Program-made: the position numbers and the translations under genes
Part shown: one piece after another, positions 1-38,605 of the stretch
How the letters are laid out: the number at the start of each line of letters is the position of its first letter
Numbering within the stretch: the stretch's first letter is position 1
Assembly (NCBI GenBank): GCA_020073705.1
Contig: JAIQES010000044.1
Span: 1 to 38,605, forward strand
Direction of reading: 5' to 3'
DNA length: 38,605 nucleotides
DNA from: Terriglobia bacterium
GTDB lineage: Bacteria; Acidobacteriota; Terriglobia; Acidiferrales; UBA7541
Notes under the pieces: generated by a model
What the model was told of the DNA's origin: nothing
Database searches by the model: none
Seen by the model: the letters and a program-made list of their open reading frames with translations, nothing else

Positions 1-475
1 CGATCGCCACGCCCAGGCCTAGGCTGGTGCCGATCCAGACTGCAAGCCCCTCACTGGAAAACTCCACGGCGCGCAGGATCAGGGCCAGTTCGGCCCCTTC
101 CCTGAGAACCATGAAGAACACAAAGGCGGCCAGGCCGAGACCCGCAGTGAACGCGCTCCTTCCCGCATAGCCTTCCACCCGTTGCTCGATTTCCTTTTTC
201 AGGTGGCGCGCAACGCGGTTCATCCAAATAATCACCGTGACGACAAAAAACGCGGCGATCAGCAGCAGCAGCCCCTCAAATCCGTCCTCGCTGACCCTCC
301 AGCGTTCCAAGGTGATGGCAACGGCGAGACTGGAGGCAACCGCCGCCGCCACACCTCCCCAAACCCAGCGCACCAGGACGGCGCGGCCCGTACGGTTCAG
401 ATAAACTAATACGATGCCGACGACCAGAGCGGCTTCGACGCCTTCCCGAAGAGCGATCAGAAATGAGGAGAGCAA
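1..475 (-). CDS. FTR1-family iron permease, 3'-truncated by the window edge
   Basis: This is the N-terminal 158 codons of a polytopic membrane protein of the FTR1/EfeU iron permease family, which moves ferric iron across the cytoplasmic membrane. Two family-defining R-E-G-x-E motifs are visible: REGVE at residues 10-14 and REGAE at residues 125-129. They lie in hydrophobic helices, with further helices between them. No ATG begins the frame. The start is taken as TTG at 475-473 because an in-frame stop lies a few codons upstream, AAAGGA sits about 8 bases before the TTG, and family members begin just before the first REGxE. The gene runs off the left end, so EfeO/EfeB-type partners cannot be checked. 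Family assignment is firm; the exact transported substrate is inferred. Confidence 0.85.
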   Translation of the reverse strand, partial: MLSSFLIALREGVEAALVVGIVLVYLNRTGRAVLVRWVWGGVAAAVASSLAVAITLERWRVSEDGFEGLLLLIAAFFVVTVIIWMNRVARHLKKEIEQRVEGYAGRSAFTAGLGLAAFVFFMVLREGAELALILRAVEFSSEGLAVWIGTSLGLGVAI

Positions 476-513
476 ATGGCGTGTCCTTTACAGGGCCCGA
501 GGGGCGCGTTTCC

Positions 514-534
514 AGTTGCAAATAAGTCGCAACT
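514..534. promoter_or_regulatory. Inverted repeat, possible operator of the iron permease
   Basis: A perfect 6-base inverted repeat, AGTTGC (514-519) and GCAACT (529-534), has a 9-base spacer and lies just downstream of the predicted permease promoter. A regulator binding there could block transcription. It does not match the Fur or DtxR box consensus, so the regulator is unknown. Confidence 0.25.
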
Positions 535-543
535 AGGAGTTCC

Positions 544-572
544 AGTTTACACGTCCTCTAACGGAAGGTCAA
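544..572 (-). promoter_or_regulatory. Candidate sigma-70 promoter of the FTR1 permease
   Basis: Read on the minus strand, TTGACC (572-567) and TAAACT (549-544) are separated by exactly 17 bases. Transcription would begin near 537 and give a leader of about 60 bases before the TTG start at 475. The match is 5/6 at -35 and 4/6 at -10. Confidence 0.45.
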
Positions 573-574
573 GG

Positions 575-608
575 ATTCTACCGCATCCATGTCCGCTAAC
601 GGTAGAAT
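575..608. repeat. 9-bp inverted repeat upstream of the secretin gene
   Basis: ATTCTACCG (575-583) is repeated in inverse as CGGTAGAAT (600-608) with a 16-base spacer, ending 10 bases before the secretin ATG. It could be an operator or an mRNA hairpin near the ribosome site. The right arm contains TAGAAT, which could serve as a -10 box, but no good -35 is seen. Confidence 0.35.
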
Positions 609-618
609 AGGCATCTAG

Positions 619-3600
619 ATGGCAGTGGGTACGGCTAATTCGCAATGCCGCGTCTGGTGTGACCGATGCAGCGGTCTACTGGCAATCGCGGCTAGACCTC
701 TGGCAGCACTGGCCCTTGCGGCCTTGCTCGTCACGGCTTCAGCGAGCCCACAAACCCCTGCACGGACTGCATCGGCTCGTTCAGCACCTCCGCAAGCCAC
801 CGTGCCGGAGACTCCTCCCCCGCGGCCGGATAGGGGGCGCGCGCAACAGGCCTACCGAGCCGGACAACGAGCGGAACAATCTGGCGACTGGAAGACAGCC
901 TATACCGCGTATTCCGACGCCGTCACCTATGCTCCAGCGAACAGGGAATACCCACTATTAAGGGAACACGCGCGATTTCAGCTGGTCCAGGGACTTGCCG
1001 ACCTTGCTGAGCGGCAAGTGCTTGCCGGAGACGTGGCCGGGGCGCGTGAACAGCTTATGCACACTCTCGAAATTGATCCAAACTACGTGGTGGCACGTGA
1101 GCGTCTAGCGGAATTGAATTCCGATTCCGTCCGAGTGGCTCCGGAGAAAGGTCCGAGGCTCGCCGGTCCGCCCCGGCTGAACCCCAGGCCGGGAAGACGG
1201 GACTTCGATTATCGCGGCACAACGCGGGGAGTCTATGAAGAAGTGGGCCGGCAGTTCGGTGTGACGATGGCGTTTGACGGGGATTTGAATGACCGCTCCA
1301 TACGGTTCCGCGCGCCAAAAGTGGATTTTGAGACGGCCCTGCTGGTGCTCGCGCGGCAGACGCGCACATTCACACGCGTCGTGGATGAACACACCCTGTT
1401 CGTAACCGATGATAGCGTCCAGAAGATGCGGGAGTACGCCCCGGAGATCGAAAAGAGTCTGATCCTCCCTGCCTCGGTCAGCACTGACGAGATGAACGAA
1501 ACCGTGCGAATGATTCGCGAGATGACAGGGATCACTCGCACGCAGCTCGACACTGCCTCGCGAACCCTCACAGTTCGCAGCACCGAACAGAATGTCGCCC
1601 TGGCCCAGGCACTGGTCGAGCAAATCGAGCAGCCACACGGGGAAATGATGCTGGAGGTGGAGATTCTCGAAGTGGATCGAAATGCCGCGCACCAGTTAGG
1701 GATTACGCCGCCCACCTCTGCACAGGTGTTTACGCTCAGTTCGTCCGTAATCCGGCAGCTCCAACAGGCGCAAAACAGCGGGACGCTCCTACAGGTCCTG
1801 CAAAGCCTATTCGGCAGCGGCGGCGCGCTGGCAGGGGCTGCGGGCGGGTTGGCTTCCGTGCTGCCTCCACTAATCGCGTTTGGCGGAGGAAATACGATCT
1901 TTCTCGCGACCATGCCGGGGGCCACCGCGAATTTCAGCCAGACGCTCAGTGCGGTGCGCAGCGCGCAGCGCATCCTGCTGCGCGCGCAAGACGGAAAAGC
2001 AGCGACGTTCTTCGTGGGCGACCGCTTTCCGATTTCCCTCGCTTTACTTTCTTCCTCTTTGAACCCGACGACGACAGCTCTCGCAGGGCTTTTTGCGGGC
2101 TTGCTCCCGAGAACAGATTTCACGGTGGGAACTGCTCCTATTGGTGTGGCGATAGCCGATTTCAATGGGGATGGGTTTCCGGATCTGGTCGCCGCGAATC
2201 AGACGGACAGCACGACCAATGGCACAATATCCCTATTGCTCGGCGCAACTGGCGGCACATTCGGCACGCAGATTCTCATTACGATTCCGGGCGGTACGTT
2301 GCCATCGACGCCCTCGGCCGTTGCGGTGGGAGATTTCAACGGCGATGGCAGTATCGACATCGCCGTGACGGACTCGGCCAACAATACCGTAGCCATCCTG
2401 TTAGGCAGAGGCGATGGAACCTTTGCAGCGCCTGTGACGTACCCGACCGGGAATGCTCCTGTCGCGCTGCTAGCCAAAGACTTTAACGCCGACGGGTTTC
2501 TGGATCTCGCCGTCGTCAATCAGGCAGGCAACACAGTGTCAATTCTATTAGGCAACGGAGACGGAACATTTGCCGCGGCAACCGATTATCCGGTTGATGT
2601 GGCGCCTGCAGCGATTGCATCCGCCGATTTCAACGACGACGGAGTTTTGGACCTTGCGGTGGCCAACCACGGAGACAGTTCGGGTACTGGCGGCAACACG
2701 GTCTCCGTTCTGTTGGGCAACAGCGACGGCACATTCAAACCAAAAACCGATTATGCCACCGGAAATGGACCCGCAGGGATCGCCACGGCGGATTTCAATC
2801 TTGACGGGCGCACGGACCTTGCCGTTACTAATCAGGATGACAACACGGTTTCGATTCTGCTCGGCAACGGCGATGGCACTTTTGCCGCGCATACCGATTA
2901 TGCTGCGGGGTCAGGCCCGGTTGGAATTGTTGCCGCGAATTTCACGGGAGGCGCGAACCCTGCCCTGGCCGTTGCGGACCAGACCGGCAACAACCTGAGT
3001 CTTCTGATCGGCAACGGAGACGGCACGTTTACATCCCCTGTGTCGCTACCGACTGGAAACATGCCCGTGGCCGTGGCCGCAGCAGACCTGAATGGCGATG
3101 GGACATTGGACGTCGTAGATGCGAACGAATCCTCCAATTCGGTGACCGTCACGCTCAACACCCTGCGATCCGCGAATTCCGCTTCCTCTTTAGCTTCCGC
3201 TCAGTCTGCGTATCCAGCCGCACAGTATGTGGACCTCGGTTTGAAATTAAAGGCGACACCGCGGCTGCATAACGATGACGAAGTGACCCTGCAGCTTCAG
3301 TTCAACATCAGCAGTCTTGCCGGATCGTCCATCAATGGAATTCCGGTCCTGAGCAATCGAACGATCGAACAAACCATCCGGTTGCGTGAAAATGAAACTT
3401 CGGTTCTTTCCGGAGTCATTCAATCCAGCAATATTCGCTCCATCAGCGGCTGGCCCTGGACCTCGACGGCGCCCGGCGTCGGCTACTTGACCGGCGAAAA
3501 TACCGGCAACAGCCAGCAAAACGAGACCTTCATCATCATCACGCCGCGCGCGCTGCATCTGCCGCCGCATAACCCACGCGCCATTTACGCCGGACGCGAA

Positions 3601-3783
3601 GAGCCTTCCTCCCCAGGGGGACCTCCCGCGCTACCTCCCGGCGCGCCCCCAGAACCCAGCCCGAATCAAGCGCCAGCCCTGGATACTCAACCTGCACCCA
3701 CCGGTCCTGGACAGCCCGCGCCGGCCCCGGGCCCACAGCAGCCGCCCTTCGGCGCACCCCCGCAGCAGCGCCCCAGCTTATGA
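619..3783 (+). CDS. Secretin (GspD/PilQ-like) with an FG-GAP beta-propeller inserted in the secretin domain
   Basis: A 1054-residue exported protein. In order it has: a basic then hydrophobic N-terminus (about 20-45) resembling a signal sequence; a TPR-like stretch (about 75-170); an STN/N0-like domain (about 195-265); an N1-like secretin_N module (about 280-345); and the start of the secretin beta-domain, ending with the 'GDRFPI' signature around residue 475. Seven FG-GAP/VCBS repeats follow (about 497-850). The secretin domain then resumes at 'YVDLGLKLKATPRL' (from about 870) and reaches the conserved 'ETFIIITPR' end. A proline-rich tail of about 60 residues closes the protein. Secretins form multimeric outer-membrane pores for type II secretion or type IV pili. 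No gsp or pil genes are adjacent, so the partner machine is unknown. The intact frame argues against an assembly error. Confidence 0.85.
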   Translation: MAVGTANSQCRVWCDRCSGLLAIAARPLAALALAALLVTASASPQTPARTASARSAPPQATVPETPPPRPDRGRAQQAYRAGQRAEQSGDWKTAYTAYSDAVTYAPANREYPLLREHARFQLVQGLADLAERQVLAGDVAGAREQLMHTLEIDPNYVVARERLAELNSDSVRVAPEKGPRLAGPPRLNPRPGRRDFDYRGTTRGVYEEVGRQFGVTMAFDGDLNDRSIRFRAPKVDFETALLVLARQTRTFTRVVDEHTLFVTDDSVQKMREYAPEIEKSLILPASVSTDEMNETVRMIREMTGITRTQLDTASRTLTVRSTEQNVALAQALVEQIEQPHGEMMLEVEILEVDRNAAHQLGITPPTSAQVFTLSSSVIRQLQQAQNSGTLLQVLQSLFGSGGALAGAAGGLASVLPPLIAFGGGNTIFLATMPGATANFSQTLSAVRSAQRILLRAQDGKAATFFVGDRFPISLALLSSSLNPTTTALAGLFAGLLPRTDFTVGTAPIGVAIADFNGDGFPDLVAANQTDSTTNGTISLLLGATGGTFGTQILITIPGGTLPSTPSAVAVGDFNGDGSIDIAVTDSANNTVAILLGRGDGTFAAPVTYPTGNAPVALLAKDFNADGFLDLAVVNQAGNTVSILLGNGDGTFAAATDYPVDVAPAAIASADFNDDGVLDLAVANHGDSSGTGGNTVSVLLGNSDGTFKPKTDYATGNGPAGIATADFNLDGRTDLAVTNQDDNTVSILLGNGDGTFAAHTDYAAGSGPVGIVAANFTGGANPALAVADQTGNNLSLLIGNGDGTFTSPVSLPTGNMPVAVAAADLNGDGTLDVVDANESSNSVTVTLNTLRSANSASSLASAQSAYPAAQYVDLGLKLKATPRLHNDDEVTLQLQFNISSLAGSSINGIPVLSNRTIEQTIRLRENETSVLSGVIQSSNIRSISGWPWTSTAPGVGYLTGENTGNSQQNETFIIITPRALHLPPHNPRAIYAGREEPSSPGGPPALPPGAPPEPSPNQAPALDTQPAPTGPGQPAPAPGPQQPPFGAPPQQRPSL
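2107..3165 (+). repeat. Seven tandem FG-GAP/VCBS repeats within the secretin gene
   Basis: Seven units of about 49 codons each carry a calcium-loop motif of the D-x-N-x-D-G type, such as DFNGDGFPDL, followed by 'VSILLGNGDGTF'-like strands. The first loop begins at 2158. Unit 6 is degenerate, with ANFTGGANPA in place of the acidic loop. Coding DNA is partly conserved between units, for example GGCAACGGAGACGG near 2551 and 3010. Seven units is the number needed to close an integrin-type seven-bladed propeller. Confidence 0.8.
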
Positions 3784-3904
3784 TCGCGCCCGCTGGGACG
3801 CCGCCAGCTGGCCACACCTGTACTGGTCAGAGCACAGGACCTAATCACATATAGGTTGTCGTCTAACTGTGCTTCAACTTCAATTCCAAAATTACAAGGC
3901 GAAT

Positions 3905-4414
3905 TCAGGTCCGCGGGCGAGCCCAGGGCAGAGTGGCATTGGCAAAAGCGATTCGCCCGCGCAAGAGATGATAGAGATACGAGCCAAGGCAAAACTTGCC
4001 AAACAGCAGCGCCGCAAGAGCGATCACCACGAATGCTTCAAGAACCCACGCCGTAATCATCCAGCCTGCCATCAGCGCCAGCGCCGCCAGCAGCATGAAG
4101 CTCGCCGCCATGCCCTGCGCGAAACGGCGCGCGGGAGGCGCTGGACTGAGCGCCGGCTTCCCACGAGGCGCCGCGAGCACCCGGTTATAGAACACCTCGA
4201 AGGGATTCCACTTCGGAAAGACTACACTGCACCAGAGCAGCGCCGAAAGCACGAAAAACCAGATTGGCGATTGCAGCACGATCGCAGCCACCACCAGCAG
4301 CCCCACAACCCTCGGCTGAAAATACAACCCCGAAAAATGCATGTTGCAGGCCGCGTCCACCTCTTCGGCAAATCCCTGCTGCTTCATGAAGTTTCTTACT
4401 GCGGGTGAAATCAT
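3905..4414 (-). CDS. DUF4395-like integral membrane protein
   Basis: A 169-residue protein with about four hydrophobic segments in two pairs (about residues 35-65 and 103-150) separated by a short proline-rich basic loop. The arrangement, with a 'RRFAQGMAA' run before the second pair and a cysteine-containing 'FGKFCLGSYLY' end, resembles the DUF4395 family, whose function is not established. The ATG at 4414 is supported by GAGAGG about 8 bases upstream. It is transcribed divergently from the alpha/beta hydrolase. The second cysteine often seen in the family's C-x-x-C-like end is a serine here. The family call is from pattern memory; the membrane nature is clear. Confidence 0.6.
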   Translation of the reverse strand: MISPAVRNFMKQQGFAEEVDAACNMHFSGLYFQPRVVGLLVVAAIVLQSPIWFFVLSALLWCSVVFPKWNPFEVFYNRVLAAPRGKPALSPAPPARRFAQGMAASFMLLAALALMAGWMITAWVLEAFVVIALAALLFGKFCLGSYLYHLLRGRIAFANATLPWARPRT

Positions 4415-4778
4415 TTCGGCACCTCTCGCGAGTGAAGGCTCAGATACTTAGATCCGAAACATTCCTATCTGCAATGTCGCAGCGGAAATACTTTATAATT
4501 TTATCCCTCTTCTCCAACGAAGAACAGCATCCCCCGACTACGTAGGCCGCTCGAATTAGTCCCGGGGCTGTTCCTATAACATAAATCCCGGCCGGGTTCG
4601 CCTTTCCTCATGCCCGGCAGTGACCGCAATTGTGTTCTCGTTGAAGAAGGCCTAATTTGCAGGTTTTTCCTCACTTCGGAATTTCTTAAGGTCACGGCCG
4701 CAAAACTATATTGAAGAATGTTTGCAAAGGAGGGTACTGTAGGTGCTTCATTCGGCTTGAGCTTTCTGGGAGGCGCCC
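4415..4778. other. Divergent intergenic region, no gene seen
   Basis: This 364-base spacer separates the DUF4395-like gene from the divergent hydrolase. It is locally AT-rich and holds TATAAT at 4494-4499 on the plus strand, but without a convincing -35. Short open frames have no recognisable product or good ribosome site. Promoters for both flanking genes should lie here. Confidence 0.4.
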
Positions 4779-5855
4779 ATGGCTATTTTGATGAACCGAT
4801 CGTCTCGTCGTTCCTTTCTTCTCGCCGCGGCCCCGGCGGTCGGCGGAGGACTCGCGACGTTTGGACTCGCCGGGGAAGCATTCGCCGAGAGGGGCCGGCA
4901 AGCTCCGGCCATGGCAACCTCGGACAAGTCCAGCAAGGGGAAGATTCGGAGCAATGAATATTGGGCGCAGAAAGGTGACGTGAAGCTGTACATTTTTCGC
5001 AAGCGCCTGGGTGCGCCGCAGGCCGGAAAGCCAGCTCTGCCTGTGCTGTTCTTCGTGCATGGGTCCTCCGTGTCATCACGGTCGAGCTTCGACCTGACGG
5101 TGCCGGGGCATGGCGAGTATTCGCTGATGGACAAATTCGCGGGGTATGGTTTCGACGTCTGGACAATGGATTTTGAAGGATACGGCAGATCCACAAGGAC
5201 CGAGAGTAATTCGAATATCGCCTCGGGCGTTGAGGACTTGAAGGCCGGCGTGGAAGTTGTGGCGCGCGAAACGGGGCAGCAGCGCTATCACTTTTTCGGT
5301 GAATCCTCAGGCGCCTTGCGGGCCGGTGCGTTCGCCATGGCCCGGCCGGAGCGCATCAATCGGCTGGCTTTGGGGGCCTTCACCTACACCGGGCAAGGGT
5401 CGCCTACACTCGCCGACCGCGCAAAACAGCTGGAGTTCTACCGCACGCACAACCGGCGGCCGCGTGACCGCGACATGATTCGCAGCATTTTTACGCGCGA
5501 CAAACCTGGCACTTCCGATCCGGCCGTAGGTGAAGCGATGGCCGACGCCGAGTTGCCGTTCGGTGACAGTGTCCCGACCGGAACCTACCTCGACATGACG
5601 GCGAATTTGCCAATTGTCGACCCGCTCAGGGTGCATGCTCCCGTGCTGATCGTGCGCGGCGAATTTGATGGCATCGCCACGGAAGAAGATTTGCTCAACT
5701 TCTTCCAAAAACTCCCGAACCCGGACCGGCAGTTTGTCGTTCTGCCGGGCGACGCACATTCTGTTCCGATGGGCGTCAATCGCCAGCAGTTTTGGCACGT
5801 CCTGCGCGCGTTTCTAGAGATGCCGCCGCGTCTCGATGGCGGGAAGGCCAGTTAG
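4779..5855 (+). CDS. Tat-exported alpha/beta hydrolase
   Basis: A 358-residue alpha/beta-hydrolase-fold protein. The N-terminus carries a twin-arginine signal (SRRSFLLAAA, residues about 9-18) and a hydrophobic stretch ending near 'AFAE', so a folded product is probably exported to the periplasm. Catalytic elements are all visible: the oxyanion 'HG' at residue 94, a nucleophile elbow GESSG with Ser176, an acid at Asp297 in 'GEFDGI', and His327 in 'GDAHSV'. The ATG at 4779 follows GGGAGG at good spacing. Substrate cannot be told; esterase or lipase-like activity is the usual role. It appears to be a single-gene unit. Confidence 0.85.
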   Translation: MAILMNRSSRRSFLLAAAPAVGGGLATFGLAGEAFAERGRQAPAMATSDKSSKGKIRSNEYWAQKGDVKLYIFRKRLGAPQAGKPALPVLFFVHGSSVSSRSSFDLTVPGHGEYSLMDKFAGYGFDVWTMDFEGYGRSTRTESNSNIASGVEDLKAGVEVVARETGQQRYHFFGESSGALRAGAFAMARPERINRLALGAFTYTGQGSPTLADRAKQLEFYRTHNRRPRDRDMIRSIFTRDKPGTSDPAVGEAMADAELPFGDSVPTGTYLDMTANLPIVDPLRVHAPVLIVRGEFDGIATEEDLLNFFQKLPNPDRQFVVLPGDAHSVPMGVNRQQFWHVLRAFLEMPPRLDGGKAS

Positions 5856-5860
5856 GCTGG

Positions 5861-5883
5861 TTTCTTTCGCAGAAAGATTTTTC
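5861..5883 (+). terminator. Weak hairpin with T-run after the hydrolase gene
   Basis: TTTCT (5861-5865) pairs with AGAAA (5871-5875) and is followed by GATTTTTC. The stem is short and AT-rich, so this is only a possible intrinsic terminator. Confidence 0.2.
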
Positions 5884-5958
5884 GCGTCGAGCGGAATGGC
5901 CGTTGAGACCTTCGCGGAAATTCGCCGCACAATTCGATCTTTGAGATAAAAGTGTTGT

Positions 5959-5987
5959 TTGACGGGCGGGTTCCGGCCCTGCTAGTT
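5959..5987 (+). promoter_or_regulatory. Candidate promoter for pheA
   Basis: TTGACG (5959-5964) and CTAGTT (5982-5987) are separated by 17 bases, about 55 bases ahead of the pheA start. The -35 is good and the -10 is weak. Confidence 0.3.
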
Positions 5988-6043
5988 TGTGAGCCTATGT
6001 GCCGGTTGTCATTCGCAAATGAGGACTTCCGCCAGCGAACGAT

Positions 6044-6883
6044 ATGACCGCTCTTCGTCCATCTCCGAGAATCGCGTTCCAAGGCGAGCGTGGAGCATTC
6101 AGCGAGCAAGCTGCCGTCAAGCTGTTGGGCGAAGAAATCCAGCTCGTCCCGCGGCCGACCTTCGAAGCCCTCTATGCGGCCATTCAGGACGGCCTTGCGG
6201 ACTACATTCTCGCGCCGATTGAAAACAGCCTGGCCGGGTCCGTACACCGCTCCTATGACCTGCTGATTGCGAGCGGCCTCCATATCCAAGCCGAAGTCGT
6301 GATTCCGATTGTCCACAATCTCATCGGCCCTCCGGGTGCGACGTTCGAACGCGTTACCCAGGTTTCTTCCCACCCGGTCGCACTCGCCCAGTGCGAGCGG
6401 TTTTTCGCGAGCCACCCTTCAATCAAGCGCGTGACGGCCGACGATACGGCGGGAAGTGTGCGGGAAGTGGTGCGTTGCGGCGATCCCACCAAGGCGGCCA
6501 TCGCCAGCCGGCGAGCCGCGACAGTTTACGGTGGCACGATCCTGCGAGAACACCTGGAGGATCATCCGGAAAATTACACCAGATTCCTGCTCCTGGCGCC
6601 GTCCGCCGAAGTAGCGGAGAACGCCGACAAACTCTCTCTTGTCGTGCACCTGGCCCACAAGCCGGGTTCGCTATGCCTGGCCCTGAATGCGTTTGCGCGC
6701 CGCGACCTGAATTTGCTCAAGATCGAGAGCCGGCCGATCCCGGGAACACCTTGGAGTTATAGCTTCTATCTGGATCTGCAAGCGTCGCTCAAAGACCCGA
6801 ATACGGTCGCGGCGCTCGAAGAACTCAAGCAATTCACCGACTCCGTGAAGATCCTCGGTTGTTACCCGCAAGCAAAGGCTTGA
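6044..6883 (+). CDS. pheA: Prephenate dehydratase
   Basis: This cytoplasmic enzyme decarboxylates and dehydrates prephenate to phenylpyruvate, the penultimate step of phenylalanine synthesis. The 279-residue protein is the stand-alone form: a PDT catalytic domain (about 8-185) plus a C-terminal ACT domain (about 198-275), with no chorismate mutase domain. The 'GERGAFSE' opening, 'PIENSLAGSV', and catalytic T-R-F triplet (Thr179-Arg180-Phe181) are present. The ACT domain has 'KPGSL' and 'IESRPI', the regions that bind phenylalanine for feedback inhibition. It is followed at once by an ilvN relic and then ilvC, so it sits in an amino-acid block. Confidence 0.95.
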   Translation: MTALRPSPRIAFQGERGAFSEQAAVKLLGEEIQLVPRPTFEALYAAIQDGLADYILAPIENSLAGSVHRSYDLLIASGLHIQAEVVIPIVHNLIGPPGATFERVTQVSSHPVALAQCERFFASHPSIKRVTADDTAGSVREVVRCGDPTKAAIASRRAATVYGGTILREHLEDHPENYTRFLLLAPSAEVAENADKLSLVVHLAHKPGSLCLALNAFARRDLNLLKIESRPIPGTPWSYSFYLDLQASLKDPNTVAALEELKQFTDSVKILGCYPQAKA

Positions 6884-6884
6884 G

Positions 6885-7103
6885 AGCCTCAATGTCGTGG
6901 ACAGAAACAAGCCGGGCGTGTCACGATTAGCCTTCCTTGTTTCCGGCGGCGATCAGGCCACCGAGCAAGCCGTGGAACGAATCCGAAAATAGCTTGCAAG
7001 TACTGGAAGTGGAGGACTTGACGGGGCATAATGTTGACCGCCAATATCTCGTTCGGGTGCATTCGCTATGGCCGAGGACGCGCCGAATCGAAATCGGCTG
7101 AAT
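6885..7103 (+). pseudogene. ilvN: Degraded ilvN (acetolactate synthase small subunit) relic
   Basis: The spacer between pheA and ilvC still encodes pieces of an IlvN-type ACT protein. In one frame (codons from 6897) it reads 'VDRNKPGV', then directly 'SRLAFLVSGGDQATEQAV' and a TAG at 6990-6992. In the +1 frame from 6994 it continues 'LQVLEVEDLTG', then 'VDRQYLVRVHS', to a TGA at about 7099-7101. Intact IlvN has roughly 30 residues between NKPGV and G-V-S-R, and a C-terminal half that is absent here. The relic therefore shows an internal deletion, a single-base frameshift and a lost C-terminus. Its place just upstream of ilvC matches the common ilvB-ilvN-ilvC order. No ilvB is in the window. 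Confidence 0.75.
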
Positions 7104-7142
7104 ACTAGATTTTTACCGGATCTCAGGAAACTGGAAAACTGA

Positions 7143-8174
<1,032 letters not shown>

Positions 8175-8175
8175 A

Positions 8176-8200
8176 CGCGGGCCGGTGGCGTCCGCCCGCG
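8176..8200 (+). terminator. GC-rich hairpin between ilvC and ilvD
   Basis: CGCGGGC (8176-8182) pairs with GCCCGCG (8194-8200) across an 11-base loop, just after the ilvC stop. No T-run follows, so it may attenuate or stabilise rather than terminate. Confidence 0.3.
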
Positions 8201-8311
8201 GCACAGCCACACAGGTGAAGTCGCATTCCCGGGCCACCATCTATCAGACTTCGCCGGGACGTAACTCTTCCCTGCTGATATCCGCACTGATCGATAAATT
8301 TCGGAGGAATC

Positions 8312-9994
8312 ATGGATTCGCGTCTCAGAGAACACAGCCATATCATGCTCGACGGACCTTCCCGGGCGCCTGCGCGTTCCTATTTTAAGGCTATCGGCTT
8401 GTCAGACAACGATCTGGCCAAGCCGATGGTTGGCGTCGCGAACACATGGATCGAAGCGATGCCCTGCAATTCCCACCTGCGTCACCTTGCGGAAAAAGTA
8501 AAGGAGGGAATCCGCGCTGCGGGCGGGACTCCGTTGGAATTTAACACCATCGCCATCAGCGACGGCGAGTCCATGGGCACCGAAGGAATGAAAGCGTCCC
8601 TGGTGAGCCGCGAGGTCATCGCCGATTCGATTGAGTTGGTCGGGCGCGGCTATATGTTCGATGCCATGGTGGCCCTGGCCGGTTGCGATAAGACCATCCC
8701 CGGCACGGCGATGGGCCTGATCCGTTTGAACGTGCCCAGCCTCGTCCTGTATGGCGGCTCGATTCAGCCGGGCCGATTCCGTGGCCGGGACGTAACCATT
8801 CAAGATGTGTTCGAAGCAGTCGGCGCTCACTCTGCCGGCAAAATCACGGACGCGGACTTAAAGGAGATCGAAAGTGTCGCCTGTCCCGGGGCCGGTGCGT
8901 GCGGCGGACAGTTCACCGCGAATACGATGGCCTTGGCTCTTGAATTCATCGGGCTTACGCCGTTGGGATTGGGTAATGTGCCGGCAACGGACCGGCGCAA
9001 GGATGATGCGGCCTACCGTTCCGGCACGCTGGTCATGGACCTGCTCCGCCAGGGTGTAACTCCGCGGCACATTTTGACGCGCAAGGCGTTCGAAAATGCG
9101 ATTGCCTCCGTTGCCGCAACAGGAGGCTCGACCAACGCAGTTCTCCATCTACTGGCGATGGCTAAGGAGGCGGAGATCGAACTTCATCTCGAGGAATTCG
9201 ACGCCATCAGCCAAAGAACGCCGCTGCTGGCCGATATGAAGCCCTGGGGCAGATTCACGGCCGTGGACCTGTACAACGCCGGCGGAACTGCTTTGCTTGC
9301 GAAACGCCTTCTCGACGCGGGCCTGCTTCATCAAAACCAAACTACCGCCGGCTTGAAAACTCTGGAGGAAGAAGCGCTCGCCGTTAAGGAACAGCGAGGA
9401 CAGGAAGTCGTGCGTCCTCTGGCAGATCCGATAAAGAAAACGGGCGGGCTTATGATCTTGAAAGGCAACCTCGCTCCCGAAGGGTGCGTGCTCAAGACGT
9501 CCGGCCACGAGAAGCCCTATCATCGCGGACCGGCGCGCGTGTTTAATCGTGAAGAGGACGCGATGGATGCCGCGGTCAAGGGCTTGATCAAGAAGGGGGA
9601 CGTTGTCGTCGTGCGGTATGAAGGTCCCCGCGGAGGCCCCGGCATGCGCGAAATGCTCGGCCTCACGGCCGCCCTGGTGGGACAGGGGCTGGGCGAGGAC
9701 GTGGCCCTGCTTACCGACGGGCGCTTCAGCGGCGCAACACGCGGGCTGATGGCCGGACACGTCGCGCCCGAGGCCGCACGCGGAGGCCCCATCGCCATCG
9801 TCGCCGAAGGAGACTCGGTAGTTTTCGATCTCGATGCCAGAAAACTGCAGGTCGAACTGAGCGACGCTGAAATCAAGGCGCGCCTTGCAAAATGGAAAGC
9901 CCCCGCGCCACACTACAAGACCGGCGTATTCGCCAAGTACGCAGCATTGGTAAGTTCCGCTTCTCTGGGAGCGATCACTCGCGCCGGCATCTAA
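8312..9994 (+). CDS. ilvD: Dihydroxy-acid dehydratase
   Basis: An iron-sulphur enzyme that dehydrates dihydroxy-isovalerate and dihydroxy-methylvalerate to the 2-keto acids, the step after IlvC. The 560-residue length is typical. Cluster cysteines appear in 'MPCNSH', 'AGCDKTIPG' and 'CPGAGACGG'. The C-terminal swivel domain carries 'GPRGGPGM' and 'TDGRFSG', both family signatures. The ATG at 8312 is preceded by CGGAGGA at ideal spacing. Its TAA stop (9992-9994) coincides with the first bases of a palindromic repeat element that separates it from the convergent amrS. The C-terminus looks complete for the family. Confidence 0.97.
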   Translation: MDSRLREHSHIMLDGPSRAPARSYFKAIGLSDNDLAKPMVGVANTWIEAMPCNSHLRHLAEKVKEGIRAAGGTPLEFNTIAISDGESMGTEGMKASLVSREVIADSIELVGRGYMFDAMVALAGCDKTIPGTAMGLIRLNVPSLVLYGGSIQPGRFRGRDVTIQDVFEAVGAHSAGKITDADLKEIESVACPGAGACGGQFTANTMALALEFIGLTPLGLGNVPATDRRKDDAAYRSGTLVMDLLRQGVTPRHILTRKAFENAIASVAATGGSTNAVLHLLAMAKEAEIELHLEEFDAISQRTPLLADMKPWGRFTAVDLYNAGGTALLAKRLLDAGLLHQNQTTAGLKTLEEEALAVKEQRGQEVVRPLADPIKKTGGLMILKGNLAPEGCVLKTSGHEKPYHRGPARVFNREEDAMDAAVKGLIKKGDVVVVRYEGPRGGPGMREMLGLTAALVGQGLGEDVALLTDGRFSGATRGLMAGHVAPEAARGGPIAIVAEGDSVVFDLDARKLQVELSDAEIKARLAKWKAPAPHYKTGVFAKYAALVSSASLGAITRAGI

Positions 9995-10138
9995 CAGTTC
10001 GTTCAAAAAGGCCTCTGAACCTGTCATTCCGAGCGTAGCGAGGAATCCCTCTTACACAAAACCGAAGAACAAGAGAGATTCCTCGTCGCTTCGCTTCTCG
10101 GAATGACGAGATGCACGAGTTCCTCAACAAACTGCTAG
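9991..10138. mobile_element. MITE-like palindromic repeat element, copy A
   Basis: A 148-base element without coding capacity between convergent ilvD and amrS. Its ends are inverted repeats: CTAACAGTTCGTT on the left, and CTAGCAGTTTGTT when the right end is read on the minus strand. Inside lie long arms starting GTCATTCCGAG, forming a hairpin of about 30 base pairs with a short AT-rich loop near 10055-10070. The TAA of ilvD and the TAG of amrS both fall on its terminal bases. Related copies are at 17760-17820 and 35296-35445. Acting as RNA, it would form a strong hairpin from either strand and could end both transcripts. Confidence 0.8.
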
Positions 10139-11256
10139 AGATTTAGCGCGTCGTACTTGCGTGTGAGCCTGTCGCTGGCGCGTGACATTGCTGGGGAAAC
10201 ACCGCCGTGAGGGTTCTTCCAGCGGCCGGGGATAGCCAGATGGCAAGAAGGACATGCCCCGTCGAGCAGCGAGTTCTGGAGCACGTCGTGCCAGGACCGG
10301 CGGATGAGAATCTCGCCGCAGCCGGGACAGTACGTGTGAGCCGCGCCGCTGTGGATGTTGCCCTCATACACGTAATGAAGGCCCGCATCGAGGGCGATCC
10401 GCCGCGCGGCATGGAGCGTCTCGGGGGGCGTGCTGGGCTTGTCGCGCAGTTTGAAGTCGGGATGAAACGCCGTGAAGTGAAGCGGCACATCGGAGCCGAG
10501 ATGTTCCAGAATCCAGTCAGCGAGATGCCGGATTTCTTGCGGGTCATCGTTCAAGGTGGGAATCAGGAGATTGGTGATCTCAAACCAGACATTGGTTTCC
10601 TGCTTGAGCCACGTGAGCGTATCCAGCACGGGCTGCAGATGCGTGAGCGTGACGCGGCCGTAAAAACCCTCCGTGAAAGCCTTGAGGTCCACATTCGCGG
10701 CGTCCACATGGTCATAGATATCGTGAAATGCTTCGCGCGTAATATAACCGTTGGTGACCATCACCGTGCAGATCCCCGCTTCACGGGCGGCGTGGCAGAT
10801 GTCAATAACATATTCGCCCCAGATCGTCGGCTCGTTATAGGTGAACGCGATCGAAGGACAGCCGTAGCGGATGGCCAGCGCGACAACATCCTCCGGCGGA
10901 ATGTGCGTCGCGTGGACCTGGTCCGATTTCGATTTCGAGGTGTGCCAGTTCTGGCAGAAAAGGCAGCCCATGTTGCATCCTGCCGTGCCAAGCGAAAACA
11001 CGCGCGTTCCGGGCAGAAAATGGTTTAGAGGTTTTTTCTCGATGGGATCAATTTGGAGTGCGGCAGGTGAAGCATATCCAAGGCTGTAGAGCTTCCCTCC
11101 CTGATTGACCCGGATGAAGCAGAAACCCGATTGCCCCTCACCGATGTGGCAGTGCCGCGGGCACAGATAGCAATGTACGCGGCCCTCGGGCATGGGTTCC
11201 CACCAGCGGGCTTCGTGGAGAGCTGCGGTCTTCTCGAATATTTTCAATTCCTGCAT
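10135..11256 (-). CDS. amrS: AmmeMemoRadiSam system radical SAM enzyme
   Basis: A 373-residue radical SAM protein of the AmrS type. It has the cluster motif C-N-M-G-C-L-F-C (Cys94, Cys98, Cys101), an N-terminal cysteine block 'CYLCPRHC' (29-36) and a C-terminal 'CPGCG...CPSC' pair resembling a metal knuckle. The family is named for its usual linkage to AMMECR1 (AmrA) and MEMO (AmrB) proteins; its reaction is not firmly known. Neither partner is in the window. A longer frame reaches 11457, but its extra residues are low-complexity, and the family begins as here. A promoter-like TATAAT at 11305-11300 lies just upstream of this ATG, which supports the shorter start. Its TAG stop lies in repeat element A. 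Confidence 0.88.
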   Translation of the reverse strand: MQELKIFEKTAALHEARWWEPMPEGRVHCYLCPRHCHIGEGQSGFCFIRVNQGGKLYSLGYASPAALQIDPIEKKPLNHFLPGTRVFSLGTAGCNMGCLFCQNWHTSKSKSDQVHATHIPPEDVVALAIRYGCPSIAFTYNEPTIWGEYVIDICHAAREAGICTVMVTNGYITREAFHDIYDHVDAANVDLKAFTEGFYGRVTLTHLQPVLDTLTWLKQETNVWFEITNLLIPTLNDDPQEIRHLADWILEHLGSDVPLHFTAFHPDFKLRDKPSTPPETLHAARRIALDAGLHYVYEGNIHSGAAHTYCPGCGEILIRRSWHDVLQNSLLDGACPSCHLAIPGRWKNPHGGVSPAMSRASDRLTRKYDALNL

Positions 11257-11299
11257 CGCGAATCGAGGAAGGGAACTTCTATCAACCTTCACTATTTTA

Positions 11300-11305
11300 A
11301 TTATA
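11300..11305 (-). promoter_or_regulatory. Candidate -10 box for amrS
   Basis: A perfect TATAAT reads on the minus strand at 11305-11300, about 45 bases before the amrS ATG. A poor TGACTT lies 18 bases upstream as a possible -35. Confidence 0.4.
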
Positions 11306-11326
11306 CACCCGGCCGCGACGGACAAG

Positions 11327-11554
11327 TCAGACGTTGCGTGCGCTTTGCGCGCGACGACGTTCGGCGGTCCATGCAAGGAAGCGTTCGAATCGCGCGCGCT
11401 CGCGCCAGACAAGGCGGAAGAATTCAACCGGGCCAAGCGCGCGCATGTCCCCGCCAAAGAAGGTTTCCAGGCGCCAGCGAATATAAGGACTGGCCCACGG
11501 ATGCAGCCGGTAGCCTCTGGCCGTTATCCAGTAGTAGCGGAGGGCGTTGAACAT
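11327..11554 (-). CDS. Small conserved-looking protein of unknown function
   Basis: A 75-residue basic, aromatic-rich protein (opening 'MFNALRYYWITARGYRLHPW') with no signal peptide or clear membrane helix. It starts 8 bases after the stop of the BstA-like gene on the same strand, so the two are probably co-transcribed. A longer frame reaches 11731, but that part overlaps the BstA coding sequence in another frame and is unlikely. I do not recognise a named domain. The many Arg and Trp residues suggest binding to nucleic acid or membrane, but that is only a guess. Confidence 0.55.
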   Translation of the reverse strand: MFNALRYYWITARGYRLHPWASPYIRWRLETFFGGDMRALGPVEFFRLVWRERARFERFLAWTAERRRAQSARNV

Positions 11555-11562
11555 CAATGGGG

Positions 11563-12087
11563 TTACTTCCAACCTTCGCGCTCGCGAAGCGAAGTGATGT
11601 GCGCTACGTGATGACGGCCATGCCAAGCATAGATACCGAGCATGTCGTCGAGCGTCATCGTTCCGCGTTCCGGGTGCCGCAGGCGGCGGGCAAAATCCTC
11701 TGGCCGCATCGAACGCAGCAGCACGCCCCAACGATGGTGAAGGGCTTCGAGCAGCGCGAGAGATACCTCGACAGGTGTTTCACGCGAGTCCTGAAGTTCC
11801 GCCCAACGGGCCTCGTCGTACGGCTTGATCGTCGGCTCGTCCTCAGTGAGCGCAAGTTTGAATCGGACGTACGCGTTCAAATGGGCGTCTGGAAGGTGGT
11901 GCACAACCTGCCGGACCGTCCAGCCACCCGGCCGATAGGGCGTGTCAAATTGCTCCCGGGAAAAGCCGGCGACGGCATCGCGCAAGCACTTGGGCGCAGC
12001 CGCGATTTGAGAGATTGCGTTGGAACGCTCAGTGGAAGAAAGCGGCGCCTTCGGCTTGTACTTCCCGATCGGGTAACGCAAATCCAT
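11563..12087 (-). CDS. BstA/YfiT-like DinB-fold metal-dependent transferase
   Basis: A 174-residue DinB-superfamily protein closest to the YfiT/BstA group, which in Bacillus-type organisms transfers bacillithiol to electrophiles. Diagnostic runs are 'LRYPIGKY' at the start, 'PYRPGGWTVRQVVHHL' in the middle, and 'YAWHGRHHVAHI' near the C-terminus. The last two hold the metal-binding histidines. The ATG at 12087 was chosen over an upstream start at 12132 because the family starts with 'MDLRYPIG'. Whether this organism makes bacillithiol is unknown, so the thiol partner is open. The downstream small gene is probably in the same operon. Confidence 0.85.
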   Translation of the reverse strand: MDLRYPIGKYKPKAPLSSTERSNAISQIAAAPKCLRDAVAGFSREQFDTPYRPGGWTVRQVVHHLPDAHLNAYVRFKLALTEDEPTIKPYDEARWAELQDSRETPVEVSLALLEALHHRWGVLLRSMRPEDFARRLRHPERGTMTLDDMLGIYAWHGRHHVAHITSLREREGWK

Positions 12088-12107
12088 TGGGGACCCCCTC
12101 AAACGGA

Positions 12108-12169
12108 GTGGATCAAAAAAAACGAAACACAAGTCCCGAATGACAGCCCATTAGAGGGACCTGTCATTC
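12108..12169 (-). terminator. Hairpin with T-run after coxG
   Basis: Reading the minus strand, GAATGACAG (12169-12161) pairs perfectly with CTGTCATTC (12146-12138) across 14 bases, followed about a dozen bases later by an eight-T run near 12115. The arms carry the same GTCATTC core as the dispersed repeat elements, and the coxG TGA stop lies inside the first arm. It probably ends the cox transcript ahead of the BstA gene. Confidence 0.5.
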
Positions 12170-12604
12170 CTTCTTCAATTCCTCGGCAGCCGCGGCGAAA
12201 AATTCGTCCACAATCTTTCGTGCAGCGCCTTCGATCATGCGCTGGCCGACTGCCGCGACCATTCCACCGACTTGCGCTTCGCCAGAGTAACGCAATTCGG
12301 TTTGTCCGCCTTTTTCCGCGAGTTCGACCTGCCCCGTCCCGTCCACGAAGCCGGGGAGGCCCTTCCCCGATAGCCTCATGCGCATTGATCTTGGCGGCTT
12401 CTTTTCGAAAAATTCGAGAGTCCCGGCGTATTTACCGGAAATGGCGGCGATGCCGAACTTCACCGCAGCCTTGAATCGGTCCGGGCCCTCCGGATCAAGC
12501 CGTTCGCATCCGGGGAGCAATTTCGCCAGACGACCGGGGTCCGTCAGCAGCGCCCAGACCTTTGCAGGCGGCGCAGGCAGACTATACTGACCCGAAAGCT
12601 TCAT
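12164..12604 (-). CDS. coxG: CoxG-type SRPBCC protein
   Basis: A 146-residue SRPBCC-fold protein of the carbon monoxide dehydrogenase subunit G family. Recent work ties CoxG proteins to recruiting the enzyme and handing electrons onward at the membrane, though it was first regarded as an assembly factor. The 'PPAKVWALLTDPGRLAKLLPGC' style opening and 'GFVDGTGQVEL' strand region fit the family. A C-terminal amphipathic stretch rich in Ala, Glu and Lys follows. Its ATG overlaps the coxM stop by 4 bases (ATGA-type), so the two are translationally coupled. It is the last gene of the coxS-L-M-G operon. Confidence 0.85.
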   Translation of the reverse strand: MKLSGQYSLPAPPAKVWALLTDPGRLAKLLPGCERLDPEGPDRFKAAVKFGIAAISGKYAGTLEFFEKKPPRSMRMRLSGKGLPGFVDGTGQVELAEKGGQTELRYSGEAQVGGMVAAVGQRMIEGAARKIVDEFFAAAAEELKKE

Positions 12605-13476
12605 GCCTTGCCTTGCGCTCGAGCAAACGCTCGTTTGAGAGCCCGGCGCGTATAGACAGAGGCCATTTCCCGGCGGTAGTCCGCCGATGCATGAAGGTCC
12701 GCGAGCGGCTCGACACCTTGCGCCGCGTAACGCGCCGCGTCGGTGAAGATTTTGTCCGACGCCTTCTTGCCGCGCAGCGCTTTTTCCACGGCTTCGGCTC
12801 GGAATGCCTTTGGCCCCAGTCCCGTTACCCCGACGCCGGCATCTTCAATCTTTCCGCCTTTTCCAAGCCTGAGCCGCGCAGCAACGCCTACGATAGCGAA
12901 TCCCGAAGCGGGCTGAGGCAATTTTTCGTATGCCGCGCCGGTATGAGCAGCGAGCGGCGTCACGCGCACCTGGCTCAGGATCTCACCAGGTCGCAGAGCG
13001 GTGGTGAGCATATCCAAGAAAAATTCATTGACCGGGATCGTTCTGGCCCCCGCCGTGGACGCGGCAACGATTTCCACATCCAACGCCAGCAGCGCGGCCG
13101 GATAATCCGCGGCGGGATCGGCGTGGGCCAGGTTTCCGCCAAGCGTGCCGCGGTTACGGACTTGAACGTCACCGATTGCCGCGGCGGTCTCGGCGAGCAG
13201 CGGACACTTGGCGCGCAGCAGATTCGAACTCTCGATCTCCGCGTGTGTCGTCAATGCGCCGATGGCGATGTGGCCGTTTTCTTCGCGGATATAGCTCATC
13301 CCGCGCAGCCGGCCGATGTCAATGACGTAGCGGGGCTGCGCCAGTCGCAGCTTCATCAGCGGCAGGAGGCTATGCCCTCCCGCCAGGATTTTTGCCTCAT
13401 CGCCATGGCGCTCCACAAGCCGCAGCGCTTCTTCCAGAGTCTTCGGCGCGGCATATTCGAACGGCGCGGGAATCAT
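12601..13476 (-). CDS. coxM: CoxM-type FAD-binding medium subunit of a molybdenum hydroxylase
   Basis: A 291-residue flavoprotein subunit that passes electrons from the iron-sulphur subunit to the acceptor. FAD contacts are clear: 'AGGHSLLPLMKLR' near residue 32, and 'RNRGTLGGNLAHADPAADYPA' near residue 107. Both are hallmark motifs of the CODH/xanthine dehydrogenase FAD domain. A CO_deh_flav_C domain makes up the last third. The ATG at 13476 overlaps the end of coxL by 4 bases and has GGAGG 6 bases upstream. Gene order S-L-M is that usually seen for form II rather than form I (M-S-L) clusters. Confidence 0.93.
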   Translation of the reverse strand: MIPAPFEYAAPKTLEEALRLVERHGDEAKILAGGHSLLPLMKLRLAQPRYVIDIGRLRGMSYIREENGHIAIGALTTHAEIESSNLLRAKCPLLAETAAAIGDVQVRNRGTLGGNLAHADPAADYPAALLALDVEIVAASTAGARTIPVNEFFLDMLTTALRPGEILSQVRVTPLAAHTGAAYEKLPQPASGFAIVGVAARLRLGKGGKIEDAGVGVTGLGPKAFRAEAVEKALRGKKASDKIFTDAARYAAQGVEPLADLHASADYRREMASVYTRRALKRAFARAQGKA

Positions 13477-15812
13477 TTTGCCCTCCTGCTGCCCTTTTGC
13501 ATGAGCTTCCAGATCCGTTCGCGCTTAAACGGCATGTCCACGTGGCGGACGCCAAATGGGGCAAGCGCATCCGCGACGGCGTTCGCAAGCGCGGGAGTAG
13601 CGCCGATGGTGCCCGCTTCCCCGACTCCCTTGACGCCCAGCGGATTAACCGGCGACGGCGTGACGGTGCGGCCGGTTTCCATCCACGGCATGTCGGATGC
13701 GCGTGGAATCGCATAATCCATCAATTCCCCAGTAATGAGCTGGCCTTGCTCGTCATAGACGGCTTCCTCGAGCATTGCCTGCCCGAACGCCTGCACGATT
13801 CCCCCGTGTACCTGTCCCTCCACCAAGAGTGGGTTCAGGACATTACCGCAGTCGTCCACGGCAACGTACTTGATGAGCCGGACGTCGCCGGTTTCCGTGT
13901 CGATCTCAACGACGCAGACGTGTGCGCCAAACGGAAATGTGAAATTCTTTGGTTCATAGAACGATGTCGCATCGAGCCCCGGTTCCATGTTTGGTGGCAG
14001 GGTCTTGGCGGAATATGCAGCGGCGACCACTTCGCCGAATGCAAGGGACTTTTTCGGCTGAAACTTTGAGAAGATCTTCATGTCCGCGAAAACAAGCTTT
14101 GACGGGTCCTCGCCAAGCAGGAATCCGGCAAGCGCGGCAAGCTTCTCGCGGAGTTTCATCAGCGACTGGTAGGCGGCGACACCGCCCACGGCCGTCCCCC
14201 GGCTTCCGAAGGTGCCGATCCCGTAAGGCACGATGGACGTGTCACCGTGAATCACGTTGACGTCGTCGGGCTCCAGGCCGAGGATTTCCGCGCCCAACTG
14301 TGCGAAGCTTGTTTCCTGCCCCTGTCCGTGCGGCGACGCCCCCGTCAGGATGTTGATCATGCCGCTCGGCTCGATGCGTACCGTAGCCGACTCCCAGCCG
14401 CCCGCCGGCATCGCACTCGACGGTCCCATGGCGCAGATCTCAACATATGTCGATAGTCCGATTCCGACGCAACGCCCTTGCTTGCGGGCTTTCGCCTGCT
14501 CCTGACGCAGTTTCTTATAGTCGGACATTTTCAGCGCCAGATCGAGGCTTCGCGGGTAGTTCGCGCTGTCGTAAATGATTCCGGTAGGCGTGGCGTATGG
14601 AAAGTCCTCCAGCTTCGGAAAATTCTTCCGTCGCAAATCTGCCGGGTCATTCTTGAGTTCCGCTGCCACCAGATCGAGCGCGCGCTCGACCAGATACGTG
14701 GCTTCGGGACGCCCCGCTCCCCGATAGGCATCGGTGGACATTTTGTTGGTAAGAACTCCGATGATTTCCGTGCGAATTGCGGGGATCTTGTAACAGCCGG
14801 AGGCCATCAAACCGGTCAGCGTCGGAATGAGCGGCGTGAGCAACTGATAGTAAGCGCCCAGATCGGCAATCACGTGAATGCGCAGGCCGAGAATCGTTCC
14901 GTCACGCTTAAAAGCCACCTCTACATCGTCAATCTGATCGCGGCCGTGAGTCGTGCCCTGCATATTTTCGCGGCGCGTCTCAATCCATTTTACCGGCTTG
15001 CCCAGGCGCATCGCCAGATAGCCCAGCAGCGCCTCTTCGACATAGACGTTGAGTTTACTGCCGAACCCTCCGCCGACTTCCGGCGTAATCACCCGCACCG
15101 AATGCTCGGGCACGTCGAGCATTGACGCGATTTGCGTGCGGAGCAAATGTGGAATCTGCGTCGAGGACCAAAGGGTGAGCTGCCGCTCTCCGGGCTTGTA
15201 CTCCGCGACGACGCCGCGAGTTTCCATCGCGACAGGAATCAATCGCTGGTTCACCAACCGCTGCTTGATGACCTTGTCAGCCTTCTTGAACGCAGCCTTC
15301 AGGTCGCCGCCCTCGAGTTCCCAGCGATAGGCGACGTTGTCTTTGTAACCGTCGTAGAGAACCGTGGAGCCCTTTTCAAGCGCTTTCTCCGGGTCAACGA
15401 CTGGCGTCAACGGCTCGTAATCCACTTCGATCAGGTCTATCGCATCGCGCGCCGCATACCGGTCTGTCGCAACCACTACGGCGACGCCTTCCCCGACAAA
15501 CCGCACGCGATCGTGCGCAAGCACCGGCCGAGGCGCGGCCTTCATATCCGGAATCTGCGCGGCGCACGGCACCGCGCCGATCGAGCCGCGAAGATCGGCG
15601 CCGGTCAGCACCAGCACCACTCCCGGCGCGGACTGCGCCTTTGATACATCCACCGAGCGAATTTGTGCGTGAGCATAGGGGCTGCGGAGAATCGCCGCAT
15701 GATGCAGACCGGGCAGCACAATGTCATCGACGTAGTGGGCCAAACCCTGGATCAGCCGTGGGTCTTCCTTCCGCTTCAGCGGCTTTCCGAGATATCGAGT
15801 GGCGGCGGGCAT
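13473..15812 (-). CDS. coxL: Form II CoxL-type molybdenum-binding large subunit
   Basis: A 779-residue catalytic subunit of the xanthine dehydrogenase/CODH family. The active-site loop reads A-Y-R-G-A-G-R (residues 362-368), the form II signature. Form I CO dehydrogenases carry AYxCSFR with a Cys for copper, so CO is not assured as substrate; other aldehydes, purines or heterocycles are possible. Molybdopterin-binding runs such as 'GGGFGSK' and 'GQGQETSFAQ', and a late glutamate in 'GVKGVGEAGTIG' (the usual base), are present. The ATG at 15812 is chosen because GGAGG lies 5 bases upstream and homologues begin 'RYLGKPLKRKED'; a longer frame to 15908 overlaps coxS. Confidence 0.95.
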   Translation of the reverse strand: MPAATRYLGKPLKRKEDPRLIQGLAHYVDDIVLPGLHHAAILRSPYAHAQIRSVDVSKAQSAPGVVLVLTGADLRGSIGAVPCAAQIPDMKAAPRPVLAHDRVRFVGEGVAVVVATDRYAARDAIDLIEVDYEPLTPVVDPEKALEKGSTVLYDGYKDNVAYRWELEGGDLKAAFKKADKVIKQRLVNQRLIPVAMETRGVVAEYKPGERQLTLWSSTQIPHLLRTQIASMLDVPEHSVRVITPEVGGGFGSKLNVYVEEALLGYLAMRLGKPVKWIETRRENMQGTTHGRDQIDDVEVAFKRDGTILGLRIHVIADLGAYYQLLTPLIPTLTGLMASGCYKIPAIRTEIIGVLTNKMSTDAYRGAGRPEATYLVERALDLVAAELKNDPADLRRKNFPKLEDFPYATPTGIIYDSANYPRSLDLALKMSDYKKLRQEQAKARKQGRCVGIGLSTYVEICAMGPSSAMPAGGWESATVRIEPSGMINILTGASPHGQGQETSFAQLGAEILGLEPDDVNVIHGDTSIVPYGIGTFGSRGTAVGGVAAYQSLMKLREKLAALAGFLLGEDPSKLVFADMKIFSKFQPKKSLAFGEVVAAAYSAKTLPPNMEPGLDATSFYEPKNFTFPFGAHVCVVEIDTETGDVRLIKYVAVDDCGNVLNPLLVEGQVHGGIVQAFGQAMLEEAVYDEQGQLITGELMDYAIPRASDMPWMETGRTVTPSPVNPLGVKGVGEAGTIGATPALANAVADALAPFGVRHVDMPFKRERIWKLMQKGSRRAK

Positions 15813-15829
15813 AAATCCTCCAAGACGCT

Positions 15830-16324
15830 TCAGCGCTTGCGTGACTTCATTTTCTTGGCTGCGAACTCGACTGCCTGGACAATGTGCTGGTATCCCGTGC
15901 AACGGCACAGGTTGCCGGACAGCGCATGACGGATTTCCGGTTGTGATGGGTTCGGATTTGCACGCAGCAGCTCAACCGATGCGAGGATCATTCCCGGCGT
16001 GCAATAGCCGCATTGCAGGCCGTGCTTCTCCCAGAAGGCTTCCTGCACCGGATGCAGGCCATTGCCATTCGTGGGAGCCTGTGCGGAAAGTCCTTCGATC
16101 GTCGTGATTTCCGAGCCAGAGGCTTGCACGGCGAGCACCGTGCAGGACTTCACGGTCTTCCCATCGAGCAGCACGGTACACGCACCGCAAAGCGATGTCT
16201 CGCATCCGATATGCGTCCCCGTCAGGCCCAGCACGTCGCGTAGATAATGAACCAGTAGAAGCCGCGGCTCGATCTGGCTCTCGTACGACTTCCCATTCAC
16301 TCGAACTTGGATTTCGGCGGACAT
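15830..16324 (-). CDS. coxS: CoxS-type [2Fe-2S] small subunit
   Basis: A 164-residue iron-sulphur subunit that carries electrons from the molybdenum site to FAD. The plant-type cluster is bound by Cys41, Cys46, Cys49 and Cys61, in the pattern C-x4-C-x2-C-x11-C. The second cluster is bound by Cys105, Cys108, Cys140 and Cys142, in the pattern C-G-Y-C then C-R-C. The ATG at 16324 follows GGAGG at 6 bases. It is the first gene of the operon, 17 bases ahead of coxL. The upstream 268 bases (16325-16592) hold no recognisable gene and presumably contain the operon promoter, although no strong box was found. Confidence 0.95.
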   Translation of the reverse strand: MSAEIQVRVNGKSYESQIEPRLLLVHYLRDVLGLTGTHIGCETSLCGACTVLLDGKTVKSCTVLAVQASGSEITTIEGLSAQAPTNGNGLHPVQEAFWEKHGLQCGYCTPGMILASVELLRANPNPSQPEIRHALSGNLCRCTGYQHIVQAVEFAAKKMKSRKR

Positions 16325-16592
16325 GTTGCCTCCGGGAGCGACGGCGATTCCAGACGTGCAAGGCTCACTGAGAATGGAAACTTACTCCGGTCTCAGGGAA
16401 AATTCAAGGCACGTTCATCCGCCGCGAAAGCTGGGCGCCTGGTTTGGAAAAATCTACTGTGACACCGCCCGGACCCAGATACGGCTGGTCGCGGACTTCC
16501 CTGGGTGTACGCTGCGGTTGCCGACGGCAAGCGTTAGGTCCGGCCCACAAAGCCCACAGTACCCTTGGGGATAGAACTTCAGACTCAGAACC

Positions 16593-17024
16593 TCACGCCG
16601 TTTGCTGTGCGTTCACCTGATCACGCAGGCGCCGCGCCAGGTCCTCGACCAGCACTTCGATGCGGTCGCGGATTGCCCGATAGACGGCAAGATTGAATCC
16701 ATATGGATCGCCCACGTCCCAATCCTCGACTGGCGCTGTTGGCTCCGTAAAAATCGAAGCGCCGGCCCGGCCCGTCATATTGATCATAAGATCCGCCGCG
16801 GCCATGTCCTCCGGACGCAGAGACTTGGAGCGCTGTCCTTCGGCCGAAATTCCATGCTCGCCGAGCACGGTGAGAGTCAGCGGGGCAATCTCGCCAAACG
16901 CCACCAGACCTGCGCTGGATGGCACAATCACATCGGCTGCGATGTGCCGTGCGATCGCCTCCGCCATCTGACTCCGGCAGGCATTGCCGATGCACAGGAA
17001 CAGAACCTTCGTATGCGTGGCCAT
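16593..17024 (-). CDS. Low-molecular-weight protein-tyrosine-phosphatase family protein (ArsC-like)
   Basis: A 143-residue protein with the phosphatase P-loop C-I-G-N-A-C-R (Cys11 to Arg17) and a general-acid Asp in 'WDVGDP' (about residue 103). Thioredoxin-linked arsenate reductases share this fold but need two extra cysteines, about residues 82 and 89. Here that stretch is 'MINMTGRAGA' and has none, so a phosphatase, or an arsenate reductase using a different thiol, is more likely. ATG 17024 is preferred over a frame start at 17174 because GGGAGA precedes it and the P-loop is then at its usual distance. It follows pdxT by 49 bases on the same strand and may be co-transcribed. Confidence 0.8.
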   Translation of the reverse strand: MATHTKVLFLCIGNACRSQMAEAIARHIAADVIVPSSAGLVAFGEIAPLTLTVLGEHGISAEGQRSKSLRPEDMAAADLMINMTGRAGASIFTEPTAPVEDWDVGDPYGFNLAVYRAIRDRIEVLVEDLARRLRDQVNAQQTA

Positions 17025-17073
17025 ACTGCGATCTCCCGGCCGGGTCTCCGAGGCAAACAGAATGACACGGATT

Positions 17074-17709
17074 TCAGCGGCGCTCAACCGGAACGGCGGA
17101 TGAGGGGGCTGGAGTTTTCGCGGGTCTGTCTCCTGCGCCGTTGGGTTGGCCTGCCATCCGCATAAAATAATCATGCACAGTCGTGTCGGTTGTGAGTTCG
17201 GGATGGAAGGTCGCGATCAAAATTCGGCCTTGGCGCACCAGCACAGCTTTGCCTGCGGAAGAAGCGAGAACTTCCACGCCTGGCCCCGTGCGCTCGATGA
17301 TCGGGGCGCGAATGAAGACCATTTCGATGGGGGCTGGTGAAAGGGCTGTAACCTCGTGACGCACTTCGCTCGCGAGCTGGCGACCGTAAGCGTTGCGCGC
17401 GACGGCTATGTCGGAAAGCCCGAGGGAGGGCTGCGTGGGGTTGCTGACTTCCTTCGCCAGCAAGATGGCCCCAGCGCACGTGCCGAAGATAGCCCCGCCA
17501 CGCGCGGCATGTTCACGCAGACTCTTGTCGAGGCCCTCTTCGACAAGGAACTTCCATTGGGTCGTGCTTTCTCCGCCGGGCAGGATTATGGCGTCCACGC
17601 CATCAAAATCGCGTGGCGTGCGCACAAACACATGCTCGACCCCCATTCGCGCCAGCATCGCGCCATGCGCGTCAAAATCGCCCTGTACTGCGAGGATTCC
17701 GACTTTCAA
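17074..17709 (-). CDS. pdxT: Pyridoxal 5'-phosphate synthase glutaminase subunit
   Basis: This subunit hydrolyses glutamine and channels ammonia to PdxS for PLP synthesis. The 211-residue class I glutamine amidotransferase has 'LPGGEST' (about 44-50), nucleophile Cys78 in 'GTCAGA', and His169/Glu171 in 'FHPELT', completing the triad. The start is taken as TTG 17709-17707 because families begin 'MKVGILAVQG' and GGGAGG lies about 11 bases upstream. An in-frame ATG at 17766 lies inside a repeat element and would add 19 foreign residues. A Pro/Ala-rich tail of about 20 residues extends beyond the core. The repeat copy separates it from pdxS by 144 bases. Confidence 0.92.
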   Translation of the reverse strand: MKVGILAVQGDFDAHGAMLARMGVEHVFVRTPRDFDGVDAIILPGGESTTQWKFLVEEGLDKSLREHAARGGAIFGTCAGAILLAKEVSNPTQPSLGLSDIAVARNAYGRQLASEVRHEVTALSPAPIEMVFIRAPIIERTGPGVEVLASSAGKAVLVRQGRILIATFHPELTTDTTVHDYFMRMAGQPNGAGDRPAKTPAPSSAVPVERR

Positions 17710-17759
17710 GAATTCCCATGCCTCCCAAACATCCTGTCCATCAGAGAAAATCTGGTTAA

Positions 17760-17820
17760 CTGTCATTCCAAGCCTCGGCAGGGACCGGGATGAATTCTGC
17801 GAGGAATGACTCTAGAGACG
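17760..17820. repeat. Dispersed palindromic repeat, copy C (partial)
   Basis: Begins CTGTCATTCCAAGCC, then a CGGCAGGGACCGGGAT insert, GCGAGGAATGAC, and an A-rich run. It closely matches the left half of copy B at 35296-35445 and lacks the second arm. It lies between pdxS and pdxT and separates genes that are normally close together. Confidence 0.7.
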
Positions 17821-17853
17821 AAAAATAAGGCTCAATCTGTTACCGCGACAGTC

Positions 17854-18765
17854 CTACCATCCGCGAGTTTGCAGCAGGTCCTTTTCCTCGATTTGGCGGA
17901 TGTCGAGGCCTTTCATCGCTTCGCCCAGTTCTTCAGAAGCTTCAAGGACGGCCTTCGCGTCCTGGTAATGCGTGGTGGCCTTCACGATGGCCCTCGCCCG
18001 CTTTTCCGGATCACTCGACTTGAAGATTCCCGACCCGACGAAAACTGATTCGGCGCCCAGATGACGCACCAGTGCCGCATCGGCAGGCGTTGCGATTCCA
18101 CCGGCGGAAAAATTTGGAACGGGGAGTTTGCCCGTGCGGGCGATCTCGCGGACAAGGTCCAGCGGCGCAGCCAGTTCCTTTGCAACGTGCATCAACTCGT
18201 CGCCGCGGAGCGTTGTGAGGCGGCGCATCTCACCGGTGATTGTCCTCATGTGCCGCACGGCTTCGACCACATTGCCCGATCCGGCTTCGCCCTTGGTGCG
18301 GATCATCGCGGCGCCTTCGGCAATGCGCCGCAACGCCTCACCCAGATTCCGCGCGCCGCAAACAAAAGGAACCTTGAAATCGTGCTTCCAGACGTGATTT
18401 TCATCGTCAGCGGGTGTCAGCACCTCGCTTTCGTCGATGAAATCCACCTGGAGCGCTTCGAGCACAGCGGCTTCTGCAAAATGGCCGATGCGCACCTTGG
18501 CCATCACGGGAATGCTCACGGTGTTCATGATTTCGCGGATAATTTTCGGCGAGGCCATGCGCGCCACTCCACCTTCCTTGCGGATGTCCGAAGGCACACG
18601 CTCGAGCGCCATGACGGCGCAAGCTCCGGCCTCCTCGGCAATGCGCGCCTGCTCGGCGTTGGTGACATCCATAATGACGCCGCCCTTGAGCATTTCGGCC
18701 AGGCCTACTTTCACGCGCCACTGGTCGTTCGAATAATTTCCATCGTTCCCCTGCGTTGCACTCAT
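17854..18765 (-). CDS. pdxS: Pyridoxal 5'-phosphate synthase lyase subunit
   Basis: This subunit condenses ribose 5-phosphate, glyceraldehyde 3-phosphate and ammonia from PdxT to make PLP (DXP-independent pathway). The 303-residue TIM-barrel protein has the conserved '[14 protein letters not shown]' (Asp for ribose phosphate), Schiff-base Lys90 in 'VMAKVRIGH', and a second lysine in '[10 protein letters not shown]'. ATG 18765 is preferred over an in-frame start at 18789 because GAGGAGA sits directly upstream. It heads the pdxS-pdxT block and starts 65 bases after the thioesterase stop. Confidence 0.97.
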
Positions 18766-18830
18766 GTGTCTCTCCTCACCTGAATCCAATTTCGCCCGAT
18801 CCTGGGCCGGCGGATCAATTTCGCCTCACG

Positions 18831-19256
18831 CTATTGTTTCCGGTACTTCTCCCGATCGATTATGACAAAGCGCCCCTGGCCACGCGCCAGTACATTTCCC
18901 GCCGCATTTCGGATCTCACCTTCATGATACAACTGACGGCCATCGCGGCGCGCCACAAATCCCTCGACCACAATCTCTTGGTCCACACGGATGGGCCGAA
19001 GGTATTCCACGCGTAAATCCGCCGTGACTACGTGTTCCCCATAAAACCGGGACGCCTTGCCCATGACTTCGTCGAGCAGCAAGGCGATGATCCCACCATG
19101 GAGAAAGCCCGAACCGCCCTGATATTCATCGCCGAGCTGAAACCGCCCTACGATGCGCTGGCGTTCATCATTCTGTTCGAACGCAAGCTGCATGCCCCGC
19201 GCATTTGCGCCACCGCAGCCGAAGCAAGGGTTCTCAGGTTTCGGATCGAGTCTCAT
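18831..19256 (-). CDS. PaaI-type hotdog-fold thioesterase
   Basis: A 141-residue single-domain hotdog protein that should hydrolyse acyl-CoA thioesters. The core motif 'GGSGFLHGGIIALLLDEVMG' (about residues 47-66) carries the family's H-G-G and catalytic acid positions. The start 'NPCFGCGGANARGMQL' with two cysteines is typical of a subgroup of PaaI-like proteins. The ATG at 19256 follows AAGGAG at 5 bases. It is the upstream gene on the strand leading into pdxS. Substrate is unknown, and any link to PLP synthesis is probably only transcriptional. Confidence 0.88.
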   Translation of the reverse strand: MRLDPKPENPCFGCGGANARGMQLAFEQNDERQRIVGRFQLGDEYQGGSGFLHGGIIALLLDEVMGKASRFYGEHVVTADLRVEYLRPIRVDQEIVVEGFVARRDGRQLYHEGEIRNAAGNVLARGQGRFVIIDREKYRKQ

Positions 19257-19362
19257 TACACTCCTTAGACCGGTACCACGCGGGGCATCTCCGGGCGCGG
19301 CGCGGCTTGCGTCTGTACATGAACATTATGCCTCGTAAAGAGCCATTTTGTCTTTCCGTCGG

Positions 19363-19392
19363 TTGACAACAGTCTCGCGAACGGTTTATTAC
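19363..19392 (+). promoter_or_regulatory. Sigma-70-like promoter for the SDR gene
   Basis: A perfect TTGACA (19363-19368) is followed after 18 bases by TATTAC (19387-19392); a 17-base spacing gives TTATTA. The predicted start near 19398 leaves a 5' leader of about 60-75 bases. Confidence 0.5.
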
Positions 19393-19471
19393 AGTTCTCA
19401 TTAAACTGTGTGTTTGCAATCACCCGAGCGATTGAAATGAGTATCCCGGCTCAAACATGGGGGTAGAAGCA

Positions 19472-20293
19472 ATGACGAGTGGTCAGCTAGAGAGGAACCC
19501 CGGTACTCGAAGTGGCGGAACGCTAGCGGGTAAGATCATCATCGTGACTGGCGCCAGCCGAGGGATTGGCCGGGCGATCGCGCTTCGGCTGGCTCAGGAA
19601 GGCGGAAAACTTCTCCTCGCCGCTCGAGACGAGGCCGCCCTGGCCAACGTTGTAGCCGAGATCACCGCTGGCGGCGGGACAGCAACATCATTCGCCACCG
19701 ATCTTCGCATCGCCGGCGCTCCTGCAACCCTCGTAGAAGCCGCACTCGAGGCATTTGGCGCAATCGACATCATCGTCAATAACGCAGGGGCGACTCGCCG
19801 CGGCGATTTTCTTGAACTGTCTGAAACCGACTGGATGGACGGCTTCGCGCTGAAGTTCTTCGGCGCGGTGCGCCTGGTCCGGGCGGCCTGGCCCCACCTC
19901 AAGAAGCGCGGGGGCTCGGTGCTCAACATCATCGGCATCGGCGGCCGTACCCCTGGCCCCGAGTTCACGATTGGTGGCTCGGTCAACGGGGCATGCCTAT
20001 CGTTTACCAAGGCATTGGCGGATATTGGCATCCGCGATGGGGTCCAGGTCAATGCGATCAACCCCGGATGGGTCCGCACGGACCGGTTTCGCAAATTGCT
20101 CGCGTCCCAGGCAGCTCAACACGGTGGCGACATCGAAGCTGCCACCGAAGAGGTCGTTCGTAAGGCAAATGTCGTGCGGCTGGGTGAACCCGAGGATGTT
20201 GCAAACCTTGCGGCTTTTATCCTCTCGCCGCAAGCCCGGCTGTTACAAGGAGCGCTGATCGACCTCGACGGCGGCCAAACAAAGACCGTCTAG
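19472..20293 (+). CDS. Short-chain dehydrogenase/reductase lacking the classical catalytic residues
   Basis: A 273-residue Rossmann-fold protein with the SDR cofactor motif T-G-A-S-R-G-I-G and the structural 'NNAG' motif, so it should bind NAD(P). The catalytic part is unusual. The Ser of the usual 'NISS' is replaced ('NIIGIGG'), and the Y-x-x-x-K position reads 'GGSVNGA', so Tyr and Lys are Gly and Asn. A known SDR subgroup shows the same G/N pattern before 'FTKAL'. 'INPGWVRTDR' and 'DGGQT' endings are normal. ATG 19472 is preferred over ATG 19457 because GGGGGTAGAAG gives a ribosome site. It is a single-gene unit with its own promoter. Confidence 0.85.
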   Translation: MTSGQLERNPGTRSGGTLAGKIIIVTGASRGIGRAIALRLAQEGGKLLLAARDEAALANVVAEITAGGGTATSFATDLRIAGAPATLVEAALEAFGAIDIIVNNAGATRRGDFLELSETDWMDGFALKFFGAVRLVRAAWPHLKKRGGSVLNIIGIGGRTPGPEFTIGGSVNGACLSFTKALADIGIRDGVQVNAINPGWVRTDRFRKLLASQAAQHGGDIEAATEEVVRKANVVRLGEPEDVANLAAFILSPQARLLQGALIDLDGGQTKTV

Positions 20294-20312
20294 ACCACCA
20301 ATTCCTGATCTC

Positions 20313-20873
20313 TTACTTGCTGGAGGTGCTCTGCCCTAGTTTCCGCAAGCGGTCCTGCAGTTTGCGGCGCAGAGCCGCGGGCGTGTTGGGATTGAAAGCC
20401 ACCAGGTACCACAGCGGCTGGCTGCGATCTCGCGCGAGCCATGCCAGGGTGGCAGGGTCCGCGTTGGGATGCCGCGCCACGTTTTCCCGTATCGCCGGGT
20501 AGGGGTGCTTGGCCAGTTTGCCCAGCGTCTTCGAGGTAACCTTCGGATGCTCACTGATCAGCCGAAGCAGGTAGTAATCCGATTCCGGCGCCTCGCGGGC
20601 CAGCTTGTCGAGCATTTCGGCCTTCGAGTCGGCGTTCAGGACCAGTCCGATCTTCTCATCCCAGGACGAATTGATGTGGTTCAGCTCCTTCGTACGCGCG
20701 TGGATCAATTCCTCGAGGACCCGGCGCTCATGGTCGAGGAGCACTTGCGGCACTTGCGTGGTCTCCAGAGAATCAAGTACGCGGAGAAGATGCTGCCGTT
20801 CCCCGAATACAATCTGCGTTGTGCGCGGTGTCGAACCCTTGACCGGCGTCTGCACCAAATCAGAGCGTCTCAT
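20313..20873 (-). CDS. LRV-like repeat protein of unknown function
   Basis: A 186-residue cytoplasmic protein. The C-terminal half carries at least three leucine-rich-variant or HEAT-like helical repeats of about 24 residues. Typical runs are 'ISEHPKVTSKTLGKLAKHP', 'RENVARHPNADPATLAWLA' and 'LVAFNPNTPAALRRKL'. Such repeats normally bind protein partners. The N-terminal half ('ERQHLLRVLDSLETTQVPQ') is probably helical and resembles nothing I recognise. ATG 20873 follows GAGGTCG at good spacing, 7 bases after the stop of the upstream 113-residue gene, so the two are likely one operon. The alternative start at 20924 would overlap that gene. Confidence 0.65.
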   Translation of the reverse strand: MRRSDLVQTPVKGSTPRTTQIVFGERQHLLRVLDSLETTQVPQVLLDHERRVLEELIHARTKELNHINSSWDEKIGLVLNADSKAEMLDKLAREAPESDYYLLRLISEHPKVTSKTLGKLAKHPYPAIRENVARHPNADPATLAWLARDRSQPLWYLVAFNPNTPAALRRKLQDRLRKLGQSTSSK

Positions 20874-20880
20874 TGCGACC

Positions 20881-21222
20881 TCACTCAATAAAATCGAGTT
20901 CGTTTGCCAGATTTGCCAGTTCATCGTCTCGGATGTAAAGGCTCCTTGAATCGAGTGGCAAACCGGCTTCGACCTGCCGCTTCAGCCATCGTCCGGCTAC
21001 GTCTATTTTCTGCTCACGCGTCAAGCTGCGCCGCCCGCGCTCAAACCGCGCCAGGCTCGCACCAGAAATTCCAACCGCCGTTTCTTCCCCATTTACTCGA
21101 AAGAAGAAGAGTTCAGGCCGATCCCCCTGCGCCAAAAACCCCGCACGAACAAATTCCACGTCGAGGCGGTTGCCATCAGGCCCCGAAACGTCGAACCGTT
21201 CGTAGAGCGGATTGTAAGTCAT
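20881..21222 (-). CDS. Hypothetical protein, partner of the LRV-repeat gene
   Basis: A 113-residue charged soluble protein with no signal peptide or helix long enough for a membrane. Its N-terminal part looks like a small beta-rich segment ('ELFFFRVNGEETAVGISG'), and its C-terminal part looks helical and basic ('RFERGRRSLTREQK', 'GRWLKRQVEAG'). I recognise no family. It directly precedes the LRV-repeat gene with a 7-base gap, so it is probably translated from the same message. The ribosome site is weak. The 195 bases upstream, to 21417, contain no gene. Confidence 0.55.
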   Translation of the reverse strand: MTYNPLYERFDVSGPDGNRLDVEFVRAGFLAQGDRPELFFFRVNGEETAVGISGASLARFERGRRSLTREQKIDVAGRWLKRQVEAGLPLDSRSLYIRDDELANLANELDFIE

Positions 21223-21417
21223 CTCGAATTATCAGACCGGCTTACCTTGGAGTAAAGTTTCCGCAGCCGCCAAGGTTCCAGACGCGCAACACGCTCGCGC
21301 GGCGGACGCTGGCAGAATCAAGGGGATTTCCCTTCCCAGATTGCGCACGATGGGATATGCACGTACTTTGGAGTCGCCGAACGCGAAAACCGCCTGGGCG
21401 CAAAGTGACGTGGCCTG

Positions 21418-22122
21418 TCAGTCTCCCACAAGGAATGGATTTGTCTCGCGTTCCCGGCCGATCGTTGTGGCTTCACCGTGCCCCGGGTAGACAATCGTTT
21501 CATCGGGTAGTTCCAGGACCTTGCCCTTCAGCGAGCGGATGATTGCTTCGAACGATCCGCCCCACAGGTCGGTGCGGCCAATGCTCCCTGCAAACAGCGT
21601 GTCTCCGGCGAAGAGGCGCCCTGGCTCGCCCTCGATCGATTTCCCGGCGACAGCGGCAGTGCGGGTTTCGGGCATATCCGAGGGCATATAGAGGCAGACA
21701 CTGCCTTCGGTATGACCCGGCGTGTGCAATACGCGCGCCTGGAAGCGTCCCCAGCGGATGGCGTCTCCCTCTCTCAGCAGATCGTCAACTTCGACCTTTT
21801 CCGGCGTTTTCCAGCCAATCCAGGCCGCCTGCGCATCGAGCATGCGATAGAGCTCCAGGTCGTCTGCGTGCATTCGAACGGGCGCGCCCGTGGCTTGATG
21901 GATGCGCCGCAGTCCCCCGACGTGATCAATGTGCGAGTGCGTAATGATAATGGCGGAAACGCGCAACTTGTGCCGGTCGATAACATCGAGAATACGCCCG
22001 GCGTCGTCGCCCGGATCAATCACCAGAGCTTCCCGTGTCTCCGGATCGCCGACAATGTGGCAATTGCACTGCAACATCCCGACAGGCAGGATTTCGTGAA
22101 TCAGCTTTGTCGTTCCAGTCAT
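21418..22122 (-). CDS. Metallo-beta-lactamase fold hydrolase, glyoxalase II-like
   Basis: A 234-residue MBL-fold protein, probably a hydroxyacylglutathione hydrolase-like thioesterase of the short YcbL type. The metal motif T-H-S-H-I-D-H-V-G-G is present, with further ligands in 'HTPGHTEGS', 'FAGDTLF' and 'YPGHGE'. 'GMLQCNCHIVGD' is the usual first strand pair. A short insertion near 'PSDMPETRTAAVAGKSIEGEPG' lengthens one loop. ATG 22122 is preferred over 22158 because family members begin near 'LIHEILPVG' and GGATTTC gives a weak ribosome site. It is 64 bases from the MacB-like permease on the same strand, and a functional link is not evident. Confidence 0.88.
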   Translation of the reverse strand: MTGTTKLIHEILPVGMLQCNCHIVGDPETREALVIDPGDDAGRILDVIDRHKLRVSAIIITHSHIDHVGGLRRIHQATGAPVRMHADDLELYRMLDAQAAWIGWKTPEKVEVDDLLREGDAIRWGRFQARVLHTPGHTEGSVCLYMPSDMPETRTAAVAGKSIEGEPGRLFAGDTLFAGSIGRTDLWGGSFEAIIRSLKGKVLELPDETIVYPGHGEATTIGRERETNPFLVGD

Positions 22123-22186
22123 GAAATCCAATATAGCATTGGAAGCTGCGTTTAACATTCACTGCGCCGTGCCTGTCTGAATGCAG

Positions 22187-23407
22187 CTATTCGTAGCGAA
22201 GCGCTTCGATCGGGTCGAGGCTGGCGGCTTTCCGAGCCGGGTAGTAACCGAAGAAAATGCCGACGCACGCGGAAACCACAATCGCGAGCAAAATGGCCGA
22301 GACAGGCACGGTCGTGGGCCATTGCAGAAAGTGTGCGATAAGAATGGAACCGATCATGCCGAGGACCAAGCCGATGGCCCCGCCCATCAGACTCATAACG
22401 GCCGCCTCGCTGAGGAACTGCATCTGCACGGCTTCCTCACTGGCGCCGACAGCCATGCGCACCCCGATCTCTCGGGTGCGCTCCGTAACAGACACGAGCA
22501 TGATGTTCATGATTCCGATGCCGCCAACCAGCATGGCGATGGATGCAATGCTCGCCAGCAAAGCCTCCATCTGCCGCGCGGAATCGGCCAGTGCGTTCGC
22601 GATCTCGACCGGATGCCGGATATTGAAATCGTCTGCTTTCCCGAGCCGGATGTTGTGACGTTCCCGAAGCAGATCGGTGATTTCCCGTTCGGCCACCGGA
22701 ACCATCTCCGGAGAGATGGCCGCACACCAAATATCATCGAGCCAGTCGATACCCCTGATTTTCTTCTGGACCGTCGTGTACGGCATCAACATCGTATCGT
22801 CCTGATCCTGGCCCGTCGCCGACTGCCCCTTTGCTTCGAGCAGGCCAATCACTTTGCAGGGTTGGTTGGCCACGCGGATGGTCTGACCGATAGGATCATC
22901 CTTCAGGAAGAGAATCTTCGCCACAGTGCGTCCAAGAACACAGACGTTGTCCGCGCGATCAATTTCATCCTGACCGAACATTGTCCCGCGCTCTACCGCT
23001 AGTTTTTTCACGTAGAGGTAGTCCGGAGAAACACCTCTCGTTTGGGTGTACCAATTCTGGTTTGAGAAAACCACTTGCGCGTGGCCATCCACGTTGGGCG
23101 TGACGTGCGAGACAATCGGAATCTGGTCCTGGATGGCTTTGACATCCTCCAGGATGAGCGTCTTCGTTGCGCCGTTTCCTGTGCGAACGCCATTCAGGTT
23201 TACGCCTCCGGCCTCAATCCACACCATGTTGGCGCCCATTTCCGCGATGGCGGTTTGGATTCTCTCCGACGCGCCCGCACCGATTGCGACCGTGCAGATC
23301 ACGGCAGCAACGCCGATGATGACGCCAAGCATCGTCAGCGCCGTGCGCATCTTGTTCCGCCCTAATGCGCGAAATGCCATTCGTAAAGCAACTGTCAGCT
23401 CCACCTG
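22187..23407 (-). CDS. MacB-like ABC transporter permease
   Basis: A 406-residue permease of the MacB/FtsX class. One N-terminal transmembrane helix (about 20-45, 'TALTMLGVIIGVAAVICTVAI') is followed by a large MacB_PCD periplasmic domain, then a C-terminal FtsX-type domain with three helices (about 275-400), including 'GGIGIMNIMLVSVTERTREIG'. These proteins use mechanotransmission to drive efflux or secretion. GTG 23407 is chosen because GGAGG lies 6 bases upstream; an in-frame TTG at 23422 lies before that site. No ATPase or membrane-fusion gene is adjacent in the window, so the cognate MacB-type ATPase must be elsewhere. Confidence 0.9.
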   Translation of the reverse strand, partial: QVELTVALRMAFRALGRNKMRTALTMLGVIIGVAAVICTVAIGAGASERIQTAIAEMGANMVWIEAGGVNLNGVRTGNGATKTLILEDVKAIQDQIPIVSHVTPNVDGHAQVVFSNQNWYTQTRGVSPDYLYVKKLAVERGTMFGQDEIDRADNVCVLGRTVAKILFLKDDPIGQTIRVANQPCKVIGLLEAKGQSATGQDQDDTMLMPYTTVQKKIRGIDWLDDIWCAAISPEMVPVAEREITDLLRERHNIRLGKADDFNIRHPVEIANALADSARQMEALLASIASIAMLVGGIGIMNIMLVSVTERTREIGVRMAVGASEEAVQMQFLSEAAVMSLMGGAIGLVLGMIGSILIAHFLQWPTTVPVSAILLAIVVSACVGIFFGYYPARKAASLDPIEALRYE

Positions 23408-23569
23408 GACCTCCGGCAACAACCGTGCCGCTCAACAACCCGAATTGTATTCGAAGTAATTGTATCTGCATTTTATCATTCGTTGCCAGCCCCTTCCCGC
23501 CATCGAACGCCGCTCTAAATCGCGTTCTGCTAAGATGAGACCGCGAACACGGAGAATTCGACACTGTCC

Positions 23570-24658
23570 ATGCCGCTGGAAACTCCATTGCTCGGCCTTC
23601 ACAGGGCCTCTGGCGCCGAGATCGTTGAATATTTTGGCACGCTCCTGCCCGCGCGATTCGGCGATTTTACGGCCGAATACAGGGCCGCGCGCGACGCAGT
23701 CGCCCTGGCCGATACGAATTTCCGGGCGTTCTTTTCCTTTTCGGGGCCCGACCGGCACCGCTACTTGAATGCAGTTCTTTCTTCAAATGTCCGCGACCTC
23801 AAACCAGGACAAGGAGCAATCGGCCTGCTGCTGACGCCTCAGGGGCACATTCTCGCCGAGGTCGAAACGTTCGCGCTGGCTGAGCGCATCCTAGCGTCTT
23901 CCCATGTCATGGTGCGCGAACGCACGTTTTCCACGTTCGATAAATTCATCATCATGGACGACGTCGCCCTCGAGGATATGACCCCTTCGACAGGAACACT
24001 TGATCTCGTGGGACCACGCGTCGCCGAACTGATTTCCGAGCTGGCTAGGGTCGACATTTCGGCCATTCCCGCGTCAGCACACATCGAAGCGGCGTTCGGC
24101 TCAATTCCCTGCCGCATCATCCGCCACACATGGATAGACCATCCCGCCGCGATGGTGGTCGTCGCGCGCGAACAACTTACCGCATTGTGGTGGGAGCTGG
24201 AGGGCGCCGTCCGCGCGCACGGAGGCGTTCCCGCGGGCCTGGAAGCACTCAATTCGATTCGCCTGGAGTCCGGAACCGCATGGTTCGGACAAGACTATGA
24301 CGACACGAATATCCCCCACGAAGCAGGCCTCGAACTGTCCCACATCAGCTACGAAAAAGGCTGCTATACCGGCCAGGAAATCGTTGAGCGTGTCCGCTCA
24401 CGCGGCCACGCCAACCGGCGGCTGACGGGATTGCAATTTCTTTCCGGGGAACCTCCCGCGCCGGGAACAAAACTGTTCTTTACGGGGAACGAAGCCGGCC
24501 ATGTCACCAGCGCAGCCATCTCTCCCTTGCTCGGCAGGCCGATTGGTTTGGGCTATGTGCGGCGTGAGCATTCGAGCATTGGAACGCGCCTCGATGCATC
24601 AGGCACGGCCGCCGAAGTGATCTCGCTTCCGGTGCTGGAGAAGAAAAGTTCCGGCTGA
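23570..24658 (+). CDS. ygfZ: YgfZ/GcvT-type folate-binding protein
   Basis: A 362-residue GcvT-fold protein. The YgfZ signature K-G-C-Y-T-G-Q-E occupies residues 263-270, with the conserved Cys265. YgfZ supports folate-dependent assembly or repair of iron-sulphur enzymes. It is longer than E. coli YgfZ (about 326 residues), because a GcvT-like N-terminus ('FGDFTAEYRAARDAVALAD') is kept. A glycine-cleavage T-protein is less likely because of the KGCxxGQE motif. Translation from ATG 23570 is supported by coverage of the fold, although the ribosome site is poor. It is divergent from the MacB-like gene. Confidence 0.88.
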   Translation: MPLETPLLGLHRASGAEIVEYFGTLLPARFGDFTAEYRAARDAVALADTNFRAFFSFSGPDRHRYLNAVLSSNVRDLKPGQGAIGLLLTPQGHILAEVETFALAERILASSHVMVRERTFSTFDKFIIMDDVALEDMTPSTGTLDLVGPRVAELISELARVDISAIPASAHIEAAFGSIPCRIIRHTWIDHPAAMVVVAREQLTALWWELEGAVRAHGGVPAGLEALNSIRLESGTAWFGQDYDDTNIPHEAGLELSHISYEKGCYTGQEIVERVRSRGHANRRLTGLQFLSGEPPAPGTKLFFTGNEAGHVTSAAISPLLGRPIGLGYVRREHSSIGTRLDASGTAAEVISLPVLEKKSSG

Positions 24659-24770
24659 AATCGTATCCACCGCGCGCGTTTGTCAATACGCGGACCTTCT
24701 TGTATCGTTATCGTTTGTTTTTTAACTCTTTGGTTGCGGCATGGGCCGCCGGGTAGAGAGGATCCAATTC

Positions 24771-25367
24771 ATGAAGCCGCTGCTTGCATTCTTATTCTCA
24801 TGCGCATGGTTCGCGTTCTACGACGTTTCTCCGGTTCACGCCCAAGCTGGACCGGAAAAGAGCGGGCATGACTTGGCGCTGTGGAGCGGCGGAGGACATG
24901 CTCTGAATGGCATTACATCGCATACTGGCGTATGGAATGCCGGTATGCGTTATGGCTGGGTGCTGACTGACCCACATGGGCCGGGATTTCTACGCGGCAG
25001 ATTCGAATACGCCGTTGACGTGGTCCCCATCTTCTGGGTATTTCGCCCAGAGGGGACTGCCTACGGCGTCGCCGTCGATCCTTTCGCTTTGAAATGGAAC
25101 TTCGATTCGTACCGCCGGACCGTGCCCTATTTCGAGCTAGGCGGCGGCGCTCTGTTCACCAACAACCAAGTTCCCCTGGGGACCTCCCGGGTGAATTTCA
25201 CAAGCAGCGGCGCGCTCGGCATGCATGTTCTCGGCAAGAAATTGAATTGGAGCGCGGAGGTGCGCTACATGCACATTTCCAACGCGGGCATTTCCTCGGC
25301 CAATCCAGGCATCAACACGCTACAGTTACGCCTCGGCGTCGGAATGTTTACGCACCGTCCGCAGTAG
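24771..25367 (+). CDS. PagL-like lipid A deacylase / acyloxyacyl hydrolase family outer-membrane protein
   Basis: A 198-residue secreted protein with a clear signal peptide ('MKPLLAFLFSCAWFAFY' to 'VHAQA', cleavage near residue 25) and alternating beta-barrel strands ending in an aromatic/Gln tail. The active-site run 'YMHISNAG' holds the His-x-Ser of PagL-type enzymes, which remove the 3-O acyl chain from lipid A in the outer membrane. The following 'NPGIN' matches the family pattern, but the position 12 residues after the Ser, where PagL carries its catalytic acid, is Asn. ATG 24771 follows GAGG at about 8 bases; an upstream ATG at 24741 would precede the signal. The product supports a Gram-negative envelope. 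Confidence 0.8.
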   Translation: MKPLLAFLFSCAWFAFYDVSPVHAQAGPEKSGHDLALWSGGGHALNGITSHTGVWNAGMRYGWVLTDPHGPGFLRGRFEYAVDVVPIFWVFRPEGTAYGVAVDPFALKWNFDSYRRTVPYFELGGGALFTNNQVPLGTSRVNFTSSGALGMHVLGKKLNWSAEVRYMHISNAGISSANPGINTLQLRLGVGMFTHRPQ

Positions 25368-25560
25368 CGGACCCTCTCAGAACTGCACTGGAACGACCCC
25401 GATCTCAAGACTTCTCGTACGCTGGCGTAGCGTTAGCCGGGCGCAATCGTCGAAATAGCCACTCATCGCCTCATGCGTGGCGTGAACTTCACGGTTGGCA
25501 ATTTTGAGGGATTATAAGGCTGAGGGACTTCCGGCAATCAACATTCGAGTGCGAATTACC

Positions 25561-26100
25561 CTATGCGATATTCAGCGCGCGCTTAAAGCTGCCGCGTTCG
25601 TTGGTGATCTTTTCCTGAAGTTGCAGAATCGCATAGAGCAGGGCTTCGGGGCGTGGCGGGCATCCTGGCACGTATATGTCCACGGGAATCACCTGGTTGA
25701 CGCCTTGCACGATCGCGTAATTATTGAATACGCCGCCGGAGGTCGCGCACGCACCCATCGAGATCACCCACTTTGGTTCCGGCATCTGTGCATGGAGTTG
25801 CTTAATCACGGGCGCCATCTTTTGCGACACCCGGCCCGCGATGATCATCAGGTCCGCCTGACGCGGCGAAGGACGAAATACCTCCGAACCGAAACGCGCG
25901 ACATCGAAGCGGGCCGCGGCCATCGACATCATCTCAATTGCGCAACAGGCCAAGCCGAATCCGAGCGGCCAGATCGAGCTCTTGCGGGCCCAGTTCACGG
26001 CCTTGTCGAGCTGTGTGAAAATTATGCCTTCGTCCTGCAACAGCTTGCCGAAATCATCCGGCTTTTCGAGCGTCACGTTTTTCCCGACAGATCTGCTCAT
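25561..26100 (-). CDS. nuoB: NADH-quinone oxidoreductase subunit B
   Basis: The complex I subunit that binds the terminal iron-sulphur cluster N2 next to the quinone site. In the 179-residue protein, the tandem Cys52-Cys53 ('LACCAIEMM'), Cys118 ('GACATSGG') and Cys147 ('PGCPPRPE') give the four cluster ligands. The protein is of normal length and highly conserved. What is unusual is its setting: no nuoA, nuoC or nuoD flanks it. It lies alone between a PagL-like gene and xdhC. It may be a second copy or a displaced gene of a split nuo locus. Confidence 0.96.
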
Positions 26101-26277
26101 GAGTAGTTGCCCTTCATTGGCATTTTCTCACAATCGCCCCTTCTCTGCCACCCGCGCTAAAAATCATGTTCCGCGATCACGATCTCTTTCATGGCATGTT
26201 ATTCCACATCAATAAGTTAGCACTGGTTCGCGCTTACGGTACTTCGACCAAACCGGTTTCCAGGACGCGGCGCGCGA

Positions 26278-26306
26278 TTGACAAGCGGCGTCCCCCGCCG
26301 TACTCT
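26278..26306 (+). promoter_or_regulatory. Candidate promoter for xdhC-mocA
   Basis: A perfect TTGACA (26278-26283) is followed after 17 bases by TACTCT (26301-26306). The predicted start near 26313 leaves about a dozen bases before the xdhC ATG, so the message would have a very short leader. The gene also lacks a strong ribosome site. Confidence 0.45.
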
Positions 26307-26324
26307 AATTTCAGGCTCTTTCCT

Positions 26325-27149
26325 ATGGATATCTTCGAGGAAGTCGTCAAGCTCCGCCACGAAGGAAGACGCGGAGCGCTGGCTACAATCGTTCACACCA
26401 ACGGCTCGATCCCGAGCTTTGAAAGCTCCCGCATGCTCGTCCGCGAGGACGGCTCGATTGCCGGAACAATTGGCGGTGGATGCGTCGAGGCCGAAGTGTG
26501 GGCCGCCGCGAAGGAAGTGATGCAGGCCGAATCGCCGCGCAAGATGACGTTCAACCTGAACAACGAGGCCAACTACGACAATGGGCTGATCTGCGGCGGC
26601 ACGCTCGAGATTTTCGTCGAGCCAATCCTGCCGCAACCTATCCTCTACATTTTCGGCGGGGGGCACATTTCGATCGCGCTGGCGAACGCGGCGAGCACGG
26701 CGGGCTTCGCAATCGGCGTCATCGACGACCGCAAATCGTTTGCGAACCCCGAGCGCTTCCCGATGGCGCGGGAGATCTACACCAGCTTCGAGGAAGCATT
26801 TGCGAAGATCCAACCCGGCGCCGCAACTTATATGGTGATCGTCACGCGAGGCCACAAGGACGACATGCGCGTGCTCGGTTGGGCCGTCGGCACATCGCCA
26901 CGCTACATCGGCATGATCGGCAGCAAGCGCAAGGTATTGTCCGTCTACCGGGCGCTCAAAAAAGACGGCATCGTGCCGGAAAAATTCACGAATGTGCACG
27001 CCCCGGTCGGTTTGAACATTGGCGCGCTCACTCCGGAAGAAATTGCCATCAGTATCACGGCGGAGTTGATTGCGATCCGCCGAGGCGCCACCAATCTCTC
27101 CCACAAAGCCGTGAATATCGAAAACGCCACACCGGCCTCGGCGGGATGA
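26325..27149 (+). CDS. XdhC/CoxF-family molybdenum enzyme maturation protein
   Basis: A 274-residue protein with the two XdhC parts: an N-terminal XdhC/CoxI domain (about 1-100, 'RRGALATIVHTNGSIPS', 'GTIGGGCVEAEVW') and a C-terminal Rossmann domain (about 110-260, 'LYIFGGGHISIALANAA', 'GMIGSKRK'). XdhC proteins bind sulphurated molybdenum cofactor and insert it into xanthine dehydrogenase/CODH-type enzymes. ATG 26325 matches the family's start; a longer frame from 26166 adds a promoter-like, non-conserved stretch. mocA follows after 9 bases, so they form one operon. The likely client in this window is the coxSLMG enzyme. Confidence 0.93.
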   Translation: MDIFEEVVKLRHEGRRGALATIVHTNGSIPSFESSRMLVREDGSIAGTIGGGCVEAEVWAAAKEVMQAESPRKMTFNLNNEANYDNGLICGGTLEIFVEPILPQPILYIFGGGHISIALANAASTAGFAIGVIDDRKSFANPERFPMAREIYTSFEEAFAKIQPGAATYMVIVTRGHKDDMRVLGWAVGTSPRYIGMIGSKRKVLSVYRALKKDGIVPEKFTNVHAPVGLNIGALTPEEIAISITAELIAIRRGATNLSHKAVNIENATPASAG

Positions 27150-27158
27150 GGGATCTCG

Positions 27159-27752
27159 TTGCTCGCTGCCATGATTCTCTCCGCCGGCTCTTCCAGCCGA
27201 ATGGGTCGGCCGAAAGCCCTGCTTCCCTACCGCGAGGGCACCTTTCTCGAACACCTGATCCAAGCCACGCGCCACCCGCGCATCGGAGTGACGCGCATCG
27301 TGCTGGGTGCGGGCGCCGATGAGATTCGCACGATCGCAAAGCTAGACGCCTCCATGGTCGTTCTGAATCCCGACTGGCAGCAGGGACAACTGTCATCGAT
27401 ATGCGCGGGACTACGCAGCCTGGAAGGTATCGAGACCGATGGAATGATCCTTTGCCCTGTCGATCATCCGCTCGTGAGTGCCACGCTGGTCAGCAATCTG
27501 ATCGAACAATTCTATGCAAATGACAAGCTCATTGTTCTGCCGGTCTACAACAGCCGGCGCGGCCATCCGGTGATTTTCTCAAGCGCCCTGTACGAAGAAT
27601 TGCTCGCCGCCCCCTCCGACAAGGGCGCGCGCGCTGTCGTCTGGGCCCACTCCGCCGATCTTCTCGAAGTCCCGACCAGCGAAGAGGGTGTCATCCTCAA
27701 TATCAACAATCCCGACATGCTTCGGGACGCTATCGGCCCGGCCGGACAATAA
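27159..27752 (+). CDS. mocA: MocA-type molybdenum cofactor cytidylyl/nucleotidyltransferase
   Basis: A 197-residue NTP-transferase of the MobA/MocA family, which attaches CMP (or a related nucleotide) to molybdopterin to form the dinucleotide cofactor used by CODH and xanthine dehydrogenase-type enzymes. The nucleotide loop 'LSAGSSSRMGRPKALLP' (residues about 7-23) and the metal Asp in 'CPVDHPLVS' are present. Translation starts at TTG 27159, behind GAGGGA; ATG 27171 is a possible alternative. It is coupled to xdhC, so the pair probably matures the cofactor of the cox enzyme. Confidence 0.9.
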   Translation: MLAAMILSAGSSSRMGRPKALLPYREGTFLEHLIQATRHPRIGVTRIVLGAGADEIRTIAKLDASMVVLNPDWQQGQLSSICAGLRSLEGIETDGMILCPVDHPLVSATLVSNLIEQFYANDKLIVLPVYNSRRGHPVIFSSALYEELLAAPSDKGARAVVWAHSADLLEVPTSEEGVILNINNPDMLRDAIGPAGQ

Positions 27753-27818
27753 CAAAGCGGCGCGCAAGCACACCAGCCTCGCGCATCATTCTCCCAAGCT
27801 TCCCGCAGCGTTACGCGT

Positions 27819-28082
27819 CTATCGGTGAAGGCGGTTCCACAGAACTCCAAGGACATAACCAAACACATAACCCAGCGCGGCTGTGACAAAGACAAGGGTT
27901 GCTGCGAGTCCGGCCTGAAATCCTTCCACGGTCCACGCCGGCGTCAGAAAATGTATTCGAAAGTAGAAATTGATGATCGCTTGTGCCCAGCCGGCTGCCA
28001 CAAGGAGTGCCCATAGGAGATGCCATCCCCCGAGCATCGCTCCCAGCGCAAGGCCCGCTTTGTTCGGATTGACCGTGCCCAT
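27819..28082 (-). CDS. Small two-helix membrane protein of unknown function
   Basis: An 87-residue protein with two strong hydrophobic helices (about residues 15-37 and 55-82) joined by a polar loop 'NFYFRIHFLTPAWTVEGF'. Small proteins with the same 'NKAGLALG' start occur in many bacteria, but no function is known to me. ATG 28082 has a near-perfect AAGGAGG 6 bases upstream, which decides the start over a frame opening at 28145. It is 74 bases downstream of the IscU-like gene on the same strand. Confidence 0.7.
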   Translation of the reverse strand: MGTVNPNKAGLALGAMLGGWHLLWALLVAAGWAQAIINFYFRIHFLTPAWTVEGFQAGLAATLVFVTAALGYVFGYVLGVLWNRLHR

Positions 28083-28156
28083 CGTTTCCTCCTTATACAG
28101 AAATCTGAACATCCCGGTCGGGGGCACGTATGTGATGCGAGTCACGCCGGCGTCAA

Positions 28157-28516
28157 TCAGGCCCTGAGCTTTGGCAGCAGGGCGGCGATCCCGTCGCAGG
28201 CGAGCTGCGCGGCATGAAACGTCGCGGGCGGAAGGCCGCCCAGCGCTTCCGACATCTGCACGGGAGTGATGGCGCGAACTTCAGCCGGAGTTTTGCCAAG
28301 CAGCAATTCCGTCAGCAAGGAAGAACAGGCCATCGCAGTAACGCAACCGAGCGTTCGGAATCGTGCGTCGGCGATGCGCCCCGCCTCCATGCGAACGGAG
28401 AGTTCGAGGATGTCCCCGCAAACCGGATTCTCAACGGAAACGGTTGCCGTGGCAGCATCGAGAATGCCGGCATTGCGTGGATTCTGGAAATGGTCCAGTA
28501 CGGCCGGGCTGTACAT
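28157..28516 (-). CDS. IscU/NifU-type iron-sulphur cluster scaffold protein
   Basis: A 119-residue scaffold-fold protein on which [2Fe-2S] clusters are built. 'NPRNAG' (12-17), Cys33 with Asp35 in 'NPVCGD', and Cys58 in 'LGCVTAMACSS' are family landmarks. The third ligand cysteine usually sits in 'HC' near residue 102; here that site is 'FHAAQLACD', with Ala102 and a Cys at 107. ATG 28516 is used because 'MYSPAVLDHF' is the normal opening. No iscS or sufS is nearby, so it may be a solo scaffold or a relative with an altered role. Confidence 0.88.
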   Translation of the reverse strand: MYSPAVLDHFQNPRNAGILDAATATVSVENPVCGDILELSVRMEAGRIADARFRTLGCVTAMACSSLLTELLLGKTPAEVRAITPVQMSEALGGLPPATFHAAQLACDGIAALLPKLRA

Positions 28517-28522
28517 GTGCAA

Positions 28523-28869
28523 AGTATCGCGCGAGCGCAGTTAAAATTCAACGCGAACGCTTCAGCAGGCTTTTGCGGACTGGCGAATCTTCTTGTGCTT
28601 TCGGTGCATCTTATATCACGATATGCCCACGGTAAACATCCCGGCTAACATCTCTGGCACGATTCGGTAGAAAGCCGGTCAGCCGCAAGTGGCTGTCTTA
28701 TTGAGGAAGAGCATTTGCCCAGCGCTTTAATTCGGCGCATTATCAATGGTGTACACAAACGCGCTCGATGTGCCCGGTTGACGAACATACGCAGTTCGAA
28801 GGCCCGGCGGGAACGCAATTCAGAAACCCGGCGTCTTCCAAAGCAGGAGGCAGTACGCCAAATACTCCT
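28523..28869. other. Divergent intergenic region ahead of tldD, no gene seen
   Basis: About 350 bases between the scaffold gene and the exported tldD homologue. A frame opens at 28768, but its first 34 residues look non-coding. AGGAGG at about 28845-28850 is 20 bases ahead of the tldD ATG. TTGAGG at 28701-28706 with TTTAAT 19 bases later is a weak promoter candidate. Confidence 0.4.
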
Positions 28870-30618
28870 ATGAAGCAATCCCTTCTCTCTGTTTCCCTGA
28901 GGTCTCTTTTTCTGGCGACTCTGGCAGTCGGCGGCGGCCTCAGTTGGGGTGCGCCACTGCCGGACAAAGATTCGAGCGTTCTGCTGGAGACCATGCAAGC
29001 AGAATTGGAACGCGCGACGACGTCCCTGGCCAAGTCCGACCCGGCGCCTTACTTCCTCAGTTACGAAGTCTATGATCAGCGCACTCTGCAGATTGCGGGA
29101 ACCTACGGGACGATTGTCACATCTTCGACGTCGAACCACCGGTCGGTCGACGTCACGATGCGCGTCGGCAACCCCATGCTCGACAACACGCATGACGAAA
29201 ACCGCGAGTCAGGGATCACTTCCGGCGCGCTCCCGTTGGCCGATGACCGCGATGCCATAGCCCGCACACTGTGGGAACTGACCAATCACGAGTATCGCCG
29301 CGCTTCACCAGCCTACGCGAAGGTCATGAGTAACACGGCGGTGCAGGCAGCGGAGGAAGACAAATCGCCAGATTTTTCTCAAGAAGCGCCTCAGATCCGA
29401 GTGGACCAGCCCCCTGGTCCGATCGTGTTTAATCAGAAGGAGTGGGAAGACAAAATCCGGAAGTATTCAGCGGGCTTCCGAAAATATCCCGAAATCTACA
29501 GCTCGGCCGTGACGCTGCAACTGCAACAGACGACCTCGTATTTCGTTTCGAGCGAGGGAAGCAAAGTGGAGACGCCTGGCCTCATGGCGCGCCTGATCGT
29601 GGTAGCCAACACGCGCTCCGACGACGGGATGGACCTGATGCGCGTGGAAACTTTCGAGTCCTCGAAACCTGAGGGGCTTCCGCCCGAACAGGAACTAGCC
29701 GCGAAGGAAGACAAAATGGCCGCGGACCTGAAGGCGCTGCGCGCGGCGCCACTGGCCGAGCCCTTCGATGGGCCCGCGCTTCTTTCGGGGCGTGCCGCAG
29801 CCGTCTTCTTCCATGAAGTGCTCGGACACCGGCTCGAGGGACATCGACAGCGGGGCGAAACGGAAGGACAGACTTTCACCAAGAAAGTGAATCAATTGGT
29901 GCTGCCCGATTTTCTGAGCGTCTTCGATGATCCCACGCTGCACGAACTCAATGGCGTGCCGCTTGCAGGTTCCTATTCGCACGATGACGAAGGCGTGCCT
30001 GCACAGCGTGTGCCACTGATCCAAGACGGGATTCTGAAGAACTTTCTGATGTCGCGTATGCCGATCACGAATTTTGCCAAGTCGAATGGTCATGGAAGAC
30101 GGCAGACGGGCTACATGCCCACCGGACGGCAGGGGAACCTCATTGTCGAATCGTCCAAGGCCGTGAAGGACTCGGAACTGCGAGAGAAGTTGGTCGAAGA
30201 AATCAAGAAGGCCGGCAAACCGTATGGTCTCTACTTTGAAGACGTGCAGGGCGGATTCACGCTAACCACGCGCGAACTCCCGCAAGCGTTCCAAGTGCTT
30301 CCGGTCATCGTCTGGCGCGTTTACGCCGACGGTCGTCCGGACCAGCTTGTGCGCGGAGTGGATATCGTGGGCACTCCGCTCGCCTCTCTGAACCGGATAT
30401 TGCTCACGGGAAACACCACACAGGTGTTCAATGGGATATGTGGGGCGGAATCGGGCAACGTTCCAGTCTCGGCAGCAGCGCCAGCCATGTTGTTCAGCGA
30501 ATTGGAGGTACAGAAGCGCGCGGGTTCGCGAGTGCGTCCGCCGGTCCTGCCACCCCCGGGATTTGAGAATTCAACGGCCAGGTCGGCATCAACGAGCCCC
30601 AGTGGCGAGGTGCACTGA
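28870..30618 (+). CDS. Exported TldD-like metalloprotease
   Basis: A 582-residue TldD/PmbA-family protein. The zinc motif H-E-V-L-G-H begins at residue 315 (His315, Glu316, His320), and a late cysteine, Cys524 in 'GICGAESG', matches the family's third ligand region. TldD/TldE complexes normally degrade unfolded peptides in the cytosol. Here the protein starts with a signal peptide ('MKQSLLSVSLRSLFLATLAVGGGLSWGA'-type, cleavage near 28), so it should act in the periplasm. ATG 28870 is chosen as the signal start. Its stop TGA overlaps the next ATG by one base. The N-terminal domain (about 35-290) is longer than in cytosolic TldD. Confidence 0.9.
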   Translation: MKQSLLSVSLRSLFLATLAVGGGLSWGAPLPDKDSSVLLETMQAELERATTSLAKSDPAPYFLSYEVYDQRTLQIAGTYGTIVTSSTSNHRSVDVTMRVGNPMLDNTHDENRESGITSGALPLADDRDAIARTLWELTNHEYRRASPAYAKVMSNTAVQAAEEDKSPDFSQEAPQIRVDQPPGPIVFNQKEWEDKIRKYSAGFRKYPEIYSSAVTLQLQQTTSYFVSSEGSKVETPGLMARLIVVANTRSDDGMDLMRVETFESSKPEGLPPEQELAAKEDKMAADLKALRAAPLAEPFDGPALLSGRAAAVFFHEVLGHRLEGHRQRGETEGQTFTKKVNQLVLPDFLSVFDDPTLHELNGVPLAGSYSHDDEGVPAQRVPLIQDGILKNFLMSRMPITNFAKSNGHGRRQTGYMPTGRQGNLIVESSKAVKDSELREKLVEEIKKAGKPYGLYFEDVQGGFTLTTRELPQAFQVLPVIVWRVYADGRPDQLVRGVDIVGTPLASLNRILLTGNTTQVFNGICGAESGNVPVSAAAPAMLFSELEVQKRAGSRVRPPVLPPPGFENSTARSASTSPSGEVH

Positions 30619-32294
30619 TGCGGTTTCGATCTTGGCATTCCAAAGTGGGGATTGCAGCGATGGCCGTGCTTTTCTTCTCTGCTGCCTTTACCGTAGGCGC
30701 GCAGGAAAAACGCGAGGCGACCCGGGAAGCCGCGTCGGATCCGGTCCTGCGCGCCCTCCAGGAAGAACTCACGCGATCGAAGGCGCAACTCAAGATGGAC
30801 AATGTCGGCGCGCCCTTCTACATCGAGTATCACGTCTTTGATGTGGAACAATTTGAGGCGAGTGCCGTGTTTGGCGCGCTGCGGGATCAGAACTGCACGA
30901 GGCTGCGTTTGCTTCGCGCGGTGGTACGACTCGGCGACTACAAATTCGACAGCTATTACGGTCCCGGCCAGGGAGTCAGTGATACCCTCCCCCTTGATAG
31001 CGACAACCTTGCCCTGCGACACCAGATTTGGCTGGCGACCGACCAGGCCTACAAACGGGCCGGAAGAGCACTCTCGGCAAAACAGTCTCTGATGAAAGAG
31101 CTCAATGTCGAGCAGCCGGTGGACGATTTTGCGAGGGCCGAGGTCATCGAGTTGGTCGATCCCGTGGCGAAGCTGGATGTGGACCCATCCAAATGGACCA
31201 AGATGCTGGAGTCAGCAACTTCAGTTTACAAGGCCGACCCGCAGATTCAATCTTTCGGCGCCACACTAAGTTTTGTTGCCATGTCCACGTATTTTGTGAA
31301 CACAGAAGGGACTGTCACGCGGCAGGGCTCAACGCATTACCTGATGACTCTTGGCGCCACGGAACAAGCGCCGGACGGGATGCGGCTGGACCGGTCGCCG
31401 CAATACACCTCAAGCCGCATCGAAGAAATGCCCACGCCGGAGCAATTTCATGCCGACGCACTCAAACTGGCCGATCTAATGAAGAAATTGCGTGACGCTC
31501 CCGTCGTGGACGAAGAGTACCGCGGCCCGGTCCTTTTTTCGAACGATGCGGCATCCGACATGTTTTTCGATTTGATTGCTCCCAATGTGCTCGGACGGAG
31601 ACCCGCGCCCGGGCGCCCTGCGCGGACGACAGGGGCTTTCGCAAGCAGCCTCAAGGGCCGTGTGCTGCCGGACTTTATTTCGGTTGTGGACGATCCGACG
31701 CTGGAGATGTTCGAAGGTCACAGTCTCGGCGGCAGCTATAAGGTGGACGACGAGGGCGTGCTTGCAACTGCTGTAACGGTGGTGAACAACGGCAAGCTGG
31801 TGAATTTCCTTATCGGGCGGCAGCCCATCCGCGATTTCCTGACCTCGAACGGCCACGGACGAGCCAGCGGTAGCGGAACTACGGTGCCCGCTCCCGGAAA
31901 TCTGTTCATCCGGGCCGCGAAGACAAGCACGCATGAGGAACTCAAGAAACGGATGCTTGATCTATGCCGCGATCGCGGCCTCCCGTATGGCTATTTTGTG
32001 GATACGATCGGGCCACAGCTGACGCCGCGCGTCCTCTACAGGGTGTGGACCGGCGACGGACACGAGGAACTGGTCCGCGGGGCCATTTTCAATGAACTCG
32101 ATACGCGCGCGATCCGCAGCGATCTCGCCGCCGCCGGGAATGATCCGCTGGTCAGCAACCGCTCCGGCATCCCTTTCACGTCGATCGTGAGTCCGTCGGT
32201 CCTGTTCGACGAGCTGGAGGTGAAACGAGCAGATTACAGCAAGGAGAAGCTCCCGGATTACCCTGCACCGGGTCTGAGTTCCGCACGCAACTGA
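30618..32294 (+). CDS. Exported TldE/PmbA-like partner lacking the zinc motif
   Basis: A 558-residue paralogue of the upstream protein with its own signal peptide ('GIAAMAVLFFSAAFTVGA', ending near residue 28). The same domain order and long runs are kept ('VLPDFISVVDDPTL', 'GGSYKVDDEGV', 'DFLTSNGHGR'). The segment aligned with HEVLGH reads 'DLIAPNVLG', and the late Cys is absent, so it cannot bind zinc in the usual way. In cytosolic TldD/TldE, only TldD is catalytic and TldE is its structural partner, and the same split fits here. Translation is coupled to the upstream gene (TGATG overlap, GAGG 8 bases ahead). Confidence 0.88.
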   Translation: MRFRSWHSKVGIAAMAVLFFSAAFTVGAQEKREATREAASDPVLRALQEELTRSKAQLKMDNVGAPFYIEYHVFDVEQFEASAVFGALRDQNCTRLRLLRAVVRLGDYKFDSYYGPGQGVSDTLPLDSDNLALRHQIWLATDQAYKRAGRALSAKQSLMKELNVEQPVDDFARAEVIELVDPVAKLDVDPSKWTKMLESATSVYKADPQIQSFGATLSFVAMSTYFVNTEGTVTRQGSTHYLMTLGATEQAPDGMRLDRSPQYTSSRIEEMPTPEQFHADALKLADLMKKLRDAPVVDEEYRGPVLFSNDAASDMFFDLIAPNVLGRRPAPGRPARTTGAFASSLKGRVLPDFISVVDDPTLEMFEGHSLGGSYKVDDEGVLATAVTVVNNGKLVNFLIGRQPIRDFLTSNGHGRASGSGTTVPAPGNLFIRAAKTSTHEELKKRMLDLCRDRGLPYGYFVDTIGPQLTPRVLYRVWTGDGHEELVRGAIFNELDTRAIRSDLAAAGNDPLVSNRSGIPFTSIVSPSVLFDELEVKRADYSKEKLPDYPAPGLSSARN

Positions 32295-32616
32295 ACCTGC
32301 TTGGCTCGAGGCGCGAAATTGCGAAAGATAATTGCAGGATCGTCCGGAGTTACTACTATTGTGCATTCCAGTGGCACAACTGATTTATTCCACGGCAGCA
32401 TCGAAAGCCGCTGCTTGTGCTCAGGGCGGCTGCCTGAATTCATTCCAATCGGCGCCAGCCAATCGGTCACAAACGTGTTGCGTCGCCTGCTAACGAGCCA
32501 CGTTGACTTGTCAACTGAAATCAACCGGTCCGCAGAAATAATTACGTAATGTCTGTGTCATTGATCGGGCTTAAGCTGTTTGTAATATGATTGCCAGTAA
32601 AGGGCAGGGATGAGCC
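32295..32616. other. Intergenic region upstream of aceE, no gene seen
   Basis: 322 bases, AT-richer toward aceE. TTGATC (32562-32567) and TAATAT (32583-32588) are present with 15-base spacing, too short for a confident promoter. No RNA gene or repeat was recognised. Confidence 0.35.
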
Positions 32617-35298
32617 ATGACGGATAATCACTCCGACACAAGACTCCTGGGCATTGATGCTCAGGAAATGCAGGAATGGATCGAGTCATTCGATGCGGTA
32701 CTCAAAGATGAGGGCGTGGAAACTGCGGGCCTGCTCCTTGAACGGCTCCGCTCTCGCGCACAATCCTTAGGCGTCGGACCCGCCTTCACAGCGAATACGC
32801 CGTACGCGAATACCATTCCACCAGAAAAACAGGGAGTCTTTCCTGGCGATCAGAATATCGAGCGCAGGATCAAGAGCCTTATCCGGTGGAACGCTCTTGC
32901 CATGGTCGTTCGTGCGAACCGGGTCGATCACAGCATCGGCGGGCACATTTCCACGTATGCCTCAGCCGCGACACTGTTCGAAGTGGGCTTCAATCATTTC
33001 TTCCGGGGACGCACCGAACATTTCGAGGGCGACACAGTTTATTTTCAGGGACATGCTTCTCCCGGCGTCTATGCGCGCGCGTTTCTCGAGGGCCGCCTAT
33101 CCACCAAGCAGCTTGAAAACTTCCGCCGTGAGCTGAGACCAGACGGCGGCCTCTCTTCCTACCCGCATCCCTGGCTGATGCCTGACTTCTGGGAATTCCC
33201 CACCGTATCCATGGGGCTCAGTCCCCTCATGGCCATCTATCAAGCCCGCTTCAATCGCTACCTGGAGGACCGCGGCCTCAAGCCAGTCACCGATAGCAAG
33301 GTCTGGGCATTCATTGGCGACGGTGAGACGGACGAGCCTGAGAGCTTGGGAGCGATCACGCTCGCTTCGCGCGAACATCTCGACAATCTCATTTTCGTCG
33401 TCAATTGCAACCTGCAGCGCCTCGACGGCCCTGTTCGCGGCAATGGACAGATCGTCCAGGAACTCGAAGCAGCTTTCCGGGGCGCTGGCTGGAACGTCAT
33501 AAAAGTGCTGTGGGGAACCGACTGGGACCTTCTTTTCGAACGCGATTCCGACGGCCTGCTGGTTAAGCGTTTGGGAGAATTGGTGGACGGCGAGTATCAG
33601 AGACTCGTCGTCGAATCTGGCGCTTACGTCCGTCAGCTTGTTTTTGGCACGGATCCTCGTATCCTAAAAATGGTCGAGGATGTTCCCGATGAGGCCTTAC
33701 GCACGTTGCGACAGGGCGGCCACGATCCACGCAAAGTTTACGCTGCCTATAAGGCGGCGGTCGAACACAAGGGTTCGCCCACTGTCATCCTCGCGCGCAC
33801 GATCAAGGGCTACGGTCTTGGTGAGGGCGGCGAGGGCAGGAACATCACTCACCAGCAAAAGAAGCTCAATGAGGAAGAGCTCCGCGAGTTTCGGTCGCGT
33901 TTCGGCATTCCTATCAGCGACGAACAGATCGCCGAGATGCCCTTTTACCGCCCGCCTGAAGACAGCCACGAAATTCAGTACCTCCGCGCGCGCCGCCAAC
34001 AACTGGGGAACTATGTACCGAGCCGCCGCGTGCGGTCCAAGCCGATTGTCGCGGACCATGACGAGTTGTTTCGGGAATTCTTGGCGGGCAGCGAAGGGCG
34101 CGAGGTCTCCACGACGATGGCCTTCGTCGCCATGTTAAGGCACATGCTGCGCGACCCTGAAATCGGCAAGCTCGTTGTCCCGATCGTGCCCGATGAGGCC
34201 CGGACCTTCGGCATGGAATCGCTGTTCCGGCAGGTCGGCATCTACAGCAGCCGGGGACAGCTCTACGAGCCCGTCGATGTACACACGCTGCTGTATTACA
34301 AGGAAGCGAAGGACGGCCAGATTCTCGAGGAAGGAATCACCGAAGCGGGTTCCATGGCTTCATTCATGGCCGCAGGTTCCGCCTATGCCACCCACGGAAT
34401 CAACACGATTCCTTTCTTCATTTACTACTCGATGTTTGGCCTGCAACGCATCAGTGACTTCATCTGGGCGGCTGCGGATATGCGGTGCCGCGGGTTCCTT
34501 CTCGGCGGGACATCCGGGCGCACAACTCTGGCGGGCGAAGGTCTGCAGCACCAGGACGGCAACAGCCACGTTCTGGCCCTGCCGATTCCCACGCTGCGGG
34601 CCTATGATCCCGCCTTTGCCTATGAGGTTGCCGTCATCATCCAGGATGGCATCCGCAAGATGTACAAAGATGGTGAGAGCATCTTCTATTACATCACCCT
34701 GATGAACGAGCCTTATGCGATGCCGCCCATGCCGCCGGGAGCCCGGGATGGAATACTGAAAGGCCTGTACAAGTTCCGCGCGTCAGAGAACAGGAAATCC
34801 AAACTTCGCGCGCAACTGTTTGGAAGCGGCGCCATTCTTCGCGAGGCGCTGCGGGCGCAGGAAATCCTCGAGGAACAATATGGTGTCGCCGCCGACGTGT
34901 GGAGCGTCACGAGCTACAAGGCGCTGTATACCGATGGCATCAACGCCGAGCGCTGGAACCTCTTGCATCCCGCCGAAGAGCCTCAAATCCCGTATATTTC
35001 TCAATGCCTCGGCGAAACGCCTGGCGTTCTGGTCGCGGCGACGGACTACCTGAAGGCCCTGCCCAATCTCATCAGCAGGTGGGCGCCGCAGCGCTTTGCT
35101 TCACTCGGAACCGATGGCTTCGGACGAAGTGACAGCCGTGAGGCGTTGCGCAACTTCTTCGAGGTCGATGCGCGCTTTATTACGCTGGCCACTCTTCGCG
35201 AGCTGTTCCGTGATGGAAAGATTGAATCCTCCGTCGTGGAAAAAGCCATCAAGGATCTCGGAATCGACATCAGGAAGCCAAACCCGCTCCTCACGTAA
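32617..35298 (+). CDS. aceE: Pyruvate dehydrogenase E1 component, homodimeric type
   Basis: This thiamine-diphosphate enzyme decarboxylates pyruvate and acylates the E2 lipoyl group of the pyruvate dehydrogenase complex. At 893 residues it is the single-chain AceE type, not the alpha/beta type. The ThDP-Mg motif begins G-D-G-E-T-D-E-P (from residue 234) and ends in 'NCNLQRLDG'. 'GGHISTYASAATLFEVGFNHFF' and 'NGNSHVLALPIPT'-like runs are also typical. AGGGA lies 7 bases before the ATG. aceF and lpd are not in the window, so the E2/E3 genes are elsewhere. The TAA stop is the first triplet of repeat element B. Confidence 0.96.
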   Translation: MTDNHSDTRLLGIDAQEMQEWIESFDAVLKDEGVETAGLLLERLRSRAQSLGVGPAFTANTPYANTIPPEKQGVFPGDQNIERRIKSLIRWNALAMVVRANRVDHSIGGHISTYASAATLFEVGFNHFFRGRTEHFEGDTVYFQGHASPGVYARAFLEGRLSTKQLENFRRELRPDGGLSSYPHPWLMPDFWEFPTVSMGLSPLMAIYQARFNRYLEDRGLKPVTDSKVWAFIGDGETDEPESLGAITLASREHLDNLIFVVNCNLQRLDGPVRGNGQIVQELEAAFRGAGWNVIKVLWGTDWDLLFERDSDGLLVKRLGELVDGEYQRLVVESGAYVRQLVFGTDPRILKMVEDVPDEALRTLRQGGHDPRKVYAAYKAAVEHKGSPTVILARTIKGYGLGEGGEGRNITHQQKKLNEEELREFRSRFGIPISDEQIAEMPFYRPPEDSHEIQYLRARRQQLGNYVPSRRVRSKPIVADHDELFREFLAGSEGREVSTTMAFVAMLRHMLRDPEIGKLVVPIVPDEARTFGMESLFRQVGIYSSRGQLYEPVDVHTLLYYKEAKDGQILEEGITEAGSMASFMAAGSAYATHGINTIPFFIYYSMFGLQRISDFIWAAADMRCRGFLLGGTSGRTTLAGEGLQHQDGNSHVLALPIPTLRAYDPAFAYEVAVIIQDGIRKMYKDGESIFYYITLMNEPYAMPPMPPGARDGILKGLYKFRASENRKSKLRAQLFGSGAILREALRAQEILEEQYGVAADVWSVTSYKALYTDGINAERWNLLHPAEEPQIPYISQCLGETPGVLVAATDYLKALPNLISRWAPQRFASLGTDGFGRSDSREALRNFFEVDARFITLATLRELFRDGKIESSVVEKAIKDLGIDIRKPNPLLT

Positions 35299-35445
35299 GA
35301 GCTTGTTGAAGAAGGCTTCTGACCTTGTCATTCCGAGCCCCGGCAGGGGCCGGGATAAACTCCGCGACGAATCTCTCCTAGACAAAAACCAAGAAAATGG
35401 AGATTCTTCGCCGCTTCGCTCCTCGTAACGACGCGGCCCGCAACG
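35296..35445. mobile_element. Palindromic repeat element, copy B
   Basis: Starts TAAGAGCTTGTTGAAG, matching the left end of copy A, then 'CTTGTCATTCCGAGCC', a CCCGGCAGGGGCCGGGAT insert shared with copy C, a loop with AAGAAAATGG, and a second arm GGAGATTCTTCGCC to CGTAACGACG. The right end is degraded. It lies between aceE and the amidohydrolase gene and contributes the aceE stop codon. Confidence 0.7.
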
Positions 35446-35507
35446 ACGAAACTCATGTAGAATGCCTACAATTACCAACGATCATCCTGGGGATAGGGGA
35501 GGATTCC

Positions 35508-36830
35508 ATGGAGTGGCCATTGAAGCTAGCTGCCGTGTTCGTCGCCGGAATCGCGGGACTCGCGGCTCTTCCCGCACAGGCTCAATTAGCGGGAAAATAT
35601 CTCGCGCCGCGTGACCAGGTCGTCGTCATCCGCGCCGGGCGCTTGTTCGACGCGCGTTCGGGCACGATGCTCACCAACCAGGTCGTGCTCGTGCGCGGCG
35701 ACCGCATCGCGGATGTCGGCCCCGGCCTCGCCATTCCATCGGGCGCGAGCGTGATCGATCTCTCGAATGCGACCGTCATGCCCGGCATGATCGACGCACA
35801 TGTCCACATCAACACAGGGGGCGTAAGTGAGGCCCAGCGCACGCTGATCGCACTCGCCAACTCCCAGATCGACTTGGCCGCCGGATTCACCACTGTCCTC
35901 GATATGGATTCGCGCGGCGGCTACAACACCGTCGATATCCGCGACGAGATCACGTCCGGCCGCGTCCAGGGCCCACGCATGCAGGTGGTGGGCCAATCGC
36001 TTAATCCTCGCGCAACTAATTATTATCCGGACATCCGCCCGGGCCGCTTCCAGGAAGGCTTCATCGAGGACAAGAACGTCAACGGCCCGTGGCTCGCGCG
36101 CGCCGCCGTGCGCGAGGCGAAGCTGCACGGCGTCGATTGGGTGAAAATCTACACGACGCAGGATTTCGCTGGCACCATGCACATGTGGACACCCGACGCG
36201 AAGCTGATCAATTCACCCTCGCTCACGTTCGAGGAAGTGCAGGCGATCGTTGACGAAGCGCATCGGCTCGGCATCAAGGTCGCCTGCCACGCCTATGGCG
36301 GCGAAGGTATGGCGATCTGCATCAACGCGGGCGTGGACGCGCCCAATCATCTGCTCGAACTCGACCAGGACGGGATTAGGGTGCTGTTGGAGAAGAAGCT
36401 TCCCTTCGTGCCGACGCTCGACGATCTGATCTCGCTGGAAAAAGAGGATCTGGAGGCGACCGGCGGACGCAATTCACGAATAAAGCTCGTCGAGCAGGCG
36501 TTCCGGCGCGCGATCGCCGCCGGCGTCCCCATCGTCTTCGGCAGCGGCGCCACCTCACCCTCAATCCCACACGGCAAGCAGGCGAACCAGTTCGCCTATT
36601 ACGCGAAGTGGGGATTGACACCGGCGCAGGCGCTACAGACTGCGTATATGAATGCCGCCCACATGCTGAATTACGGTATCGAGAAGGACATCGGTACCAT
36701 CGAGAAAGGCAAGTTCGCCGACATCATTGCGGTTTTGGGAAATCCACTCGCGGACGTGACCGAAATGGAGCGCGTGCGATTCGTGATGAAGGGCGGCATG
36801 GTCATCCGGAACGACGTCGCCGGGCGCTGA
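35508..36830 (+). CDS. Secreted metal-dependent amidohydrolase
   Basis: A 440-residue protein with a signal peptide ('LAAVFVAGIAGLAALPAQAQ', cleavage near 25) and an amidohydrolase barrel. H-V-H ('IDAHVHIN'), the carbamylatable Lys in 'DWVKIYTT', and barrel histidines in 'ACHAYGG' and 'APNHLLEL' are seen. The Asp that usually follows strand 8 ('GTD') is replaced by 'FGSGATSP', so one metal or base residue is missing; a subgroup with GSGAT is known to me only from memory. The family often acts on Xaa-Pro or Xaa-Arg dipeptides. ATG 35508 follows GGGGAGG at 5-6 bases. A longer frame from 35397 would begin in the repeat. Confidence 0.85.
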   Translation: MEWPLKLAAVFVAGIAGLAALPAQAQLAGKYLAPRDQVVVIRAGRLFDARSGTMLTNQVVLVRGDRIADVGPGLAIPSGASVIDLSNATVMPGMIDAHVHINTGGVSEAQRTLIALANSQIDLAAGFTTVLDMDSRGGYNTVDIRDEITSGRVQGPRMQVVGQSLNPRATNYYPDIRPGRFQEGFIEDKNVNGPWLARAAVREAKLHGVDWVKIYTTQDFAGTMHMWTPDAKLINSPSLTFEEVQAIVDEAHRLGIKVACHAYGGEGMAICINAGVDAPNHLLELDQDGIRVLLEKKLPFVPTLDDLISLEKEDLEATGGRNSRIKLVEQAFRRAIAAGVPIVFGSGATSPSIPHGKQANQFAYYAKWGLTPAQALQTAYMNAAHMLNYGIEKDIGTIEKGKFADIIAVLGNPLADVTEMERVRFVMKGGMVIRNDVAGR

Positions 36831-36975
36831 GGAGAACGCCCTCTGAGCTTATCAACACTTTCGTTCTAGTTTATCACTCCGTCATCTTTCCACAACTTTT
36901 ATAGAACCCATTTTTTGCAAACTGACCCACCACCATCCATTCAAGTGGATTGATCCCAAACTCTGCTATTCAAAG
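36831..36975. other. AT-rich junction zone between two sequence types
   Basis: About 145 bases of much lower GC than the upstream genes link the amidohydrolase to a parB that lacks its start. In the parB frame a stop occurs at 36844-36846, and no ATG, GTG or TTG lies between it and 37045. A small perfect hairpin, CTCTGC (36961-36966) with GCAGAG (36975-36980), sits at the edge. No gene is seen. Confidence 0.6.
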
Positions 36976-37776
36976 CAGAGCGACGTACTGCGCGAGTTAA
37001 AAGTCGAACAACTCAAGCCGGGCAAATACCAGCCGCGCAGCCACATGGATGAGGCTTCGCTGAATGAACTAGCGGCCTCGATCAAAGCGCAGGGCGTCAT
37101 GCAGCCGATATTGGCGCGCGAACTGCCGGCAGGGGGCTATGAGATCATCGCCGGCGAACGTCGCTGGCGCGCGGCACAATTGGCCGAACTGAAACAAGTT
37201 CCGGTCATCGTGCGCAAGGTGCCCGACAATGCCGCGTTAGCCATGGCGCTGATCGAGAACATCCAGCGCGAAGACCTGAACCCGCTGGAAGAAGCGGTCG
37301 GTATCCAGCGGTTGATTGATGAGTTTCAAATGACCCACCAGGCGGCAGCCGATGCAGTCGGGCGCTCGCGAAGCGCAGCCAGCAATCTGTTGCGTCTGCT
37401 CAAGCTGCCGGACGCGGTGCAAGGCATGCTGATGGAAGGTTCGCTCGACATGGGACATGCGCGAGCATTGCTGTCGCTGGAAGGTGCGCAACAAGTGCTG
37501 CTGGCCAACAAGATTGTGTTGGAAGGCCTGTCGGTGCGCGAAGCTGAAAAGCTGGTACAACAACAAAGCGAGACACCATCGACAAAAACAGCGGGCAGCA
37601 AAAGAACGCAAAAAGTAAATCGAGATACACAGCAGCTGCAAGAAGAAATGAGCGCGCATCTTGGCGCACGCGTGGAGATCAAGTCCAATAGCAAGGGCGG
37701 CGGCAAGCTGGTCATCGAGTATTCAAGCAACGACCATCTGGATGAACTCCTCAGTGGACTCAGAAAAGCACGCTGA
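36976..37776 (+). CDS. parB: ParB chromosome-partitioning protein, missing its N-terminus
   Basis: ParB binds parS sites and, with CTP, loads onto the origin region for chromosome segregation. Readable from 'QSDVLREL' (36976) to the stop at 37774-37776. Box I 'KPGKYQPR', the CTP/arginine patch 'GERRWRA', 'ENIQREDLNPLEEA', the helix-turn-helix region 'QAAADAVGRSRSAASNLL' and the C-terminal dimer domain are present. The first 25-30 residues (normally 'GLGRGLDALL') are absent, and no start codon is available, so the gene is cut at its 5' end rather than naturally short. The first ATG (37045) would remove part of box I. The sequence resembles betaproteobacterial ParB. Confidence 0.85.
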   Translation, partial: QSDVLRELKVEQLKPGKYQPRSHMDEASLNELAASIKAQGVMQPILARELPAGGYEIIAGERRWRAAQLAELKQVPVIVRKVPDNAALAMALIENIQREDLNPLEEAVGIQRLIDEFQMTHQAAADAVGRSRSAASNLLRLLKLPDAVQGMLMEGSLDMGHARALLSLEGAQQVLLANKIVLEGLSVREAEKLVQQQSETPSTKTAGSKRTQKVNRDTQQLQEEMSAHLGARVEIKSNSKGGGKLVIEYSSNDHLDELLSGLRKAR

Positions 37777-38254
37777 TTTGAGCAGTATCAAGGGTGATGC
37801 CACGCGACAAAGTTTGACACCCCCATTAAACGCCGCTATCATCCTGTCCCTTTTCAAAGCCGAAGCCCAAGAAAAACGTTTGGCGCGAAGGGTAATCTGG
37901 CTGCAAATCCTGATTACTTTAGCCGCAGCAGGCGCGGCATATGGCTGGAAAAGTTCGCCGCAATATGCGATAGCGGTGTTAGGTGGAGGAGGCGCATCAG
38001 TTCTCAATGGTGCATTGCTGGCGTGGCGGATGTCCCGGGCAGCATTGCATTCTTCCTACGACGCACATCAACAATTACGGCTCATGTATTTTTACGCTGC
38101 CGAGCGTTTCTCGGCAGTTATTGCATTGCTGGGAATCTGCTTGGCAGTGCTAAAGTTTTCGCCACTAGTGATTTTGGGTGGCTTTGTATTGGGGCAAGCG
38201 GCGCTTTTGGCAGGCCGGTTATTTTTGAAGATCAAGACTGAAGATAGCGACTAA
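37742..38254 (+). CDS. atpI: F-type ATP synthase protein I
   Basis: A 170-residue membrane protein with four hydrophobic helices (the first pair about residues 55-90, the second about 115-165). It matches AtpI, which assists assembly or Mg2+ supply of the c-ring and precedes atpB in the atp operon. ATG 37742 overlaps the parB end by 35 bases. A TTG at 37778 would give 158 residues and is also possible, since AtpI proteins are usually 120-160 residues long. parB-atpI-atpB is the normal gene order in betaproteobacteria. Confidence 0.8.
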   Translation: MNSSVDSEKHADLSSIKGDATRQSLTPPLNAAIILSLFKAEAQEKRLARRVIWLQILITLAAAGAAYGWKSSPQYAIAVLGGGGASVLNGALLAWRMSRAALHSSYDAHQQLRLMYFYAAERFSAVIALLGICLAVLKFSPLVILGGFVLGQAALLAGRLFLKIKTEDSD

Positions 38255-38257
38255 AAC

Positions 38258-38605
38258 ATGTCCAGCGAAGCAGAAACATCAGCAGAATATATTCACCACC
38301 ACCTGCAAAATCTGACTTGGGGTCATTTGCCGGACGGTACCTGGGGAGTCGCACATACCTCGGAGCAAGCCAAGGAAATGGGTTTCTGGGCGCTGAACCT
38401 GGATACCCTGATCATGTCCTTTCTGTTGGGCGCGGCATTTTTATTCATGTTCCGCAGCGTGGCCAAAAAAGCAGTCAGCGGCACTCCGGGCGGACTGCAG
38501 AATTTTTGCGAATGGGCGGTCGAATTCGTCGACACCAGCGTGCGCGGTTCCTTTTCCGCCAAGAACAACCTGGGTGCCCCGCTGGCGCTGACCATTTTTT
38601 TCTGG
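38258..38605 (+). CDS. atpB: F-type ATP synthase subunit a, 3'-truncated by the window edge
   Basis: The first 116 codons of ATP synthase subunit a, the membrane stator that forms the proton channel with the c-ring. The start, with 'EYIHHHLQNLT' and the first transmembrane helix 'LIMSFLLGAAFLFMFRSV', is typical of beta/gammaproteobacterial AtpB, as is 'PGGLQNFCEWAVEFVD'. It begins 3 bases after the atpI stop. The essential arginine region lies beyond the window. Confidence 0.93.
   Translation, partial: MSSEAETSAEYIHHHLQNLTWGHLPDGTWGVAHTSEQAKEMGFWALNLDTLIMSFLLGAAFLFMFRSVAKKAVSGTPGGLQNFCEWAVEFVDTSVRGSFSAKNNLGAPLALTIFFW

What the first reader, a model, noticed from the sequence alone, without database searches (positions are those of the whole stretch)
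619..3783. Seven-bladed FG-GAP propeller nested inside a secretin
The secretin beta-domain is split into two clearly recognisable halves ('GDRFPI' before, 'YVDLGLKLKATPRL' to 'TFIIITPR' after) by about 350 residues containing exactly seven FG-GAP/VCBS units. Seven is the number needed for a closed propeller, so this looks like a complete nested domain, not random repeats. Such propellers bind ligands or calcium. Placed in a multimeric pore, they could form a ring of a dozen or more propellers at the mouth or inside the vestibule, acting as a receptor, substrate selector or plug. I am not aware of a described system with this layout.
Basis: partly seen in the sequence, partly recalled or inferred. 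Interest (0 to 1): 0.8.

Follow-up and report, generated by a model that had tools for sequence, protein, structure and literature searches.

The report
Secretin gate carrying seven-bladed propeller
A group of uncultured Acidobacteriota encode an outer-membrane channel protein in which the tip of the loop that normally closes the channel holds a complete integrin-like propeller domain, so each channel would probably carry a ring of a dozen or so propellers.

Summary
Window 619-3783 is one 1054-aa frame whose secretin beta-domain is split by a seven-bladed FG-GAP propeller. The predicted propeller is confident (closest solved folds: integrin alpha, Z 36.5).

It is not a misassembly. 59 distinct complete orthologs, all in one clade with this family (Candidatus Acidiferrales-like MAGs), carry the insert at the same site, each with seven blades. 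Fourteen orthologs without it, two from this family and twelve from others, have 25-27 residues there.

Twelve to fifteen propellers would not fit in a known secretin lumen, so the gate loop more likely works as a stalk holding propellers outside the channel. Six longer inserts that were scanned also hold Ig-like domains between blades, which favours the cell surface. The gene looks like an orphan: this genome has separate PilQ-like and GspD-like secretins. Side of the membrane, ligand and partner are inferred. My literature searches found no description.

The parts
619..3783 (+). whole gene, 1054 aa: TPR - two ring-building-type domains - secretin beta-domain with nested propeller - Pro-rich tail
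   Evidence: one ORF; Pfam
619..747 (+). likely signal peptide (residues 1-43)
   Evidence: read by eye from the sequence; no predictor was run
832..1125 (+). TPR-like helical domain, residues 72-169
   Evidence: model helices; NCBIfam TPR-secretin families match here weakly
1198..1410 (+). N0/STN-like domain, residues 194-264
   Evidence: strand-helix order in the model; identity of the domain inferred
1447..1632 (+). second ring-building-type (Secretin_N-like) domain, residues 277-338
   Evidence: model; Pfam Secretin_N at 300-339, E 4.5e-4, below cut-off
1642..2040 (+). first half of the secretin beta-domain, residues 342-474
   Evidence: profile alignment to XcpD 5wln through this region; model strands
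2017..2019 (+). G467, first glycine pivot of the central gate (= XcpD G466)
   Evidence: invariant in A1 and A3; mapped through
2041..2109 (+). N-terminal tether, residues 475-497, low confidence
   Evidence: pLDDT under 50 over residues 475-490
2110..3153 (+). seven-bladed integrin-like FG-GAP propeller, residues 498-845
3154..3219 (+). C-terminal tether, residues 846-867, low confidence
   Evidence: pLDDT under 50 over residues 850-867
3220..3558 (+). second half of the secretin beta-domain, residues 868-980
   Evidence: Pfam Secretin 845-977; model strands
3238..3240 (+). G874, second glycine pivot of the central gate (= XcpD 496)
   Evidence: invariant in A1 and A3; mapped through
3601..3780 (+). 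proline-rich C-terminal tail
   Evidence: sequence

Best explanation
This is a secretin whose central-gate loop (gate 1) has become a tether for a folded, integrin-alpha-like seven-bladed propeller. Shown by sequence and model: the split, the seven blades, the site between the two gate pivots, and its conservation across one family. Inferred: subunits form the usual 12-15-mer ring in the outer membrane; the propellers do not fit inside the lumen, so the two roughly 23-residue tethers pass along the inner barrel and hold a crown of propellers at the outer mouth, as a gate that has swung outward. The crown binds something outside the cell (glycan, matrix or protein, perhaps helped by calcium) and at the same time covers the exit, so that this orphan secretin works as a surface-exposed binding ring on a channel rather than as a plain pore.
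For: Insert at the tip of the XcpD central-gate loop: the alignment puts it at the XcpD stretch holding T477 and S480, the cross-linked gate tip. Both pivots invariant in the 60 sequences of A3. Published view that the gate flips upward toward the barrel wall on opening (passages). Seven blades in 59 of 59 inserts. Six of six scanned long inserts hold He_PIG or Big_2 Ig-like domains lying between blades, domains typical of surface proteins (recalled). Best solved-fold matches are integrin alpha propellers, a binding fold. Volume: about 350 residues x 110 Da x 1.21 A3/Da = 47,000 A3 each, 0.56-0.70 million A3 for 12-15, against 0.61 million A3 for a solid 90 x 96 A cylinder, the pIV inner barrel diameter and barrel-to-N3 height (constants recalled, sum by hand).
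Against: No assembled structure: stoichiometry, side and outer-membrane location are untested here. Model pTM is 0.48, so the placement of the propeller relative to the barrel is not given. The secretin part has patches of low pLDDT. Foldseek matches to secretins run over 820-840 alignment columns but with TM-score 0.09-0.15 and large rmsd, so they rest on local structure and sequence, not on a rigid superposition. Calcium motifs vary from 1 to 7 per insert, so calcium may not be essential. No ligand, substrate or partner is known.
Confidence: 0.5

Rival explanations
1. Same architecture, but the propellers hang on the periplasmic side, in or below the vestibule, and act as substrate selectors or as a plug that swings away.
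For: The gate loop sits mid-barrel and the tethers could reach either way (model linkers). In closed secretins the gate points to the centre. The TPR and N-domains would make a periplasmic chamber that could work with them.
Against: The periplasmic vestibule has the same volume problem. Ig-like He_PIG and Big_2 domains nested in some propellers are typical of the cell surface (recalled). Known gate opening is described as upward.
Confidence: 0.25
2. The protein keeps the secretin fold but no longer moves cargo: a ring-shaped adhesin or scaffold that uses the secretin barrel only as an outer-membrane anchor.
For: Orphan gene: no secretion or pilus genes beside it in the loci examined. This genome's pilus locus has its own PilQ-like secretin and another, GspD-like secretin sits beside a pilin-like gene. 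Only two T2SSF platform frames for three secretins in this genome.
Against: The two gate pivots are invariant and N-terminal ring-building-type domains are kept, which suggests that a working gate and a partner are still under selection. An unlinked gene can still serve a shared motor.
Confidence: 0.2
3. Assembly artefact or chance repeats.
For: The window is a MAG contig and the gene lies near its left end.
Against: 59 distinct orthologs from many MAGs have the same frame-preserving junctions and seven blades, and 14 uninserted orthologs show the empty site.
Confidence: 0.01

Closest known systems
T2SS secretin XcpD/GspD (PDB 5WLN; PMC10550240)
   Same: Secretin beta-domain; gate loop between two glycine pivots; profile match over both sides of the insertion site
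   Different: XcpD has 30 residues between pivots, this protein 407 with a folded propeller; here TPR plus two N-domains, no linked T2SS genes
Vibrio-type T2SS secretins with a top (cap) gate (PMC10550240, passages)
   Same: A secretin that gained an extra element near the mouth
   Different: The top gate is a beta-strand loop of tens of residues at another site (apical region); here a whole domain is placed in the central gate
Integrin alpha / bacterial FG-GAP and VCBS propellers (PMC3192720, PMC8023676, passages)
   Same: Seven blades, DxNxDG-type loops, fold match Z 36.5, rmsd 2.5, 339 residues
   Different: Those are not inserted in a pore; neither paper contains the word 'secretin' in the text searched (the word 'secretin' was not a term, where 'secret' gave 2 hits)
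PilY1 propellers at type IV pilus tips (search listing only)
   Same: Propeller working with a pilus or secretin machine
   Different: PilY1 is a separate tip protein, not part of the secretin chain

Membership tests
secretin superfamily | PF00263 secretin domain over the curated cut-off | tested here: met
   88.5 bits against 27.5 for the C half; the N half aligns through the XcpD profile match
secretin superfamily | two gate glycine pivots | tested here: met
   G467 and G874, invariant in A1 and A3 (mapping)
secretin superfamily | 12-15-mer ring in the outer membrane | not testable with these tools
   no multimer prediction on hand
integrin-like / FG-GAP seven-bladed propeller | seven four-stranded blades, closed ring | tested here: met
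   28 strands; the first strand precedes blade 1 and the last blade ends one strand short, as in closure of the ring by the N-terminal strand (closure inferred from strand order); Z 36.5 to integrin alphaIIb
integrin-like / FG-GAP seven-bladed propeller | calcium-type DxNxDG loops | tested here: met
   6 motifs in the window protein, 1-7 per insert over 59 inserts under a strict pattern; binding not tested
T2SS GspD (TIGR02517) | NCBIfam cut-off | tested here: not met
   73.9 bits against 351.35
T2SS GspD (TIGR02517) | encoded with other T2SS genes | tested here: not met
   neighbours in relatives are FTR1, FtsX/MacB, truB, rbfA, infB, nusA (representative loci scanned)
T4P PilQ (TIGR02515) | NCBIfam cut-off; pilMNOP linkage | tested here: not met
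   65.3 bits against 284.35; a PilQ-like secretin with pilM-N-O-P-like genes is on contig C34 (gene names by eye)

The most novel reading that the evidence does not exclude
A ligand-gated secretin: the gate itself is an integrin-like receptor. Binding of a surface ligand by the propeller crown pulls the gate loops at their glycine pivots and opens or closes the outer-membrane channel, coupling adhesion or sensing to secretion or uptake.
Probability: 0.15. Interest if true: 0.92.

Novelty: new variant of a known kind. Interest (0 to 1): 0.72.

Why it matters
Secretin gates are known as short, poorly ordered loops. Here a whole family keeps a 40-kDa folded domain, always of seven blades, at the gate tip. 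That is a natural experiment on how secretin gates work: it shows that the loop tolerates a large cargo, predicts that the closed gate of textbook structures cannot form in the usual way, and offers a rigid domain by which gate position could be seen directly by cryo-EM or tomography. If the propellers are outside, it is a receptor ring built into a giant pore.

Tried and rejected
Rejected: misassembly (59 orthologs). Rejected: random repeats (shuffles). Rejected as shown: blade-by-blade descent. Among 42 seven-blade proteins (blades 1-6), beyond pairs with about 60% identity in the N half, blade identity at the same position (0.46-0.48) is no better than at other positions (0.45-0.47). This may be blade turnover or saturation; I could not tell. 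The insert as a copy of another FG-GAP gene in this genome: none found, the only FG-GAP_3 matches are in this frame. phmmer of the propeller alone against PDB sequences: no match; only the fold search links it to integrins.

The uninserted ortholog L061 folded less well (pLDDT 68.1, pTM 0.36, 14 sequences), so it was a weak control. One gain against two changes: the best tree needs two changes of state; holding all propeller rows together is not rejected (p-AU 0.364), so a single gain is allowed, not shown.

Scope limits: the phylum search (396 genomes) scored only two candidates per genome and printed a capped list; in the printed rows only the window's own hit covers both secretin and propeller. 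In one search (120 genomes) the list was also capped; I followed the long frames L154, L155 and L156 and saw gaps of 27, 27 and 30 residues and no blades. A copy outside this family is therefore not excluded. Rows dropped before the 74-row count: loci below L034 (repeats of the same genes), N-half score under 140 or C-half score under 95 (contig-end truncations; broken frames such as L039, L064, L134, L136), and duplicates. L153 in that count is the GspD-like paralog and is not among the 14 uninserted orthologs.

Full report
What is there. Window 619-3783 (+) is a single frame of 1054 aa. Pfam sees FG-GAP_3 (1.4e-51, seven stretches) and only the C-terminal part of the secretin domain (residues 845-977, E 4.9e-25). 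NCBIfam finds GspD, PilQ, MshL and SctC models, all far below their cut-offs.

Structure. AlphaFold2 on residues 69-997 with 60 relatives (mean pLDDT 82.3, pTM 0.48) gives five TPR-type helices, two strand-helix domains, secretin strands, seven four-stranded blades at 498-845, and secretin strands again. The tethers on both sides (475-490, 850-867) are below 50. VIA-align's best rows are integrin alpha propellers (Z 36.5, rmsd 2.5, 339 residues). Foldseek lists propellers first and also secretins (PulD 6hcg E 5.5e-9, PilQ 6w6m 7.4e-9, InvG) over 820-840 columns, i.e. on both sides of the insert, but with low TM-scores. The low pTM means that the relative position of propeller and barrel is not predicted.

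Where the insert sits. A profile of 14 orthologs without insert aligns to XcpD (5wln) over the whole region. In XcpD the central gate is residues 466-496 with glycine pivots at its base and T477/S480 at its tip (PMC10550240, passages). Counting letters in the alignment, chain position + 34 gives G466, T477, S480 and G496 on matching residues. These pivots are G467 and G874 here; both are invariant in 32 and in 60 aligned sequences. The insert falls on the tip of the loop. Pivot to pivot is 30 residues in XcpD and 407 here; over 54 measured relatives the median is about 416.

How conserved it is. The N half was sought in 61 related genomes (60 with a match, paralogs included), 95 of the order (93), 120 of another order (119) and 11 of a third (11), and in named genome contigs (64 loci). 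Of 74 distinct frames with both halves, 59 carry the insert (369-681 aa, median 404) and 15 do not; one of the 15, L153, is a paralog. The 14 true orthologs without insert have 25-27 residues there: two from genus g10 of this family, twelve from families f2, f3, f11 and f13. All propeller rows fall in one clade with the two g10 rows (70 rows, SH-aLRT 94). With a blade HMM made from all blades, every one of the 59 inserts has seven blades. The titles place the clade in Acidobacteriota, several as Candidatus Acidiferrales or Acidiferrum (one record is titled Betaproteobacteria); order lineage.

Third-level nesting. Eight of 59 inserts are over 500 aa. Six were scanned: four hold He_PIG and two hold Big_2 Ig-like domains. 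In L063, L120 and L125, whose coordinates I read, they lie between propeller blades. L118 and L119 have the same length but were not scanned.

Context. In relatives the gene lies between a divergent FTR1/FtsX-ABC group and a convergent truB-rbfA-infB-nusA group: of 41 loci, many cut by contig ends, infB-like in 22, FtsX-like in 21, truB-like in 20, FTR1-like in 17, nusA-like in 17 (crude ORF clusters; names from representatives). The window keeps the partial FTR1 at 2-475 (named by cluster), but the other side is an alpha/beta hydrolase, prephenate dehydratase, ilvC and ilvD. The genome has three PF00263 matches: C34, with pilM-N-O-P-like genes by eye; C69, TPR-secretin-cohesin beside an N_methyl pilin-like gene and another pilin-like ORF by eye; and this one. 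T2SSF platform domains give two frames. In 41 family genomes, 27 have four T2SSF matches, and 24 of these 27 have three or more secretin matches over the cut-off, so a surplus secretin is usual. This supports 'orphan' but does not rule out a shared motor.

How it most likely works. Twelve to fifteen propellers of about 47,000 cubic angstroms would fill or exceed a solid cylinder of the pIV barrel's size (90 x 96 angstroms). I therefore infer that the gate loop acts as a stalk and the propellers sit at the mouth; published work describes the gate as flipping upward. Ig-like domains in some inserts favour the outside. A binding crown on a channel is my best reading (0.5); periplasmic selector 0.25; anchor-only adhesin 0.2.

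Literature. Searches of the open PMC library gave no listed paper on a propeller inside a secretin; (Acidobacteri + secretin + FG-GAP) returned none. Listings were capped (25 of 428, 15 of 4,162, 12 of 35, 12 of 161), subscription journals are largely missing, and only passages of PMC10550240, PMC8563730, PMC9218822, PMC8023676 and PMC3192720 were read.

Noticed in passing
L063, L094, L120, L123 (He_PIG); L125, L129 (Big_2): Ig-like domains inside the propeller insert: He_PIG between blades 3 and 4 in L063 and L120, three Big_2 between blades 1 and 2 in L125: domain within domain within domain.
   Followed up: partly
G000:C69 (L176:5810-9135): A TPR-secretin-cohesin protein followed by two pilin-like ORFs, probably the GspD of this genome's T2SS-like machine.
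   Followed up: partly
G000:C38 (L178, L183): Two T4P/T2SS-type motor groups on one contig; the second (T2SSF, T2SSE, PilM/PilN-like, a pilin-like ORF) has no secretin match beside it.
   Followed up: partly
blades of 42 inserts: Blade number stays at seven while blades at equal positions lose recognisable correspondence beyond close relatives.
   Followed up: partly
L039/L082 (G023), L064 (G032), L134, L136: Frames of some relatives are broken inside the gene; MAG errors or decayed copies, not resolved.
   Followed up: no
L128: A record titled Betaproteobacteria (BOG MAG) falls inside the acidobacterial clade; probably a mislabelled MAG.
   Followed up: no
window 3784-10000: The conserved truB-infB-nusA neighbourhood of relatives is absent here; prephenate dehydratase, ilvC and ilvD follow instead.
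   Followed up: no
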